From contig NZ_JACJMB010000008.1 of the NCBI RefSeq assembly GCF_016902615.1, forward strand, positions 1-64,000: 64,000 nt of DNA, in the 5' to 3' direction. The first letter of the stretch is position 1. Every line of letters starts with the position of its first letter. Source of the DNA: Collinsella tanakaei. Its GTDB lineage: Bacteria; Actinomycetota; Coriobacteriia; Coriobacteriales; Coriobacteriaceae. Below are positions 1 to 64,000 of the stretch, piece after piece. The position numbers and the translations under genes were made by a program. A model generated the notes under the pieces. The model saw only the letters and a program-made list of their open reading frames with translations, searched no databases and was not told where the DNA came from.

Positions 1-36
1 GCCGTGCGCCATCGGGGCTTTCCGATGGCGCACGGC
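1..36. terminator. Perfect stem-loop at the left edge
   Basis: A 15-bp perfect inverted repeat (1-15 against 22-36) closes a six-base loop. No U-run follows on the plus strand, so it may end a gene lying left of the window, on either strand, or be a stabilising hairpin. Confidence 0.5.
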
Positions 37-226
37 CGGTCCGGACAAGGTTTTTCAAACACGGCCCGCCGAGTCCCGCCGCGCGCGGCGGGGACAGGGG
101 CGGTGCCCGATTTACCCGAAGGCGCGGCTTCGCGGGTGCGATACACGCGGTACCATAGGGCGAAAGCGCGGCGCGCCCGGGTGCGTGCGGCGTACATGAA
201 GCAAGGGATTGAAAGGAGCCATCGCC

Positions 227-1183
227 ATGGCAGAGACCGTCAAGCTGTTCGTGGGCCTCGATGTGGGCGGGACATCCGTCAAGGAGGGCCTGTTCACCGA
301 GGAGGGTGCGCTGATCGCCCGCGCGAGCGTGCCGACGCCGCCGCTGATCGACGGGACGGGCTACGATGCCGTCTGCTCCGGCATCGACGAGCTCGTGGGC
401 CAGGCGAATGCCACGGTCGAGGACGTGTACGGCATCGGTCTTGCTGTCCCCTGCCCGGTCCCCGCCGACGGCGAGATCCGCCTGCAGGCGAACATCCAGC
501 TGAATGCACCCGGCCTCATGCGCGCGCTGGAGACCCGCTGCCCGCATGCCGCCATCAAGTTCGGCAACGATGCCAACGCGGCGGCGATGGGCGAGCTGTG
601 GCGCGGTACCGCACGCGGCAAGCAGAGCATGGTCATGGTGACCCTCGGCACCGGTGTCGGCGGCGGCGTGGTCGTGGGCGGCGATGTCGTCGAGGGCTTC
701 GTGGGCGCTGCGGGCGAGATCGGCCATCTGTGCATGAACCCCGACGAGGAGCGCACGTGCGGATGCGGCGGCAGGGGGCATCTCGAGCAGTACGCCTCCG
801 CGACCGGCATCGTGACCAGCTATCGCGACGAGTGCGCGAAGCGCGGGGCGGACCCGGTCGAGCTGTCGGGCCCGAGCGATTCGCGTGCGGTCTTCGAGGC
901 GTATGCGGCGGGCGACGAGGCCGCCGGTGCCGCCGTGTCGACCATGTGCGAGTATCTGGGCCGTGCGCTGTCCGTCATCGCGGCGGTCGTCGACCCCGAG
1001 GTCTTCGTGCTCGGCGGCGGCGTGTCAAATTCCGCCAGCCAGTACCTCGACGAGCTGTACGCCGCCTATCGTCGCTACGCCATTAGCGTGTGCGCCGACA
1101 CGCCGATCGAGATCGCCTCGCTCGGCAACGACGCCGGCATCTTCGGCGCCGCCTACATGGCGCTGCGTGCTGCCGAGGCGTAG
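227..1183 (+). CDS. ROK-family sugar kinase, probable glucokinase
   Basis: 318 aa. It probably phosphorylates glucose (or a related hexose) with ATP in the cytosol. The phosphate-binding motif DVGGT lies at residues 12-16 and the catalytic aspartate in GNDANAAA is D115. The ROK zinc motif begins with H167 in EIGH and continues C178-G-C180, but the usual third cysteine of CxCGxxGC is H185. The ATG at 227 is chosen because GAAAGGAG sits eight bases upstream; an in-frame TTG at 209 lies on the wrong side of that site. It stands alone and ends at a hairpin shared with the convergent Sir2-like gene. Its proximity to the galactoside genes suggests it handles glucose released from oligosaccharides, but substrate cannot be read from the sequence. 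Confidence 0.88.
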   Translation: MAETVKLFVGLDVGGTSVKEGLFTEEGALIARASVPTPPLIDGTGYDAVCSGIDELVGQANATVEDVYGIGLAVPCPVPADGEIRLQANIQLNAPGLMRALETRCPHAAIKFGNDANAAAMGELWRGTARGKQSMVMVTLGTGVGGGVVVGGDVVEGFVGAAGEIGHLCMNPDEERTCGCGGRGHLEQYASATGIVTSYRDECAKRGADPVELSGPSDSRAVFEAYAAGDEAAGAAVSTMCEYLGRALSVIAAVVDPEVFVLGGGVSNSASQYLDELYAAYRRYAISVCADTPIEIASLGNDAGIFGAAYMALRAAEA

Positions 1184-1290
1184 CTGCGGCCAGGCGCGCG
1201 GGGCCATCGGGTGCGGAGATGCACCTGAGGCCTTAACATGCCGTGCAAGAGCGGCAAGGTCCGCTGAAGTCGATTGAGTACATCGAAGTG

Positions 1291-1324
1291 GGGGCGGGCG
1301 GTCCTGTGTGGGATCGCCCGCCCC
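1291..1324. terminator. Hairpin between convergent genes
   Basis: GGGGCGGGCG and GATCGCCCGCCCC arms pair over about 14 bp (one G-U) around the loop TGTGTG. It lies between the ROK kinase and the oppositely oriented Sir2-like gene and can serve both. There is no clear U-run. Confidence 0.6.
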
Positions 1325-1361
1325 TGGCGCTATCTGAGACAGGTGCGGCGCGCGGTTGTAC

Positions 1362-2306
1362 TCAGCGGTTCTGCCCGCATGCCGCGTCGCGGTGCGCCAT
1401 GTGGCCGAGCGCGTCGGCGAGGTCGGCCGTCACGGTGAGCGACCTGCCCTCGAGCTGTTGCGGCTCGCCTGCCTTGCCCTTGTTGATGCGCAGGTAGAAC
1501 GCGTTCTCGTTGCCTGCGACCATACGCCAGAACGGGATCTCGATGATGCTCGGCGTCATACCGCCCACGCCGAGCTCCATGAAGAGCACGCGGTCCGCAC
1601 CGGCGATCGCCTCGCTCACGAAGCGCTCGTAGCGCTGCTTCTCCTGCTGCCATCGTCCCTGTTCGCAGAAGGTGTCATCGCGCACCCACGGTACCTGCAG
1701 CCAGCCGCAATGCGGGCAGCGCGGCAGCAGGTCGGACGGGGCGGCAAGACCCTCTGGCCCCACGGCGTCGCAGATGGCGCGCATCGCCGGCAGCGCGTAG
1801 GTGAGCTCGTCGCAGCAGGGCTGTGCGCATTGCAGGTAGCCGAAGTCCCCTTGGAAAAGCCATGTGCTCTGCGTGGGAAACGCGCGGCGTACCTGGCCGT
1901 CGACATTGGTGGTGAGGATGGTGTGCGGCTTGTCCGCGAGAAGCTCGCGCAACGCCTGATACGCCTGGCCCACCGGACAGTCCTCGAGGTAGGTGATGTA
2001 CTCGGCAAGATATGCCCAGCGCTCCTCGTTGGTGGCGTAGGCGTGGTAGAAGCCCTCCATGAGGTTTCGGATGCCGTGGACCCGCTCGAAGCGGGCGAAG
2101 CGGTTGTCGAACTCATCGGTGCGCTGGTAGAAGTCATACCCGCAGGCGCTCGACATGCCCGACCCGATGCCCACCACGATGGCATCCGCCGCGCGTACGA
2201 GGTCGGTGGCCTGGAAGATCGCCTCCCGATAGGCATCTTCGTTCTCGTACGGATGGGACTCGGGGGCGCCGAGGTGCAGCGTGCACATATCCATCAAGCA
2301 TGCCAT
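1362..2306 (-). CDS. Sir2-family (sirtuin-like) protein lacking the catalytic histidine
   Basis: 314 aa. The Rossmann-type sirtuin motifs are present: GIGSGMSS near residues 46-53, TTNVDG at 132-137, and candidate zinc cysteines C160, C164/C165, C197 and C200 (CPHC). Where deacetylase sirtuins have the catalytic His followed by Gly, this protein reads LFQGDFG, so the residue is Q152. Loss of that His is a known feature of the SirTM class, which acts as a protein ADP-ribosyltransferase, but the macrodomain and lipoate-transfer partners of SirTM operons are not here. The start at 2306 is chosen because an AGG lies six bases upstream and a GGAG further off; ATGs at 2294 and 2288 are alternatives. 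Longer upstream reading frame has no homology-like character. Confidence 0.8.
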   Translation of the reverse strand: MACLMDMCTLHLGAPESHPYENEDAYREAIFQATDLVRAADAIVVGIGSGMSSACGYDFYQRTDEFDNRFARFERVHGIRNLMEGFYHAYATNEERWAYLAEYITYLEDCPVGQAYQALRELLADKPHTILTTNVDGQVRRAFPTQSTWLFQGDFGYLQCAQPCCDELTYALPAMRAICDAVGPEGLAAPSDLLPRCPHCGWLQVPWVRDDTFCEQGRWQQEKQRYERFVSEAIAGADRVLFMELGVGGMTPSIIEIPFWRMVAGNENAFYLRINKGKAGEPQQLEGRSLTVTADLADALGHMAHRDAACGQNR

Positions 2307-2616
2307 TGCCAACCTGCTTTCTCCAATGCCGACGAAGGTGCCCCGGGGTGGCAAGGGCGGGGCGGGCGCCCGGTCGACTGCGTGTCCGGTCGTTCGGTTT
2401 CTACCCGTTTTGCGCGCATCCCGCTCGATGGGTGCGCTGCTCGGGAAGGGCGTGTCGGCGGGTTCGGCACCATGGGTCGGAGAGGCGGTGGATCGCGAGC
2501 GCGATGCGCGCGGCGATCCGTCCGGGCGTGGGCGTGTCGAAAATGCAGTATGCTGTTTCGAGACCCGGCGCGCCGACGCGTGCCGGGTCTTTGTCGGCAA
2601 CGATGGTTGGTGGGAT
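2307..2616. other. Divergent intergenic region (Sir2-like / brnQ)
   Basis: 310 bases of GC-rich DNA between divergent genes. Apart from the hairpin at 2562-2589 I see no convincing promoter or operator. A T-box (branched-chain amino acid control) was looked for and its conserved GGTGGNACCGCG sequence is absent. Confidence 0.4.
2562..2589 (+). promoter_or_regulatory. Leader hairpin just upstream of brnQ
   Basis: GACCCGGC (2562-2569) pairs with GCCGGGTC (2582-2589), followed by TTTG. The hairpin ends 28 bases before the brnQ start, so it could work as an attenuator or a site limiting ribosome access. Function is inference. Confidence 0.35.
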
Positions 2617-3933
2617 ATGGCTCAGCAGAACCTTTCGGCGCGTCAGTCTGCTCTTGTCGGCGTGACGCTCTTCTCCATGTTCTTCGGTGCGGGAAACCTG
2701 ATCTTGCCCCCGCTGCTCGGTTTCCAAGCGGGCGAGGCGACCGTTCCCGCCGCGCTCGGCTTTCTTGTGGCGGCCATCGGCCTGCCCGTGCTCGGCATCG
2801 TCGTCGTGGCGCTGGCGGGCACGGTGCGCGACCTCGCCGCGCGCGTCCACCCGCTGTTCGCGCGGATTTTCGTCGCGGCGGTGTACCTGGCGATCGGCCC
2901 GTGCCTGGCCATCCCGCGCACCTCGTCGACCGCGTTCGAGATGCTTGCTCCCTTGCTGCCCGCACACATACCGATTGAGACGGCGAGCATCGTGTTCTCC
3001 GTTGCGTTCTTCGCTGTCGCCTACGTGCTGGCCATGCATCCGGGGCGCCTGACCAACCTGCTCGGGCGCATCACCGGCCCGGCGCTCATCGCCTTGATCG
3101 TCGCGGTGACGGGTGCCGCGCTGCTCTCGCCGGTGCCCGAGGTGGGACCGGCAGTGGCGCCCTATACCGATGGTGCCGCCGTCCAGGGCTTCCTTGTGGG
3201 CTATCAGACAATGGATCTGCTTGCCTCGCTCACGTTCGGCCTGGTCATCGCCACGAACATCCGTGAGATGGGCGTTACCGACCCCGCCGGGCTCACGCGC
3301 GAGATCTCGCGCGCCGGTGTCGTGGCGGGCGTTCTCATGGCGCTCATCTACTGTGGACTGGCCTTCGTGGGCGTGGGCGCGCGCACCATCGCGCCCGACG
3401 CCACGAACGGCGCGGCGATCCTGACGGCATCGGCGACGGCGCATTTCGGCACCGTGGGCACCGTCGTGGTCGCGGCGATCTTTCTGCTCGCCTGCCTGAA
3501 CGTCTGCACGGGGCTTATCAGCTGCTGCGGTACGTATTTCGCCGACGAGCTGCCCCGTGTCTCCTACCGTGCCTGCGCCGTGGCCTTCGCGGTGTTCTCC
3601 TGCGTGCTGTCGAACTTCGGGCTCGATACGATCCTGGCCTTCTCGGTGCCGCTGCTCGGCGCGATGTATCCGGTGGCCATCGTGCTCGTGCTGATGGGTC
3701 TCGCCCACGGCCTCAGCGACCGCTACCGTCTGATGTGGCCCTCGGTCGTCGCGGTTACCGCGGTAGTGAGCGTGTCCGATGCGCTGCGCGCCGCGTTCGC
3801 GCCCACGCTGTGGCTGCCCATCGATGCGCTGCCTCTCGCAGGGTTGGATCTGGCTTGGGTCGTGCCGGCGCTGTGCGCTGCCCTCATCTCCTATCTCGTA
3901 TCGCGCTCTCTGAACGCGCGCGCTGCGGCATAG
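2617..3933 (+). CDS. brnQ: Branched-chain amino acid transporter, LIVCS/BrnQ family
   Basis: 438 aa integral membrane protein that should take up leucine, isoleucine and valine by cation symport. Twelve or so hydrophobic segments run through the whole length, starting with a segment ending FFGAGNLILPP, the hallmark of the family; RTSSTAFE near residue 110 is also typical. Length matches the family. The ATG at 2617 gives the canonical start ahead of the first membrane span; no strong ribosome site is visible, only GGTTGGTGGGA. It is monocistronic, followed by 234 bases before the next gene. Confidence 0.92.
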   Translation: MAQQNLSARQSALVGVTLFSMFFGAGNLILPPLLGFQAGEATVPAALGFLVAAIGLPVLGIVVVALAGTVRDLAARVHPLFARIFVAAVYLAIGPCLAIPRTSSTAFEMLAPLLPAHIPIETASIVFSVAFFAVAYVLAMHPGRLTNLLGRITGPALIALIVAVTGAALLSPVPEVGPAVAPYTDGAAVQGFLVGYQTMDLLASLTFGLVIATNIREMGVTDPAGLTREISRAGVVAGVLMALIYCGLAFVGVGARTIAPDATNGAAILTASATAHFGTVGTVVVAAIFLLACLNVCTGLISCCGTYFADELPRVSYRACAVAFAVFSCVLSNFGLDTILAFSVPLLGAMYPVAIVLVLMGLAHGLSDRYRLMWPSVVAVTAVVSVSDALRAAFAPTLWLPIDALPLAGLDLAWVVPALCAALISYLVSRSLNARAAA

Positions 3934-4033
3934 GCCTCATGTTCCTCGCGGCGCGCTCTTCCTCCGGGGAGGTGCGCGTCGCGAACTGGTGGCCGTGCAT
4001 ACTGCCACCGAGAAGGCATCGATTTTTCCATAT

Positions 4034-4059
4034 GCATCTCGCAATATGATATGAGATGC
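4034..4059. promoter_or_regulatory. Inverted repeat, candidate operator of the ParB-like/BMP operon
   Basis: GCATCTC (4034-4040) and GAGATGC (4053-4059) flank an AT-rich 12-base spacer that itself contains a TATGAT -10-like hexamer. An IR straddling a possible -10 about 110 bases before the start codon is a typical repressor arrangement. The regulator is unknown. Confidence 0.4.
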
Positions 4060-4167
4060 GAACAAGTTCTGCCTTGTACCGACAGACCCCTTCCCACCTG
4101 ATGCACGGGATGGATAATGGGGGCAGTTTCCGATGGGTATCGGAGCCGATGTGGAGAGGTGGGGCGC

Positions 4168-6129
4168 ATGATCGACGATTACCGCAAGGCACACAAGATC
4201 GGTGTCAGGCAGGTCCAGACCGATATCGCTGCGGGGCGCTACCCCTATCCCGTCGCCCTGGGCGACATCCTGAGCGACAGAGGCTATCAGGGCGAGGTCC
4301 CCATCGGCGAGATGGAAATCGACATGTCGCTCATCGCGGGCACGCGTACGCGCGGCCGCCAGAACTCCTTCTCGCGCGAGTTCATGCCGCTGCTCGAGGA
4401 CAACTCGGAGTTCGCCACCAAGTGGAGTGCGCTGATCGATTCGCAGCGCAAAGAGGGGCTGCATGAGTCCATCATCGTCTACGAGTACCTGCAGCGCTTC
4501 TACGTGCAGGAGGGCAACAAGCGCGTCTCGGTGATGCGCTACCTCAACATGCCCACCATCATGGCGAACGTGACACGCGTGCTCCCCATGCCGTCGGATT
4601 CGAAGGAATCGCGCATCTACCAGGATTTCCTGCGCTTCTGGCGCGTGGCGCCCATCTACGGCATCGTCTTTTCCGAAGAGGGATCCTACGAGCGGCTCGC
4701 CGTGTTCGCCGGCCACGACCTCGACACCATCTGGCCCGAGGACGACGTGAAGACGCTGCGCTCGGTGTTCTCGAGCTTCGCCGAGGCGTTCGCGCGCCGG
4801 GACGGCGACCGCTTGGACATGACCGCGGGCGACGCGTTTTTGGTGTACCTGAAGGTCTACGGTTACGAGCTCGCCATGTGCGGCTCGCCGACCGAGATCG
4901 CCGACCGCCTCGGTCGCATCTGGGGCGAGCTGCGCGTCAAGTCGAACGGTGAGTCCATCGCCTATCTGGAGAGTCCGAGCGAACCCGCTCGCAGCTCGCT
5001 CATCTCGGACCTGAAGGGCCTGGCCCAGCGGGCGCTGCTGGCCAAGCCGATGCACATCGCCTTCATCTACGAGCTGGATCCGACGACTTCAGGCTGGGCG
5101 GCCGCGCACGATAAGGGCCGCCGGGAGCTGGAGCGCGCCTCGCACGGCACGGTCGAGACCACGGTCTATACCGACTGCAAATCCGACGAGGCGTTCGACC
5201 GCGCCATCGACAAAGCGGTGGCCGACCATTGCGATCTGGTCGTGACGAACGTGCCGACCCAGATGCCGCAGGCCCTGCGCGCTGCGGTCAGGTACCCGCA
5301 TCTGAAGGTGCTCAACTGCTCGGTGAGCCTCTCCCACAGCGCGGTGCGTACGTTCGGCACGCGCACCTACGAGGCGAAATACCTGCTGGGCGTGCTCGCG
5401 GCGAGCCTGTCGTGCAACCACCGCGTGGGATACGTCGCCGATGCGCCGGTCTACGGCACGGTTGCGAGCATCAACGCGTTCGCCATCGGGGTGCAGACCG
5501 TCGATCCGCATGCGACGGTCTTCCTCAAGTGGTATGCATCGAAGGACTACGACTGGCGTCGCGAGCTGGCGGAGACCGACGTGCGCGTCATCTGCGCCCG
5601 CGATGTGCCCGACCTGCGTCATCCGGAGGAGCCCTGGGGGCTCTACCTCGTGGAGCACGACGGCACCGAGGTCCATCTGGGCGAGCCCGTGTGGGATTGG
5701 GGGCGCTATTACGAGCGCATCGTCCAGTCCATTCGCGACAACTCGTGGCGCCACGAGGCCGATATGCGGCGCGACAAGGCCCTGAACTACTGGTGGGGCC
5801 TTTCCTCCGGCGTGATGGACATTCATGTCGAGGACGTCGTGCCGTTCCGTCAGCGCGTGCTGGTCGAGGTGTTCAAGCAGGCGGTGCAAAGCGGGCAGAT
5901 GCGCCCGTTTGCAGGCGAGCTGAAAAGCCAGATCGGCATCGTGCAGCCCGCGGGGTCCGATAGGCTGCCGAGCAATGAGATCGCCCGCATGTCATGGCTC
6001 AACGAGAACGTCGTGGGCCGTCTGCCGGAGGAGCGGGAACTGTCCGACCGCGCGCTCGACGAGGTGAGCGTTTCGGGCGTCATTCCCCTCGACCCGGTGG
6101 TCGCGGCTCACCGAGAGGCGAAGCGATGA
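4168..6129 (+). CDS. Cytosolic ParB-like / BMP (nucleoside-binding PnrA-type) two-domain protein
   Basis: 653 aa. The N-terminal ~140 residues resemble a ParB/sulfiredoxin-like domain: VPIGEMEID near 44-52, SIIVYEYL at 101-108, then EGNKRVSV at 115-122 where ParB proteins carry the GERRxRA box. The C-terminal part, from about residue 295 (HIAFIYELDPTTSGW), resembles the BMP/PnrA substrate-binding fold of nucleoside ABC transporters. There is no signal peptide or lipobox, and no permease or ATPase gene nearby, so it is likely a cytosolic nucleoside sensor or regulator rather than a transporter part. AGAGG eight bases before 4168 sets the start. Its stop overlaps the start of the phosphoesterase gene by four bases (ATGA). 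Function is not established; domain calls rest on motif reading. Confidence 0.75.
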   Translation: MIDDYRKAHKIGVRQVQTDIAAGRYPYPVALGDILSDRGYQGEVPIGEMEIDMSLIAGTRTRGRQNSFSREFMPLLEDNSEFATKWSALIDSQRKEGLHESIIVYEYLQRFYVQEGNKRVSVMRYLNMPTIMANVTRVLPMPSDSKESRIYQDFLRFWRVAPIYGIVFSEEGSYERLAVFAGHDLDTIWPEDDVKTLRSVFSSFAEAFARRDGDRLDMTAGDAFLVYLKVYGYELAMCGSPTEIADRLGRIWGELRVKSNGESIAYLESPSEPARSSLISDLKGLAQRALLAKPMHIAFIYELDPTTSGWAAAHDKGRRELERASHGTVETTVYTDCKSDEAFDRAIDKAVADHCDLVVTNVPTQMPQALRAAVRYPHLKVLNCSVSLSHSAVRTFGTRTYEAKYLLGVLAASLSCNHRVGYVADAPVYGTVASINAFAIGVQTVDPHATVFLKWYASKDYDWRRELAETDVRVICARDVPDLRHPEEPWGLYLVEHDGTEVHLGEPVWDWGRYYERIVQSIRDNSWRHEADMRRDKALNYWWGLSSGVMDIHVEDVVPFRQRVLVEVFKQAVQSGQMRPFAGELKSQIGIVQPAGSDRLPSNEIARMSWLNENVVGRLPEERELSDRALDEVSVSGVIPLDPVVAAHREAKR

Positions 6130-6767
6130 AGATACTGGCCATTGCCGATGTCGAAGAGGCCTGGCTGACCGACTACTACGACCGTGAGCGCATGGAGGGG
6201 GTCGAGCTCATCATCTCGTGCGGCGATCTGCCGGCGAGCTACCTTGAGCACATCGAGACCCTGGCGAACGTGCCGCTTGTCTACGTGTGGGGCAACCACG
6301 ACATGGCCTACATGGAGCATCCGCCCCAGGGCTGCTACTCCATCGAGGGGCAGCTGCGCGACTTCCGCGGCATCCGCATCATGGGTGTCGGCGGCTCGGT
6401 GAAGTACAACGACCGCGTCTTCGGCTTCACCGAGAAGCAGATGCGCTCGCGCGTGGGCAGGCTCGCCCTGCTCGCGCGTGCCACGGGCGGCGTGGACATC
6501 GTAGTCGCGCACGCGCCGATACGCGGCTATGGGGATATGGACGACTTGCCGCACCAGGGGTTCGAGGCGTTCGACTACTACGTGGACAAGCTGAAGCCCA
6601 CGTTCTTTTTGCACGGGCACATCCATCGGGAGTACGGGCGCGTCGCGCGCACGCTCGAGCACCCGTGCGGCACGACGATCGTGAACGCCTGCGGGGCCTA
6701 TATGTTCGACTATCCCGATGAGCTCATCCGCGAGCGCGAGCCGCTTCTGATTCCCTCCGTCGCGTAA
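6126..6767 (+). CDS. Calcineurin-like metallophosphoesterase
   Basis: 213 aa. Metal-site motifs of the family are seen in order: D8 in IADVEE (the usual DxH lacks its His), GDLP at 33-36, GNHD at 56-59, VAHAP near 130 and GHIH near 165. It should hydrolyse a phosphoester, substrate unknown; small members of this kind include YfcE-like and cyclic-nucleotide enzymes. Start and the preceding stop overlap as ATGA, so it is translationally coupled to the ParB-like/BMP gene and the two probably share a function. Confidence 0.85.
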   Translation: MKILAIADVEEAWLTDYYDRERMEGVELIISCGDLPASYLEHIETLANVPLVYVWGNHDMAYMEHPPQGCYSIEGQLRDFRGIRIMGVGGSVKYNDRVFGFTEKQMRSRVGRLALLARATGGVDIVVAHAPIRGYGDMDDLPHQGFEAFDYYVDKLKPTFFLHGHIHREYGRVARTLEHPCGTTIVNACGAYMFDYPDELIREREPLLIPSVA

Positions 6768-7099
6768 AAGCTGGATCTGCGCCGGCGTCGCCTGCCCCAT
6801 GTGTCCGGGACCGACCTCGCGCGGAGGGTTTGCGCCCGCCGGCTGCTCCGTATTGACGGTATTAGGTTACCGAAACGCGGACATGCAAAATCGATGCCCG
6901 GGCTCACGGCTTCCAACAGGGGTTTTGCGCGTCGAGGAGATGGCTTGCGGACGGGGTTCGGCTGACAGCCGCCTAATAGTGGAAATGGGGAGCAACGCAG
7001 CGGCGTCTATCGACCGCCGACGCGGGTGGGGCAAAGAGAAAGCTGGTCTGCCTCGGACCCAGTTACTTCATACGGGAAGTGCCGCGCTGTTCCGCCCGT
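6768..7099. other. Gene-free stretch after the phosphoesterase
   Basis: 332 bases without a supportable gene between convergent genes. The only structure noted is a 16-base palindrome-like site at 6857-6872 (CGGTA-N6-TACCG). No clear terminator with U-run is visible for the plus-strand operon. Confidence 0.4.
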
Positions 7100-7879
7100 C
7101 TACAGGACGGGGCAGAACTGGGTGATATCTTCGCGCCGCGCCTCGTCGAGCGCATCGTCGCAGATGAGCGCCGCAAGGTCCGCCAGATGGTAGAACGCGT
7201 AGAAGTCGCAGCGTCCGATTTTGCTGGTATCGCACACGGCGTAGCGCTCGCGCGCCTTGTCGAACACGAGGCGCTGGATCCTGCCCTCGTCCATGTTGTA
7301 GGTGAACAGATCGCCGTTTGCGACGCCGTTCGCGCCGATGAACGCCTTGTCGATGCCGAGCGGCGCGACGGCGTCCTCGGCCATGCTTCCCACAAAGCAG
7401 CTGGTCTGATGGCGGAAGAGCCCGCCGACGAGGTAGAGCTCGCATTGATCGTTGTTCTCGAGCAGCTTGAACACGGAAAGGCTGTTCGTGATGATGCGCA
7501 GGTTGCCGTGGGGGAGGTAGTCGACCATGGTCTCGACGGTGGTGCCGGCGCCGAGAAAGACCGTGTCTCCCGGCTCGATCAGGCGCGCGGCGCGCTGGGC
7601 GATCTGCTGCTTGGCCTGCGTGTGCAGGCGGCGCTTCTCGAGATGGCTGTACTCGCGCGGCAGCGGGATGCCGCCGGCGGAGTAGGACTCCTTCAGGGTT
7701 GACGGGATGCGGGCTCCTCCGTAGACGCGCTCGATGATGCCGCGCTCGGAGAGCTCCTCGAGGTCGCGCCTGATGGTCATCTCCGAGACGTCGAGCGCTG
7801 TCGCGATGGCGCTGACCGTCGCGGTGCCGTTCGCCATGAGGCGGGAAACGATCTGTTCTTGCCGTTCTGCTTTGAGCAT
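7100..7879 (-). CDS. DeoR-family transcriptional regulator, likely of galactose genes
   Basis: 259 aa. N-terminal winged helix-turn-helix with the family signature (VSEMTIRRDLEEL near residues 32-44) followed by the DeoR C-terminal sugar-phosphate sensor domain (GAGTTVETM, TNSLSVF, GANGV). Such proteins repress or activate sugar operons in response to phosphorylated sugars. It is divergent from galK-galT, and repeated GAACA/GTTCA boxes lie between them, so control of galKT and itself is likely (inference). The start at 7879 follows AGGAGG at five bases spacing. A hairpin overlaps its stop codon (about 7087-7115). Confidence 0.88.
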   Translation of the reverse strand: MLKAERQEQIVSRLMANGTATVSAIATALDVSEMTIRRDLEELSERGIIERVYGGARIPSTLKESYSAGGIPLPREYSHLEKRRLHTQAKQQIAQRAARLIEPGDTVFLGAGTTVETMVDYLPHGNLRIITNSLSVFKLLENNDQCELYLVGGLFRHQTSCFVGSMAEDAVAPLGIDKAFIGANGVANGDLFTYNMDEGRIQRLVFDKARERYAVCDTSKIGRCDFYAFYHLADLAALICDDALDEARREDITQFCPVL

Positions 7880-8250
7880 GGGAACCTCCTTGCACCTATT
7901 GAACACAATCGAACAAACTAGCGCAAGTTATTTGTGATATTGAGCCGTTCAACCCGCGGGGCCGACCGTTCACCTGGAGGTGCGCGCACGGTGGGGAAGA
8001 GGCTCCGGACCCTTCTCTCAAAATGATATATAAGTGCAGGTATAAGGTACTGAATATCCATATTGCCAGGTGATATGCACGCGATGTGGCAACGCTTGCC
8101 GACAGCAGGCGACCGGTCCCTCGCAGATATGGTACAGTCATCGTGAACCTATCAAACTCTTACAGTCTCAAACATAAACGGAAGGGGACTGAAGGTGCGG
8201 CGGCGGGATGTGCCGCATGCCCGCCGTCGGATATCACGAGAGGAGATTCC
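7880..8250. other. Divergent control region between deoR-type gene and galK
   Basis: 371 bases, AT-rich around 8015-8080. It holds the candidate DeoR boxes listed separately, a possible TACAGT -10 hexamer at 8133-8138 for galK without a good -35, and the galK ribosome site AGAGGAG at 8239-8245. No gene is supported. Confidence 0.45.
7901..7972. promoter_or_regulatory. Candidate DeoR-family operator boxes
   Basis: GAACA occurs at 7901-7905 and 7911-7915, exactly ten bases apart; GTTCA occurs at 7947-7951 and 7968-7972, 21 bases apart. Phased repeats of this kind are characteristic of DeoR-family operators. They lie directly upstream of the DeoR-type gene and in the galK control region. Binding is inferred. 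Confidence 0.4.
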
Positions 8251-9435
8251 ATGGGCACGGCAGTATCTGAACTTGTCGATCGCTTCTCCGAGCAGTTCGG
8301 GGGAGGGCACGACCTCGCGCACGTCCACGCGCCGGCGCGCAGCGAGATCGCCGGCAACCATACCGATCATGAGGGAGGCCATGTGGTCGCCGGTGCCCTC
8401 GACGTGTCGATCGAGGGTGTGGCAGCGCTCAACGGCACCATGTGCGCCCGCGTGGTGAGCGCCGGCTACGAACCCTTCGAGATCGACCTTTCCGACCTCT
8501 CCGCGCGCGAGGACGAGCATGTCAGCACGGCCGGCCTGGTGCGCGGTATGGCGGCCGACCTCGCCGCGACCGGCCGTGAGGTCCAGGGTTTCGACCTCCT
8601 GATGACGAGCGACATCCCCGGTGGCAGCGGCCTTTCGTCCTCGGCGGCGCTCGAGCTCGCCGTCGGCCGCGTCATGGAGACGCTGTGGCCCGGCGACCCG
8701 GTGAGCCCCACCGCGATGGCGCAGGCCGCCCAGCGCGCCGAGAACGTCTACTTCGGCAAGCCCTGCGGCCTGATGGACCAGCTGTCCGAGGCGCTCGGCG
8801 GCATCGCCCACATCAATTTCGAGGATCCCGAGAACCCCGTGTCCGAGAAACTCGATTTCGACTTCGCCGACAAGGGATATGCGCTGTGCCTGGCCTACAT
8901 GGGCACCGACCACAGTGTGAGCACCGCCGACTACGCCGCCGTGCCCGGCGAGATGCAGGCCGTGGCCGCTGAGTTCGGCAAGACCCGCCTGTGCGAGGTG
9001 CCCGTCGAGCAGTTCGACGAGCGCGTGGTGGAGCTGCGCGAAAAGCTGGGCGACCGCCCGGTGCTGCGCGCCCTGCATTACTACATCGAGAACCGCCTCG
9101 TCGTCGAGCGCTGGGACGCCCTGTGCGCGGGCGATATCGACACGTTCCTCGACTTGACGCGTCGCTCCGGCGCGAGTTCGGGCATGTACCTGCAAAACGT
9201 CTCGTGCGGCGGCAATGACCAGCCCGCCATGGTGGCCCTGGCGCTCGCCGAGCGCCTGCTGGGCGACGACGGTGCCGTCCGCATCCACGGCGGCGGCTTC
9301 GGCGGCTCTATCCAGGCCTTCGTGCCGCTCGACAAGGTCGACGCGTTCGTGCGCGGCATGGACGGCTGGCTGGGTGAGGGCAACTGCCGCACCTACCGCA
9401 TCGCTTCTGAGGGGGCGTATGCGGCATGGCTGTAG
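8251..9435 (+). CDS. galK: Galactokinase
   Basis: 394 aa GHMP-family kinase that phosphorylates alpha-D-galactose to galactose-1-phosphate, first committed step of the Leloir pathway. The galactose-binding signature reads SEIAGNHTDHEGG near residues 32-44, and the ATP loop IPGGSGLSSSAALE lies near 125-138; a GGGFGGS motif is near the C-terminus. AGAGGAG five bases before ATG 8251 fixes the start; a longer in-frame reading upstream has no kinase character. The gene ends ten bases inside galT, so the two are coupled. Confidence 0.95.
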   Translation: MGTAVSELVDRFSEQFGGGHDLAHVHAPARSEIAGNHTDHEGGHVVAGALDVSIEGVAALNGTMCARVVSAGYEPFEIDLSDLSAREDEHVSTAGLVRGMAADLAATGREVQGFDLLMTSDIPGGSGLSSSAALELAVGRVMETLWPGDPVSPTAMAQAAQRAENVYFGKPCGLMDQLSEALGGIAHINFEDPENPVSEKLDFDFADKGYALCLAYMGTDHSVSTADYAAVPGEMQAVAAEFGKTRLCEVPVEQFDERVVELREKLGDRPVLRALHYYIENRLVVERWDALCAGDIDTFLDLTRRSGASSGMYLQNVSCGGNDQPAMVALALAERLLGDDGAVRIHGGGFGGSIQAFVPLDKVDAFVRGMDGWLGEGNCRTYRIASEGAYAAWL

Positions 9436-11096
9436 AGAAGACCTATAGCGCCTCCGATCTCGCCGCCGATATCGAAGCGCTCGTCCGCTACGCGGTTCGC
9501 TGCGGTCTGGTTGCCCCGGCCGATGCCATGTGGGCGCACAACACCGTGCTGGAGGCCGTCGGCGCCACCGGTCCCGCGGCCCCGCATGTGCAGGTGTACC
9601 TCGATGCCGCCTACGCCACCTCGCCCACGTCGGACCTCACCGGCGAGGCGCCGGTGCCTGCCGTGGCCACGGGCGACGACGAATTCGACCTCGAGGGGAC
9701 CGTCACCCGCATCGCGGAGGCCGGCGTGGCCAACGGGATGGAGGAGGACACCCCGTCGGGCGTCGACCGCGTGGCCACGCACGTCATGAATATCTTGATG
9801 CCCAGGCCCTCCGAGGTTGAGCGCGCCTTCGCCGCGCTGTACCGCTCCTTCGGCGCCAAGGCGGCGACCGACTGGTTCTACAAGATGAGCTGCGACAGCC
9901 GCTACGTGCGCAAGGCCGCCATCGCGAGAAACATCGCCTGGACCTCTCCGACCGAGTGGGGCGAGTTGGAGATCACCATCAACCTTTCCAAGCCGGAGAA
10001 GGACCCGAAGGCCATCGCCGCCGCTGGGGCCGCCAAGGACACCGGCGACGTGTACCCGGCCTGCCAGCTCTGCATGGAGAATGAGGGCTATCCGGGCCGC
10101 GGCGCGGGCGCTCCCCACGGTGCGCACCCGGCGCGCCAGAGCCTCCGCATCCTGCCCATCACGCTGGGCGGCGAGCACTGGGGTCTGCAGTACAGCCCGT
10201 ACGCCTACTTCAACGAGCACTGCATCGCCATGAGCGCTGAGCACCGTCTTATGCACGTCGACCGCGAGAACATGAGCCGCCTGCTCGATTTCGTCGACCT
10301 GTTCGGCCATTACTTCATCGGCTCTAATGCCGACCTGCCCATCGTGGGCGGCTCCATCCTGTCGCACGATCACTTCCAGGGCGGACGGCACGTGTTCCCG
10401 ATGATGAAGGCGCCGGCGGCGAAGACGTTCGAGATCGCGGGCTTCGACGATGTCTCCTGCGAGGTCGTGCGCTGGCCCATGAGCGTGCTGCGCCTGCGCG
10501 CAACCGACCGCGAGCGCTTGCTCGACGCCGCTGCGCATGTGCTCGACGTCTGGCGTGGCTACACGGACGAGGAGGCGGGCGTCATCGCCGAGACGGTGGA
10601 GGACGGTGTGGCTGTCGCCCACAATACCATCACGCCCGTTGCGTGCAAGGAGGGCAACGAGTACGTGCTCTATCTCGCGCTGCGCTGCAACATCGCGACC
10701 GACGAGCACCCGCTCGGCGTGTTCCACCCGCATGCGGAGTGGCACCACATCAAGAAGGAGAACATCGGCCTTATCGAGGTCATGGGTCTCGCCATCCTGC
10801 CGGCGCGCCTGGTTGAGGAGCTCGCTGCGGTCAAGGGGCACCTGCTGGCGCACGCAGGGGATGCCGACACGACGGCGCTCGCGGACGAGCTTGCTGCCGA
10901 CCCGCTGTCCGCCTCCCATGCCGCCTGGGCGCTTGAGCTTGCGGCTGCCAATCCCGACATTACCGAGGAGACGGCCGAGCAGGTCATCCGCGACGGCGTG
11001 AGCGATGTCTTCGGCCATGTGCTCGCCGATGCCGGCGTGTTCAAGTGGAACGAATCCGGCCGCGCGGCGCAAGACCGCTTCCTGGCTGTCCTCTAG
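9426..11096 (+). CDS. galT: UDP-glucose:hexose-1-phosphate uridylyltransferase, class II GalT
   Basis: 556 aa. Converts galactose-1-phosphate and UDP-glucose to UDP-galactose and glucose-1-phosphate. It is the long Gram-positive (GalT class II) form, recognised by the block GGSILSHDHFQGG near residues 305-317, rather than the short E. coli form. It starts ten bases before the galK stop and ends just ahead of a strong terminator. UDP-galactose epimerase (galE), needed to complete the cycle, is not in this window. Confidence 0.95.
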   Translation: MAVEKTYSASDLAADIEALVRYAVRCGLVAPADAMWAHNTVLEAVGATGPAAPHVQVYLDAAYATSPTSDLTGEAPVPAVATGDDEFDLEGTVTRIAEAGVANGMEEDTPSGVDRVATHVMNILMPRPSEVERAFAALYRSFGAKAATDWFYKMSCDSRYVRKAAIARNIAWTSPTEWGELEITINLSKPEKDPKAIAAAGAAKDTGDVYPACQLCMENEGYPGRGAGAPHGAHPARQSLRILPITLGGEHWGLQYSPYAYFNEHCIAMSAEHRLMHVDRENMSRLLDFVDLFGHYFIGSNADLPIVGGSILSHDHFQGGRHVFPMMKAPAAKTFEIAGFDDVSCEVVRWPMSVLRLRATDRERLLDAAAHVLDVWRGYTDEEAGVIAETVEDGVAVAHNTITPVACKEGNEYVLYLALRCNIATDEHPLGVFHPHAEWHHIKKENIGLIEVMGLAILPARLVEELAAVKGHLLAHAGDADTTALADELAADPLSASHAAWALELAAANPDITEETAEQVIRDGVSDVFGHVLADAGVFKWNESGRAAQDRFLAVL

Positions 11097-11110
11097 GCTG
11101 CGGCCAGCCC

Positions 11111-11153
11111 AATGCCCCGGCACCTCAAGGCAGGTGTCGGGGCATTTGTTTTT
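11111..11153 (+). terminator. Intrinsic terminator of galK-galT
   Basis: ATGCCCCGGCACCT pairs with AGGTGTCGGGGCAT (one G-U) around a short loop and is followed by TTTGTTTTT. It begins 14 bases after the galT stop. Confidence 0.9.
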
Positions 11154-11171
11154 CGGGGCCATCTCATGAGA

Positions 11172-11202
11172 AGGGGGCGATGCAGCTCGTGCATCGCCCC
11201 CT
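11172..11202 (-). terminator. Hairpin downstream of the alpha-galactosidase gene
   Basis: AGGGGGCGATGCA pairs with TGCATCGCCCCCT around GCTCG. It lies 45 bases past the stop of the minus-strand alpha-galactosidase gene. The U-run is poor in both directions, so termination efficiency is uncertain. Confidence 0.6.
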
Positions 11203-11246
11203 CTGGCGTGTATATCGGTGCTACGAAAACGCTTACCCGTGCAAGG

Positions 11247-13442
11247 CTACTCGTCCACGCGCACGAAGTGGTAGCTGCGGCTCATGTAGAGCGCGGAGCT
11301 CACCGGCAGCGGCAGGCCCATATCCATGAGCGCGTTTGCCGGATAGACGCGGTCAGAGGCGACCTCGCGGTAGAAGGCGTCCCGCGTGAGACCGCGCGGC
11401 ACCACATAACGGGCCTCGCCGTAGCCCTCCGCCTTCGCGACGACGGCGTTCACGATGGCCTCGGAGCCGTCTTCCGCCATGAACTCCCAGGCGTAGACGT
11501 CGTCGCTCATGGGATCGGTCAGGCGGTAGTAGAGGCCCTCGCGCATCAGGCCCTCGATGGAGCGGTAGCGCTTGATCTGCTCGCGGATGATCTCGCAGGC
11601 GCGGTCGTTGAGCTCGAGCAGGTCGAGCTCGTAGCCGAAGCCGCCGCCGGACATGGCGATGAGGCCGCGGGCGGACAGCGACACGGTGCGGCCGTTGACC
11701 TCGTTCGGGCAGGCGGAGACGTGGGCACCCATGACGGAGCAGGGATAGCCGAACGACGAGCCGTACTGGATGGTCATGCGATCATGGCCGTCGGTGTTGT
11801 CGCTCGTCCAGAACTGCGGCGCGTAATGGAACCAGCCGGCGTCGAAGCGGCCGCCGCCCGCAGCGCAACCCTCGATCAGCAGGTTCGGATAGCGCTGCAC
11901 CAGGCGCTCGAGCACATCGTACAGGCCGAGGTAGTAGTCGTAGATGACGCGACCCTGGTCGACGGTGGCGTGCGAGTAGATGTCGATCATGCTGCGGTTG
12001 AAATCCCACTTCAGGTACTCGATGTTGCCCTGGTCGAGCACGCGGCACAGCTGATCGAAGAGGTTGTCGCGCACCTCTTTGCGGGAGAAGTCGAGCACGA
12101 GCTGGTCGCGGCCGAGTGCGGGCTGCTTGCCCGGGATCGCGAGCGCCCAGTCGGGGTGCGCGCGGAACAGGTCGCTGTTCTCGTTGACCATCTCGGGTTC
12201 GACCCAGATGCCGAACTTCACGCCCGTGGCGTTGACGCGCTCGATGAGCTGCGCCAAGGTGCCGCCGAGCTTCTCCTCGTTGACGGTCCAGTCGCCGAGC
12301 GACCGGCAATCGTCGTCGCGCGCGCCGAACCAGCCGTCATCCATGACGAGCATGTCCATGCCGAGGTCGGCCGCCTTCTCGGCGAGGCGCACGAGCTCGT
12401 CGCCGGTGAAGTTGAAGTAGTGGGCCTCCCAGCTGTTGACCAGGATGGGGCGCGGGGCGTCGCGCCAGGGGCCGCGGCACACGTGACGGCGGATGCAGCG
12501 GTGGAGGTTGTGCGACAGGTGCTCGAGGCCCTCATTGGAGTAGGTCATGATGACCTCGGGGGCCACCAGCTGCTCGCCCGGCTCGAGCGGGTAGCTGAAA
12601 AGCTCGTCGGACAGGCCCATCTGCATGCGGATCTGCTGGTACTGGGTCTGCTCGACCTCGGCCTTGAAGTTGCCGCTGTACACGAAGCTCATAGACCAGG
12701 CGCGGCCGGCGGTCTCGGTCGCATCGCGGTCGCACAGGATCATGAACGGGTTGTACTGGTGCGAGGACTGGCCGCGGCGGCTGCCGACGCTGAAGGAGCC
12801 CGGCAGCACGTGCTGGCGGCTCGGCTTGCGCTCCATGCAGTGCTGGCCGTTGAAGGTGATGACGTCGAAGGAGCCCGCGACGAAGTCGAGGCAGGCGGAC
12901 TGCAGCTTCTCGACCGTCACGCGGCCGTCGCCGGCGTTTCTCACGATCGCGGCGCGCGCGATGATGTCGATCTCGGGGATGACGCCGAACAGCAGCTCGA
13001 CCTCAAGCCCGATGCGCTCGTCGGCAAGCGTGACCGAAAGGGTCTCGGCGCCGTCCGTATCCGCGTCCGCGTAGGAGGCGGGCAGGCCGGGCAGGCCGTA
13101 CTTGCCGGCGCGCACCTCGTGGCGCACATAGCGCAGGTCGCAACCGAACGTGCCGTTCGCGTCGCGCACCTGCAGCAGGGTGCTGCGCAGGTCGCCGTTG
13201 CCCTGGAAGGGAAACTCCTGGGGCAGGACATCGAGCGAATACGTGCGGGTGCCGGCCTCATGCGGGCTGCAGCAGCAGCCGCTGCGGTCCGCATAGGTGG
13301 GCAGGTAGTCCATGGTGCCCTCGCTGCGGGTACCGTAGTACAGGTGCAGCAGGTAACCGAAATCGTCAACGTGCATCTGATAAGTCGTGTTTCGCGTATG
13401 CAGCGTGAAGGTTTGCGTTGCGTCGTCAATGCGAATTGACAT
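11247..13442 (-). CDS. aga: Alpha-galactosidase, glycoside hydrolase family 36
   Basis: 731 aa, the usual length of the tetrameric GH36 enzymes. It hydrolyses terminal alpha-1,6-galactosyl residues from melibiose, raffinose and related sugars. The nucleophile is D480 in LKWDFNR and the acid/base is D548 in WTSDNTDG; MDDGWFG (about 367-373) and the substrate-binding CAAGGGRFD (526-534) are also present. No signal peptide, so it acts in the cytosol on imported sugars. It is the last gene of the msm cluster, separated from the transporter genes by a strong hairpin at 13516-13545 that may lower or stabilise its message. Confidence 0.96.
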   Translation of the reverse strand: MSIRIDDATQTFTLHTRNTTYQMHVDDFGYLLHLYYGTRSEGTMDYLPTYADRSGCCCSPHEAGTRTYSLDVLPQEFPFQGNGDLRSTLLQVRDANGTFGCDLRYVRHEVRAGKYGLPGLPASYADADTDGAETLSVTLADERIGLEVELLFGVIPEIDIIARAAIVRNAGDGRVTVEKLQSACLDFVAGSFDVITFNGQHCMERKPSRQHVLPGSFSVGSRRGQSSHQYNPFMILCDRDATETAGRAWSMSFVYSGNFKAEVEQTQYQQIRMQMGLSDELFSYPLEPGEQLVAPEVIMTYSNEGLEHLSHNLHRCIRRHVCRGPWRDAPRPILVNSWEAHYFNFTGDELVRLAEKAADLGMDMLVMDDGWFGARDDDCRSLGDWTVNEEKLGGTLAQLIERVNATGVKFGIWVEPEMVNENSDLFRAHPDWALAIPGKQPALGRDQLVLDFSRKEVRDNLFDQLCRVLDQGNIEYLKWDFNRSMIDIYSHATVDQGRVIYDYYLGLYDVLERLVQRYPNLLIEGCAAGGGRFDAGWFHYAPQFWTSDNTDGHDRMTIQYGSSFGYPCSVMGAHVSACPNEVNGRTVSLSARGLIAMSGGGFGYELDLLELNDRACEIIREQIKRYRSIEGLMREGLYYRLTDPMSDDVYAWEFMAEDGSEAIVNAVVAKAEGYGEARYVVPRGLTRDAFYREVASDRVYPANALMDMGLPLPVSSALYMSRSYHFVRVDE

Positions 13443-13515
13443 CGTACCTCGCTTTTTCTTGGCTGGGTGGAATGGTCGCGCCCGACTACGCTCATCGAGC
13501 AGGGGTATTTTACGG

Positions 13516-13545
13516 CACTTGGGTCCCGTCTCCGGGACCCAAGTG
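13516..13545 (-). terminator. Strong hairpin between msmG and the alpha-galactosidase gene
   Basis: A perfect 13-bp stem (CACTTGGGTCCCG against CGGGACCCAAGTG) with loop TCTC. Neither side has a U-run, which fits an RNA processing or stabilising hairpin, or a leaky terminator, inside the operon. Confidence 0.55.
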
Positions 13546-13611
13546 CAAGGGGTTACAAGCTACATGAGCAGTGCATATGTCGTATTTTGATACATGCAGG
13601 CAGCATAACCG

Positions 13612-14457
13612 TTACTTCACGGCACCGTTCGTGACGCCGCCGATGATCTGCTTCTGCGCGATGATGTAGAAGATGATCATCGGGAGCATGGCGAGCAGGT
13701 AGGAGGCGAACGCCAGGTTGTAGTTCGTGGAGAACGCGGTCTGGAAGTTCATCTGGGCGAGCGGCAGCGTGTTGATGCCCTGGCCGCCCATGATGACGAG
13801 CGGGGTCATGACGTCGTTCCACACGGCGAGGCCGGTGATGACAGCGACGGTGGCGTGCATGGGCTTCATGAGCGGGAAGATGACCTTCCAGTAGGTGCTC
13901 CAGGTGGAGGCGCCGTCCATGCGCGCGGCCTCTTCGAGCGCGATGGGGATGTTACGCAGGTAGCCCGTGTAGAGCATCATGTTCATCGGCATGTAGAAGA
14001 CGATGTAGAGGATCATGACGCCGAACATGTTGTCCAGGTGCATGACGGCGGTCTGCTTGACGAGCGGCATCATCAGGATCGCGAAGGGCACGTACATGCC
14101 GGCGATGATGAAGTAGTAGCTCGCCTTGAAGATCCGGCTATGATCCATGTTGCGGCCGATCGCGTAGGCGGCGAGGCTATGGATGAGGATCGACGCCACG
14201 ACGGCCACGACGGTGATGATCAACGAATTCAAGAAGGAGTTGAAGAAGTCCGTGACCTGGATGGCCTCGATGAAGTTGTCGAGGCTCCAAGAGCTCGGCA
14301 GCGACAGGATGCCGGCGATGTCGTTCGTCATCTCGGAGGGGTCCTTGAAGGCGATGACGACCGCCATGTACAGCGGGAAGATGATGGTGATGAGGCCGAT
14401 GATGAGCAGGATGGTGATAGGCCAGTTCACCCGCTCTTTAACTTTATCTTTAGCCAT
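13612..14457 (-). CDS. msmG: Carbohydrate ABC transporter permease, MalG/MsmG type
   Basis: 281 aa inner-membrane permease with six hydrophobic spans. The ATPase-contact EAA loop is seen as EEAARMDGASTWSTYWKVIFPLMKP near residues 178-202 (only its start, EEAARMDGAST, is quoted as diagnostic). The C-terminal AQKQIIGGVTNGAVK end is typical of MalG-type subunits. Its start codon shares one base with the stop of msmF (TAATG), so the two permeases are coupled. Partner of MsmF, MsmE and MsmK for alpha-galactoside import. Confidence 0.93.
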   Translation of the reverse strand: MAKDKVKERVNWPITILLIIGLITIIFPLYMAVVIAFKDPSEMTNDIAGILSLPSSWSLDNFIEAIQVTDFFNSFLNSLIITVVAVVASILIHSLAAYAIGRNMDHSRIFKASYYFIIAGMYVPFAILMMPLVKQTAVMHLDNMFGVMILYIVFYMPMNMMLYTGYLRNIPIALEEAARMDGASTWSTYWKVIFPLMKPMHATVAVITGLAVWNDVMTPLVIMGGQGINTLPLAQMNFQTAFSTNYNLAFASYLLAMLPMIIFYIIAQKQIIGGVTNGAVK

Positions 14458-15320
14458 TAGAGCTGCTCCTCCTTACTGTTCAAGAACTTGGTCTGCAGGA
14501 TGGAGACCACCGCGATGAGAATGAAGAAGATCACCGCGTTGGCGCACTGGTAGCCGAACTGGCCGCCGGACAGGCCGTTGTTGTAGATGAGGTAGGAGAT
14601 GGACTCGGTGGACTGGGCGGGGCCGCCGGAAGTCATCGAGACGATCTGGTCGAAGACCATCAGCATGTCCTTCATCACGAGCACCATGTTGGTGGTGACG
14701 CTCGGCATGATGAGCGGGAAGGTGATGTAGCGGAACTTGTCCCAGCCGGTGGCACCGTCGAGGCTGCCCGCCTCGTAGACGTCCTCGGGCACAGAGGACA
14801 GGCCGGTGATGTAGATGATGGTGGTCTGCGCGCAGGCCTGCCACACCACGACGATCACGATGGCCACCCACGCCCAGTCGGGGTTCGCGAGAATGGACTC
14901 GGTGCCGGTGATGGCGGGCACGATGTAGGTGAAGAAGTAGCTGAACACGTAGCCGACGACCAAGCCGCCCAGGATGCGGGGCACGAAGTAGACGCCGCGC
15001 AGCGCGCTCTTGAACTTGATCTTGCTCGTAAGGCCGATGGCCAGCATGAGCGAGATGACGTTCGTGCCGAGCGTGGCGACGATGGCCACCTTGAACGTGA
15101 ACAGATACGAGTTCAGGATACGGGTATCGCTGAACATGTCGATGTAGTTCTGGATGCCGACGATGTTGAAGGCGCCGTAGCCCTTCGAGTCGGTGAAGCT
15201 GTACAAAAAGCCCGTGATGAGCGGGATCGTATTGAATGCGCAGAAGAGCACAAGAACCGGAATCAGAATCGCCATGAAGGTCTTGCGGCGATTCGACCCG
15301 ATTGCAGCCGTACTTGCCAT
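14457..15320 (-). CDS. msmF: Carbohydrate ABC transporter permease, MalF/MsmF type
   Basis: 287 aa with six predicted membrane spans, the first at about residues 15-35. The EAA loop is present as YEAGSLDGATGWDKF near residue 185. It forms the heterodimeric channel with MsmG. The start at 15320 has AGGAGG a few bases upstream on the minus strand, and it lies 12 bases after the msmE stop, in one operon. Confidence 0.93.
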   Translation of the reverse strand: MASTAAIGSNRRKTFMAILIPVLVLFCAFNTIPLITGFLYSFTDSKGYGAFNIVGIQNYIDMFSDTRILNSYLFTFKVAIVATLGTNVISLMLAIGLTSKIKFKSALRGVYFVPRILGGLVVGYVFSYFFTYIVPAITGTESILANPDWAWVAIVIVVVWQACAQTTIIYITGLSSVPEDVYEAGSLDGATGWDKFRYITFPLIMPSVTTNMVLVMKDMLMVFDQIVSMTSGGPAQSTESISYLIYNNGLSGGQFGYQCANAVIFFILIAVVSILQTKFLNSKEEQL

Positions 15321-15332
15321 AGCGCGTCCTCC

Positions 15333-16619
15333 TTACTGCTGACCCTTGCTGTCCTGTACCTTACGGATGACATTGCGGTTGTAGCGCTGCCAATCGGTGT
15401 CCCATTTCTCCAGGAACGCGTCGATGTCCTTGTTCAGAAGCATCGTCTGGACCTGCGCGTCGCAACCCATGGAGGAGGGATAGGAGTGGTCGAGGTAGTC
15501 GAGGACGCGGCCCTCGTCCAAGAAGGACTGGATGTCGTCAAACAACGGATCGAGCTCGAAGTCTCCCTTCAGGCAGGGGATGGCACGCTGGTCGTCGATG
15601 TAGGTCTGGATGTTTTCGGCTTGCGACAGGAACTTGATGACCTCGTACACGGCGTCCTTGTGCTCGCAGGTCTCGGCGACGCACCACTGCAGGTCGACAC
15701 CGGAGACTACCACGCGGTCCTCAGCGCGCTCCGCCGAGGGCATGGCGAACATACCGATGTTCATATCGGGGTTCACCGAGAGGATCTGCGGTACGGCAAA
15801 CGAGCCGCAAGGGTACATGGCGCTCTGGCCGCGCGCGAACGCGGTGCAGGCGTCGTTATAGGCATAGGCGAACGGGCCGGGCTCCGCGTAGTCCAGCAGC
15901 TCGAGCATGCGCTCGGCGGGTTCGCGGTAGTAGTCTGCGAACTTGGCCTCGCCGAGGTTCACCTTGTAATTGAGATCCGACGGGACCATATTCGCCGTGA
16001 TGGAGTTCCACGGCGACAGGATGGTCCACGTGTCAAGGTAGCCCAGGTAGATGGGGTAGATATCGGGCGTTTCGCTCTGGATCTGCTTGAACAAGGCGAT
16101 CAGCTCGTCCCAGGTCTCGGGAATCATCCAACCGTGCTCCTCGAACATATCCTTGTTGTAGAGCATGCCGGCGGCGTTCGCTACATAGGGCACGCCGTAG
16201 ATGCCCTCCATGGGTACGTAGGTCACGCTGTCGAGGATGTCGATGTAGGCGTCCTGTACGTCGTCGAGCGTCGGGCAGTCGGAGACGTCGGCGAGAATCT
16301 GGGAGTCGGTGAAGCTCGCGTAGTCACCGTCGCCGCCGATGCCGATGACATCGGGGTAGTTCTCACGCACAAAGCGCGTCTTCATGACGGTCACGGCGTC
16401 TGCCGGGCTCTGGATATTGAGGTAGATGTCATCGTGTGCCGCGTTGAACTCCTCCATGAGGTGCTCGAAGATGCTCACGGCCTCCTGCTTGTAGCTGACG
16501 ATCTCAACCTCGATTTTGCCGTCTGCGCGCTCGGTGGTGCAGCCGCTGAACAGCAGGCCTGCTGCTCCGGCAGCCGCTCCTCCCAGGAGCGCACGGCGGG
16601 AAATGGGTTTGTTCAGCAT
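15333..16619 (-). CDS. msmE: Sugar-binding lipoprotein of the ABC transporter, MsmE type
   Basis: 428 aa family 1 extracellular solute-binding protein. The N-terminus carries twin arginines R8-R9 in SRRALLGG, a hydrophobic stretch, and the lipobox LLFSGC with C27 as the lipidated residue, so it looks like a Tat-exported lipoprotein; tatA and tatC are encoded at 26.5-27.9 kb. It would capture alpha-galactosides at the outer face of the membrane and deliver them to MsmF/MsmG. AGGAGG lies upstream of the start. It is the first transporter gene after the ATPase gene in the operon. Confidence 0.92.
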   Translation of the reverse strand: MLNKPISRRALLGGAAAGAAGLLFSGCTTERADGKIEVEIVSYKQEAVSIFEHLMEEFNAAHDDIYLNIQSPADAVTVMKTRFVRENYPDVIGIGGDGDYASFTDSQILADVSDCPTLDDVQDAYIDILDSVTYVPMEGIYGVPYVANAAGMLYNKDMFEEHGWMIPETWDELIALFKQIQSETPDIYPIYLGYLDTWTILSPWNSITANMVPSDLNYKVNLGEAKFADYYREPAERMLELLDYAEPGPFAYAYNDACTAFARGQSAMYPCGSFAVPQILSVNPDMNIGMFAMPSAERAEDRVVVSGVDLQWCVAETCEHKDAVYEVIKFLSQAENIQTYIDDQRAIPCLKGDFELDPLFDDIQSFLDEGRVLDYLDHSYPSSMGCDAQVQTMLLNKDIDAFLEKWDTDWQRYNRNVIRKVQDSKGQQ

Positions 16620-16640
16620 GCGTGTAGCCTCCTTCCGCGC

Positions 16641-17756
<1,116 letters not shown>

Positions 17757-18174
17757 TGCGTAACCCCTTCCTGTGTGCCCGTATGCGTCCTGACTGCGCA
17801 TAGAGGCAGTTCTTACTGCGTCTTCAATACTATGTTTGCAAATTTGCGCGCTTGAGATTTCATTACGATATACAAGCTTGCTCTGTTCGCGATTGAGCAG
17901 GTAGAACGCCTCGTGTTTTGGCTGCCACACGAAGTTTCGTTCGGCAAACGGTCCAAAATGACCCGGAAGCGGTTTTTGAGGAGTTCTTCTATTTCCGCAT
18001 GTAATGGGTAATATAGCCCCTTACCTGCACTAATAACTATAAACAAGTCATAGTGATATAAAATATAGATATCTAGGAGAGAAAAACAGCATGAACTAAT
18101 ATACAGTAATATAACCAATTGCGTGATGTAGCGCAGCCAGGGAATATTTCACCCGGTTATGGAAGGCAGATGCA
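17757..18174. promoter_or_regulatory. AT-rich divergent control region, msmK / AraC-type gene
   Basis: 418 bases, markedly AT-rich (about 17815-17880 and 17990-18120) in a GC-rich genome. It contains the perfect 10-base palindrome GCAAATTTGC at 17838-17847, a minus-strand TAGTAT -10-like hexamer at 17828-17833, and a Shine-Dalgarno-like TAGGAGA (18074-18080) ahead of a three-codon reading frame ATG-AAC-TAA at 18091-18099. Sites for the AraC-type activator are expected here but cannot be fixed. Confidence 0.5.
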
Positions 18175-19029
18175 ATGCCCATGCACGAGATCGTCTCGTC
18201 CACGTTTTCACGAGGCAAATACATCGATTTGATGCCGTACCAGTACGGACGCGAGGTCTGCACGCCGGGCCACGCATTCGGCCCGTTCCGCCGCAGCCAC
18301 TACCTGTTCCACTACATCATCTCGGGCGGCGGCACGCTTGTCTCCTCGGACGTTTCGGGAGAACAGACCACCTATCACCTGCAGGCAGGGGAGGGTTTCA
18401 TGATCTTCCCGGGCCAGGTGAACACCTACTATGCGGATATGGATGACCCATGGGAATATATCTGGGTGGAGTTCGACGGCATCAGGGTGAAGGAGTCCCT
18501 GTCGTTTGCCGGGCTCTCCGAGTCCTCGCCGGTCTACCGCGCCGAGAAGACCGATGTGCGGGAGACGATGGAGCAGGAGATGCGCTACCTCGTCGACCAT
18601 GAGAACGATACGGCGTTTCAGCTCATCGGCCACACCTATCTGTTCTTGGACAGCCTGCTGCGCTCGGTGGAGACCCCGCATGCGGCCTCGACGAGCAAGC
18701 TGCAGGACCTCTACATCCGCGAGGCCATGACCTATATCGAGCAGAACTACCAAAACGGCATCACGGTGGAGGACATCGCGCGCCAGACGGGCCTCAACCG
18801 CAGCTACTTTGGCAAGATCTTCAAGAACGCGACCGACAAGTCGCCCCAGCAGTACCTGATCGACTTCCGCATGACGAAGGCGGCACAGCTGCTCAAGCTC
18901 ACGGCGCTGTCGGTGGGCGAGGTGGGCCGCGCGGTGGGCTATCCCAACCAGCTCCACTTCTCGCGTGCGTTCAAGAGCGCCTTTGGGCTGTGCCCGCGCG
19001 AGTGGCGTCGCGAGAACGCCACGGTGTAG
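18175..19029 (+). CDS. msmR: AraC-family transcriptional activator, MsmR-like
   Basis: 284 aa. N-terminal cupin sugar-sensing domain (about residues 20-110, with HYIISGGGTL and AGEGFMIFPGQ) and a C-terminal double helix-turn-helix (from about 185: VEDIARQTGLNRSYFGKIF, then VGEVGRAVGYPNQLHFSRAFK). Such regulators activate divergent alpha-galactoside operons in response to the imported sugar. It is divergent from msmK, which supports that role. GGAAGG eight bases upstream favours ATG 18175; an ATG at 18181 is possible. Confidence 0.9.
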   Translation: MPMHEIVSSTFSRGKYIDLMPYQYGREVCTPGHAFGPFRRSHYLFHYIISGGGTLVSSDVSGEQTTYHLQAGEGFMIFPGQVNTYYADMDDPWEYIWVEFDGIRVKESLSFAGLSESSPVYRAEKTDVRETMEQEMRYLVDHENDTAFQLIGHTYLFLDSLLRSVETPHAASTSKLQDLYIREAMTYIEQNYQNGITVEDIARQTGLNRSYFGKIFKNATDKSPQQYLIDFRMTKAAQLLKLTALSVGEVGRAVGYPNQLHFSRAFKSAFGLCPREWRRENATV

Positions 19030-19148
19030 GAGATCCCGTACGGCAGGGATGTCTCCAAACTGCCCCGTCCCCGATGAGGACATCCCGCCCGCGCGCGTGC
19101 TACGATTACAGCGTTTGATACACCTGTGAACCGTCTTGGAGGGTATCC

Positions 19149-20075
19149 ATGAGCAACGTTCTCGTCTTCGGTCACCAGAACCCCGATAACGACGCCATCA
19201 TGAGCGCCGTGGTCCTGTCCCAGCTGCTGAACCAGGTCAACTACAACGGCGACACCTACCAGGCCTGCCGCTTGGGCGCGCTACCCGCTGAGTCCGCGAA
19301 GCTCCTCGCCGACGCGGGCATCGAGGAGCCCGTGCTCATCGAGAGCGTCGAGGAGGGCCAGCAGGTCGTCCTCACCGACCACAACGAGGCGGGCCAGTCC
19401 GTGGCCGGTCTCGAGGGCGCCCAGATCGTCGGCGTCGTCGACCACCATCGCTTCGGCGGCTTCACCACCGCCGCCCCGCTGCACATCATCGCCCTGCCCT
19501 GGGGCTCCAGCTGTTGCATCGTGGCGAGGCTCTTTGAGCTCTTCGGCCAGCAGCCGACCGACACCCAGGCGAAGCTTCTGCTCGCAGCCATGATGACCGA
19601 TACGCTCATGCTCAAGAGCCCGACCACGACCGATGTCGACCGCGCCGTCGCCGCCCGCCTCGGCGAGCAGCTCGGCGTCGACCCCGTCAAGTTCGGTATG
19701 GAGGTCTTCCTCACCCGTCCGTCCGGTTCCTTCACTGCCGAGCAGATGGTCGGCAACGACATCAAGCAGTTCGAGGTCGGCGCGAGCAAGCTCCTCATCG
19801 GCCAGTACGAGACGGTCGACAAGTCCCGCGCGCTCGGCATGATCCCCGAGATTCGCGAGGCCATGCGCGCCTATCAGGCCGAGAAGGGCGCCGACGGCAT
19901 CGTGCTGTGCCTGACCGACATCATGGAGGAGGGCTCCCAGGTCCTGTTCGAGGGCGAGACCGAAATCGCCCAGAAGGGCCTCGGCGTCGAGGACGTGCCC
20001 GAGGGCGTCTGGATGCCCGGCGTGCTTTCCCGCAAGAAGCAGGTCGCTGCGCCGATCCTGGCCGCCGCTGAGTAA
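19149..20075 (+). CDS. ppaC: Manganese-dependent inorganic pyrophosphatase, family II
   Basis: 308 aa DHH-family enzyme that splits pyrophosphate to two phosphates in the cytosol, pulling biosynthetic reactions forward. Metal-binding motifs are GHQNPDND at residues 8-15, a DHNE motif near 79 and DHHR near 101; the C-terminal DHHA2 domain ends with PGVLSRKKQV, a typical substrate-binding RK pair. TTGGAGG lies nine bases before the start. Monocistronic and closed by a clear terminator. Confidence 0.96.
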   Translation: MSNVLVFGHQNPDNDAIMSAVVLSQLLNQVNYNGDTYQACRLGALPAESAKLLADAGIEEPVLIESVEEGQQVVLTDHNEAGQSVAGLEGAQIVGVVDHHRFGGFTTAAPLHIIALPWGSSCCIVARLFELFGQQPTDTQAKLLLAAMMTDTLMLKSPTTTDVDRAVAARLGEQLGVDPVKFGMEVFLTRPSGSFTAEQMVGNDIKQFEVGASKLLIGQYETVDKSRALGMIPEIREAMRAYQAEKGADGIVLCLTDIMEEGSQVLFEGETEIAQKGLGVEDVPEGVWMPGVLSRKKQVAAPILAAAE

Positions 20076-20103
20076 CGGAAGCGACTCCAGTACGTTTTCT
20101 GAC

Positions 20104-20135
20104 AAGCCCGGTGCCACCTGCGGCGCCGGGCTTTT
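20104..20135 (+). terminator. Intrinsic terminator of ppaC
   Basis: AAGCCCGGTGCC pairs with GGCGCCGGGCTT (one G-U) around ACCTGC and runs into TTTT. Confidence 0.9.
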
Positions 20136-20333
20136 CCGTGAAACGGGCACGTGCCGCGGGCGTCCCAGGACCGCGGGCGGAACGCTTTCCGTTCGCCTGT
20201 GAATTCGCGCGTCTCCCGAAGAAGCGGGGTCTTGCGCAGACCGATGGGTGAATAATAATTTATTACAGATGCGTGCATTCGCTGGGATGCACGGCGTGTG
20301 GATGGACTGACGGCTGAAGGGACCGGACGTATC

Positions 20334-21749
20334 ATGACGAAGCATACGCGCAGACAGAGCAGGCGATCGACCAAGGCGGTCGAGCGCAAGGCGCTTGCGC
20401 TCGATGCGCCCGGCGCACCCGTTCCGCTTCTGAATGAAAGCCAGCGCCTGCGCCTCGAGCACCGCAGCGCGTTCGAGAACATCACCTCGAACGGCACCAT
20501 CTCCGCGTGCGTGATGATTGTGGCCGCCGTCGCGGCCGTCATCTGTGCGAACACCGACGCCTACGAGGCCGTCCACGCCTTCTTCGAGCGTCCTGTCGCC
20601 ATCGATATCTGCGGGTGGACCTTCTCGCTCACGTTCGAGCTGTTCGTGAACGACTTCCTCATGGGCATCTTCTTTTTGCTGGTGGGAACCGAACTCAAAT
20701 ACGAGATGACGGTGGGGCAGCTCAAGCGCCCCCGCCAGGCGATGCTGCCCATGCTCGCCGCGGTGGGCGGCGTCATCGCGCCCGCCTGCATCTACGCGTT
20801 CGTGAACCGCGATGGCGCCATCTACGGATGGGCCATTCCGATGGCGACCGACATCGCCTTCGCCCTCGGCGTGCTGTCGCTTCTGGGCAGCCGCGTGCCG
20901 CCGGCGATCAAGGTGTTCTTCTCGACGCTCGCCATCGCGGACGACCTGCTCGCCATCGTTGCCATCGCCCTGTTCTACGGGCAGACTCCGCAGTTGGGCT
21001 GGCTCGCCGCGGCTGCCGTGGTGACCTGCCTGCTTATCGCGTTGAATGTACGGCGTCATTTCCGCCTGGCGCCGTATCTTGCCTTGGGCCTCGTGCTGTG
21101 GTTTTTCGTGTACCAGTCCGGGATCCATGCGACGCTCGCGGGCGTCATCCTGGCGTTCACCATCCCGGCGCGCTCCGATATCGACGCGAGCGGCTTGGTC
21201 GGTTGGCTTCAGGCGAAGCTTCCCGAGCTCGAGGACCGCTTCGATGACAAGACGCATATCCTCGGCCAGCACGACTTCACGCATGCGGTCTACGGGGTCG
21301 AGCGCATCATGCATCGCGTGACGCCGCCGCTTCAGCGCCTGGAGAACGCAATCTCCACCCCGGTGAACTTCATCATCCTGCCGCTGTTCGCCTTCGTGAA
21401 CGCCCAGGTGCGCCTGGTGGGCGTCGACCCGGCGTCGGTGCTGTTCGACCCCGTCGCCATCGGTACCTACTTGGGCATGCTGCTCGGCAAGCCGATCGGC
21501 ATCGTTGGCATGACGTGCGCGCTCATCAAGCTGGGACTCGCCGAGATGCCACAGGGCGTGGGCTGGCGCCATATCGTCGGCGTGGGCATCCTGGGCGGCA
21601 TCGGCTTCACGATGTCGATCCTCATCTCCGGCCTCGCGTTCGGCGGGGCGCCCGCCGAGCTCCTCGCCTCCAAGACGGCGATTCTCGCCGGCTCGATTTC
21701 GTCTGCTGCGATCGGCCTTATCTACATGCGCTTCGCCTGTCGCGAGTAG
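20334..21749 (+). CDS. nhaA: Na+/H+ antiporter NhaA
   Basis: 471 aa membrane antiporter exchanging sodium for protons. The paired aspartates essential for transport are in IADDLLAIV, and FALGVLSLLGSR precedes them as in the family; a terminal GGIGFTMSI block is also present. Compared with E. coli NhaA (388 aa) it carries a hydrophilic, basic N-terminal extension of roughly 55 residues and a longer hydrophilic loop after LPELEDRFDDKTH. The ATG at 20334 is preferred; a GTG at 20298 would add 12 residues and neither has a strong ribosome site. A convergent gene begins 29 bases past the stop. Confidence 0.93.
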   Translation: MTKHTRRQSRRSTKAVERKALALDAPGAPVPLLNESQRLRLEHRSAFENITSNGTISACVMIVAAVAAVICANTDAYEAVHAFFERPVAIDICGWTFSLTFELFVNDFLMGIFFLLVGTELKYEMTVGQLKRPRQAMLPMLAAVGGVIAPACIYAFVNRDGAIYGWAIPMATDIAFALGVLSLLGSRVPPAIKVFFSTLAIADDLLAIVAIALFYGQTPQLGWLAAAAVVTCLLIALNVRRHFRLAPYLALGLVLWFFVYQSGIHATLAGVILAFTIPARSDIDASGLVGWLQAKLPELEDRFDDKTHILGQHDFTHAVYGVERIMHRVTPPLQRLENAISTPVNFIILPLFAFVNAQVRLVGVDPASVLFDPVAIGTYLGMLLGKPIGIVGMTCALIKLGLAEMPQGVGWRHIVGVGILGGIGFTMSILISGLAFGGAPAELLASKTAILAGSISSAAIGLIYMRFACRE

Positions 21750-21778
21750 CGTGCGTAGCGGTAAGGGACGGGCCGCCG

Positions 21779-22195
21779 TCAGCGGCTGAGCATGCGCCGC
21801 ACCGACTCGACCTGCTCGATGGCCGCTTCGACCTGGTCGCGCGCGTCGTTGATCCGCCCCTGGACGTAGAGGTCGACGAAGGGGTTGTCCCAGAACAGGT
21901 CGATGGCGGAGGCGAAGTCGTCCGTGTCGATATGGACGCCGCCTGCACCCTCCACGTCGGCGAGCTCGCGCGCGAAGACGGAGAGCGCGTCGCGCGCCGC
22001 GTTGAGCTCGCGCTCGGCGTCGGACATCTTGCTTTGCTTGATGAGGGTGGAGAAGAAGCCTCCGCCTACGATATCGAAGACGCCCCAGTTCTTCGCGGAG
22101 CCGAGCGCGTCGCGCGCGGCATAGAGGTGCTCGAGGGCGCAGTCGGCGGCGCGGATTGCCTCTTCGCGCTCGCGATTCTGGTTGGAATCGGACAT
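21779..22195 (-). CDS. Conserved-looking hypothetical helical protein
   Basis: 138 aa, acidic, predicted mostly alpha-helical, no membrane span or signal. I do not recognise the family. A strong AAAGGAG ribosome site at four to five bases before 22195 supports translation. It follows the 84-aa gene by 31 bases on the same strand, so the two probably form an operon. The repeated alanine/glutamate helices suggest a helical bundle; no active-site motif is visible. Confidence 0.7.
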   Translation of the reverse strand: MSDSNQNREREEAIRAADCALEHLYAARDALGSAKNWGVFDIVGGGFFSTLIKQSKMSDAERELNAARDALSVFARELADVEGAGGVHIDTDDFASAIDLFWDNPFVDLYVQGRINDARDQVEAAIEQVESVRRMLSR

Positions 22196-22226
22196 GGAGC
22201 TCTCCTTTGCGATCGATGCGGTGCAG

Positions 22227-22481
22227 CTATTCCACGGTTCCGTACGTAGAGCCCCAGCCGTGGGCGGCGAGCGCCGAGTTCAGCTGGTCGCAGAGGCGTT
22301 GGCGGTCGTAGACACCCGGGGGCAGCAGCGTGACGATCTCCATGAGGTCGTCGCCGAGGTCCAAGATCTCCGCCTGGACGACGAGGTCGAGCCGGTCGAT
22401 GGTCTCGCGACCGATGAACATGCCGTCCACCAGGCGCTGCAGGTCGCCGAACTCCTCCGCTTGAAACGAGCCGAGCCTCAT
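22227..22481 (-). CDS. Small hypothetical protein
   Basis: 84 aa, acidic, no membrane segment. The start at 22481 follows GAGGAGGAG, one of the best ribosome sites in the window, which makes it a real gene although the family is not recognised. The C-terminal half (about DRQRLCDQLNSALAAHGWGS) looks like a short globular domain. First gene of a two-gene minus-strand operon with the 138-aa protein; divergent from the aminotransferase gene. Confidence 0.7.
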   Translation of the reverse strand: MRLGSFQAEEFGDLQRLVDGMFIGRETIDRLDLVVQAEILDLGDDLMEIVTLLPPGVYDRQRLCDQLNSALAAHGWGSTYGTVE

Positions 22482-22572
22482 GGGTCTCCTCCTCACCGTT
22501 GTCGTTTCGCCCCAATGTACCACGGTATGCATGAAGATATGTTTCCAGACGCAATACCTGCAGGTAATCTCG

Positions 22573-22600
22573 TTCACCTTTTTTGCCGCGCGCGTATACT
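22573..22600 (+). promoter_or_regulatory. Candidate sigma-70 promoter for the aminotransferase-menG pair
   Basis: TTCACC (22573-22578) and TATACT (22595-22600) are separated by 16 bases and lie about 85 bases before the start codon. Confidence 0.5.
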
Positions 22601-22684
22601 TATGCAAGCTGTGTGAAACGACCTGCGCGGTCTCGCGTCTGCGAAACACGTGCTCGGTCACACGAAAAGGGAAGAGGGCCCGTC

Positions 22685-23968
22685 ATGCAAACGATGTACG
22701 AGAAGATGGAGACGCCTGAGCTCGACGCCGCGATCGCCGACCTGCGCTCCCAGGTGGACGCCGTCAAGGCGAAGGGGTTGAAGCTCGATATGGCGCGCGG
22801 CAAGCCGTCGCCCGCCCAGGTGGATATCTCCCGTCCTATGCTCGACCTGCTCACGAGCGAAGCCGACCTCACCGACGGGGGCGTCGACTGCTCGAATTAC
22901 GGCTGCTTCGAGGGCATCCCCTCGGCGCGCCGCCTAGCTGGTGAGTTCCTCGGCCTTCCCGCCGAGCAGACCATCGTGCTCGGCTCCTCGAGCCTGAACA
23001 TCATGCAGTCCGTTCTCATCCACTACTGGGAGAAGGGCGTGCCCGGTTGCACCCCGTGGAGCAAGCTCGACCACGTGAAGTTCCTGTGCCCCGCGCCCGG
23101 CTACGACCGCCACTTCGGCATCACACAGGACCTGGGTATCGAGAACGTCCCGGTGCGCATGACCGAGACCGGTCCCGACATGGACGAGGTGGAGCGCCTG
23201 TGCGCCGCCGACGATTCCATCAAGGGCATGTTCTGCGTCCCGAAGTACTCCAACCCCACGGGCGTCACGTACTCCGACGAGACGGTCCGTCGCCTCGCCA
23301 CCATGAAGGCCGCGCCGGACTTCCGCATCGTGTGGGATAACGCCTACGCAGTGCACGACTTCACCGACACGCCCGACCAGCTGGCCAACATCTTCGACTT
23401 CGCGCGCGAGGCGGGTACCGAGGACCGCATCCTCGCGGTGGCGTCGACCTCCAAGATCACGTTCCCGGGTGCGGGCATCGCATTCTTCGGTTCCTCGCCG
23501 GCTAACGTCGTCGAGGTCGCCAACACCCTGAAGGTGGGCCTTATCTCGGCGAACAAGCTGAACCAGCTCATGCACACCCGCTTCCTGCCGACGCTCGACG
23601 CCGTGCGCGCTCACATGCGCAAGCACGCGGAGTTCCTGCGTCCGCGGTTTGCCTGCGTCGAGGAGAAGCTCACCGAGGGCCTGGGCGGCACCGGGTGCGG
23701 CACCTGGTCGCATCCGCACGGCGGCTATTTCGTGTCCTTCGACGGCCCCGAGGGCTCGGCGAAGCGCGTGGGTGCACTCTGCGCCGAGATGGGCGTGAAG
23801 CTCACGCCGGCTGGTGCCACCTGGCCGGGCGGCAACGACCCGCACGACACGAACATCCGCATCGCCCCGACCTACCCGAGCGTCGAGGAGCTCGCAAGCG
23901 CCCTCGACGTGCTCGTGCTCGCCGTCAAGCTCGTCTCCGCCGAGCTCGCCCGCGAGGCGCGCGCCTAG
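22685..23968 (+). CDS. PLP-dependent aminotransferase, aspartate aminotransferase-like (subgroup Ic)
   Basis: 427 aa fold-type I aminotransferase. The PLP-lysine is K257 in STSKITFPG; cofactor contacts N190-P191 (SNPTG), D218 and Y221 (WDNAY), and the substrate arginine in NIRIAPTYP near the C-terminus are visible. It resembles the group annotated as aspartate or branched/aromatic aminotransferase in Actinobacteria, so a main amino donor reaction with 2-oxoglutarate is likely; exact substrate is not determined. GGAAGAGGG lies before ATG 22685. Its stop codon abuts the GTG start of menG. Confidence 0.88.
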   Translation: MQTMYEKMETPELDAAIADLRSQVDAVKAKGLKLDMARGKPSPAQVDISRPMLDLLTSEADLTDGGVDCSNYGCFEGIPSARRLAGEFLGLPAEQTIVLGSSSLNIMQSVLIHYWEKGVPGCTPWSKLDHVKFLCPAPGYDRHFGITQDLGIENVPVRMTETGPDMDEVERLCAADDSIKGMFCVPKYSNPTGVTYSDETVRRLATMKAAPDFRIVWDNAYAVHDFTDTPDQLANIFDFAREAGTEDRILAVASTSKITFPGAGIAFFGSSPANVVEVANTLKVGLISANKLNQLMHTRFLPTLDAVRAHMRKHAEFLRPRFACVEEKLTEGLGGTGCGTWSHPHGGYFVSFDGPEGSAKRVGALCAEMGVKLTPAGATWPGGNDPHDTNIRIAPTYPSVEELASALDVLVLAVKLVSAELAREARA

Positions 23969-24676
23969 GTGGTCGCCGACGCCCACGCGGCGCGTGTCCG
24001 TCAGATCTTCTCGAACATCGCGCGCCGCTACGACCTGTTCAATGCGCTCTCCAGCTTCGGTATCTACCGGAGCTGGCTGGCGCGTACCGCCCGTGCGGCG
24101 GCCTGCACGCCCGCAGACCGCGTGCTCGATGTCGCCGGCGGCACCGGCGATGTCGCCTTCGAGCTGGCGCGCCGCTGCCCGCCCGCATCCATCGAGCTCA
24201 CCGACTTCACCCCGGAGATGCTCGAGGTCGCCCGTGAGCGCATCGCCGCCGGCGCCGCCCGCGGCGTGGATGTGGGCGTCCGCGAGGTCGATGCCCACAA
24301 CCTGCCGTATACGGACGGCAGCTTCACGATGGTGACCTGCGCCTACGGCCTCAGGAACTTCTCGGACCGCACGCGCGCCATGCGCGAGGCGGCCCGCGTG
24401 CTCGTGCCCGGCGGCCGCTACGTGGTGCTCGAGTTCGCCACGCCGCCCTGGGCGCCTTGGCGCGCCCTGTACGGTTGGTACCTGGGGCATATGATCCCGC
24501 TCATCGGCGGGGTGCTCTGCGGCGACCGCTCGGGTTTCGAGTACCTGCGCGACTCCATTCGGGGCTTTCCGCCGCAGGAGGTCATCTGCGACGAGCTGCG
24601 CCGCTCCGGGTTTTCCGCGGTGTCGTATCGCAACTGCACCGGGGGCATCGCTGCGGTGTACACGGCGGTCAAGTAG
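23969..24676 (+). CDS. menG: Demethylmenaquinone/ubiquinone-type C-methyltransferase (UbiE/MenG)
   Basis: 235 aa SAM-dependent methyltransferase. SAM loop VLDVAGGTGDVAFELA lies near residues 52-67; the signature VTCAYGLRNFSDR and the C-terminal VYTAVK typical of UbiE/MenG follow. It should methylate demethylmenaquinone, the last step of menaquinone synthesis. It starts with GTG directly after the TAG stop of the aminotransferase gene with no gap, so it relies on coupled translation. No other menaquinone gene is present in the window. Confidence 0.9.
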   Translation: MVADAHAARVRQIFSNIARRYDLFNALSSFGIYRSWLARTARAAACTPADRVLDVAGGTGDVAFELARRCPPASIELTDFTPEMLEVARERIAAGAARGVDVGVREVDAHNLPYTDGSFTMVTCAYGLRNFSDRTRAMREAARVLVPGGRYVVLEFATPPWAPWRALYGWYLGHMIPLIGGVLCGDRSGFEYLRDSIRGFPPQEVICDELRRSGFSAVSYRNCTGGIAAVYTAVK

Positions 24677-24732
24677 GCTTCAGCGCGGGGCGTGTGCCCG
24701 TCCTTTTTTCGCGGCGGAGGGGTCGGTTGGTG

Positions 24733-24760
24733 TTGCCGTGTCCGGGCGGCTCGGTACAAT
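24733..24760 (+). promoter_or_regulatory. Candidate sigma-70 promoter
   Basis: TTGCCG (24733-24738), 16-base spacer, TACAAT (24755-24760), about 58 bases before the next start codon. One of the best matches in the window. Confidence 0.6.
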
Positions 24761-24818
24761 AGCGTGACGCGGGCGCGCTGCGTGCCCGCCGTCCACGTAT
24801 ACAAGATTGGTACGAAGC

Positions 24819-25223
24819 ATGTCTGATGAGTTTTTCGACGACGAGCAGGAATTGATGGAGAAGGCCGCGCCCGCCGCGACGCCGAAGAAGAAGGCCGCCG
24901 AGGCGCAGCCTTCTGCCCCGGCGCCCCAGGACGCTCCGCGCGCCTCCGACGCCGGTCGTCGCGAGCCGCCGCCGTTTTGGATGGTGCTCGCCATCGCCGT
25001 GATCGCGCTCGTGTTGGGTGTGGTCATCGGGTACCTGATCGGCACCTCGACGGCCTACAGCGCCTTGCAGGTTGTCCAGAGCGACGAGGCGCTCGAGGCC
25101 TACGGCGATTCGTCTTCCACGACCGATTCGAGCGAGATGCTGCCCGAGGGCCATCCGCAGCTCGACATCAAGGAGGACGGCACGGCGACGGTCGTCGAGG
25201 GCGACGAGGCGGACGCCTCTTAA
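24819..25223 (+). CDS. Hypothetical single-span membrane protein
   Basis: 134 aa. An acidic then Ala/Pro/Lys-rich cytosolic N-terminus (about 1-50) precedes one membrane span at roughly residues 52-74 (ending GVVIGYLIGTS) and a short acidic outer tail. Family not recognised. Start ATG 24819 lacks a good ribosome site; it lies just downstream of a good promoter and 36 bases before the TPR gene, and both encode membrane-anchored proteins, so they are likely expressed together. Confidence 0.7.
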   Translation: MSDEFFDDEQELMEKAAPAATPKKKAAEAQPSAPAPQDAPRASDAGRREPPPFWMVLAIAVIALVLGVVIGYLIGTSTAYSALQVVQSDEALEAYGDSSSTTDSSEMLPEGHPQLDIKEDGTATVVEGDEADAS

Positions 25224-25259
25224 GGCATCCGCAAGACCTTCCACACAAAAGGAGAGGAC

Positions 25260-25952
25260 ATGGCGTTTTCCGCCCAGCAAACCAAACGCATGCAGGTCGC
25301 GATTCTCATCGTGGCGGGCGTGGTGGTCGCGGTGTTGGCCATCGCCGTCTTCTCCGGTGCGCTGGTGCCCGCCTCGTCTAGCACGACGGCGCAAGACGGC
25401 GCCGCCGCCCAGCAGAATCAGGGCAGTGCAAGCGGCACGACATCCTCCGAGGCGCACGACATGACGCACGTCGATGCGAACTACGAGGGCACGGTCGAGC
25501 AGCTGCAGGCACAGTACGATGCCGACCCCTCGAACCCCTCCGCGCTGCTGAAGCTTGCGAACGGCTACTTCGACTGGGGCGCCGCCGCGCTGCAGGTCGC
25601 TGAGACGGACGAGGACAACGCTCACGTCGTTGACCTCTTCAACCAGGCGATCGCGCGCTACGATGATTATCTGGCCGACAACCCCGACTCGAAGTCCGTC
25701 GAGGTCGACCGCGCCATCTGCATCTTCTACACCGGGGATACGGACCGCGCGATCGCGACGCTCGAGGACTTCGTCGCCGCCGATGACAGCTTCGGGCCCG
25801 CCTGGGCGAATCTTGGCATGTTCTACGAGAACGCCGGGCGTACGGACGACGCCCGGGGTGCCTACGAGTGCGCGATCGAGGCCGATGCCGACGACGCGTT
25901 CGGCGTGCGCACCTATGCGCAGGGCCGGCTTGACGCGCTCGACGGCGAGTAA
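25260..25952 (+). CDS. Membrane-anchored tetratricopeptide-repeat protein
   Basis: 230 aa. One N-terminal membrane span (about residues 12-35) is followed by a Ser/Thr/Gln-rich linker and TPR-like helix pairs from about residue 75 to the end (for example ALLKLANGYFDWG and AWANLGMFYENAGRTDDA). Such proteins scaffold complexes at the membrane; the partner is unknown. AAAAGGAGAGG lies directly upstream of the ATG, a strong ribosome site. Neighbours suggest a small envelope-related operon, inference only. Confidence 0.8.
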   Translation: MAFSAQQTKRMQVAILIVAGVVVAVLAIAVFSGALVPASSSTTAQDGAAAQQNQGSASGTTSSEAHDMTHVDANYEGTVEQLQAQYDADPSNPSALLKLANGYFDWGAAALQVAETDEDNAHVVDLFNQAIARYDDYLADNPDSKSVEVDRAICIFYTGDTDRAIATLEDFVAADDSFGPAWANLGMFYENAGRTDDARGAYECAIEADADDAFGVRTYAQGRLDALDGE

Positions 25953-26012
25953 GGTTCCGGCCGCCATCCGAACGATGTCCCACGAACCGACTACTAGATA
26001 AGGAGCGAACTT

Positions 26013-26327
26013 ATGGATCTTGGAATCACGACCACCCCGACGCCCGAGCGTTACCTGATTTCCGTTGCAGGCGAGGTTGACATCTCGAACGTCGACGCGC
26101 TGCGTGACCGCATCGATTTGGCGCTCGAGCAGCCCACTGCCAAGATCACGCTCGACTTCGCGAACGTCTCGTATATCGACTCGACCGGTATCGGCGTTCT
26201 CGTGGGCGCGGCGCATCACGCAGCCGAACACGAGAAGGGCTTCGAGGTCATCAATGCGCAGCCCAACGTCATGCGCGTGGCCCAGCTACTCGGCGTCGAC
26301 CGCGAGATCGGCATCACCGAGGCCTAA
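26013..26327 (+). CDS. STAS-domain anti-sigma factor antagonist (SpoIIAA/RsbV-like)
   Basis: 104 aa, a complete STAS domain. The phosphorylation site is S57 in YIDSTGIGVLVG. Proteins of this type bind an anti-sigma kinase and release its sigma factor when unphosphorylated. No kinase, phosphatase or sigma gene is adjacent, so the partner lies elsewhere. AAGGAG lies before the ATG. The DNA reads IDSTGIG exactly as in functional antagonists, so the switch residue is intact. Confidence 0.9.
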   Translation: MDLGITTTPTPERYLISVAGEVDISNVDALRDRIDLALEQPTAKITLDFANVSYIDSTGIGVLVGAAHHAAEHEKGFEVINAQPNVMRVAQLLGVDREIGITEA

Positions 26328-26390
26328 CAGCCATATTCCGCTGCGTTTTTCGTGCAGGTATCGAGCGCGTGCGCATTTCGCGTACGCGCT

Positions 26391-26420
26391 TTGTGCTATG
26401 CCGTGGGAGCGCGGTATACT
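26391..26420 (+). promoter_or_regulatory. Candidate sigma-70 promoter for tatA-tatC-hypA-hypB
   Basis: TTGTGC (26391-26396), 18-base spacer, TATACT (26415-26420), 72 bases before the GTG start of tatA. Confidence 0.55.
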
Positions 26421-26492
26421 GCAACAGTTGTTCTGAGAGCATTCGTCCGGCATGTCGCCGGCAACGACGATGAAACCACGGGAGGTTCGCTC

Positions 26493-27143
26493 GTGCCTAG
26501 TATCGGTGGAACAGAGCTGGTGATCATCTTGGTGTTCGCCTTCCTGCTCTTCGGTCCCGATAAGCTTCCGCAGATGGGGCGCACGATCGGTCGCGCGCTT
26601 CGCCAGTTCCGCGAGACGCAGCAGAAACTGACCGACGTTGTCCAGACCGAGGTTGTGGACCCCATGGCGGCCGCTGCCAACGCACCGAAGCCGAAGAAGG
26701 GCGCCGCCGCCGGCACCGCGCCTGCTGCGGCAGACGATGATGATGCGGATATCGAGTCCACGTCTGGCTCTGCGGCCGCCCCGCGCCGCAAGGAGACGTT
26801 CGCCGAGCGCCGTGCGCGCCTGGCCGCCGAGAAGGCCGAGCGCGAGGCTGCAGAGGCCGCGCCCGAGGCCGATGAGGTCGCCGGCACCGCGTCCGCTGCT
26901 CCGGCTGCTGCTCCCGCTGAGGCTGCGCCCGCACAGAAGCCTGCGGCTGCCGAGCCGGCTGACACGCCGGCGCCTGCGGCTGAGGCTGCTGCCGAGGAGC
27001 CCCAGGTGACCACCACCGAGGACCTCTATGCGCGCCGCCCGCGCAAGCACCGCAAGGCTGAGCCCGCGGCTGCAGCCGACGCGACCGTTGAGGGCGATGC
27101 GACCGCCGATACCGCCAAGACCACGGAAGGGGGCGAGCGCTAA
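26493..27143 (+). CDS. tatA: Sec-independent translocase subunit TatA/TatB with long Ala/Pro/Glu tail
   Basis: 216 aa. A single N-terminal membrane span (GGTELVIILVFAFLLF) is followed by the FGPDKLPQMGR hinge and amphipathic helix of TatA/TatB. After about residue 55 the protein becomes a low-complexity Ala/Glu/Pro/Lys-rich cytosolic tail of about 160 residues, much longer than in E. coli TatA (89 aa). With TatC it exports folded, often cofactor-bearing proteins with twin-arginine signals. Start GTG 26493 follows GGAGG at seven bases. Its stop overlaps the tatC start by one base (TAATG). Confidence 0.9.
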   Translation: MPSIGGTELVIILVFAFLLFGPDKLPQMGRTIGRALRQFRETQQKLTDVVQTEVVDPMAAAANAPKPKKGAAAGTAPAAADDDDADIESTSGSAAAPRRKETFAERRARLAAEKAEREAAEAAPEADEVAGTASAAPAAAPAEAAPAQKPAAAEPADTPAPAAEAAAEEPQVTTTEDLYARRPRKHRKAEPAAAADATVEGDATADTAKTTEGGER

Positions 27144-27934
27144 TGCCGATCGGACCCGCTCGCATGCCGCTGCTCGACCACCTGGGTGAGCTGCGGCGCC
27201 GTCTGACCATCGTTGTCGTGTCCGTCCTCGTGGCGACCGTCGTCATGTACTTCGCCACGCCGGTTATCGTCGACATCCTGAAGGATCCCATCGCCTCGAA
27301 GCTGCCCGAGGGCACGAACTTCGTGATCACCACCTCGCTCGGCGGTTTCTCCATCCGATTCAACATCGCGCTCAAGGTTGCCGTCGTCATGTGCACGCCC
27401 ATGATCGTGTGGCAGATCCTGGCGTTCTTCCTGCCGGCGCTCAAGCCGAATGAGCGCAAGTGGGTCGTCCCCACGGTGCTCGCCTCGGTGGCGCTGTTCT
27501 TCCTCGGCGCGATCTTCAGCTACTTCATCATCATCCCGGCAGGTTTCGAGTGGCTGATCGGCGAGACCATGTCCATCGCCGAGGTGCTGCCGAGCCTCGA
27601 GGACTACATCAACATCGAGATGCTCCTCATGATCGGCTTCGGCGTGGCGTTCCAGCTGCCGCTCATCGTGTTCTACCTCGCGGTGTTCCATATCGTTCCG
27701 TACGCGAGCTTCCGCGCGGCATGGCGCTACATCTACGTCATCATGCTCATCGTGTCCGCCTCGGTGACGCCGGATGCGAGCCCGGTGACGCTCATCTTCA
27801 TGTACGCGGCGATGCTCGCCCTGTACGAGATCTCGCTGTTCATCACCCGCATCGTGATCGTGGCGCGCGAAGGCAAGCAGGGCCTCTACGGCAGCCGCCT
27901 GTCGTTCATGTCCGATGACGAGGATGATGAGTAG
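27143..27934 (+). CDS. tatC: Sec-independent translocase subunit TatC
   Basis: 263 aa, six membrane spans. The signal-peptide receptor motif LLDHLGELRRRL lies at residues 9-20 and the ASVTPDASPVT segment near the fifth span is characteristic. Forms the Tat receptor with the TatA/B-type protein encoded upstream. Likely cargo in this window is the twin-arginine lipoprotein MsmE. Translationally coupled to tatA and three bases from hypA. Confidence 0.95.
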   Translation: MPIGPARMPLLDHLGELRRRLTIVVVSVLVATVVMYFATPVIVDILKDPIASKLPEGTNFVITTSLGGFSIRFNIALKVAVVMCTPMIVWQILAFFLPALKPNERKWVVPTVLASVALFFLGAIFSYFIIIPAGFEWLIGETMSIAEVLPSLEDYINIEMLLMIGFGVAFQLPLIVFYLAVFHIVPYASFRAAWRYIYVIMLIVSASVTPDASPVTLIFMYAAMLALYEISLFITRIVIVAREGKQGLYGSRLSFMSDDEDDE

Positions 27935-27937
27935 CGG

Positions 27938-28300
27938 ATGCACGAGCTGGGACTTGTTTCCGGAATTCTCGATGTAGCGATCAAGACGGCGCGTGAGGCT
28001 GGTGCCTCGCGCGTCGTTTCCGTATCGCTGCGCATCGGTGACATGGCCGAGGTGAACGAGGAGTCGATGGACTTCGCCTGGGATATCCTTCGCGAAGACG
28101 ACCCGCTGACGGCTGAGGCCGAGATGCAGGTCGAGTACGTGCGTCCGAAAAGCGTGTGCGTGAGCTGTGGGCATGAGTTCACCCACGACCGCTTCCACCT
28201 ACGCTGCCCCGAATGCGGTAGCGGCCAGACGGTGCTTCTGGCTGGCCGCGAGATGGATATCGTGTCAATGGAGATCGAAACCCCGGATGACGACGGGTGA
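27938..28300 (+). CDS. hypA: Nickel insertion protein HypA
   Basis: 120 aa. Begins MHELGLV, giving the nickel ligand H2, and has the structural zinc site CVSCGHEF...CPEC around residues 73-92. Delivers nickel to [NiFe] hydrogenase (or urease) together with HypB. Only three bases separate it from tatC and 31 from hypB, so nickel insertion and Tat export genes are co-transcribed here, though no hydrogenase subunit gene is in the window. Confidence 0.94.
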   Translation: MHELGLVSGILDVAIKTAREAGASRVVSVSLRIGDMAEVNEESMDFAWDILREDDPLTAEAEMQVEYVRPKSVCVSCGHEFTHDRFHLRCPECGSGQTVLLAGREMDIVSMEIETPDDDG

Positions 28301-28331
28301 GGCGCGCCCTCGCGTGCCCGAAGGAGGATAT

Positions 28332-29006
28332 ATGGCAGAGAAGACCGTGGAGATCGGAAGCTCCATCCTGAGCCGCAATGAGCGTCTGGCCTCTGAGCTG
28401 CGCGAGCGCTTCGCGAAGACGCGTACCTATGTGGTGAACGTGTTGTCGAGCCCCGGCTCGGGCAAGAGCTCGACCATCCTCGCCACGAACGAGATTCTGC
28501 GCGAGCGCTTCGGCCTGCGCTGCGCCGTCATCGAGGGCGATATCGCGAGCGACGTGGATGCCGTCAAGATGAAGGAGGCGGGCATGCCCGCCATCCAGAT
28601 CAACACGGGCGGCTTGTGCCACCTCGAGGGCAATATGATCAGCCAGGCGATCGACGCGCTCGACGCCGGCGTCGGCCTCGACAACATCGACGTCATCTTC
28701 ATCGAGAACGTGGGCAACCTCGTGTGTCCTGTCGACTTCGATTTGGGTGAGAACCTCGCCGTCATGATCCTGTCCGTCCCGGAGGGCGATGACAAGCCCA
28801 TCAAGTACCCGGGTATCTTCCAGCATGCAGGCGCGCTGCTGCTGAACAAGATCGACGTCGCGCCGGCATTCGACTTCGACATGGACGGCTACAACCGTAC
28901 GCTCGACGACCTGAACCCTGAGGCCCCGCGCTTTTCGATCAGCGCCACGAAGGGCGAGGGCATGGACGCGTGGGCGGGGTGGCTCGCCGCGCAGATGGGC
29001 AGATAA
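28332..29006 (+). CDS. hypB: Hydrogenase nickel incorporation GTPase HypB
   Basis: 224 aa GTPase. P-loop SSPGSGKSS near residues 39-47, metal-binding GGLCHLEGNM near 93-102, and ENVGNLVCPVDFDLGE near 134-149 are the family hallmarks. It lacks the His-rich N-terminal stretch that stores nickel in some homologues. GTP hydrolysis drives nickel transfer with HypA. AAGGAGG five bases before ATG 28332 fixes the start. Confidence 0.95.
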   Translation: MAEKTVEIGSSILSRNERLASELRERFAKTRTYVVNVLSSPGSGKSSTILATNEILRERFGLRCAVIEGDIASDVDAVKMKEAGMPAIQINTGGLCHLEGNMISQAIDALDAGVGLDNIDVIFIENVGNLVCPVDFDLGENLAVMILSVPEGDDKPIKYPGIFQHAGALLLNKIDVAPAFDFDMDGYNRTLDDLNPEAPRFSISATKGEGMDAWAGWLAAQMGR

Positions 29007-29140
29007 GGGCCGAACAGGACGGCTTGCGGTTGGGAAGATGCGGATAATTCGCGCGTGCGGCTCACTTGTGGTACGTTGCGGTACACGACTTTGACGCCTG
29101 CGGCGTGCGCTGCGGGTGCATATATAGGTAAGGAGCCGCT

Positions 29141-31741
29141 TTGAAGCTCGTCATCACAGAGAAAAACGATGCCGCGCAACAGATTGCCCGTCTGCTCAGC
29201 ACGGTCGGAAAGCCCAAGGCCGATAAGGTCTACAACACCCCTGTCTACCGCTTTACGGTTGACGGTGAGGAGTGGGTCACCATCGGTCTGCGCGGCCACA
29301 TCCTGGCGCCCGATTTCCCCACCGAGCTCAAGTTCGACAAGAAGCTCGGCTGGTATGCCATCTCCCAGGAGGGCGAGATGCTGCCCGCCGACGTGCCGGA
29401 CGGTCTGGCTCGCCCGCCGTATGAGTCCAAGCGCAAGCCGTTCCTCAAGGACGGCATCGACATCAAGGGCTGGAAGGTGCCGAGCCTGCCGTATCTGGTG
29501 TGGGCGCCCATCGAGAAGCTTCCGGCGGAGAAGGAGATCATCCGCGCGCTCAAGAACCTCGCGAAGAAGGCCGACTCCGTGGTGATCGGCACGGACTTCG
29601 ACCGCGAGGGCGAGCTGATCGGCTCCGATGCCCTCGCCATGGTGCGCGACGTCGCGCCGGACGTGCCCGTGTCGCGCGCCCGCTACTCCGCCTTCACCAA
29701 GGCTGAGATCGATCATGCCTTCGCGAACCTCGTGGAGCTCGACCAGAACCTGGCGGACGCTGGCGAGTCCCGCCAGTACATCGACCTCATCTGGGGCGCC
29801 GCGCTCACGCGCTACCTCACCATGGCGAAGTTCGGCGGCTTCGGCAATGTGCGCTCCGCCGGTCGCGTGCAGACGCCCACGCTCGCCCTGGTCGTTGAGC
29901 GCGAGCGCGAGCGTCTCGCCTTCAAGCCCGAGGACTACTGGGTCATCTCCGGCGAGGCGCGTCCCGCCGGCGCCGATGACGATGCCGCCTTCAAGATCAC
30001 GCATACCCAGGGGCGCTTTACCGACCAGCAGGCCGCATCCACCGCGTTTTCCCACGTGGAGGGCGCCAGTACGGGCACTGTCACGAGCGTGGTCAAGAAA
30101 AGCCGCACCCAGCGTCCGCCTGCGCCGTTCAACACCACGTCGCTGCAGGCCGCGGCGGCCGCCGAAGGCATCAGCCCGGCGCGTACCATGCGCATCGCCG
30201 AGTCGCTCTACATGGACGGTCTCATCTCGTATCCGCGCGTCGACAACACGGTCTACCCGCGTTCGCTCGACCTGCGCGCTACGGTGAAGGCGATCGCGGA
30301 GGTGCCGCAGTACGCGCCCGTCTGCCGCGAGCTGCTCTCGCGTGAGAAGCTCACCGCTACACGCGGCAAGACCGAGACGACGGACCACCCGCCCATCTAT
30401 CCCACGGCGCCTGCGGACCCCACGAAGCTTGAGCCCGCGCAGTGGAAGCTCTACAACCTGATCGCCCGCCGCTTCTTGGCGACGCTGTCCGACGCTGCCG
30501 TCATCGAGGGCACGAAGATCGAGATCGACGTCGCGGGCGAGCCGTTTGCAGCATCCGGCGACGTGCTCAAGGTCCCGGGCTTTCGCGGCGTGTACCCCTT
30601 CGGCTTGAAGAAGGACGAGCAGCTGCCCGCCCTTGAGCAGGGGGATACCGTCGACATCCGCGACATGCAGCTCGAGGCAAAGCAGACCGAGCCGCCGGCG
30701 CGCTATTCCCAAGGCAAGCTCGTGCAGGAGATGGAGAAGCGTGGCCTGGGCACCAAGTCCACGCGCGCGAGCATCATCGAGCGCCTCTACCAGGTGAAGT
30801 ACTTCAAGGGCACGCCGAGCGGTCCCATCGAGCCGAGCCAGCTCGGCATGGCGATCATCGACGCGCTCCACGAGTTCGCGCCGCGTATCACCACCCCGGA
30901 TATGACGAGCGAGCTCGAAGAGGACATGACACACGTGGCCGAGGGCATCGATACCCAAGACCAGGTGGTCTACCACTCTCGCGCGCTGCTTGCGGGCATG
31001 CTCGATGCGCTTATCGAGCATAAGGACGACCTGGGCGAGGCGATCTCGGACGCCGTGACGGCAGACGCCAAGGTGGGTACCTGCCCCAAGTGCGGCAAGG
31101 ACCTCGTCATGAAGACGAGCGCCAAGACCCGTGGCAGCTTCATCGGCTGCATGGGCTGGCCCGATTGCGACGTGACCTATCCCGTGCCCTCCGGCGTGCG
31201 CGTAAGCCCGCTCGAGGGCGAGGCTGCCGTGTGCCCTGAGTGCGGAGCGCCGCGCATCAAGTGCCAGCCGTTCCGTCAGAAGGCCTACGAGATCTGCGTG
31301 AACCCCAAGTGCCCCACGAACTACGAGCCCGACCTGAAGGTGGGGGAGTGCAAGGTCTGCGCCGAGGCCGGCCGCCACGGCGATCTGATTGCGCACAAGT
31401 CCGAGAAGAGCGGCAAGCGCTTCATCCGATGCACGAACTACGAGGAGTGCGGCGTGTCCTATCCGCTGCCCGGGCGTGGCAAGCTCGAAGCGACCGGTGA
31501 GGTCTGTGAGCATTGCGGCGCGCCGATCGTGGTGGTGCACACCGCGCGCGGTCCGTGGCGCATCTGCGTGAACATGGACTGCCCGGGCAAGGAGAAGAAG
31601 ACGACGACCCGCGGGCGCAAGGGCGCCTCGACTGCGAAGAAGCCGGCTGCCAAGAAGACTGCCGCGAAGAAGACCGCAACGAAGTCGACGAAGAAGACGA
31701 CGGCCAAGAAGGCCTCAAGCACGAAGAAGGTCGCCGAGTAG
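29141..31741 (+). CDS. topA: Type IA DNA topoisomerase, archaeal-like TopA with four zinc ribbons and a basic tail
   Basis: 866 aa. Relaxes negative supercoils by single-strand passage. The Toprim domain has E7 (ITEKNDAA) and DFDRE at 152-156; the active-site tyrosine is Y364 in LISYPRVDNT; GRVQTPTL is at 241-248. The N-terminus (TEKN rather than the bacterial ESPAK) and the SRQYIDLIWGAALTRY block resemble archaeal TopA. Four CxxC zinc ribbons follow from about residue 648, then a Lys/Ala/Thr-rich histone-H1-like tail of about 50 residues. Start is TTG 29141, preceded by AAGGAG. Monocistronic. Confidence 0.93.
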   Translation: MKLVITEKNDAAQQIARLLSTVGKPKADKVYNTPVYRFTVDGEEWVTIGLRGHILAPDFPTELKFDKKLGWYAISQEGEMLPADVPDGLARPPYESKRKPFLKDGIDIKGWKVPSLPYLVWAPIEKLPAEKEIIRALKNLAKKADSVVIGTDFDREGELIGSDALAMVRDVAPDVPVSRARYSAFTKAEIDHAFANLVELDQNLADAGESRQYIDLIWGAALTRYLTMAKFGGFGNVRSAGRVQTPTLALVVERERERLAFKPEDYWVISGEARPAGADDDAAFKITHTQGRFTDQQAASTAFSHVEGASTGTVTSVVKKSRTQRPPAPFNTTSLQAAAAAEGISPARTMRIAESLYMDGLISYPRVDNTVYPRSLDLRATVKAIAEVPQYAPVCRELLSREKLTATRGKTETTDHPPIYPTAPADPTKLEPAQWKLYNLIARRFLATLSDAAVIEGTKIEIDVAGEPFAASGDVLKVPGFRGVYPFGLKKDEQLPALEQGDTVDIRDMQLEAKQTEPPARYSQGKLVQEMEKRGLGTKSTRASIIERLYQVKYFKGTPSGPIEPSQLGMAIIDALHEFAPRITTPDMTSELEEDMTHVAEGIDTQDQVVYHSRALLAGMLDALIEHKDDLGEAISDAVTADAKVGTCPKCGKDLVMKTSAKTRGSFIGCMGWPDCDVTYPVPSGVRVSPLEGEAAVCPECGAPRIKCQPFRQKAYEICVNPKCPTNYEPDLKVGECKVCAEAGRHGDLIAHKSEKSGKRFIRCTNYEECGVSYPLPGRGKLEATGEVCEHCGAPIVVVHTARGPWRICVNMDCPGKEKKTTTRGRKGASTAKKPAAKKTAAKKTATKSTKKTTAKKASSTKKVAE

Positions 31742-31769
31742 GGTCGCCGCTCGTCTGGATATCATTGCT

Positions 31770-31830
31770 CTGTCCGCCCTGGCTGTGTCCCCTGCGAACG
31801 TTTCGCAGAACGCGCGGCCAGGGCGGACAG
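31770..31830. terminator. Compound hairpin between convergent topA and zinc-ribbon gene
   Basis: A 14-bp perfect outer stem (CTGTCCGCCCTGGC with GCCAGGGCGGACAG) encloses an inner hairpin TGCGAA-CGT-TTCGCA. It can end transcription from both sides; no long U-run is present. Confidence 0.65.
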
Positions 31831-31856
31831 CTTCACGTTAACGCTTTTGACGGCCG

Positions 31857-34040
31857 TTACAGGACGAGCGTCGAGTCGCGAGTGAGGTCGCTTCCTGCAG
31901 AAGCGCCGTTGCTGTCGACGATCAGGACATCATGGGCGCCGAAGGAGGTGGGGCCGGCAGTTCCCTCTTCCAGGACGTATACGATGCCGTCCTCGCAGCG
32001 GTAATAGCTTCTCTCGGTCGCCTGGGCGGCCAGGGTGCGGGAGGTTTCCTCGATAGCGGTGTCGGTATCGAGGAAATGCCCGTCGGTGGTCGAGAAGAAC
32101 GTCTCGAGGGCGTCGACGGTCGCCGCGCGCAGGTCGTTTTCGCTCATGCCGAGTGCCTCGGTGGCGGAGAGCTGCTCGCCGGTCTCGAGGTCGAAGAACA
32201 TGCCGCTGACGAAGCGCGTGCCGTGCGCGCCACCGTAAAAGCCGTAGGTATCGGTGCGGACGGACGCGACGCCGTCCTGGATGGAGACGATGTCGGCCGC
32301 ATAGCCGTGGTCCTGTTCCTCGCCGGAGTCGAAGGTCCAGGCTTCCGCCTGCCTCCGCCGTTCCTCGACGCGCGTACGCAGGAAGTCGTTGATGACGGCG
32401 ACGCCTGCGGGAGCGTCTCCTTCCTCGACGCAGATCTCGGAATAGCGCCAGATGACCTCCTGGTCGAACTCGAGACCAGGGCCCTGTGAGGAAGCGAGCG
32501 ATGAGGTCTCCTCGTGCTCCTGCACGGTGTAGGCGGGACTGCCCGCAGCGGGTGCTGACTCCGCATCCGTTTCGGCATCCGGGTCGATGGCGCCGGATGC
32601 CTCACGGAGGAAGTCGAGCGTCTGCTGCGTCAGCTCGAGGGTCTCGTCGAGCTGGTCGGTGCCGCCCCTGGCGCTGAGCACAAGATGGCGCGAGGATTGC
32701 TCGATGCCAGCGGTGAGATCTGCTATCTCCTCCTCGTCAATCTCCCTGTCGTCATGGAAGCAGCGATACCCCTGGTCTTCGTAGATGTAGTCGAGCGTCA
32801 AGGTGGGCGCGAAGGTCGTGCCGTCAAAGGCGTAATAGCGCAGGGTCATGCTCGGCTGGCCTTCCGCTGCATGGGGCGATTCACCGTAGGTGCATGCCGA
32901 AAGCTCCAGCACGCCATCGTGCAGGTATGTCGTGAAGCATGCGTAACCGCCATCAAGCTTCTCGAGCACGCCGGGCTCGTTGAAGACAAGGTCGATCGCG
33001 CCGTCCCGATAGGCCCAGACTTCGACGGCGAACGCATCGACCTGTTGCTCAAGGTATCCGTCGACGCCCTCGATAAAGGTGGGGTGCGTGTTGTAGACGA
33101 CGACAAGCTCCTCAGTGCCGTCGCCGTTGAAGTCGATGAGCTGGGCGAAGCACAGCCCGGTCATCATGTTCGTGCTCAAAGCGCCAGATGTCGTCCACGC
33201 GGGCTCGCCCACTTGCGCGATGTAGTCCTGGCACTTCTGCCAATAAAGCTCGTAGGCGGTCGGCTGGGGCGTCTGCGCGTCCGCATCGGGATCGGGGGCG
33301 ACGACGATATCAGTCTCCGCATCCTGGTTGTCCGGCTCATACTCGAGGGGCAGCTGCTGGGGCACCTGCGAGGCGCTGGTGTCCCCGGTGCCGTCGGATG
33401 TCGTCTCGTTGACGATGTAGAGGACATAGGAGCCCTGCGGGAGGTCGTCGCCGAAGTCGGCCATGGTGAAGCCTCCCGGGCCGTCGACGTTCAAGCAGTA
33501 CGGGGTGGTTTCGAGCTTGGACTGCGGGTCATCCTGCCCTGCATCGGGATTGACGAGCGATGCGCTATACAGGGTGATCGGCTCATCGGCGACGTCGTGG
33601 GGGATGATGCGCGTGGCGCGCGCGACCGGCACGCTCTCGTCTTGGCCAAAGCGGACTTCGGTTGGATGCTTCCCGAACAAGAGGATGCAGGCGACGACGA
33701 TGACGGCGATAAGCACGATGGCTGCGATGGTGACGATGGCGCCGCGGCGAGGGTTCTTCTTGGGTGCCGTTTGGGCTCCGGGCATATCCGCTGTTGCGGG
33801 CGGAATGGGTGGGTGTGGCGCCGTGTTCGGTGGCTCAGATGTGGTATCAACGGTGCGATCGGGCGCTGTGGATGACCGATCGAGGGCGGCGGTTTTCGGG
33901 TCGGTGTGTGGCTGGGGGGCGTCTTGCGGGGAAGATGGGGCCTCGATGGGCACGGGTTCCGGATGCGCAACCGGGGCGCCGCATCTCGTGCAGAAGCGCA
34001 TGCCCGGCTTCAGCTCATTACCGCAGTTGGTGCAAAACAT
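31857..34040 (-). CDS. Zinc-ribbon membrane protein with large outer region (DUF3298-like C-terminus)
   Basis: 727 aa. Begins with a zinc ribbon C3-x2-C6 / C17-x2-C20, a Pro/Thr-rich linker, one membrane span at about 101-123, and about 600 outer residues. The middle has an FG-GAP/EF-like LIDFNGDGTEELVVVYN segment (possible calcium site); the C-terminal YGGAHGTRFVSGMFFDLETGE block resembles the DUF3298 domain of surface proteins. Function unknown; a sensor or cell-wall interaction is conceivable. The start at 34040 follows GGAGG at five bases. Monocistronic, divergent from tmk. Confidence 0.8.
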   Translation of the reverse strand: MFCTNCGNELKPGMRFCTRCGAPVAHPEPVPIEAPSSPQDAPQPHTDPKTAALDRSSTAPDRTVDTTSEPPNTAPHPPIPPATADMPGAQTAPKKNPRRGAIVTIAAIVLIAVIVVACILLFGKHPTEVRFGQDESVPVARATRIIPHDVADEPITLYSASLVNPDAGQDDPQSKLETTPYCLNVDGPGGFTMADFGDDLPQGSYVLYIVNETTSDGTGDTSASQVPQQLPLEYEPDNQDAETDIVVAPDPDADAQTPQPTAYELYWQKCQDYIAQVGEPAWTTSGALSTNMMTGLCFAQLIDFNGDGTEELVVVYNTHPTFIEGVDGYLEQQVDAFAVEVWAYRDGAIDLVFNEPGVLEKLDGGYACFTTYLHDGVLELSACTYGESPHAAEGQPSMTLRYYAFDGTTFAPTLTLDYIYEDQGYRCFHDDREIDEEEIADLTAGIEQSSRHLVLSARGGTDQLDETLELTQQTLDFLREASGAIDPDAETDAESAPAAGSPAYTVQEHEETSSLASSQGPGLEFDQEVIWRYSEICVEEGDAPAGVAVINDFLRTRVEERRRQAEAWTFDSGEEQDHGYAADIVSIQDGVASVRTDTYGFYGGAHGTRFVSGMFFDLETGEQLSATEALGMSENDLRAATVDALETFFSTTDGHFLDTDTAIEETSRTLAAQATERSYYRCEDGIVYVLEEGTAGPTSFGAHDVLIVDSNGASAGSDLTRDSTLVL

Positions 34041-34225
34041 CGCGTCCTCCCGTCCCATGGGATAGATGGACCCTGAGGGGGTCAGCTCCATCATAGGCGA
34101 TGTGGGGCTTTGTGCTGGCGCGACTCGGTGTATACAAGGTGCAGCGGCTTGAGGCGGCTGCGCGCACGCGTCAGTGTATGATGTGTCCTACATCAGGACG
34201 GCGGGTGCCAAAGGAGGCATATCTC

Positions 34226-34888
34226 GTGTTCATCACACTCGAGGGAATCGACGGATGCGGCAAGTCGACGCAGGCGCGCCTGCTGGCAGCGGCGCTGGAG
34301 GGTGCCGGGCATACGGTCGTTACCGTGCGCGAGCCGGGCGGCGTCGACATTTCCGAGCAGATCCGCGCGATCCTGCTCGACCCCGCCAACAGCACCATGA
34401 GCGACACCTGCGAGCTGTTGCTCTACGCGGCGGCGCGCGCCCAGGTGGTGCATGAGGTGATCGCGCCCGCGCTTGCAGCCGGGTCGGTCGTCGTGTGCGA
34501 CCGCTTCTTCGATTCCACGACGGCCTACCAGGGTTTTGCCGGCTCCTCGACGCGAGAGGACGCTGATGCGGCCAACGCGCTGGCTGTCGGTGATTTCCGG
34601 CCGGACCTGACGTTCGTGTTCGATATCGATCCGGCAGCGGCCGCCGCCCGTCGCGCCGAGCGCGCAGGAGGACCTGACCGCATGGAGGCCAAGGGTCTGG
34701 CGTTCCAGGAGCGCGTGGCGGAGGGATTTCGCACCATCGCCCGCGAGGAGCCCGGTCGCGTGCGCCTTGTGGACGCGACGCAGCCCGTCGACGCGGTGTT
34801 CGCCTGCGTGCTCGCCGAGCTCGCCCATGCGGGCCTGGCCATCGATGCCGCGAGCGCCCGCGCCGCGCTGCTTTCGGTGGGTGCCTAG
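34226..34888 (+). CDS. tmk: Thymidylate kinase
   Basis: 220 aa. Phosphorylates dTMP to dTDP. P-loop GIDGCGKST at about 6-14, the DR motif in CDRFFDSTTAYQG near 93-105 and EPGGV near 37-41. Start GTG 34226 follows AAAGGAGG. The next gene, holB, starts one base after the tmk stop; the tmk-holB-ricT order is a common Gram-positive DNA replication cluster. Confidence 0.95.
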   Translation: MFITLEGIDGCGKSTQARLLAAALEGAGHTVVTVREPGGVDISEQIRAILLDPANSTMSDTCELLLYAAARAQVVHEVIAPALAAGSVVVCDRFFDSTTAYQGFAGSSTREDADAANALAVGDFRPDLTFVFDIDPAAAAARRAERAGGPDRMEAKGLAFQERVAEGFRTIAREEPGRVRLVDATQPVDAVFACVLAELAHAGLAIDAASARAALLSVGA

Positions 34889-34889
34889 C

Positions 34890-36020
34890 ATGAGTACATC
34901 GCCGCGCAGCGGCCTGCTCGCCCAACTGGATACCCAGCCACGCGTGCGGGATTTCCTCGCCCGTGCCGTCGCGACGGGCAGGACGAGCCATGCCTACCTG
35001 TTCGTGGGCGCTCCCGGGTCGGGCAAGCTCGACGCCGCCTGGGCCCTCGCGCAGGCGCTTCTGTGCGACGAGGGCGGCTGCGGGGCATGCGACGCCTGCG
35101 TGCGCGTGGCGCGCCATACGCACCCCGACGTGCACCTCTTCCAGCCGGAGAGCGCTACGGGCTACCTGATCGCCCAGGTGCGCGACCTGCTTGAGGACGT
35201 GGCGCTTGCGCCCATCCGCGGCGCGCGCAAGGTCTATATCATCGACCGCGCTGAGCAGCTCCGTTCCAATTCGGCGAACGCGCTGCTGAAAACCCTCGAG
35301 GAGCCCCCAGCGCACACGACGTTCATCCTGCTTGGCACCTCGACCGACGTGATGCTTTCCACCATCGTCTCGCGCTGCCAGTGCGTGCCGTTCCGCATGC
35401 TGTCGACCGATGAGTCGGCCGAGGCGGTGGCGCATGCCACGGGCCTTGCGCTCGCGCGCTGCCGCATGGCGGTGGCGGTTGCGGGGAGCCCGGCGCGCGC
35501 CATCGAGTTTCTGAAGAGCGCTGAGCGCCAGGAGGCGCGCCGCCAGATGCTGCGCGCCGTCGACGCGTTGCCGCATGCGGACGAGGCGGACATCTTGCTT
35601 TCGGCAAAAGATCTCATGGGCGCGATCCGCGCGCCGCTCGCCGACGTGAAGTCGACTCAGCAGGCCGTGCTCGAGAGGGATGCGGACTATCTGTCTCGTG
35701 GAGCCTTGAAGCAGCTGGAGGAGCGCAACAAGCGCGAACTTACCGCCCGCGAGCGTTCGGGTATCATGGAAGCGCTGGCGAGCGTGCGCGTCCTTCTGCG
35801 CGATGTGCTGATGAGCCTCGAGGGCGTCGCGGACGGCGTCGTCGATGAGGACGCGGCAGATATCGTCGCGCGCCTTGCCGCCGTGACCACCACGTCCGGC
35901 GTCGTGTGCGCTCTGGACGCCGTGAGCGACGCGGAGCGGCGCATCGCCCGCAACATTACCCCTCAGCTGACCATCGAGGTCATGCTCTTCGATATCAGGA
36001 AGGCTCTTGTATGCCTGTAG
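34890..36020 (+). CDS. holB: DNA polymerase III delta-prime subunit
   Basis: 376 aa AAA+ clamp-loader subunit. Zinc-binding cysteines appear as CDEGGCGACDAC near residues 51-62; the P-loop GAPGSGKLDAA lacks the GKT/GKS ending, as expected for a non-hydrolysing delta-prime. NALLKTLEEPP and IVSRCQ (SRC arginine-finger motif) follow. Loads the sliding clamp with DnaX and delta. Overlaps the next gene by ten bases. Confidence 0.93.
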   Translation: MSTSPRSGLLAQLDTQPRVRDFLARAVATGRTSHAYLFVGAPGSGKLDAAWALAQALLCDEGGCGACDACVRVARHTHPDVHLFQPESATGYLIAQVRDLLEDVALAPIRGARKVYIIDRAEQLRSNSANALLKTLEEPPAHTTFILLGTSTDVMLSTIVSRCQCVPFRMLSTDESAEAVAHATGLALARCRMAVAVAGSPARAIEFLKSAERQEARRQMLRAVDALPHADEADILLSAKDLMGAIRAPLADVKSTQQAVLERDADYLSRGALKQLEERNKRELTARERSGIMEALASVRVLLRDVLMSLEGVADGVVDEDAADIVARLAAVTTTSGVVCALDAVSDAERRIARNITPQLTIEVMLFDIRKALVCL

Positions 36021-37642
36021 TCGTACCAGTTAAGTTCTCCTTCGCCTCGCGCGACCTGTGGTTCGATCCGCAGGGGCTCGATATCATGCAGGGCGATCAC
36101 GCCATCTGCTCGACGGAGCGCGGCACGGAGTTCGGCCTCGTGACGGCCGACCCGTTCGAGGTGCCCGCCTCCGAGCTCGCGGCGCCTCTGAAGCCGGTGC
36201 TCGGCATCGCGACCGATGCGGATTACGACCGCGCCGACGAGCTCGCGCGCCGCGGCGAGGCCGCGATGGCCGACTTCCGCGAGCTTATCGAGAAGAACGG
36301 ACTCGACATGAAGCCCGTTGGCGTCGAGTTCCTGTTCGGCGGGGAGAAGGTCGTCTTCTACTTCGCCGCCGAGGACCGCGTGGACTTCCGTCAGCTTGTG
36401 AAGGATCTGTCCGGGCGCTTCCGCATGCGCGTCGACATGCGCCAGATCGGCGTGCGCGACGAGACCCGCCTGGTCGGCGGATACGCGCATTGCGGCCAGG
36501 AGCTGTGCTGCACGCGGTTCGGCGGCCAGTTCGAACCCGTGAGCATCCGCATGGCCAAAGAGCAGGACCTGCCGCTGAACTCGTCCAAGATCTCGGGTGT
36601 GTGCGGCCGCCTCATGTGCTGCCTGCGCTACGAGTTCGAGGCTTATAAGGACTTCAAGGGCCGCGCTCCGAAGAAGAAGGCGATTATCGACACACCGCTC
36701 GGCAAGGCGCGCATCCAGGAATACGACACGCCCAAGGAGCAGCTCGTCTTGCGCCTGGAGAACGGCAAGGCGTTCCGCGTGAACCTGGCGGACATGACCT
36801 GCTCGGACGAGTGCAAGAAGCGCAGCCGCGAGCAGGGGTGCGCCTGCCGTCCGGACACCGTGACCCGCGAGGTGCTCGACCGCATCGAGTCGCCCGAGAT
36901 CAAGCTTGCGCTCATGGAGCTCGATCGCGAGATGGGCGTGAACGTGGGCGACGGGCTGGACAGCTCCGACCGCATCGTCGCCGCCGGCCCCACGCCGCGC
37001 CGCAAGAAGCAGCGCGAGGAGGAGGCCGCCCGCGCCGAGGGCGCCGGTTCGCGCAAGCGCAACCGCCGCGCCAAGTCCGATCAGGACACCTCGGCGTCCC
37101 AGGCCGAGCAGGGCTCCTCGCGCCGTCGCCGCCGTCGTGCGGATGCGCCCGCCGCGCAGGGTGCGGCGCAGCAGGACGCTTCCGCGCAGCAGCCGTCCTC
37201 GCGTCGTCGCCGCAGGCACCTGTCCGCTGAGGAGCGCGATAATGCCTTCCGCGCGGCAGCTGCGCGCGAGCAGCGCTCCGCAGACGATGCGGGCACCCGT
37301 CCGTCCGATGAGGCCGGCCCCTCGCGCCCCTCGCGCCGCCGTCGTCATAAGTCGGCGTCCGACCAGGGCAAGGGCGAGGGACGCAGCGGCCAGTCGGTGA
37401 AGCCCGATGTGCCGTCCGTCGCCGAGCAGGTTGCCTCGGGCAAGGTGAAGGTTTCGCGCCGCCGGCCCGGTGACGGGGGCGGCAACGTGGAGCGCAGCGC
37501 GCCTGCGTCCGGTGCGAACCAGGCTCCCGATGGAGGCGAGGGCGGCGAGAAGAAGCGCCGTCGCCGTCGCCGTTCGCGCAAGCCCCGCGGCGGTTCCGAG
37601 GGGACCGGTGCGAGCGACGCGCCGTCGACGCCGGAGCGCTAG
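36011..37642 (+). CDS. ricT: PSP1-domain protein, RicT (YaaT)-like, with long Arg-rich tail
   Basis: 543 aa. The first ~290 residues are the PSP1/RicT core with its conserved cysteines in CGQELCCTRFGG and GVCGRLMCCLRYE, then CSDECKKRSREQGCAC. RicT belongs to an iron-sulfur complex affecting RNase Y and biofilm or sporulation in Bacillus. From about residue 320 the protein is a low-complexity tail rich in Arg/Ser/Ala/Gln with clusters such as SRRRRRR and KKRRRRRRSR, suggesting RNA binding; this is far longer than the ~275 aa Bacillus protein. Start ATG 36011 lies inside the holB end. Confidence 0.88.
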   Translation: MPVVVPVKFSFASRDLWFDPQGLDIMQGDHAICSTERGTEFGLVTADPFEVPASELAAPLKPVLGIATDADYDRADELARRGEAAMADFRELIEKNGLDMKPVGVEFLFGGEKVVFYFAAEDRVDFRQLVKDLSGRFRMRVDMRQIGVRDETRLVGGYAHCGQELCCTRFGGQFEPVSIRMAKEQDLPLNSSKISGVCGRLMCCLRYEFEAYKDFKGRAPKKKAIIDTPLGKARIQEYDTPKEQLVLRLENGKAFRVNLADMTCSDECKKRSREQGCACRPDTVTREVLDRIESPEIKLALMELDREMGVNVGDGLDSSDRIVAAGPTPRRKKQREEEAARAEGAGSRKRNRRAKSDQDTSASQAEQGSSRRRRRRADAPAAQGAAQQDASAQQPSSRRRRRHLSAEERDNAFRAAAAREQRSADDAGTRPSDEAGPSRPSRRRRHKSASDQGKGEGRSGQSVKPDVPSVAEQVASGKVKVSRRRPGDGGGNVERSAPASGANQAPDGGEGGEKKRRRRRRSRKPRGGSEGTGASDAPSTPER

Positions 37643-37686
37643 AACCTGTCCGCGTCACCTTCGCGCAGGTGTCCTATACTGATGTG

Positions 37687-37720
37687 ACCCTCTCCCGTGT
37701 TTGCGCGGGGGAGGGTTTTT
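37687..37720 (+). terminator. Terminator whose 3' arm carries the comF ribosome site
   Basis: ACCCTCTCCCG pairs with CGGGGGAGGGT (one G-U) and runs into TTTTT. The same GGGGGAGGG arm is the Shine-Dalgarno sequence six bases before the comF ATG at 37722, so folding would hide the ribosome site. Confidence 0.8.
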
Positions 37721-37721
37721 C

Positions 37722-38519
37722 ATGTGCGGTAAGGATGATGGGGCGAATCTGTTTGATGGGGATGCGCCAGTGCTTCGGGCGCTTGGGGTCCTGTGTGACG
37801 CGGCGCTCGAGGCGCTCTCTCCCACGCGCTGCGCGGGGTGCGAGCGGCCGGGCGAGCTGATCTGCGGGGACTGCTTGACGCGCCTGGACCTGATAGATCC
37901 CGCGACCGCGTGCACCCATTGCGGCGCACCCTTTGGCTCGCTCGTATGCACCGAGTGCACGCCCGCGACCGGCGAGCCCCATGTTCTGCGCACCTCTGCG
38001 ATCGGTCGCGTGCTCGCCGTGGCGGTCTTTGACGGTCCGATGCCGCGCATCGTCCGCGCGTACAAGGACGCCGGGGAGCAGCGCTTGGCGCCGCTTTTCG
38101 CCGACATGCTGCTCGATGCCGCAGTACATGCCCAAGCGAGCGCCGAGGACCGCTATGGCGGGCTGTTGGACGATGCGGACGCGCTTATCTTCGTTCCGGC
38201 GACCGCCTCCGCGTACCGTCGGCGCGGGTTCGACCACATGGGCGCCATCGCGAGCGCGCTCGCGCGCTCGGCGGGCATACCTCTCGTCGATGCGCTCGTG
38301 AAGCACGGCAGCTCCGACCAGCGCCTGCTCGGGCGAGCCGACCGAAAACTTCAAGCCCAGGGTGCCTACGAGGTGGTGGAGGATGTCCGCGGAGCGCGCA
38401 TCCTGCTGATCGATGACGTCATCACCACCGGCTCGACCGTCGCCGCCGCAGCGGACGCGCTCGCGCGCGCCGGCGCGTGCCATGTCGACGCGCTCGCGCT
38501 CGCCCGTGTGCTGAGCTAG
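37722..38519 (+). CDS. comF: ComF-family phosphoribosyltransferase-like protein
   Basis: 265 aa. N-terminal paired zinc cysteines (CAGC...CGDC and CTHC...CTEC) are followed by a phosphoribosyltransferase fold with the PRPP loop ILLIDDVITTGSTVAAAA near residues 225-242. ComF proteins act in DNA uptake and possibly nucleotide salvage. ATG 37722 is preferred over a TTG at 37701 because of the GGGGGAGGG placed six bases upstream, inside a terminator hairpin. Lies after tmk-holB-ricT but behind that hairpin. Confidence 0.9.
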   Translation: MCGKDDGANLFDGDAPVLRALGVLCDAALEALSPTRCAGCERPGELICGDCLTRLDLIDPATACTHCGAPFGSLVCTECTPATGEPHVLRTSAIGRVLAVAVFDGPMPRIVRAYKDAGEQRLAPLFADMLLDAAVHAQASAEDRYGGLLDDADALIFVPATASAYRRRGFDHMGAIASALARSAGIPLVDALVKHGSSDQRLLGRADRKLQAQGAYEVVEDVRGARILLIDDVITTGSTVAAAADALARAGACHVDALALARVLS

Positions 38520-38617
38520 GGCGCCGGATGGGGAGCCCCGAGACAGATTCTGTAAAGGAGCTGACGTGAATCTGCCGGCCAGCCGGGGCGTCGGTAACCA
38601 TTGGTTGAACCGTACCT

Positions 38618-38625
38618 GCTATAAT
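38618..38625 (+). promoter_or_regulatory. Extended -10 promoter (TGC-TATAAT)
   Basis: A consensus TATAAT (38620-38625) preceded by TGC at 38617-38619 forms an extended -10 element; no good -35 is present. Predicted start of transcription near 38632, about 350 bases before the binding-protein gene. Confidence 0.65.
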
Positions 38626-38631
38626 GCGCTC

Positions 38632-38960
38632 GTTCCCGCCAGGCTGTGGTTGCGGTGGGCGGCCCTGTGCGTGCCCTCCTAGTCCAAGGCAGACGCGGCC
38701 GAAAGGATCCACGTAAGCGACCGCGTGCGCGCGGCGCGATCATGGCGCGTCCTAGAGGTAAGTCGCACCGTCCGTTCTATGTCTTTTGGGGCGCAGGGCC
38801 CCTGCGGGCGAGCGGGCAAGTCGTGAGGTCGCTGCGGCGACGCAAGCAAACGCTCCAGTGCGCAGGTGTGGGGTCAAAGACCAGGTCAGCTGGGGGAACG
38901 CCATAGGTAAGTTCTGCCGGTGCGGAAGGCGCCGGCAACGGACGCGCGGACGCGCGTGGT
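38632..38960 (+). ncRNA. Candidate structured RNA or long 5' leader, family not recognised
   Basis: About 330 bases after an excellent promoter hold no convincing reading frame but many complementary blocks, for example GGCCCTGTGCG (38661-38671) against CGCAGGGCC (38792-38800), ACGCGG (38693-38698) against CCGCGT (38721-38726), and CCGGTGC-GGAAG-GCGCCGG (38918-38936). It could be a stable RNA or a riboswitch-type leader of the amino-acid binding protein gene. I tested by eye for RNase P RNA, tmRNA, SRP RNA and T-box signatures and found none. Confidence 0.4.
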
Positions 38961-38980
38961 GATGGATGGAGAAGATCGGT

Positions 38981-39925
38981 ATGCGTGGACGGGGTTCACG
39001 GCGGATGGGGCTCTTCGCGGCAGTGGCGCTTACGGTGGCACTCGGACTGGGGGGTTGCTCGCTGTTCACGCCCTCGCGCGCCGACGTCGCTCATGAGCAG
39101 GTGGAAGCGCAGATACCCGCCGACTCGCTCGTGCAGGAAGGCGTCTTGACGGTCGCGTTCAACTTCTCCGATGCCCCTCAGGGCATGACGGCCGCTGACG
39201 GCTCCGTCACCGGCTACGATGCGGACCTCGCTCGGCTGCTCGCCCAGGACCTCGGACTCGAGGTTTCGTTCGTGGACGCCGCCGGCCCCTCCGACGCGCT
39301 GTCCTCCGGATCGGCGGATATCTACATCGGCGCCTCGTCTTCCGATGCGTCCTCCTCCGTGACGGTGATCGGCGATCTTCTGGAGGACGCTCCCGCCCTG
39401 TTCTGCGGCCCCTCTGTCGGTTCGACCATCTCGAGTGCGGGCCTCTCCACCCTGACGGTGGGAGTCCAGTCCTCATCGGCGGCGCAGGACGCGCTCACGA
39501 AGACGGGGCTTCTCGGCGAGCAGCGTACCTACGGCAACGTCAACGAGTGCTTCGAGGCGCTCGCGTCGGGCGAGGTCGATTGCATCGCGTGCGATGCGAC
39601 GGCCGGCGCCTACCTGTCGCGCGCCTACGAGGGCGTCACCTTTGCCGGTATTCTCGACACCGCGTCGGTCTACGGCGTCGCCGTCTCGTCCTCTAACTCC
39701 TCGGTCGCCGACGCCCTGTCCGCGACGCTCGACGAGATCTCCTCGAACGGGACGCTCGATGCCGTGCATGCCGCGTGGTATGGCGCGCTTCCCGTCACCC
39801 TGTCCGAGGATGTGCTTCCCGGCGTGACGATCTCCGTGCCCGATGAGGGGATCTCCGGTGACGAGGCGGCGCAGACGGGCACGATGATCGACAGCGATGT
39901 CGATATCAACGACCTGAACGGCTAG
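38981..39925 (+). CDS. Amino-acid ABC transporter substrate-binding lipoprotein
   Basis: 314 aa. Signal peptide MRGRGSRRMG... with lipobox LGLGGC, lipidated C26, then a family 3 (polar amino acid) binding fold: LTVAFNFSDAPQGM, GYDADLARLLAQDLG and SGEVDCIACDATAGAYL. No permease or ATPase gene is adjacent, so it must pair with a transporter elsewhere. The ATG at 38981 is preferred (GGAG nine bases upstream); an ATG at 38966 would add five residues. Serine/threonine-rich stretches follow the fold. Preceded by a long structured leader. Confidence 0.87.
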   Translation: MRGRGSRRMGLFAAVALTVALGLGGCSLFTPSRADVAHEQVEAQIPADSLVQEGVLTVAFNFSDAPQGMTAADGSVTGYDADLARLLAQDLGLEVSFVDAAGPSDALSSGSADIYIGASSSDASSSVTVIGDLLEDAPALFCGPSVGSTISSAGLSTLTVGVQSSSAAQDALTKTGLLGEQRTYGNVNECFEALASGEVDCIACDATAGAYLSRAYEGVTFAGILDTASVYGVAVSSSNSSVADALSATLDEISSNGTLDAVHAAWYGALPVTLSEDVLPGVTISVPDEGISGDEAAQTGTMIDSDVDINDLNG

Positions 39926-39947
39926 GCAAACACTGACGAGGCATCTA

Positions 39948-39985
39948 TGCGCCCGCAGGCGTCAAGCATGGCGCCTGCGGGCGCA
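39948..39985 (+). terminator. Hairpin after the binding-protein gene
   Basis: A perfect 14-bp stem (TGCGCCCGCAGGCG with CGCCTGCGGGCGCA) with a 10-base loop, 23 bases after the stop. No U-run follows. Confidence 0.65.
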
Positions 39986-40217
39986 GCTGTATCGGTGCGG
40001 GTACATCCCGTTGCTGCTCCACGGTTGCGAAAGTCCTCGACCAGCGTGTTCTCGAGTTGCATGCTTCCTACACGAAGCATGCGCGCCGGAGGGGTGCATA
40101 TCGGTATCCGGCCGGCTTCTGTTCGCGAGCGGGCGAGTGCGTTTTGTCGTTTAGCCCCTTCAAGTTATGGGGTACAACAACAGTGCGTCCTATTCCCGGA
40201 TAGAAAAGGAGCCACGT
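39986..40217 (+). promoter_or_regulatory. Structured leader of hpf (raiA)
   Basis: The 232 bases before hpf contain two clean hairpins: GCATGCTTC (40059-40067) with GAAGCATGC (40074-40082), and GCCGGA (40085-40090) with TCCGGC (40107-40112). Structured raiA-motif RNAs are known upstream of this gene family in Firmicutes and Actinobacteria; whether this is one cannot be decided by eye. Confidence 0.35.
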
Positions 40218-40802
40218 ATGGATATCAAGGTTTCTGGGCGGAAAACCACAGTTACCGATGCTCTGCGTGCGCGCGTCGAGGAAAAAGTCGGCGAAGCCTG
40301 CAAGGTGTTCGACATCGAGCCCATGACCGTCGATGTCGTTCTTCGCTATGAGAAGAATCCCTCCAACCCCAATCCCGCCATCGTTGAGGTCACGGTACGC
40401 GCCCGCGGCTCGGTGATTCGCGTCGCCGAGCACGGCACCGACATGTACGCCGCGATCGACGAGGCATCTGACAAGGTGACCCGTCAGCTGCGCAAGTTCA
40501 AGACCAAGGTCGTCGACAACCGCCAGCAGGGTCCGTCTGCCGCCGATGTGGCACCCATCACGCCGGTGGAGGATCTGGCCGACCTGCTCATCCCCGAGGA
40601 TGAGGACGATCAGCTCGTTCGTGAGAAGATCATCGACATCACGCCGATGACCGAGGAGCAGGCGCTCGTGCAGACCGACCTGCTCGGCCATGACTTCTAT
40701 GTGTTCGAGAACGCCACGACGGGTCTTATCAATGTGGTCTATCACCGTAAGAATGGTGGATACGGCATCATCAAGCCCAAGATTGAGGAGCTTGACGAGT
40801 AG
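40218..40802 (+). CDS. hpf: Ribosome hibernation promoting factor, long form
   Basis: 194 aa. The N-terminal S30AE domain (about 1-95, MDIKVSGRKTTVTDALR) binds between ribosomal subunits, and the C-terminal dimerisation domain (about 135-190, with GHDFYVFENATTGLINVVYHR) lets long HPF form 100S ribosome dimers in stationary phase. AAAAGGAG before the ATG at 40218 sets the start. Alone in its transcription unit, with a structured leader and a downstream hairpin. Confidence 0.95.
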   Translation: MDIKVSGRKTTVTDALRARVEEKVGEACKVFDIEPMTVDVVLRYEKNPSNPNPAIVEVTVRARGSVIRVAEHGTDMYAAIDEASDKVTRQLRKFKTKVVDNRQQGPSAADVAPITPVEDLADLLIPEDEDDQLVREKIIDITPMTEEQALVQTDLLGHDFYVFENATTGLINVVYHRKNGGYGIIKPKIEELDE

Positions 40803-40826
40803 AATGCATTAGATGCATGAGTCTAG

Positions 40827-40861
40827 GATGGCGGTCATCCCCATGCGGGATGGCCGCCATC
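40827..40861 (+). terminator. Strong hairpin after hpf
   Basis: GATGGCGGTCATCCC pairs with GGGATGGCCGCCATC around CATGC and is followed by TTG. It lies between the hpf stop and the DegV gene. A small palindrome ATGCAT-TAG-ATGCAT precedes it at 40804-40818. Confidence 0.75.
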
Positions 40862-40885
40862 TTGCTGAGATGCGAAAGGATCTCG

Positions 40886-41848
40886 ATGAACGACACCGCT
40901 ACAGGATCAAGTCACGCCCATCGCGTCCGCATCGTCGTCGACACCTGCGCGGATCTCACGCCCGAGATCGCCGCGTCGCTCGATGTCGATATCCTCGGAT
41001 TCCCCTACATTCTCGACGGCGTCGAGCACACCGACGACATCTGGACCTCGATCACCCCGGCGGAGTTCTACGACAAGCTGCGCTCCGGCGTGAAGGCCTC
41101 GACGTCGGCGGTATCGCTCGGCCGCTACCTGGAGTTCTTCACCGAATGCGCCAAAGAGGGTACGCCGACCGTGTACCTGTGCTTCACCTCGGCGCTTTCG
41201 AGCAGCTACAGCTCCGCGCTCTCTGCGGCGGAGCAGGTGCGCGCGCAGTATCCCGATTTCGAGCTGTATGTGGTCGACAACGCGCTGCCCTGCGCGTGCG
41301 GCGAGCTGCTCGCGCTCGAGGCGGTCCGCCAGCGTGCAGCCGGCTTGACGGCGCGCGAGCTCGCGGCATGGGCCGATGAGGCCAAGACGTGCGTACACGG
41401 TTATTTCACGCTCGACAGCCTCGATTCCCTGGCGGCGGGCGGCCGCATTCCGCCGGCAGCCGCGCAGCTGTCCTCCAAGCTCGATATCAAGCCCGAGCTT
41501 TCATTCGATCTTTCCGGCTCGCTGACGCTCATCGGCGTGAACCGCGGCCGCAAGAAGGCGCTGAAGTCGCTCATCAAGTCGTTCAAGGACAACTACATCC
41601 TCGATCCCGCCATGCCGATCACCATCGTGTCGGCCGACGCGGAGAAGGATGCCGACTGGGTCGAGGCCGCCGTTCGCCGCGAGGAGGGCTGCGCCAACGC
41701 GACCATCATCCGTGGTGCGGTGGGTCCGACCATCGGTGCGCACGTCGGTCCCGGCATGGTCGCGCTCATCTTCTGGGGCCGCGACCGCGCCGAGAAGGTG
41801 TCGCTGTCCGACCGCATCGCCCGCAAGGTGCGCGGCGCGAACGCATAG
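40886..41848 (+). CDS. DegV-family fatty-acid-binding protein (FakB-like)
   Basis: 320 aa, two-domain DegV fold. The fatty-acid site serine motif reads FTSALSSSYSSA near residues 98-109, and VDTCADL opens the domain; FTLDSLDSLAAGGRI and the GVGPT-like GAVGPTIGAHVGPGM near the C-terminus complete the family pattern. Proteins of this family present fatty acids to FakA kinase for incorporation into lipids; FakA is not in the window. AAAGGA six bases before ATG 40886. Forty-eight bases separate it from the dehydrogenase gene. Confidence 0.92.
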   Translation: MNDTATGSSHAHRVRIVVDTCADLTPEIAASLDVDILGFPYILDGVEHTDDIWTSITPAEFYDKLRSGVKASTSAVSLGRYLEFFTECAKEGTPTVYLCFTSALSSSYSSALSAAEQVRAQYPDFELYVVDNALPCACGELLALEAVRQRAAGLTARELAAWADEAKTCVHGYFTLDSLDSLAAGGRIPPAAAQLSSKLDIKPELSFDLSGSLTLIGVNRGRKKALKSLIKSFKDNYILDPAMPITIVSADAEKDADWVEAAVRREEGCANATIIRGAVGPTIGAHVGPGMVALIFWGRDRAEKVSLSDRIARKVRGANA

Positions 41849-41896
41849 GGCACACATTCCCTGTTGAATCGATCTGTTGCAGATAGGAGCATATTC

Positions 41897-43027
41897 ATGG
41901 CAGATTCCAAGCAGACCGTCGCGTTCATCGGAACCGGCATCATGGGCGCGCCCATTGCGGGCCACATCCTGGACGCCGGCTACGACGTCGTCGTCTACAA
42001 CCGCACGAAGTCCAAGGCCGACGGCCTCGTGGCGCGCGGTGCCCGCTGGGTGGATAGTCCCGCTGGGGCGGCTCGCGATGCCGACGTGGTGTTCACGATG
42101 GTCGGGTTCCCGACCGATGTCGAGGAGCTCTATCTTGCAGGCGATGGCCTGCTGACCGTGGCGAAGAAGGGCGCCTACCTCATCGATCTCACGACGAGCT
42201 CCCCGGAGCTCGCGCGCGACATCTCCGAGGCCGCCGAGACCATGGACAAGCACGCGTTCGACTGCCCGGTGACCGGCGGCGAGGCGGGCGCCATCTCCGG
42301 CACCCTCACCCTTATCGTGGGCGCCACCGAGGCGGATATCGCCCCGGTCCGCGCTATCCTCGAGACGTTCTCCTCCAAGATCTTCTGCTTCGGCGGGGCG
42401 GGCAAGGGCCAGGCGGCCAAGCTCGCCAACCAGGTGTCGCTTGCGGCCTCGATGGTCGGTATGGCCGATGCCCTGTCGTTCGCGCAGCAGTCCGACCTCG
42501 ATCTCGCCCTCACGCGCGAGATGATCCTCGGCGGCACCGGTGCCTCCGGCGCCATGGAGCAGCTCGCCCCGAAGTCGCTCGACGGCGACTGGAAGCCCGG
42601 CTTCATGGTCAAGCATTTCCTGAAGGACATCGGTCTGGCGCTGCAGGTTGCCGAGGAGAAGGAAATCGCGCTGCCCGGTGCCGACACCGCCTTCACGCTC
42701 TACGACATGCTCGAGGCCATCGGCGGTGGGGACCTGGGAACGCAGGCCATCACGCTGCTGTACCAGGAGGAGGCCGAGGCGGTCGCTGCCGGTCTCGACT
42801 GGTCGCTGTACACCCACGCTCACGAGGAAGGCGACGAGTGCGGCTGCGGGCACGACCACGAGCATGGCGGCCGCGAGTGCGGCTGCGGTCATGACCATGG
42901 CCACGACCATGGCGACCACGAGTGCACCTGCGGACACGACCATGATCACGAAGATCACGAGTGCTGCGGCGGCCACGGCCATGACCACGACCACGAGTGC
43001 GGCTGTGGACACCATCACGAGGGGTAG
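41897..43027 (+). CDS. Beta-hydroxyacid dehydrogenase (tartronate-semialdehyde reductase/HIBADH family) with His/Cys-rich metal-binding tail
   Basis: 376 aa. Residues 1-305 form a complete NAD(P)-dependent beta-hydroxyacid dehydrogenase: GTGIMG at 12-17, substrate site DCPVTGGEAGA near 122-132 and catalytic K175/N178 in GQAAKLANQ. Residues 307-376 are an extra tail with 21 His and 10 Cys, built from repeats of the pattern ECGCGHDH. Such tails store or chelate Ni, Zn or Cu; this has no counterpart in ordinary family members (about 290-300 aa). TAGGAGC precedes ATG 41897. The next gene, a small membrane protein, starts three bases after the stop. Confidence 0.9.
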   Translation: MADSKQTVAFIGTGIMGAPIAGHILDAGYDVVVYNRTKSKADGLVARGARWVDSPAGAARDADVVFTMVGFPTDVEELYLAGDGLLTVAKKGAYLIDLTTSSPELARDISEAAETMDKHAFDCPVTGGEAGAISGTLTLIVGATEADIAPVRAILETFSSKIFCFGGAGKGQAAKLANQVSLAASMVGMADALSFAQQSDLDLALTREMILGGTGASGAMEQLAPKSLDGDWKPGFMVKHFLKDIGLALQVAEEKEIALPGADTAFTLYDMLEAIGGGDLGTQAITLLYQEEAEAVAAGLDWSLYTHAHEEGDECGCGHDHEHGGRECGCGHDHGHDHGDHECTCGHDHDHEDHECCGGHGHDHDHECGCGHHHEG

Positions 43028-43030
43028 CCT

Positions 43031-43459
43031 ATGGTGGCTTTCTTCATCTGCGCGCTGCTGCTGACCATCTTCGGCGTCTATATCGGCTTCATCATCGGGC
43101 GCAACCTCGGAGAGCGGGCCGTGACGACTGCCGACTACTGGAAGATGAACGCCGCGGCGATCGTCGTGACCGTGCTGCTGTCGGCGGTCCTCTCCGGCCT
43201 GCCGCTGCTCACGGGCGGCATCATCGGCCTGTTGGCCGGCTGCATCGTGGGCATCAAGATGGGCTTCGGCGAGTCGGTTGGCCCGTGGCGCACGGTTGAC
43301 CGCGCCTTCAATGTCAACAAGTCGCACCGGGAGGCGGCTGAATCGGGTACGGGTGAGGCACGCCGCGCCCGCCTCCGCAAAGGCGAGAAGGAGCCGGACC
43401 TCATCTCGGTTGCCGACGATCGCCCGAAATCCGAAAAGAACGCTAAGGATGCGAGGTAA
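43031..43459 (+). CDS. Hypothetical membrane protein, two to three spans
   Basis: 142 aa. Membrane spans at about residues 3-22 and 42-75 (the second probably two short helices) are followed by a basic, charged cytosolic tail. Unknown family. It starts three bases after the dehydrogenase stop and ends two bases before the next ATG, so it is firmly within the operon. Its close linkage to the metal-tailed dehydrogenase is the only hint of role. Confidence 0.8.
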   Translation: MVAFFICALLLTIFGVYIGFIIGRNLGERAVTTADYWKMNAAAIVVTVLLSAVLSGLPLLTGGIIGLLAGCIVGIKMGFGESVGPWRTVDRAFNVNKSHREAAESGTGEARRARLRKGEKEPDLISVADDRPKSEKNAKDAR

Positions 43460-43461
43460 CT

Positions 43462-44157
43462 ATGGCAGAAGAACAAACGCAGGAGCTCACGGCGGAGGAG
43501 GCGGTCCGTCTCGCGGGCGTCGAGCACGACCGCGATGCGCTCGCTGCGCTGGTCGACGAGTTGGCGGGCCGCAGCAGGCTCAAGCGCCAGCTGGCCGCGC
43601 GCGTCGTGCATCTGCTCGCCGAGCGCGAGCCGGTGCTGCTCGAGCAGTACATCCCCAATCTGATCGATGCGCTCGACTGCTCCGAGGCCCAGACGCGCTG
43701 GGAGATCCTCGACGCGCTGACGCTGCTCGTGCCCGATCATGCGCGCGAGGTCGGCGCCGCCTACGACGGGGCGGAGGCCGCCCTGTTCGACGACCTGTCC
43801 TCGACGCTGCGTCTGTCCGCCTTCCGCTTCCTGTGCACCTGGGGCGCCACGGAGCGCGGGCGCTCGAAGAAGGTGTGGCCGATCATCGACGAGGCCATCC
43901 AGTGCTATCACGGCGATCTCGAGTACCGCGATATGCTCGGCTGCCTGCTGACGTTCGCCGAGGGCAAGATCGAGGGCGGTGTGGCCGGAGAGCTTGCTGG
44001 CCGTCTGCAGTTCGATGCCGAGAACGGGAAGGGGACCTACCTCAAGGCCCGCTCGGCGGAGATCTACAACCTGCTGCTCAAGCGGTTCAAGCTCGATCAT
44101 CCGCAGAAGCGCGCTCGCACCGTTGCGAAAAGCGATGACGCGGAGGACGAGGAGTAG
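43462..44157 (+). CDS. Hypothetical alpha-helical (HEAT-like) protein
   Basis: 231 aa, acidic, fully alpha-helical in appearance, with repeated pairs such as RQLAARVVHLLAEREPVLLE and TRWEILDALTLLVP resembling HEAT repeats; a charged DDAEDEE tail ends it. No catalytic motif. Not recognised. It begins three bases after the preceding membrane-protein gene. HEAT-type folds usually bind other proteins, so a scaffold role is possible. Confidence 0.75.
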   Translation: MAEEQTQELTAEEAVRLAGVEHDRDALAALVDELAGRSRLKRQLAARVVHLLAEREPVLLEQYIPNLIDALDCSEAQTRWEILDALTLLVPDHAREVGAAYDGAEAALFDDLSSTLRLSAFRFLCTWGATERGRSKKVWPIIDEAIQCYHGDLEYRDMLGCLLTFAEGKIEGGVAGELAGRLQFDAENGKGTYLKARSAEIYNLLLKRFKLDHPQKRARTVAKSDDAEDEE

Positions 44158-44220
44158 TCCCAGTCCTGCTGCATGCGGACGCGATGTTGGCAATCGACTT
44201 CCATGAAGGAGTGTTCACCC

Positions 44221-45366
44221 ATGGGTTTGATTCAGAAAAAAGACGAAGACGAGGTCATCGAGGGCATTGAGGTCATCGAGCGCTCCGATGAGCCCGACGA
44301 TCTCCCGCAAACGGAGTACGACCTGGTCGGGGGCAAGACCGCTGAGGACATCTCGGGTACGACCGAGGCACGTGAGCAGGCGAACTCGCTCGACCTCACG
44401 CCCGATCCGGAGCTTATGGGCGATGATGCCGAGGCGAAGGCAGCCGAGGGGCCGGAGAAGCCGAAGCACGCCGCCGAGCCTGCGGGCACCGATCCGAAGA
44501 AGCCGGAGGCCACCTCGGGCAACGGTGACGGCCATGCCCCGAAGCGCGGCCTGTTCATCGCCATCGCCGTTATCGCGGTGATTGTCGCCGCGGTCGCCGG
44601 CTACTTTGTCGGCCACGGTGGCTTCGGTGCCGCCAGCCAGGGTGCCTCCTCGGCGTCGCTCACCGAGGACCAGCTCGATACCGTCATCGCGAGCTACACG
44701 TACAACGGCGCCTCGACGGACATCACCGCCCGCGAGGTCATCGAGTCCCAGTACAGCCTCGACGCGGTCAAGCAGGATGACGGCACCTACCCGACGCCTG
44801 CGGCCGACTCCGCGCTCGCCTATGCGCGCAACCACATCATGCTCGCCGAGGCCGAGACGCGCGGCATCACCGTCTCGGATGACGAGATGACCGAGTTCGC
44901 CGAGAGCTCCATCGGCACCTCCGACTACGCGGAGATGGCCGAGAACTACAACCTGACCGAGGACCAGGCGCGCGAGGTCGTGCGCCAGCAGGCGACGCTG
45001 CAGAAGCTCTACAAGCAGATCGTGCCCGAGACGAACGCCTCGGTCCCGACGGCTCCCACCGAGCCTGCAAGCGGCGACAACTCCGAGCGCTCCAAGGACT
45101 ACGCGGACTACATCATCGGCCTTCTGGGCGACGAGTGGGATGCGAACGCGAACACCTGGGCGTCCGAGGACGGCCCGTTCTACTCCGCGTTGTCCGGAAC
45201 CGACTTCACGGCTGATTCCGCGAGCTATGATGAGGCTCTCACGGCGTACTACACCGCCTACCAGGAGTATGCGGAGCAGGCCGGCGATGCCCAGACCGCG
45301 TGGAGCGATTTCCGGGACAGCCTGTACGCCAACGCCGACATCCAGCTGTTCGGCCTGTACGTCTAA
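44221..45366 (+). CDS. Membrane-anchored SurA-like (peptidyl-prolyl isomerase N-domain-like) protein
   Basis: 381 aa. An acidic cytosolic N-terminus of about 105 residues precedes one membrane span at about 108-130; the rest lies outside. The outer part (ITAREVIESQYSL, RNHIMLAEAETRGITVSDDEM, LTEDQAREVVRQQATLQKLYKQI) resembles the SurA/PrsA N-terminal chaperone domain, without a parvulin domain. It may help folding of exported proteins. AAGGAG precedes ATG 44221. Its stop shares one base with the start of the DUF523-PNP gene. Confidence 0.72.
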   Translation: MGLIQKKDEDEVIEGIEVIERSDEPDDLPQTEYDLVGGKTAEDISGTTEAREQANSLDLTPDPELMGDDAEAKAAEGPEKPKHAAEPAGTDPKKPEATSGNGDGHAPKRGLFIAIAVIAVIVAAVAGYFVGHGGFGAASQGASSASLTEDQLDTVIASYTYNGASTDITAREVIESQYSLDAVKQDDGTYPTPAADSALAYARNHIMLAEAETRGITVSDDEMTEFAESSIGTSDYAEMAENYNLTEDQAREVVRQQATLQKLYKQIVPETNASVPTAPTEPASGDNSERSKDYADYIIGLLGDEWDANANTWASEDGPFYSALSGTDFTADSASYDEALTAYYTAYQEYAEQAGDAQTAWSDFRDSLYANADIQLFGLYV

Positions 45367-46598
45367 TGGCGGCCCGTCTATCCATCCTTATCAGTTCCTG
45401 CTTGCTTGGAGCCCCTTGTCGCTACGACGGGGGCTCCAAGCCCGATTTAGCGGTGGAGCGCCTGGCGCGGCGCATCGAGTGCGCGGGCGGGGCCGTTGCG
45501 CGCGCCTGCCCCGAGATGCTGGGCGGCCTTACCTGCCCGCGGGTGCCCGCTGAGCGGCGAGGTACGCGCGTGGTGGCAGCCGATGGGCGCGACGTGACCG
45601 CCGCATACCGTACCGGCGCCGACCGCACGCTTGAAATCGCACGGCGGGCGGGTGCGCGTCTTGCTATCCTGAAGGCGAAAAGCCCGTCGTGCGGCACGGG
45701 CCGCATCTACGACGGTACGTTTTCCGGCACGCTCGTGCCGGGAGATGGCGTATGTGCCGAGCTGTTGGAGCAGGAGGGATTCATCGTGGTTGATGAGGAG
45801 CTGGTGCGGTTCTGCGAGCCGAGCTTCGAGCATCCGGTAGCGATCGTGTTGGGGAGCGGCTTGGGTGCCCTTGCCGACCGTGTGCGTCCGGTGCGCCGCA
45901 TTCCCTATGAGGATATCGAGGGGTTCCCGCATGAGGCGATTCCCGTGGAGGGGCATCGCTTCGAGGTCATCGTCGGCACGATCGACGAGGTCCCCGTCGT
46001 GGTCTATCCGGGGCGCGTGCATCTGTACCAGGGGTATTCCGCGCTCGAGGTCACCTCGCTTGTCCGCCATGCGCACCGTCTGGGTTGCCGCGACATCATC
46101 TTGACCTGCGCCTCGGGCGCGGCGGGAGATATCGCGCCCGGTACGGTCGGTCTCATCTGCGATCAGATGAACCTCACGGGCGTGAACCCGCTCGCGAGCG
46201 CCGAGTGCGTCGCGGCTGCCGAGATCGAGAGCCCCTTCGTGGCGATGACGGGCGCCTACTCGAGCTATCTCGCCGAGTTCGCCCGGGCAGCCGCCGACGA
46301 TGCGGGTATCGAGCTTGCCGAGGGCGTGTATGCGGGTCTGCTCGGTCCGACCTACGAGACGGCGGCCGAGGTCGCCGCGCTGCGTGCGCTCGGTGCCGAT
46401 TTCATCGGCATGTCGACGGTGTGCGAGGCCATCATGGCCCATGCGCTCGGAATGGAGCTGCTCGGGCTCACGCTCGTGACGAATCGGGCGGGCGGCGCGG
46501 GCAACGCGCACGATGAGGTGCTCGCCAAGGCCGACGAGTGCGGTGGCGCCGCCTGCGACGTCATCATGGGCGTGCTGCGCTACCTCGGTCGCCGCTGA
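45366..46598 (+). CDS. Fusion of DUF523 (TudS-like desulfurase) and purine nucleoside phosphorylase
   Basis: 410 aa. Residues 1-150 are a complete DUF523 domain with its cysteines C12 (ISSCLLG), C48 (ACPEMLGG) and C109 (KSPSCG), the positions that hold an iron-sulfur cluster in the thiouracil desulfurase TudS of the same family. Residues 155-410 are a complete purine nucleoside phosphorylase: GSGLG at 163-167, YPGRVHLYQGY at 214-224, GLLGPTYETAAEV near 324-336, MSTV at 349-352 and TNRAGG at 372-377. The usual NAAG motif is replaced by CASGAAG. One reading frame with no internal stop; coupled to the upstream gene by TAATG. A role in thio-nucleoside salvage is inference. Confidence 0.88.
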   Translation: MAARLSILISSCLLGAPCRYDGGSKPDLAVERLARRIECAGGAVARACPEMLGGLTCPRVPAERRGTRVVAADGRDVTAAYRTGADRTLEIARRAGARLAILKAKSPSCGTGRIYDGTFSGTLVPGDGVCAELLEQEGFIVVDEELVRFCEPSFEHPVAIVLGSGLGALADRVRPVRRIPYEDIEGFPHEAIPVEGHRFEVIVGTIDEVPVVVYPGRVHLYQGYSALEVTSLVRHAHRLGCRDIILTCASGAAGDIAPGTVGLICDQMNLTGVNPLASAECVAAAEIESPFVAMTGAYSSYLAEFARAAADDAGIELAEGVYAGLLGPTYETAAEVAALRALGADFIGMSTVCEAIMAHALGMELLGLTLVTNRAGGAGNAHDEVLAKADECGGAACDVIMGVLRYLGRR

Positions 46599-46655
46599 GA
46601 AGTTTCGTTGGCCATGCTGTGATGCGCAATCGCGCGATTCGGAAGGATTTGACAC

Positions 46656-47129
46656 ATGATTTACGGTTCTCTTGCCGATCTGGCCCGTTACCGCGGCATG
46701 TCGCGCGGTCTTGACGTGTTAATCGAGTGGCTTCGCGACAACGACCCCAGCTCGTTGGAGGTGGGCAGCCACCCGATTTGCGGCGACAAGGTCTACGCGA
46801 ACGTGATGGAGGCGACCACGCGACCCGAGGAGGGCGCGCACCACGAGTGCCACCATCGCTATCACGACCTGCAGATCGACATTTCCGGCCGCGAGGCTTT
46901 CAAGGTTGCTCTCGGTGCGCAGACGATGGTCGAGCCGTATGATGCGGCAGGCGACTTCGAGCTCATGGATGCCGAAGGGGCCATCGCCGGCGATCTTGCT
47001 GATGGCAAGTTCGCCATCTTCGTGGTGGGGGAGCCCCACATGCCGACGCTTCAGTACGGCGTGGACGGACCCCGGCCGGTCAAGAAGATCTGCTTTAAGA
47101 TCCTGGCCGATGAGTTTTGGGATGAGTAG
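46656..47129 (+). CDS. YhcH/YjgK/YiaL (EbgC-type) cupin protein
   Basis: 157 aa, DUF386 family. The metal-binding block HHECHHRYHDLQIDI near residues 62-76 and KFAIFVVGEPHMP near 117-129 are typical. Family members are sugar anomerases or isomerases associated with sialic acid and amino-sugar use, so it suits the GalNAc genes that follow, although it is separated from them by a tRNA. AGGA lies before the ATG. Confidence 0.88.
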   Translation: MIYGSLADLARYRGMSRGLDVLIEWLRDNDPSSLEVGSHPICGDKVYANVMEATTRPEEGAHHECHHRYHDLQIDISGREAFKVALGAQTMVEPYDAAGDFELMDAEGAIAGDLADGKFAIFVVGEPHMPTLQYGVDGPRPVKKICFKILADEFWDE

Positions 47130-47153
47130 ATTTCTCGATTACCAAAACACCCC

Positions 47154-47182
47154 TTGCGCAAACAGCGGTTTGGCCGTACTAT
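47154..47182 (+). promoter_or_regulatory. Sigma-70 promoter of tRNA-Thr
   Basis: TTGCGC (47154-47159), 17-base spacer, TACTAT (47177-47182). Transcription would start about 30 bases before the tRNA. Confidence 0.6.
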
Positions 47183-47218
47183 AACAAGCCGTCGGACATC
47201 CGTCCGACCGATTGACAA

Positions 47219-47294
47219 GCCAACGTGGCTCAGCTGGTAGAGCAACGCACTCGTAATGCGTGGGTCAGCGGTTCGAATCCGCTCGTTGGCTCCA
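47219..47294 (+). tRNA. tRNA-Thr (anticodon CGT)
   Basis: 76 bases. Acceptor arms GCCAACG (47219-47225) and CGTTGGC (47284-47290) pair perfectly; the anticodon arm is ACGCA-CTCGTAA-TGCGT giving CGT (codon ACG); the T-arm carries GGTTCGAATCC; discriminator T and an encoded CCA end it. Confidence 0.97.
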
Positions 47295-47306
47295 TCGAAT
47301 TCAAAG

Positions 47307-47331
47307 AGGCTCCTGAAAAGGGGCCTTTTTT
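47307..47331 (+). terminator. Terminator of tRNA-Thr
   Basis: AGGCTCC pairs with GGGGCCT around TGAAAA and is followed by TTTTTT, 12 bases after the tRNA. Confidence 0.9.
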
Positions 47332-47565
47332 CGTGCCGAGAGGTGACGATCGAGATGCGGGCATTCACGCTCCCGTGAAATCTTGGCAAACGCTGATCGC
47401 AACATGTCGTCATCGACGCGCCGCGCCATCCCCGTCCATGCGCGCGGTGCGCGGTCATGCCGCGCACCATTGGGGACGCAGACAGGGAAAGCGGGTCCCA
47501 TGAGAAGGATTCCAGTTTCCATATTGCGCGGCCGTTTCATACCAGTGTCGTGTTCATCACATACC

Positions 47566-47574
47566 TGCTACTAT
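47566..47574 (+). promoter_or_regulatory. Upstream extended -10 promoter inside an inverted repeat
   Basis: TGC-TACTAT at 47566-47574 lies within ATCACA (47556-47561) ... TGTGAT (47575-47580). A protein on that repeat would cover the -10 region. Confidence 0.35.
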
Positions 47575-47767
47575 TGTGATGCACAAAAATCTGCATATAA
47601 GACGCATAACTTTCTGCCTCTGGCCAAAACGGAATGTGACACTTTGCCACGAATAGATGGGGAAATGGCAGGTCGCATGAGGGCAATTCAGATGAACGGT
47701 ATAAATTACCCTGTGAACGGAAAAAGACTCCGCCTACGCGAAAGCACACGGAGAACACTTCAACACC

Positions 47768-47804
47768 TGCTAGAATATAGCCACACGTTATGTGGTTACT
47801 ACCA
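47768..47804 (+). promoter_or_regulatory. Extended -10 promoter with dre/NagR-like operator
   Basis: TGC-TAGAAT (47768-47776) is followed, at about +10 of the predicted transcript, by TGGT-TACT-ACCA (47793-47804). TGGT-N4-ACCA is the half-site arrangement bound by DasR/NagR-type GntR regulators, and a GntR/HutC gene closes this operon. Confidence 0.5.
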
Positions 47805-47853
47805 GTTAAGCAGATGGGGTGTCCACTGGTCGCCTCGAGGAAAGGTGGTTTGC

Positions 47854-48291
47854 ATGATTGGATTCATCCTGACGGGTCACGGCCAGTTCTCGAATGGCCT
47901 CGCGAGCGCTATCGACATGGTCGCGGGCGACCAGCCGGCGTTCCAGATCGTCCCCTTCGAGGGCTCCCAGGCCGCTACCTACGGCGATGACCTGCGTGCC
48001 GCCATCTTCGCGATGCGCGCCGAGACCGACGGCGTCCTGGTGTTCGTCGACCTTCTGGGCGGCACCCCGTTCAACCAGGCCATGATGATTTCTCAGGACA
48101 TCGCCGACGTCGAGGTCGTGACGGGCGCCAACCTGCCGATGCTCATCGAGCTGCTGCTCACCCGCGGTGCCGGCTCCACGCTCGCCGAGCTCGCCGACCA
48201 GGCCGTGACCGTCGGCCAGACCGGCATCGTCCACCGTCGCCTCGAGCCGATCGTCGTCGAGGACGAGACCGATGATGAGGACGGCATTTAA
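47854..48291 (+). CDS. PTS mannose-family EIIA component
   Basis: 145 aa EIIA-Man fold. The phosphorylated histidine is H9 in LTGHGQFSNGL; FVDLLGGTPFNQA near 69-81 is the second conserved block. It passes phosphate from HPr to the EIIB encoded two genes on. C-terminus is acidic. GAGGAAAGGTGG precedes ATG 47854, and the stop overlaps the next start by one base. First gene of the operon EIIA-yajC-like-EIIB-EIIC-EIID. Confidence 0.94.
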   Translation: MIGFILTGHGQFSNGLASAIDMVAGDQPAFQIVPFEGSQAATYGDDLRAAIFAMRAETDGVLVFVDLLGGTPFNQAMMISQDIADVEVVTGANLPMLIELLLTRGAGSTLAELADQAVTVGQTGIVHRRLEPIVVEDETDDEDGI

Positions 48292-48578
48292 TGAGTGGTG
48301 ACTTCCTGCAGAGCGTTCTCGCGTCTTCGGTGGCGCTGCTCATCCTGCTCGCCATCATGGGCGTGGTCTACGTCATCTGGACGCAGGTCGGCCTCAAGAA
48401 GAAGCGCGAGTACTTCAAGGAGGTTCACACCGAGCTCGCCCCCGGACAGAAGATCATGTTCGGTGGCGGCATCTACGGCATCGTCAAGAGCATCAACGGC
48501 GATGTCGTCGAGGTGAAGGTCCGTTCCGGCGCGGTGCTGGACGTCTCCCGGTATGCCATCCAGGAGATCGTGAAGTAA
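48291..48578 (+). CDS. yajC: YajC-like single-span protein within the PTS operon
   Basis: 95 aa. One N-terminal membrane span (about residues 8-31) then a small cytosolic domain with LAPGQKIMFGGGIYGIVKSI, matching YajC, the accessory Sec translocase subunit. YajC-like genes are known inside amino-sugar/hyaluronate PTS operons of streptococci. Here it is coupled to EIIA by TAATG, so a specialised role in assembling the EIIC/EIID complex is likely; no secD or secF is nearby. Confidence 0.82.
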   Translation: MSGDFLQSVLASSVALLILLAIMGVVYVIWTQVGLKKKREYFKEVHTELAPGQKIMFGGGIYGIVKSINGDVVEVKVRSGAVLDVSRYAIQEIVK

Positions 48579-48677
48579 CCGATCTGACTCCCTTTGGTTT
48601 TCATCGGGCGCAAGCGCCCGTGTAAAGCACTGGTACGTATAAGCCATTCGAAAGCAAAAGAAAGGATGCGTACGAAC

Positions 48678-49160
48678 ATGGCAGAGCCCAACATTCTCCT
48701 TACCCGTATCGATAACCGTCTGATTCATGGCCAGGTCGCCACCCAGTGGAACTCCACCATCGGCGCCAACCTCATCCTCGTCGCCAACGACGAGGTGTCC
48801 ACCAACACCATGCGTCAGAACCTCATGAAGATGGCGGCCCCGGCGGGCGTCGCCACCCGCTTCTTCTCGGTGCAGCACACCATCGACATCATTTCGAAGG
48901 CGTCGCCCAAGCAGAAGATTTTCATCGTGGCCGAGACTCCGCAGGACGTGCTGAAGCTCGTCAAGGGTGGAGTGCCTATAAAGAAGGTAAACATCGGCAA
49001 CATGCACATGTCGGAAGGGAAGCGGCAGGTTGCAACGTCGGTCGCCGTTGACGACGCCGACGTCGCCGCTTTCAAGGAGCTTCAGGATTTGGGGGTGGAA
49101 CTGGAGATCAGGCGTGTTCCGAGCACGCCGGTCGAGGACACGGACAAGCTGTTCGCCTAA
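48678..49160 (+). CDS. PTS mannose/GalNAc-family EIIB component
   Basis: 160 aa. The phosphorylated histidine is H17 in RIDNRLIHGQVATQW. Accepts phosphate from EIIA and gives it to the sugar as it crosses the membrane. VKGGVPIKKVNIGNMH is characteristic of the GalNAc/sorbose type. ATG 48678 is preferred to ATG 48666, which would sit directly on the ribosome site. Spaced about 100 bases from both neighbours. Confidence 0.93.
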   Translation: MAEPNILLTRIDNRLIHGQVATQWNSTIGANLILVANDEVSTNTMRQNLMKMAAPAGVATRFFSVQHTIDIISKASPKQKIFIVAETPQDVLKLVKGGVPIKKVNIGNMHMSEGKRQVATSVAVDDADVAAFKELQDLGVELEIRRVPSTPVEDTDKLFA

Positions 49161-49265
49161 ATCGCGCGCAGTTCCGTGTGCTCCGCGCACAGGTTCGCAT
49201 GTAGCCTCGGTGCGCAACGTACGTATTGATTCCTACGTAGAAAACATCTGAAAGGAGGAGCATAG

Positions 49266-50066
49266 ATGGACGTCTCGATTGTTCAGATTGTTCTGGTCTT
49301 CCTGGTCACGTTTGTCGCGGCTATCGATCAGTTCGACTTCCTCGAGTCGCTGTACCAGCCCATCGTCACCGGCCCCATCATCGGCGCTATCCTCGGCGAT
49401 GTGAACACCGGCCTTGTCGTCGGCGGTACGTATCAGCTCATGACCATCGGTAACATGCCGATCGGAGGTGCCCAGCCGCCTAACGCGGTCATCGGCGGCA
49501 TCATGGCTGCCGTGTTCGCCTGCACGCTCGACATGGACGTCAACCTGGCTGTCGCCACCGCGATCCCGTTCGCGCTGCTCGGCCAGTACGGCGTGACCCT
49601 GTTCTTCACGCTGCGCGCTCCGCTGCTCGAGTTCTTCCGTGGCTGCGCTGAGAAGGCTGACACCAAGGGCATCACCAAGTGGACGGTCATCTCCGAGGTC
49701 ATCCTCGGCCTGATCTTCGCCGCGATCGTGACCCTGTTCTTCATCGGCGGCCAGACCTTCGGCCAGACCGTGGTCGACGCCATCCCCGAGTGGCTCAACA
49801 ACGGCCTCACCGCCGCTGGCAACATGATGAAGTTCGTCGGCTTCGCCATCCTGCTCAAGGTTATGATGAGCCGCGACATGTGGGCCTTCTTCCTCATGGG
49901 CTTTGGCCTCGCCGTCATCGGCGCGAACATCACCACCATCGGCAGCTCCGCGATCCTGCTCGTTCTTACGTTCATCGGCTTCGGCATCGCTTTCTGGGAC
50001 TTCCAGCAGCAGACCGAGCTGAAGGGCGCTGCGCTTGACGGAGGTGACTTCAGCGATGGCATCTAA
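49266..50066 (+). CDS. PTS mannose-family EIIC component
   Basis: 266 aa membrane protein, several spans. GPIIGAILGDVNTGLVVGG and IGGAQPPNAVIGG are signature blocks of the sugar channel. GGAGGAG lies just before the ATG. Its last 27 bases contain GGAGGTGA, the ribosome site of EIID, whose start lies 11 bases inside this gene. The 105-base gap before it contains a TACGTA-N8-TACGTA repeat of unknown meaning. Confidence 0.94.
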   Translation: MDVSIVQIVLVFLVTFVAAIDQFDFLESLYQPIVTGPIIGAILGDVNTGLVVGGTYQLMTIGNMPIGGAQPPNAVIGGIMAAVFACTLDMDVNLAVATAIPFALLGQYGVTLFFTLRAPLLEFFRGCAEKADTKGITKWTVISEVILGLIFAAIVTLFFIGGQTFGQTVVDAIPEWLNNGLTAAGNMMKFVGFAILLKVMMSRDMWAFFLMGFGLAVIGANITTIGSSAILLVLTFIGFGIAFWDFQQQTELKGAALDGGDFSDGI

Positions 50067-51135
50067 TGAGTTCGTTATCCCCGAGCGCTATGAGGATCTG
50101 ACTCCGGCTCCGCAGGTCGACAACAAGACCCTGAACCGCATGGCCCTGCGCTCCTACTGGCTCCAGTCTTCGTTCAACTACGAGACCATGCAGTCCGGCG
50201 GCTGGCTGTTCGCCATGATTCCGGGCCTGGAGAAGGTGCACACCAACAAGCACGACCTGTCGGTGTCGATGTACCACAACCTGGACTTCATCAACACCCA
50301 CCCGTTCCTGGTCACCTTCGTCATGGGTATCGTTCTGTCCCTCGAGCAGAACAAGATGGACATCCAGACCATCCGCGCCGTCCGCATCTCCGCGGCCTCC
50401 CCGCTGGGCGGCATCGGTGACGCTCTGTTCTGGCTGACGCTCGTGCCTATCACGGCCGGCATCACCTCGAACATGGCTATCGACGGCAACCTCGCCGCCC
50501 CGATCATCTTCCTGGTCATCTTCAACATCTGCCAGGCCGCTCTGCGCTTTGGCCTCATGAAGTGGTCCTACAGCGTTGGTACCAGCGCGATCGACTCGCT
50601 GACCGCCAACATGCAGGCATTCACCCGCGCTGCTTCCATCCTCGGTTGCTTCGTGGTCGGCTGCCTGACCGTGACCATGGGCACCACGCAGATCAACCTG
50701 ATGATCCCCAACGGCACCACCCGCGGTCTTGCCGCCACGACGATCGTCGTCTCCAACGAGGAGGCGGAGAACTTCGCCGACGCTGCTATCGACACCGAGA
50801 CCGCCGAGCCCGGCACCATCGGTATGACCGATATGGATGGCGCTGCTCTGACCGCCTCTGATGCTGACGGCAACGCCGTCGAGACCGGCATCGTCGACCT
50901 GGGCAATGGCATGAGCCAGGTCACCTACGGCACCGTTACCGAGACGGACGTGAACTACTCTGTGGCTTCCACGCTCGACTCCGTCCTGCCGAAGCTCATC
51001 CCGCTCATGCTCGTGCTCCTGCTGTACTTCCTGTTTGCCAAGAAGAACTTCACGCCGCTCAAGGGCATTCTCGTGCTGTTCCTCCTCGGCATCCTGGGTG
51101 CTGGCCCGTTCGGTCTGTGGCCGAACATCTGGTAA
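50056..51135 (+). CDS. PTS mannose-family EIID component with ~90-residue insert
   Basis: 359 aa; ordinary EIID proteins are about 260-285 aa. The N-terminal cytosolic domain (RSYWLQSSFNYETMQSGGW at 33-51, RISAASPLGGIGDALFW at 110-126) and the C-terminal spans (LPKLIPLMLVLLLYFLF) are normal. Between them, residues about 217-305 form an acidic Thr/Asp/Ala-rich extra segment that probably projects outside. EIID with EIIC moves the sugar, here presumably GalNAc or galactosamine. The exact GGAGGTGA ribosome site lies inside EIIC. Confidence 0.93.
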   Translation: MASNEFVIPERYEDLTPAPQVDNKTLNRMALRSYWLQSSFNYETMQSGGWLFAMIPGLEKVHTNKHDLSVSMYHNLDFINTHPFLVTFVMGIVLSLEQNKMDIQTIRAVRISAASPLGGIGDALFWLTLVPITAGITSNMAIDGNLAAPIIFLVIFNICQAALRFGLMKWSYSVGTSAIDSLTANMQAFTRAASILGCFVVGCLTVTMGTTQINLMIPNGTTRGLAATTIVVSNEEAENFADAAIDTETAEPGTIGMTDMDGAALTASDADGNAVETGIVDLGNGMSQVTYGTVTETDVNYSVASTLDSVLPKLIPLMLVLLLYFLFAKKNFTPLKGILVLFLLGILGAGPFGLWPNIW

Positions 51136-51146
51136 AACGCTCTCTT

Positions 51147-51178
51147 GTGTCCGGGAGCGCCTAAGCGCTTCCGGACAC
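51147..51178 (+). terminator. Hairpin after the PTS operon
   Basis: A 14-bp stem (GTGTCCGGGAGCGC with GCGCTTCCGGACAC, one G-U) with loop CTAA, 11 bases after the EIID stop. Confidence 0.75.
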
Positions 51179-51203
51179 GCTGAAGCTTTCCGGCTCATGT
51201 GTT

Positions 51204-51241
51204 GGCCGCGCCCCGCACGCGTTGAGGGACGCGGCCTTTTT
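51204..51241 (+). terminator. Second, U-rich terminator after the PTS operon
   Basis: GGCCGCG pairs with CGCGGCC and is followed by TTTTT; three further G-C pairs lie inside. Together with the preceding hairpin it isolates the GntR gene. Confidence 0.85.
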
Positions 51242-51342
51242 CATCCCGAGGGTGAAATAGCCGGGGTAGATTTTGAATCTTGCCGCGTGCAGAATCTTTC
51301 CCGGTTGTTGCACCCGTGCGTTTAGGTAAAGGAGGGTGGCGA

Positions 51343-52077
51343 ATGGCCATCGGTGCGCGCAGACAGCCGCTGTACGACCAGCTGGTCGACATCCTGACCG
51401 AAAAGATCGAGCACGAGTATCGTCCCGGCGACCTTATGCCCTCCGAGCGCGACCTGTCGAAGCACTACGGGCTGTCCCGCACGACGGTTCGCCTTGCGCT
51501 GCAGGAGCTTGAGCGCTTGGGTCTGGTGGTGCGCCAGCACGGGCGCGGCACCTTCGTCGCCGACCGCTCGGTCCAGACGACCAATCTCTCCCAGACGTAC
51601 AGCTTTACCGAGCAGATGCGCGAGATGGGGCGCGATCCTGAGACCACCATTCTCGAGTTCGCCGAGATCGAGGCGGACAAGAACCTCGCGGAGAACTTGC
51701 GGACGAGAATCGGCGACAAGCTCTTTAAGATCAAGCGCCTGCGTATCGCCGACGGCATGCCGATGATGGTCGAGCGCACCTACCTGCCGGTGCGCAAGTT
51801 CATGTCGCTCAAGTGCCCGATGCTCGAGAACGCATCGCTCTACCACGTGATCGAGGTGGACTTCCACGAGAAGATCCGCGTGGCAGAGGAGGAGTTCTTC
51901 GCGAGCATAGCGCGCCCGGCGGACGCCCATCTGCTGGGGATCGGCGAGGGCGCCCCTGTGCTCGACCTCGTACGCACGACCTACGACATGGGCAACGAGA
52001 TTATCGAGTACACCCTCTCGGTGGCTCGTGCCGACCAGTTCAAATATAAGATCTACCACTATCGTTCTGAAGGATAG
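51343..52077 (+). CDS. GntR-family (HutC/UTRA) regulator, NagR/AgaR-like
   Basis: 244 aa. Winged HTH (MPSERDLSKHYGLSRTTVRL near residues 27-46, then GRGTFV) plus the UTRA ligand domain from about 85. Regulators of this subgroup bind phosphorylated amino sugars and recognise TGGT-N4-ACCA palindromes; such a site stands before the PTS operon. AAAGGAGG precedes ATG 51343. It leads a transcription unit with agaS and nagA. Confidence 0.9.
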   Translation: MAIGARRQPLYDQLVDILTEKIEHEYRPGDLMPSERDLSKHYGLSRTTVRLALQELERLGLVVRQHGRGTFVADRSVQTTNLSQTYSFTEQMREMGRDPETTILEFAEIEADKNLAENLRTRIGDKLFKIKRLRIADGMPMMVERTYLPVRKFMSLKCPMLENASLYHVIEVDFHEKIRVAEEEFFASIARPADAHLLGIGEGAPVLDLVRTTYDMGNEIIEYTLSVARADQFKYKIYHYRSEG

Positions 52078-52227
52078 ACAGCATGGATACGGCGCGGTAT
52101 GCCGGGCGGGCCCGATCGGTTGGGGCCTCCGGAGCTGTGGGCACCGCAGACGCTCGTGTCCGCTCGGCAGACCGCTAAGCCCGAATAAGGGAGTCGGGCG
52201 CAGCCGAAAGAGAGCAAAGGAGTTGGA

Positions 52228-53388
52228 ATGTTCGAGAAGGATCTAGAGGAGCTCAAGTCCCTCGGAGCCCACATCACCACGGCCGAGATCAAGCAGCAGC
52301 CTGAGCTGTGGCGCGATGCGTACCGAATCTACCAAAAGAACAAGGATGCCGTCGAGGCCTTCCTCGCGGACCTCAAGGAGCTCGGCCGCGTGAGCGTCGT
52401 GTTCGCGGGCGCGGGTACCTCCGATTACGTCGGCGATACCGTCGCACCCTACCTGCGCCACGCCGGCGATACGGACGCGTTCGACTTCAAGCCGATCGCC
52501 ACGACCGACATCGTCTCCGCTCCCCTTGACTTCCTGCGTCCCGAGGACCCGACCGTGCTCGTGTCCTTCGCGCGCTCCGGCAACAGCCCCGAGAGCCTGG
52601 CTGCCGTCGACGTGGCCCGCAAGGTCGTCAAGAACATCAAGTTCCTGAACATCACCTGCGCGCCCGAGGGCAAGCTCGCCGTCGAGTCCGCTGACGACCC
52701 GAACGCCTACACGATCCTGATTCCGCGCGCGAACGACCAGGGCTTCGCCATGACCGGCAGCTATTCGTGCATGTCGCTCATCTCGATGCTGCTGTTCGAC
52801 TGCTCGGACGAGGAGCAGAAGGCGGCGTGGGTCGAGACTGCTGCCAAGATGGGCGAGGAGGTCGTGGCCCGCGAGAGCGAGATCGCCGACTTCCTGGCGT
52901 GCGACTTCAACCGCGTGACGTATCTGGGCTCTGGCTCCTTCGGCGGCCTCGCACAGGAGGCGCAGCTCAAGATCCTCGAGCTCGCGCATGGTCTGGTCGC
53001 CACGTCCTGGGACACCTCCATGGGTTATCGCCACGGGCCGAAGTCGTTCGTGGACGACAAGACGCTCGTGTTCGTGTTCGTGAACAACGACGCCTACACC
53101 CGCCAGTACGACCTCGACATCCTCGAGGAGATCAACGGTGACGGCATCGCCATGAAGACGATCGCTGTCCAGCAGGCGGGCGAGACCTCCTTCGGCCACA
53201 CCGCCTTCACCTTCGAGGGCTACGAGGCGCTGCCCGAGGGTTATCTGGCGCTGCCCTTCATCATGGTCGGCCAGACCGTGAGCCTGCTCAACTCCGTGCG
53301 TGTGGGCAACACCCCCGACACCCCGAGCCCGACCGGCACGGTGAACCGCGTCGTCAAGGGCGTCACCATCCACCCCTGGGCCAACTAG
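52228..53388 (+). CDS. agaS: Galactosamine-6-phosphate deaminase/isomerase AgaS
   Basis: 386 aa, two SIS domains (AGAGTSDYVGD near 60-70; FARSGNSPESLAAV near 113-126; YLGSGSFGGLAQEAQLKILEL near 231-251). Converts galactosamine-6-phosphate to tagatose-6-phosphate and ammonia. CAAAGGAG precedes the ATG. Placed between the PTS genes and nagA, exactly as in aga/gam clusters. Confidence 0.94.
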   Translation: MFEKDLEELKSLGAHITTAEIKQQPELWRDAYRIYQKNKDAVEAFLADLKELGRVSVVFAGAGTSDYVGDTVAPYLRHAGDTDAFDFKPIATTDIVSAPLDFLRPEDPTVLVSFARSGNSPESLAAVDVARKVVKNIKFLNITCAPEGKLAVESADDPNAYTILIPRANDQGFAMTGSYSCMSLISMLLFDCSDEEQKAAWVETAAKMGEEVVARESEIADFLACDFNRVTYLGSGSFGGLAQEAQLKILELAHGLVATSWDTSMGYRHGPKSFVDDKTLVFVFVNNDAYTRQYDLDILEEINGDGIAMKTIAVQQAGETSFGHTAFTFEGYEALPEGYLALPFIMVGQTVSLLNSVRVGNTPDTPSPTGTVNRVVKGVTIHPWAN

Positions 53389-53397
53389 CCTGAGTGG

Positions 53398-53429
53398 CCG
53401 GCTGGGCTGAGGCGTCTCAGTCCAGCCGG
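53398..53429 (+). terminator. Hairpin between agaS and nagA
   Basis: CCGGCTGGGCTGAG pairs with CTCAGTCCAGCCGG (one G-U) around GCGT, ten bases after the agaS stop. A second small GCCCCG/CGGGGC hairpin at about 53551-53567 precedes a T-rich stretch before nagA. Confidence 0.65.
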
Positions 53430-53602
53430 TCCGTTGCGGAACTGTTCGGTGCGGCGTTCCCGGAGACCTTTTTCTCCCCGTTCGCAATGGCTTGGGGAGC
53501 GCCGTTGCCTTTGTCGACACGTTAGCTCCGGCGAAGACTCACCTGCCCCGTGACCGTTCGGGGCGGCTATTTCTTTTCTCATGGTGCGAAAGGAGCGCTC
53601 GT

Positions 53603-54754
53603 ATGAGCACCTATGCAATCAAGGCCGATACGTTTTTCCTTCCCACGCGCGTGGCGCACGGCGGCTACCTGATGGTCGATGACGGCGTGTTCGGCGCCTA
53701 TATGACTGAGGAGCCGAGCTGCGAGATCGTCGACTACACGGGCAAGCAGATCGCGCCCGGCTTCGTCGACACGCACATCCACGGCTTCGACAACTGTGAC
53801 GTCATGGACTGCAAGGCCGATTCCGTGAAGACCATTGCGCGCGGCATCCTGCGCAACGGCGTGACCTCGTGGCTGCCCACGACGCTGACCGCCGCCACCC
53901 AGCAGCTCACCGATGCCTGCGCGAGCGTGGCTGAGGCCGCCAAGGACAACGACGGCGCGCGCATCCAGGGCATCTTCCTGGAGGGCCCCTTCTTCACCGA
54001 GAAGCACAAGGGCGCCCAGAACCCGGCCTACCTGTCCGCCCCCAACATCGATACCCTGCGCGCCTGGCAGGAGGCCGCGGGCGGCCTCATCAAGAAGATT
54101 GCCATCGCCGCCGAGTACCCGGAGAGCCCCGCGTTCATCCGCGATGCCCGCAAGATGGGCGTCGTGGTCGCGCTCGGCCACTCCGACGCGGGCGTTCAGG
54201 ACGCTCTGGCCTGCCTCGATGCAGGCGCGACGGTGTTCGTCCACACCTATAACGGCATGAGCCCGCTGCATCACCGCGAGCCGGGCATGGTGGGTGCCGC
54301 CCTCTATTCGGGCGACAAGTCCTACTCCGAGCTCATCTGCGACGGTCACCATGTGAACCCGATCGCGGCAGCCATCGTGATGAACGCCAAGGGTCACGAC
54401 CATACCGCCCTCATCACGGACTGCATGTGCGCCGGCGGCATGCCCGATGGCGACTACTTCTTGGGCGAGCTGCCGGTCGTGGTGGCCAACGGCACGGCGC
54501 GCCTGAAGGACGGCGGCTCGCTCGCGGGCTCGATCCTCAACATGAAGGACGCCGTCAAGAACGTTGTCGACTGGGGCATCGCCACGCCGGCCCAGGCTGT
54601 CTACATGGCCACGCAGGCTCCGGCCGAGGCCAACGAGATCGCCGACGTGTGCGGCTCGATTCGCGCCGGCCGCGCTGCCGACTTCGTGGTACTCGGGCCC
54701 GACATGACCCTCGCTGAGACCTATCTGGGCGGCGAGAGCGTCTACAAGGCGTAA
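53603..54754 (+). CDS. nagA: N-acetylgalactosamine/glucosamine-6-phosphate deacetylase
   Basis: 383 aa amidohydrolase. Metal and catalytic motifs: GFVDTHIHGFDNCD near 53-66, LEGPFF near 128, LGHSDA near 190, HTYNGMSPLHHREPG near 213-227 and catalytic aspartate in LITD near 273. Removes acetate from GalNAc-6-P or GlcNAc-6-P; next to agaS the GalNAc form (AgaA role) is more likely. AAAGGAG precedes ATG 53603. Confidence 0.93.
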   Translation: MSTYAIKADTFFLPTRVAHGGYLMVDDGVFGAYMTEEPSCEIVDYTGKQIAPGFVDTHIHGFDNCDVMDCKADSVKTIARGILRNGVTSWLPTTLTAATQQLTDACASVAEAAKDNDGARIQGIFLEGPFFTEKHKGAQNPAYLSAPNIDTLRAWQEAAGGLIKKIAIAAEYPESPAFIRDARKMGVVVALGHSDAGVQDALACLDAGATVFVHTYNGMSPLHHREPGMVGAALYSGDKSYSELICDGHHVNPIAAAIVMNAKGHDHTALITDCMCAGGMPDGDYFLGELPVVVANGTARLKDGGSLAGSILNMKDAVKNVVDWGIATPAQAVYMATQAPAEANEIADVCGSIRAGRAADFVVLGPDMTLAETYLGGESVYKA

Positions 54755-54800
54755 AACGATTCTCTGCCGGCCCTCCGGGGAAGCCGCCTGAGGCTGGAAA

Positions 54801-54862
54801 AAGCGGGAAGGGCGCGAGAGACGGTGCATACCGACCTCTCGCGCCCCTCCCGCTTCGTTTTT
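54801..54862 (+). terminator. Long intrinsic terminator of agaS-nagA
   Basis: A long stem (AAGCGGG and GGGCGCGAGAG with CTCTCGCGCCC and CCCGCTT, small internal loop) followed by CGTTTTT. Confidence 0.9.
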
Positions 54863-54927
54863 GATTCGATGGGGATACCGTTCGATGCGGATGCGGCATG
54901 CGCGCGCCGCTGAGATGACAGGTAACG

Positions 54928-54965
54928 AAAAAAACGTGTCCAGATTGCCATCCGGACACGTTTTT
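54928..54965. terminator. Bidirectional terminator between nagA and galM
   Basis: CGTGTCC (54935-54941) pairs with GGACACG (54954-54960), with AAAAAAA on the left and TTTTT on the right, so it works for galM on the minus strand and as a backup on the plus strand. Confidence 0.9.
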
Positions 54966-54987
54966 GGATCCAATGCGCGGCGAGCGG

Positions 54988-56043
54988 CTAGAGCGTGGAG
55001 AAGCGATATTCGATCGTGCTCGTCCAGGGGTGCTCGGGACCGCAGAAGCACTGCGGGAAGCTCGGGATGTTGGGCGTGTTGGGGTAGTACTCGGGCTCGA
55101 AGGCGAAGCCGCCGCGCTCGCGGTAGGTCGCGTCGCCCTTGGCATGCTCGTCGCCCACGTAGTTACCGGTGTAGAGGTGCGCGCCCGGCGCAGTGATGGC
55201 GATATCGAGCGCGCGGCCGCTTACCGGGTCGACCGCGTGCAGCGCTTGACGCAGATGCCCGCAGGGCCAGAAGCCGTCGATGCAGAAGCAGTGATCGTAG
55301 CCGTGGCCGATGCGGATCTGATCGTTATCGGCGTCGATATCGGCGCCGAGCGCCTTCGAGCTCCGGAAGTCGAACGGCGTGCCCGCCACATCAAGCAGGG
55401 TGCCGGTCGATACGCAGTCCTCGCCCAGCTCGACGATACGGGAGGCATTGATGGTGACGATCTGGTCCGCCACGCTGCCCGCGTCGTGGCCCGCGAGGTT
55501 GAAATAGGTGTGGTTCGTCATGTTCACGAACGTGCGGCGGTCCGACGTGCAACGGTAGCAAATGCGGAAGGCACCGGCGGGCGTCAGGGAGAACTCGGCC
55601 GTAAAGGTGCGCTCGCCGGGAAGCCCGAGCTCGCCATGGGCGAGGGTGGCCGTCATGCGGACGGTGTTGTGCTCCTCGTCGACCTCGGCGTCCCAGAGGC
55701 GCTTGTGCAGCGCGTGCTCGAGGTCGGTGTGCAGGTTGTTTTCGCCCTCGTTGGCGAGCAGCTTCCACTCAACGCCATCGATGGTGAGCGCGGCACCACC
55801 GATGCGATTGGCCGACGGGGCGATGGTGGCGCCGAAGCACGAGGGGTTGAGCGCGGTGTAGCCGTCGAGCGTGTCGTAACCGAGCACGACATCAGCGCGC
55901 TCGCCGGACAGGTCGGGAGCGTCGATGCCGAGCACCGTGGCGCCGAAGTTCATGACGCGCACGGTGATGTGCCCGTTATCGAGGGTGAAGCAGGTGACAT
56001 CGGTGCCGTCGGGCGTACGGCCGAAGGGGGAAACGGAAACCAT
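54988..56043 (-). CDS. galM: Aldose 1-epimerase (galactose mutarotase)
   Basis: 351 aa. Interconverts alpha and beta anomers of galactose or glucose. Active-site histidines appear in NNLHTD near 101-106 and NHTYFNLAGH near 175-184, and the catalytic glutamate in FEPEYYPN near 315-322. The start follows GGAGG on the minus strand. It supplies alpha-galactose for GalK although placed far from galKT. Confidence 0.94.
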   Translation of the reverse strand: MVSVSPFGRTPDGTDVTCFTLDNGHITVRVMNFGATVLGIDAPDLSGERADVVLGYDTLDGYTALNPSCFGATIAPSANRIGGAALTIDGVEWKLLANEGENNLHTDLEHALHKRLWDAEVDEEHNTVRMTATLAHGELGLPGERTFTAEFSLTPAGAFRICYRCTSDRRTFVNMTNHTYFNLAGHDAGSVADQIVTINASRIVELGEDCVSTGTLLDVAGTPFDFRSSKALGADIDADNDQIRIGHGYDHCFCIDGFWPCGHLRQALHAVDPVSGRALDIAITAPGAHLYTGNYVGDEHAKGDATYRERGGFAFEPEYYPNTPNIPSFPQCFCGPEHPWTSTIEYRFSTL

Positions 56044-56209
56044 GGGAACCTCCAGATTGGCTGTGTCGATAGGGCTATTATAGGGCGTTCATAGAGGGCG
56101 GCCTAGGTGCTGCAGAAGTGGCTGCAGGGCTCTGCTCACCTTGCGTTTGCTTGCGAACGGCGCGGCGTGCGCGCCATCGCGCCTCTGCGGCGCGCAGCTC
56201 GGTTCGAGA

Positions 56210-56215
56210 TACAAT
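56210..56215 (+). promoter_or_regulatory. -10 element (TACAAT) before the PfkB-family kinase
   Basis: TACAAT at 56210-56215, 38 bases before the ATG, the same hexamer used at 24755 and 60899. No convincing -35. Confidence 0.4.
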
Positions 56216-56253
56216 AGCGCTAGCGTTTACCTGCCCGAAAGAAAGGGACGGCT

Positions 56254-57189
56254 ATGATCCTCACCGTTACTATGAACCCCTCGATCGATACGCGCTACAC
56301 GGTCGACCACCTCGTGATCGACGATGTGAACCGCGTGGTGCCGGCCAAGACCGCGGGTGGCAAGGGCCTGAACGTGAGCCGCGTGCTCGTGCAGCTGGGC
56401 GACGACGTGGTGGCGACGGGCCTGCTCGGCGGGCACTCCGGCGCCTACCTGGGCGACCTTATGGACGCGGACGGCATCGCCCATCGCTTCACACCCATCG
56501 CCGGCGAGTCGCGCACCTGCATCGCGCTGCTGCACGACGGCAACCAGACGGAGCTGCTGGAGAGCGGCCCGGTGGTAAGTGCCGAGGAGCTCAAGGCGTT
56601 CGTGGCGAACTATGCCGACCTGGTGTCGCAGGCGTCCTGCGTCACGCTTTCCGGTTCCCTTCCCAAGGGCGTGCCGGCAGACACCTATGCGCACCTGGTG
56701 GCCATCGCTGCCGAGGCGGACGTGCCCGTGCTGCTCGACACCTCGGGCGCCGCGCTCGACGCCGCGCTCGAAGCCGAGGTCAAGCCCACGCTCGTGAAGC
56801 CGAACCTCACCGAGATCAACGACCTTCTGGGCACAAGCTTTACCGCCGATGACCTGCCTGCGCTCCAGAGCGCACTTGCCGTCGATCCCCGTTTCGCGGG
56901 TATCGAGTGGGTCGTCGTGAGCATGGGCGCCGCGGGTTCCGTCGCGTTCCACAACGGCCATGCGCTGCGTGCGAAGGCTCCGCGCATCGAGTGCGTGAAC
57001 GCTACGGGGTCGGGGGACTCCACCATCGCCGGTTTCGCGCATGCCATCGCCGCCGGTGCGGACGAGGCGGAGGTGCTGCGCTGCGGCAACGCGTGCGGTA
57101 CGCTGAACGCCATGGATCCGCAGACCGGGCACTTGGTGATGGACAAGTGGGACGAGATCTACACCGCCGTCGAGGTGTCCGAGCTCTAG
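56254..57189 (+). CDS. PfkB-family sugar-phosphate kinase (tagatose-6-phosphate kinase/1-phosphofructokinase type)
   Basis: 311 aa. MILTVTMNPSID, TAGGKGLNVSRVL near 34-46 and the C-terminal catalytic block ATGSGDSTIAGF near 250-261 place it with LacC/FruK. It would phosphorylate tagatose-6-phosphate to tagatose-1,6-bisphosphate, the product needed by the aldolase at 61 kb; fructose-1-phosphate is the alternative substrate but no fructose PTS is adjacent. GAAAGGGA precedes the ATG. Confidence 0.88.
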   Translation: MILTVTMNPSIDTRYTVDHLVIDDVNRVVPAKTAGGKGLNVSRVLVQLGDDVVATGLLGGHSGAYLGDLMDADGIAHRFTPIAGESRTCIALLHDGNQTELLESGPVVSAEELKAFVANYADLVSQASCVTLSGSLPKGVPADTYAHLVAIAAEADVPVLLDTSGAALDAALEAEVKPTLVKPNLTEINDLLGTSFTADDLPALQSALAVDPRFAGIEWVVVSMGAAGSVAFHNGHALRAKAPRIECVNATGSGDSTIAGFAHAIAAGADEAEVLRCGNACGTLNAMDPQTGHLVMDKWDEIYTAVEVSEL

Positions 57190-57227
57190 GTTCGGCCCCT
57201 TGCTCATCAAACAGGGTAGCTTGCAGC

Positions 57228-57268
57228 GACGCGCCCCGGCCGGGTTCAAAATCCGGCCGGGGCGCGTC
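57228..57268 (+). terminator. Terminator after the PfkB-family kinase
   Basis: A perfect 16-bp stem (57228-57243 with 57253-57268, GC-rich) and a nine-base loop; only a weak T-rich tail (GTGTTC). Also lies 45 bases past the pspA stop on the other strand. Confidence 0.75.
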
Positions 57269-57312
57269 GTGTTCGACTTCTTCCTGCTCGCTTGCGGGGT
57301 CATAGGGCTCGT

Positions 57313-57993
57313 CTACAGCCCCATCTCCTCCTTCATGCGTGCGAGCTCCTCGTCAACGGCGGCGCTGTTGCCTGCAGAGGAGTACCTGCGCGCCAGCTCG
57401 GTGACGTCGCCCTCCGGCTTCTCGTTCAGCTCCGCCATGGCGTAGGCGCTGTCGAGCATCTGGTCGGCCTTGGCCTCCATGCGCTCGAAGGCGGCATGAA
57501 GGTTTTCGGTCCGTTCGGAGCCGGAAGTGTAGCCGGCGATCTTCTCGTGCGTCTTGGCGACGGCGACCTTTGCCTTGATTGCTTCGCGACGGCTCTTCAG
57601 GTTCTCGATGTCGCTCACGAGCTTGTCGTGCATCTGGCGCATCTTGTCTGCGTTCTCGTGCGCGGCGTCATAGGCTTTCTTGAGCTCCTCGTGGGTGCCG
57701 GTGAGCTCCTGCTTCTTGCCCAAGAAGGCGCGCGCGTCATCCTCGTTGCCTGCAGAGAGCGCCCGCTTGGCGAGGTCCTCCATGCGCTTGATCTCGGATT
57801 CGTTCTCGTCGACCTTGCGGTGGCAGCGCTTCTCCTCGGCGATGACGTTGGCTGCCTCGCGTTTGACCTCGGCAAGGGATTCGGTGAGGTCGTTCAGATA
57901 CTGGTCGACCATCTTCGCCGGATCCTCGGCGTGGTCGAGCAACTCGTTGATGTTTGCCTTCACGATGGTGGTGAAGCGGTCCAGGATGCCCAT
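57313..57993 (-). CDS. pspA: PspA/IM30 (phage shock protein A) family protein
   Basis: 226 aa, coiled-coil throughout, starting MGILDRFTTIVKANINELLD with the amphipathic membrane-binding helix of PspA/Vipp1. Protects the membrane under envelope stress by forming ESCRT-III-like polymers. AAAGGACGAG lies before the start. It follows, by about 55 bases, a TPM-like membrane protein gene on the same strand, a common PspA partner type. Confidence 0.93.
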   Translation of the reverse strand: MGILDRFTTIVKANINELLDHAEDPAKMVDQYLNDLTESLAEVKREAANVIAEEKRCHRKVDENESEIKRMEDLAKRALSAGNEDDARAFLGKKQELTGTHEELKKAYDAAHENADKMRQMHDKLVSDIENLKSRREAIKAKVAVAKTHEKIAGYTSGSERTENLHAAFERMEAKADQMLDSAYAMAELNEKPEGDVTELARRYSSAGNSAAVDEELARMKEEMGL

Positions 57994-58048
57994 ATCTCGT
58001 CCTTTCTCGTCGGCGTTGTCGCCGGTTGGATTATGTATACCCGCCGTG

Positions 58049-59164
58049 TTAGGTGCGTGCCGTCTTGTCGGTGCCGTCCTCGTATTTGTCCGCCAAATCC
58101 TCGATGTTCTCGTCGCCGAATTTCTCGAGCGGCGTGTTGAGAATCTCCTCGGTGCGCTTGCGCGCGGCCTCCTGCTTGTCGCGGCGCCTCTTCACGACCA
58201 GGTAGACGATGCCGCCCGCGACGGCGACGCCTGCCACGACGATGAGGACCGTGCGGGTGGTCTCGGATGCCCGCTGGTCGTCGGCGGCGCCCATGATGAG
58301 GTCTGCCGTCCTGGAGAACGCCTGCGAGAAGATCTCCTCCTCGGTGAGGTCGTAGTCGTTGTAGGCGCGCTCGAGCTGGTTGGCGAGGATGCCGACCGCC
58401 TCGTCGTCCATGACCTCGGCTGCCAGTGAGCCCGTGGCATAGCCGCAGTTGTACGAGCCGTTGCCGTCATCGCAGAAGACGAGCAGGAAGTGCCCTTCGT
58501 CGGAGAAGAGCTGGTCGTAGAGCTTTTCGGCCTGGGCCGTCAGCGCGGAGGTCGAGGTGGTCTGCCCGTTCGGCAGGATGTAGACATATGGCTGGACGCC
58601 GGTTTTCTCAAAGAACGCGCGAAGACCGCGCTCGAGCGTTGCGGGATTGTGGATCCAGTCGCCATCCTCGTCGGTGTAGTAAACCGTCTCGGTGACGGCG
58701 CCGGCGGGAAGCTCTTCGCGCACGACGGTCGAGGCGCCCTGATCGGAATAGCTTGTAGAGCAGGACGGGATGAAGGTCGAGACCAACGCGCCCAGAACCG
58801 CCACGACGATGATGACCATAAGGATGCCGGCGCAGCCGCTGCCGCATCCGCTCGCCTCCGGTTCGGCGGGGCCACCCGGGGGCACGGGCCCTCCGTTGTT
58901 GACCACGACCGTGCGCCGGCGTCCGCGATTCAGCAGACTGCCCATGAGGAAGCCGCCCATGAAGCTGCCGCCTGAGGGGCTACGGGGCGGGGGAGCGGGC
59001 CTTCCGAAGGAAGGGCCGGGCCCGAAGCCTCCGCCAAAGCCGCCGCGCGGCGCGCCGGAGCGACCGCCCGAGCGCCTGCCGCCGGAGAAGCCGCCGGACC
59101 TGCGGCCGCCGCCTCCCCCGAACCCGCCGCTGCGGCCTCCGCCGCCAGAACCAGATCTGCCCAC
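58049..59164 (-). CDS. Gly-rich membrane protein with TPM-like (YgcG) domain
   Basis: About 371 aa. The first ~70 residues are Gly/Arg/Ser-rich (GGGGRSGGFGGGGG), then a span at about 110-130, an outer TPM-type domain (NPATLERGLRAFFEKTGV, HFLLVFCDDGNGSYN, GSLAAEVMDDEA), and a second span near 310 ending in a basic/acidic cytosolic tail. TPM domains accompany membrane repair proteins, which fits its partner pspA. GTG 59164 is preferred because GAGAGGGG lies upstream; an in-frame GTG at 59185 is possible. Confidence 0.8.
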   Translation of the reverse strand: MGRSGSGGGGRSGGFGGGGGRRSGGFSGGRRSGGRSGAPRGGFGGGFGPGPSFGRPAPPPRSPSGGSFMGGFLMGSLLNRGRRRTVVVNNGGPVPPGGPAEPEASGCGSGCAGILMVIIVVAVLGALVSTFIPSCSTSYSDQGASTVVREELPAGAVTETVYYTDEDGDWIHNPATLERGLRAFFEKTGVQPYVYILPNGQTTSTSALTAQAEKLYDQLFSDEGHFLLVFCDDGNGSYNCGYATGSLAAEVMDDEAVGILANQLERAYNDYDLTEEEIFSQAFSRTADLIMGAADDQRASETTRTVLIVVAGVAVAGGIVYLVVKRRRDKQEAARKRTEEILNTPLEKFGDENIEDLADKYEDGTDKTART

Positions 59165-59781
59165 GCACAGCCCCTCTCGCCTCACGCGTCATACGCTTCA
59201 TAGTGATAGATATCCAGATTATTCCCCGGGCCTGGCGAGCGGGTGGGCTTCAACGGAAGATTTAAGGAACCACTGTCCGTGCAGTGGGCAGGCTATTGTC
59301 TGTGCAGTTTACGCTTGGGGGTGTTTTCCGCGTCTTGGTGCCGTTCCGGATCCAGGCGCAAGCTGGTGCACAGAGCGCGATGAGTCTGCCAGGAGCTTGT
59401 TTGTATAAGCAAGGGCATGATCTGCAAAAACGTGCCTGCTAATGTGCTACTGAAAAGCAAATAATATAAAAGATGAATCGGGGTACGTTTTTTCGGTGCC
59501 AATCGCCCCTAGGCGCTATACCCCCTAACATTTCCCCAGTTGAATCCTGCGGAAATGTCGAGGGGCTCTCAGTGGTGGGGAAATCGCACCCAAAAATCGT
59601 ACCCCGGACAACATCTCATATGTATTCATGGGGTTTGAGGCGGGTTGCGGCGCTCGGGAGGGCGGCGCGGGCTGCGTGCGCTCCATTCGATCTCTCCCAG
59701 TTGACGCGCAAGCCGTCACGTCGGCAACGACCGCCCGGTGCTGGCACTCGTCCCGAGTGTCCGGCAGCATGGCTCCGGTGA
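59165..59781. other. Gene-free stretch between the pspA operon and the second DeoR gene
   Basis: 617 bases holding the palindromic element at 59480-59605, an AT-rich stretch at about 59445-59475, and no convincing reading frame. The last 110 bases are the terminator area of the DeoR-type gene (minus strand). Confidence 0.5.
59480..59605. repeat. 126-bp imperfect palindrome (MITE-like)
   Basis: The outer arms GGGGTACG-T-TTTTT-C-GGTGC (59480-59499) and GCACC-C-AAAAA-T-CGTACCCC (59586-59605) match with two mismatches; an inner hairpin pairs CCCCCTAACATTTCC (59521-59535) with GGAAATGTCGAGGGG (59551-59565). Nested inverted repeats with long terminal inverted repeats suggest a small non-autonomous mobile element or a REP-like sequence. 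Confidence 0.65.
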
Positions 59782-60588
59782 TTACGGGCGGGCGATGATG
59801 AGACGCGGGCGGCGGGCATCGTCATCGATGGCGTCGAGCTCTGCGGCAACGATTCCTGATGGATCCCGGTCCATGACGACGGCGTCGATATCGGTTAGGC
59901 TGCCGAACCGGAACAGCCCCTTGCCGTTGACCTTGCTGGAATCCAGCAGGACGATGCGCTGCCGTGCCGCACCCATCATGCTGGCCTTGACTTCAGCCAT
60001 CTGCTCGTAGTTGGTCATGAGGCCGAAGCCGGGCACGAGCGCCGTGGGGCAGAGAAACGCCTTGTCGGCATGGAGGATTTCGAGCGAGCGCGTGGCGAGC
60101 GGTCCATAGAGGTAGCGGTGCCCTTTGCGCAGCGACCCGCCCAGCAGGATAGCGTCGACGGCCGGCAGGCTCTCGTCGATGAAGTTCGCGATGGTCATGT
60201 CCGCCGTGATGACGGTGATACCTGATCTGCGGTCGAGCACGCGCACGAACTCGAGCGCGGTGGTGCCCGAATCGACGAGCAGCGCGTCGCCGTTGTCCAC
60301 AAGCTCAAGCGCTGCGCCGGCGATCGCCTGCTTGGCCTCGACGTTCACGTTGACCCGTCGGTCCTGGATGGAGACGGTGAGTCGTTTGGACAGCGAGACG
60401 GCGCCACCGTGCGTGCGGCGGAGCTTGCCGTTCTTTTCGAGCGCATCGAGGTCTGCACGGATGGTGACGGCTGATACGCCGAATGTTTGCGCGAGGTCGG
60501 CCACCTGGACGGAGGCGGTGCGATCGAGCATATCCATGATGGCGGCCCTACGCTCCTCGGCAAACGAATGGGAAGATGGGGCGGACAT
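59782..60588 (-). CDS. DeoR-family regulator, likely of tagatose/fructose-bisphosphate aldolase
   Basis: 268 aa. N-terminal HTH (FGVSAVTIRADLDALEKNGKL near 36-56, RRTHGGAV) and C-terminal sugar-phosphate sensor (DSGTTALEFVRVL, GGSLRK, YGPLA). AGGAGG precedes the start on the minus strand. It is divergent from the class II aldolase, with candidate repeats between them, so it probably controls that gene and itself. Confidence 0.9.
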   Translation of the reverse strand: MSAPSSHSFAEERRAAIMDMLDRTASVQVADLAQTFGVSAVTIRADLDALEKNGKLRRTHGGAVSLSKRLTVSIQDRRVNVNVEAKQAIAGAALELVDNGDALLVDSGTTALEFVRVLDRRSGITVITADMTIANFIDESLPAVDAILLGGSLRKGHRYLYGPLATRSLEILHADKAFLCPTALVPGFGLMTNYEQMAEVKASMMGAARQRIVLLDSSKVNGKGLFRFGSLTDIDAVVMDRDPSGIVAAELDAIDDDARRPRLIIARP

Positions 60589-60674
60589 GGGCCCTCCTGT
60601 TTCTCATCGGCACTATCTCCCCATGCGTTACTCATGACGCATGGGGGATGAATCATGGACGAATCGTGTAGATT

Positions 60675-60691
60675 CTATTTTGCTCTATTTT
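60675..60691. promoter_or_regulatory. Direct repeat CTATTTT, candidate DeoR operator
   Basis: CTATTTT at 60675-60681 and again at 60685-60691, ten bases apart, in an AT-rich island about 90 bases upstream of the DeoR-type start. Confidence 0.35.
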
Positions 60692-60898
60692 TCATTTCCG
60701 TAACTAAACGTACTTCGATTCCTTTTCTTTACGCAAGTTCAACAGATGGTGGGGGCGCGAAACCGTGTTCGCGGCGATTCGCGCGCACATGGCGTTTCGG
60801 CTCTCATCGAGGGTGGGGGAGCGCGGCGGTTTCTTTTGCTTTCCGCTCGCTGTCTTTTTCCTGTATTGCGCCGTGGAGCAGGCCATATGCGCTTCCTC

Positions 60899-60904
60899 TA
60901 CAAT
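60899..60904 (+). promoter_or_regulatory. -10 element (TACAAT) for the aldolase
   Basis: TACAAT 88 bases before the aldolase ATG, followed by a short leader hairpin. No -35 match at 16-18 bases, suggesting an activator or a different -35 use. Confidence 0.4.
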
Positions 60905-60991
60905 AGTGCCAACAGGCGCCGCCTCAGCTAAGGGAGGCGGCGGGACGTGGCTTGCCGCGCGTCCGCGCGGCGGCAGGAGGGAGCGAAACCG

Positions 60992-61843
60992 ATGCTCGTT
61001 ACCACCAAGGAGATGCTGCTCGACGCGCAGAAGAACCACTACGCCGTGGGCGCCTTCAACGTCGAGAACCTCGAGTTCGTGATGGCTGTGCTGGCCGCCG
61101 CCGAGGAGACGAAGTCCCCGGTCATCATGCAGACCACCCCGGGCACCATCAAGAGCGCCGGTCTGGACTACTTCTACGGCATGGTGAAGGCCGCTGCCGA
61201 GCGCGCGAGCGTGCCGGTGGCCCTGCACCTCGATCACGGTGACGGCTACGACCGCTGCATGCAGGCCCTGCGCACCGGTTACACCTCCGTCATGATCGAC
61301 GGCAGCCATGAGTCCTTCGAGGACAATATCGCCCTCACCAAGTCCGTCGCCGACGCCGGTCGCGCCATGGGAGTGCCGGTGGAGGCCGAGCTCGGCAAGG
61401 TCGGCGGCAAGGAGGATGACGGCCCGGCGGTCGAGGGCGAGAACCCCTACACCGACCCCGACGAGGCGCGCGAGTTCGTCGAGCGCACCGGCTGCACCAG
61501 CCTGGCCATCGGCGTGGGCACCGCGCACGGCGTGTACACCGAGACCCCTCACATCGAGCAGGACGTCGTCCGCGCCATCCGTGAGGCCGTCGACGTGCCG
61601 CTCGTGCTGCACGGCACCTCCGGCGTGCCCGACGAGCAGGTCGCCGAGGCGGTGAAGAACGGCATCTGCAAGGTCAACTACGCCACTGAGCTCCGTCAGG
61701 CCTACACCAAGGGCTACATGGGCTACATGGCCGAGAATCCCGGGACGTTCGACCCGAAGAAGCCGGGCAAGGCGGGCATGGCCGAGATCACCAAGATCGT
61801 GAAGATCCGCATGGAGAACCTCGGCTCCGTGGGTCGCGCGTAA
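60992..61843 (+). CDS. Class II tagatose/fructose-1,6-bisphosphate aldolase (KbaY/GatY-like)
   Basis: 283 aa, the length of KbaY/GatY rather than E. coli Fba. Zinc and catalytic residues: D81-H82 in HLDHGDGYD, E133 in EAELG, H179 in GTAHGVY and H207 in LHGTSG. Splits the bisphosphate to dihydroxyacetone phosphate and glyceraldehyde-3-phosphate. AGGAGGGAG precedes ATG 60992. As the product of the PfkB-family kinase in the same region it completes the tagatose route, but it could equally be the cell's fructose-bisphosphate aldolase. Confidence 0.93.
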   Translation: MLVTTKEMLLDAQKNHYAVGAFNVENLEFVMAVLAAAEETKSPVIMQTTPGTIKSAGLDYFYGMVKAAAERASVPVALHLDHGDGYDRCMQALRTGYTSVMIDGSHESFEDNIALTKSVADAGRAMGVPVEAELGKVGGKEDDGPAVEGENPYTDPDEAREFVERTGCTSLAIGVGTAHGVYTETPHIEQDVVRAIREAVDVPLVLHGTSGVPDEQVAEAVKNGICKVNYATELRQAYTKGYMGYMAENPGTFDPKKPGKAGMAEITKIVKIRMENLGSVGRA

Positions 61844-62412
61844 GCTCGACGAGCTGACGGAAAAGCCCCGATCGCCTGTGCAGGACCGGCAGCGCCCCGT
61901 GGTGCTTGTGCGGTCGCGCGTAGGCGCATCGGGGCTTTGTTGTGTTGAGGGAAGCCCCGACCAAGACATATCGCGGCTGGACGCCTTGTGCCAGACGCCT
62001 GCGACCGCGGTACCGCGTTGGCGCGGCGCCACGGTACCCGTTGCGTTCCGCCGGCACCCGCCTTGTCGGTACCCTCGGCGGCAAAGGCCTTCGATCGGAG
62101 TTTTCCATAGGTTCAGGCGAGTCCGCGGGATGTCGCCGGGCCGTTCGATGGGCTTTCGGTGCCGCCGGTGTGCGGGATTATCAGAGTGCGTCCGCCATCC
62201 TGTTCGACTTTTTTTGTTTGTGCGACATTGATGCGCACACGGTGCTATCAGCGGTGAGAAGGAATGCGCGTTCGCCCGCCATATCCATCCGTTCACGTCG
62301 GCGAGCGCGCCGTTTGCCGTGGAATTCGGTACCGTTAATCATGTTAGTTCCCAAATGTCACACCACTTGATAAGCGGCGCGAGCCGAGGCGTAGTTATGG
62401 ATGGAGGACTGC
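61844..62412. other. Gene-free stretch between aldolase and pyruvate kinase
   Basis: 569 bases. After the aldolase terminator it holds a 12-base palindrome CGCGGTACCGCG at 62006-62017 and, close to pyk, a weak TTGCCG (62314-62319)/TAATCA (62336-62341) promoter candidate with 16-base spacing. No reading frame is convincing. Confidence 0.45.
61861..61938 (+). terminator. Terminator after the aldolase gene
   Basis: AAAGCCCCGAT and GCCT pair with AGGC and ATCGGGGCTTT; a long loop holds further pairing, and GTTGTGTTG follows. Confidence 0.75.
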
Positions 62413-63870
62413 ATGAACAAGCGGACGAAGATCGTATGCACCATGGGGCCGGCGTGCGACGACGACAACATCTTGCGTGAGATGATCAAGGCGGGCATGA
62501 ACGTGGCCCGCTTTAATTTTTCACATGGCAGCCACGAGGAGCAGCATGTCCGTATGGAGCGCGTGAAGCGCATCTCGCGCGAGCTCGGCATCCCGGTGGG
62601 CATCCTGCTCGACACCAAGGGCCCCGAGATTCGAACCGGGTTCCTCGAGAACCATGAGAAGGTCATGCTGGAGACCGGTTCCACCGTGACGGTCACCGCG
62701 GCGCCGACCTCCGAGGACCTGCAGGGCAACGCCGCCCACTTCTACCTCGATCACCTCGAGCTGCCGCGCGAGGTCCATCCGGGCGGTACCATCCTGATCG
62801 ATGACGGCCTGATCGGGCTCACCGTCAAGAGCATCTCCGGACAGGATATGGTCTGCCAGGTGGAGAACGGCGGCGAGCTCGGTGAGAAGAAGGGCGTGAA
62901 CGTCCCCAACGCGAAGCTCTCGCTGCCCACCATCACCGAGCAGGACCGCAAGGACATCCTGTTCGGACTCGAGGAGGGCATCGACTTCATCGCGGCGTCG
63001 TTCATCCGCGATGCCGAGGGCGTCCGCGAGATCCGCAAGCTCTGCCGCGAGAACGGCGGGGCGAACGTCGATATCTTCCCGAAGATCGAGTGCGCGCTCG
63101 CGGTCTACCATTTCGACGACATCCTGAAGGAGTCCGACGGCATCATGGTCGCCCGCGGCGACCTGGGCGTCGAGGTCGCGCCGGAGGTGTGCCCGACCAT
63201 CCAGAAGGAGATCATCCAGAAGTGCAACAAGGCATACAAGCCCGTCATCACGGCGACGCAGATGCTCGACTCCATGATCCGCAACCCGCGCCCGACCCGC
63301 GCGGAGGTGACCGACGTCGCGAACGCGATCAGCGACGGCACGGACGCCACGATGCTGTCCGGCGAGACCGCGGCGGGCAAGTACCCGCTCGAGTCCGTCA
63401 AGATGATGGCGAACATCGCGCTGATCGCCGAGGCGACCATGCCCGAGCACAACCGTCTGGACATCCATACCGCCGAGACGGGCATCCGCGCCATCAACAG
63501 CGCTATCGGCTTGGCCGCCGTGAGCACGGCCTTCAACGTGAAGGCCCGCGCTATCCTGATTCCCACCGAGTCCGGTCGCTCGGCGCGCCTGGTCTCGAAC
63601 TTCCGCCCGATGCTGCCCATCTTGGCCGTGACGCCGCATGATGCGGCGACGCGCAAGATGACCATCTACTGGGGCGTGGACCCGGTGACCGAGGGGGAGA
63701 TCGGCGATAAGCGCTACATCGTCAAGACGGCGATCAAGGTCGCCAAGGAGCGTGGATACGTGCGCGTGGGCGACGTCGCGGTGCTCACCGTGGGCGATCC
63801 GGACACCTCGATCACATTTGCCGACGGCGTGACGTCGACGAACGTGGTGCACGTCGCCCAGGTTCGCTAG
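62413..63870 (+). CDS. pyk: Pyruvate kinase
   Basis: 485 aa. Converts phosphoenolpyruvate and ADP to pyruvate and ATP, last step of glycolysis. Motifs: RTKIVCTMGPA near 4-14, ARFNFSHGSHEE near 33-44, GILLDTKGPEIRTG near 64-77, active-site lysine region DIFPKIECALAV, and MVARGDLGVEV; MIRNPRPTRAEVTD and TMLSGETAAGKYP lie in the effector half. Lacks the extra C-terminal domain of Bacillus Pyk. GGAGG five bases before ATG 62413 fixes the start over an in-frame ATG at 62401. Confidence 0.96.
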   Translation: MNKRTKIVCTMGPACDDDNILREMIKAGMNVARFNFSHGSHEEQHVRMERVKRISRELGIPVGILLDTKGPEIRTGFLENHEKVMLETGSTVTVTAAPTSEDLQGNAAHFYLDHLELPREVHPGGTILIDDGLIGLTVKSISGQDMVCQVENGGELGEKKGVNVPNAKLSLPTITEQDRKDILFGLEEGIDFIAASFIRDAEGVREIRKLCRENGGANVDIFPKIECALAVYHFDDILKESDGIMVARGDLGVEVAPEVCPTIQKEIIQKCNKAYKPVITATQMLDSMIRNPRPTRAEVTDVANAISDGTDATMLSGETAAGKYPLESVKMMANIALIAEATMPEHNRLDIHTAETGIRAINSAIGLAAVSTAFNVKARAILIPTESGRSARLVSNFRPMLPILAVTPHDAATRKMTIYWGVDPVTEGEIGDKRYIVKTAIKVAKERGYVRVGDVAVLTVGDPDTSITFADGVTSTNVVHVAQVR

Positions 63871-63893
63871 CATCCCGCCTTCCATCGGAACCG

Positions 63894-63928
63894 CGGCGCC
63901 CGCTGTCCCCACGGGGCGGCGGGCGCCG
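63894..63928 (+). terminator. Terminator-like hairpin after pyk
   Basis: CGGCGCCCGC pairs with GCGGGCGCCG, with inner CCCC/GGGG pairing, 23 bases after the stop; followed by TT only. Confidence 0.7.
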
Positions 63929-64000
63929 TTATCGCATTCCCGCCCGCCGTCGTGAACAGCTCGTTTCGGCCGCCGTCCGTGTTGAGGATGCGTGCCGGTC

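Follow-up and report, generated by a model that had tools for sequence, protein, structure and literature searches.

Desulfidases of the TudS Family and Trimeric Nucleoside Phosphorylases

Thio-uracil compounds are the substrates of the TudS enzymes characterised so far, 4-thio-UMP being the best, and the docking and kinetic studies also concern compounds of this class; in TudS_A the cluster ligands are Cys10, Cys43, and Cys104, while Glu45, Ser101, and Ser103 are the catalytic residues (PMC10611767). The reported TudS proteins are stand-alone in 58.9% of the cases and fused to DUF1722 in 40.1%, the two architectures accounting together for 99% (PMC11417400). Among the trimeric purine nucleoside phosphorylases (PNPs), SmPNP2 keeps the Glu/Asn pair that binds the base, has altered residues at the phosphate site, and cleaves cytidine in addition to purines (PMC6128611). 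A TudS-PNP architecture was not found described in the papers searched, a search that left most subscription papers outside, and in the papers naming both DUF523 (the former name of the TudS domain) and a nucleoside phosphorylase the co-mention is incidental; the architecture is likely already listed in domain databases, without a function.

The TudS-PNP Fusion Gene and Its Locus

The window, a stretch of 64,000 nucleotides from Collinsella tanakaei, encodes a protein (P0001) in which both domains are complete and are read in a single unbroken frame, as the initial annotation had proposed (Table 1). In particular, PF04463 matches with an E-value of 1.6e-40 and a score of 138.8 bits against a gathering threshold of 34.7, covering profile positions 1–140 of 141, and PF01048 (E 2.4e-35), which also lies far over its threshold, is the only Pfam domain on its C-terminal side; the junction between the two is tight and devoid of a long linker. 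A sequence search of the PDB with P0001 retrieved TudS 6Z92 (E 2.4e-30) together with numerous trimeric PNPs, the best being 8SWU (2.9e-47). Trimeric PNPs are also the top structural matches of the AlphaFold monomer model, which has a mean pLDDT of 84 and a pTM of only 0.62, so that the domain arrangement is not fixed by it. Both halves are under purifying selection, with dN/dS values of 0.16–0.42 for TudS and 0.11–0.26 for PNP, which argues that both work.

Table 1. Features of the fusion gene and its conserved neighbours (positions in the window).
Feature	Position	Strand	Basis or remark
Second conserved neighbour, no Pfam/NCBIfam family	43462..44157	+	Present in 23/24 fused loci
Upstream neighbour, one putative TM segment, no Pfam/NCBIfam family	44173..45366	+	Stop overlaps the ATG start of the fusion (TAATG)
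TudS-PNP fusion gene, 410 aa (P0001)	45366..46598	+	ORF and domain profiles
TudS domain (PF04463, formerly DUF523), residues 7–145	45384..45800	+	Pfam, alignment; residue roles from PMC10611767
Putative Fe-S ligand codons C12, C48, C109	45399, 45507, 45690	+	Aligned to TudS ligands
Junction VVDEELVRFCEPSFEHP, residues 141–157	45786..45836	+	Contains CxPSxEHP, kept in fused copies and persisting in TudS-less PNPs
Trimeric-type PNP domain, residues 158–404	45837..46577	+	Pfam, NCBIfam, PDB search, alignment
C248 codon, clade-specific swap for human PNP N115, beside phosphate-binding A116	46107..46109	+	Alignment

The gene order preceding the fusion is conserved across about 17 genera and includes, on the 5' side, the two genes without a family, a gene for an NAD-binding 3-hydroxyisobutyrate-dehydrogenase-like protein and often that of a hibernation factor. 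All the 24 fused loci examined have the immediate neighbour upstream in the same orientation, 23 of them close by. In the window, the 3-hydroxyisobutyrate-dehydrogenase-like protein (41864–43027) bears a long Cys/His-rich tail with the repeated motif ECGCGHDH, possibly metal binding.

Conservation of the Two Active Sites

In the TudS half, C12, C48, and C109 align with Cys10, Cys43, and Cys104 of TudS, which bears out the earlier observation that all three cysteines are retained; E50, S106, and S108 correspond to the catalytic Glu45, Ser101, and Ser103, and R19, Y20, and Y115 to Arg17, Tyr18, and Tyr110, R19 being on the phosphate side. Of the 42 fused TudS domains examined, 41 span C12, R19, C48, and E50 and show no variation at any of these positions; K103, S106, and C109 are the same in all 42, and S108 is replaced by Ala in two.

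In the PNP half, human S33, H64, R84, H86, Y88, A116, E201, M219, S220, T242, N243, and H257 all have their counterparts; the kept residues are numbered in P0001 as S164, H197, R217, H219, Y221, E331, M349, S350, T372, N373, and H382, with E331, N373, H382, R217, H219, and S350 corresponding to human E201, N243, H257, R84, H86, and S220. The residues for base binding, ribose binding, and catalysis are nearly always kept in the fused copies. In genome G115 the PNP half of the fused copy (L014) carries A116G, E201P, N243H, and H257R, with intact TudS residues, and the fusion gene of G045 (L170:4072-5261) is frameshifted within its PNP half.

A clade-specific change concerns human N115: the initial annotation had correctly noted CASG in place of NAAG, and the Cys, C248 in P0001, is found in nearly all fused PNPs and in their TudS-less descendants, whereas Asn occupies this position in canonical PNPs from other orders and in the stand-alone PNP of genome G091. 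T242 is moreover replaced by Ala in most Atopobiaceae fused copies. Among the NCBIfam models, PRK08202 (purine-nucleoside phosphorylase) is only just exceeded, with 233.1 bits against a cut-off of 218, and TIGR01697 scores 201.4 against 197.1, while P0001 falls below the equivalog cut-offs of TIGR01698 (187 against 302.6), TIGR01700 (185.6 against 293.35), and XapA (125.8 against 370.9); for comparison, the stand-alone PNP of a relative (L110) reaches 347 bits with PRK08202. N115C, the low PRK08202 score and, in most Atopobiaceae, T242A suggest that specificity could have moved. Of the change in base preference proposed earlier, the substitution itself is real and the shift is unproven, because the base-recognising E201 and N243 are kept; an activity on pyrimidine nucleosides or thio-nucleosides is conceivable, given the low score and the precedent of SmPNP2, but unsupported.

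Distribution among Coriobacteriia

The fused architecture was sought, as the initial annotation had recommended, in a sample of 400 genomes of the class Coriobacteriia, and also in a sample of 397 genomes of the phylum. Full-length fusions are encoded by 94 of the 400 class genomes (count from the match table, excluding the truncated copies of G221 and G370 and the frameshifted one of G045), which rules out an assembly artefact or a chance fusion. The carriers are 8 of the 41 Collinsella genomes sampled, one sister genus and about 83 genomes of a family recognised as Atopobiaceae by a shared contig, family names beyond Collinsella and Atopobiaceae having been assigned by inference; almost all the Atopobiaceae sampled retain the fusion, and none was found outside Coriobacteriales in the phylum sample. 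In each genome with a full-length fusion the single PF04463 match is the fused copy, and a second TudS was not found in the genome of the window. This genome has two PF01048 proteins; the non-fused one is MTA/SAH-nucleosidase-like, so that the fusion is its only TudS and its only recognisable PNP. ThiI, the enzyme that makes s4U, is present in it and in 193 of 200 class genomes; tRNA s4U, the presumed source of 4-thio-UMP, should consequently exist. Linkage of stand-alone TudS genes to thiI is not a rule, as the two lie within about 6 kb only in G063, G174, and G345.

Within Coriobacteriia, TudS has several different fusion partners. Fusions with a GNAT acetyltransferase occur in Eggerthellaceae-like and related genomes (L055, L059, L061, L066, L073, L077, L079, and L095, all tested with Pfam except L079, which was read by eye), and fusions with DUF5662 in L050, L052, and L056.

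Single Origin of the Fusion and Repeated Loss of TudS

A single joining event, at a conserved locus and older than the split between the Coriobacteriaceae and Atopobiaceae copies, gave rise to the fusion; several losses of the TudS half followed. In the trees, the fused TudS domains group together (support 0.68) and have as their sister the stand-alone TudS proteins of two Atopobiaceae genera (0.96 for the parent node), and the fused and TudS-less PNPs form one clade with a support of 0.97. The TudS-less PNPs hold the same locus as the fusion and are nested among the fused ones, that of G277 with fused Collinsella (0.94) and that of G291 with fused G343 (0.999). They begin with remnants like MVDERTVAFCEPSFEHP and retain CxPSxEHP, a motif present in the fused proteins and lacking in other PNPs; this junction scar indicates that the fusion came first and the loss of TudS after. 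The PNP part alone is found in seven Collinsella genomes, six of which encode a stand-alone TudS at another place, belonging to a different branch of the TudS tree and with 40–44% identity to the fused domain of the window, as against about 47–59% for the Atopobiaceae fused domains. TudS is absent in the seventh (G155) and in the checked TudS-less members of Atopobiaceae genus g35 (G159 and G195).

Other arrangements are also found. The same upstream gene is followed in G091 by a TudS that stands alone, a canonical PNP being encoded elsewhere. In G377 and G372, of a third family, a TudS gene and an unfused gene for a PNP relative lie side by side, with 60 and 93 nt between them; their proteins fall outside the fused clades, their PNPs lack E201 and N243, and the pair may be either the ancestral arrangement or a parallel one. 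In the unfused PNP relatives beside TudS (L172:1736-2512 and L188:4763-5593), E201 is replaced by Leu and N243 by Ser or His, so that ordinary oxopurine nucleosides may not be substrates of these proteins; a frame resembling adenosylhomocysteinase, read by eye, follows the PNP relative in L188. A suspected TudS-PNP adjacency in G146 and G128 was dismissed, since the PNP is alone there.

Proposed Function and Alternative Explanations

The fusion is probably a bifunctional enzyme of nucleoside/nucleotide salvage, with two separable activities on different products of RNA turnover. The N-terminal domain would bind a [4Fe-4S] cluster through C12, C48, and C109 and strip sulfur from 4-thio-UMP or 4-thiouridine freed by tRNA turnover, while the C-terminal domain, predicted to be trimeric, would phosphorolyse inosine and guanosine of the same RNA pool; the physical link would provide co-expression and a fixed stoichiometry rather than an obligatory channelling of one substrate. 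The TudS preference for 4-thio-UMP and the kept oxopurine residues make two salvage steps on different products the simplest reading. The bifunctional enzyme of the initial annotation is likely, as the two-domain protein is genuine and both active sites appear intact; with ThiI, a source of thio-nucleosides is present as well. The accompanying idea that both halves serve one thio-base or nucleoside, by desulfurisation and then release, is disfavoured by the thio-uracil substrates of TudS, the oxopurine residues of PNP, and the repeated loss of TudS, which took place mostly in genomes with a TudS at another position and speaks against a reaction that needs both halves. The species with ThiI and no TudS at all (G159 and G195) count against the favoured reading.

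An unlikely explanation is that the loss of an intergenic stop produced a neutral fusion with no benefit beyond shared expression, in which one half may decay in some lineages: the repeated loss of TudS, the substituted PNP half of G115, and the frameshift of G045 agree with it, but about 83 sampled Atopobiaceae genomes retain the fusion, the TudS residues are invariant, and purifying selection acts on both halves. Retention in almost all Atopobiaceae could in fact mean a real functional coupling.

It is distinctly unlikely that TudS desulfurises a nucleoside and a changed PNP then cleaves the same one, as in 4-thiouridine to uridine to uracil. The tight junction, the substitutions N115C and T242A close to the phosphate site, and SmPNP2, which with its Glu/Asn pair kept and its phosphate site altered also takes cytidine (PMC6128611), would suit such a sequential enzyme. 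Against it, nearly every fused PNP retains E201 and N243, and TudS was repeatedly lost from proteins that kept PNP, with TudS present at another locus. The genome of the window also lacks a TIGR02644 pyrimidine phosphorylase, its sole other PF01048 protein being MTAN-like; this gap was dismissed as a sign of uridine cleavage because fusion-less relatives (G075, G077, G141, and G049) often have no pyrimidine phosphorylases either, and thus it does not call for the fusion. Nucleoside phosphorylases, moreover, are not known to use monophosphates, a further point against a sequential enzyme. It is the monophosphate that TudS favours (PMC10611767).

An enzyme dedicated to the salvage of thio-nucleosides, whose desulfidation and phosphorolysis would be coupled on a single substrate or through communication between the active sites, with a gain of specificity for pyrimidine or thio-nucleosides in the N115C lineage, is improbable. 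Although PNPs accept thiopurine ribosides, the hosts are largely gut anaerobes, and one thiopurine nucleoside could engage both halves, it is very improbable that the fusion desulfurises environmental or drug-derived 6-thioguanosine or 6-thioinosine and cleaves the nucleoside for salvage or detoxification. The docking and kinetic work on TudS deals with thio-uracil compounds (PMC10611767), none of the papers searched mentions TudS together with thioguanine, no thiopurine gene is recognisable at the fusion locus, and near-universality in one family does not fit sporadic drug exposure.

Comparison with Known Systems

The fusion is a third, lineage-wide TudS architecture, which on the favoured reading would tie the recycling of s4U/thio-UMP to purine salvage. 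The locus constitutes an unusual natural experiment: it occurs with a lone TudS, with the TudS-PNP fusion, and with a lone PNP, scars show the direction of change, and the effect of the fusion on desulfidase function is directly testable with genes of culturable gut bacteria.

RudS, the TudS-DUF1722 desulfidase of tRNA s4U, shares with P0001 a TudS domain followed by a second domain at the C-terminus; in P0001, however, this domain is PNP instead of DUF1722, and a tRNA-binding domain was not seen. With the stand-alone TudS desulfidase of 4-thio-UMP and thiouracil (6Z92-6Z96) it has in common the full domain, the three Cys, the Glu, the two Ser, and the Arg/Tyr/Tyr set, whereas its own TudS, for which desulfidation is predicted, carries PNP on the C-terminal side. 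The likeness to SmPNP2 (PMC6128611) lies in the kept Glu and Asn base residues and in changes at the phosphate site, T242A being also present in most Atopobiaceae copies; SmPNP2, with its known pyrimidine activity, differs in having A116L, absent in the fusion. Finally, P0001 shares with the trimeric PNPs (PRK08202/TIGR01697) the fold and the canonical catalytic residues, 8SWU and 6TK9 being its nearest solved relatives, but it is distinguished by the Cys in place of N115, by a diverged score, and by the replacement of the canonical N-terminal segment with TudS and the junction.
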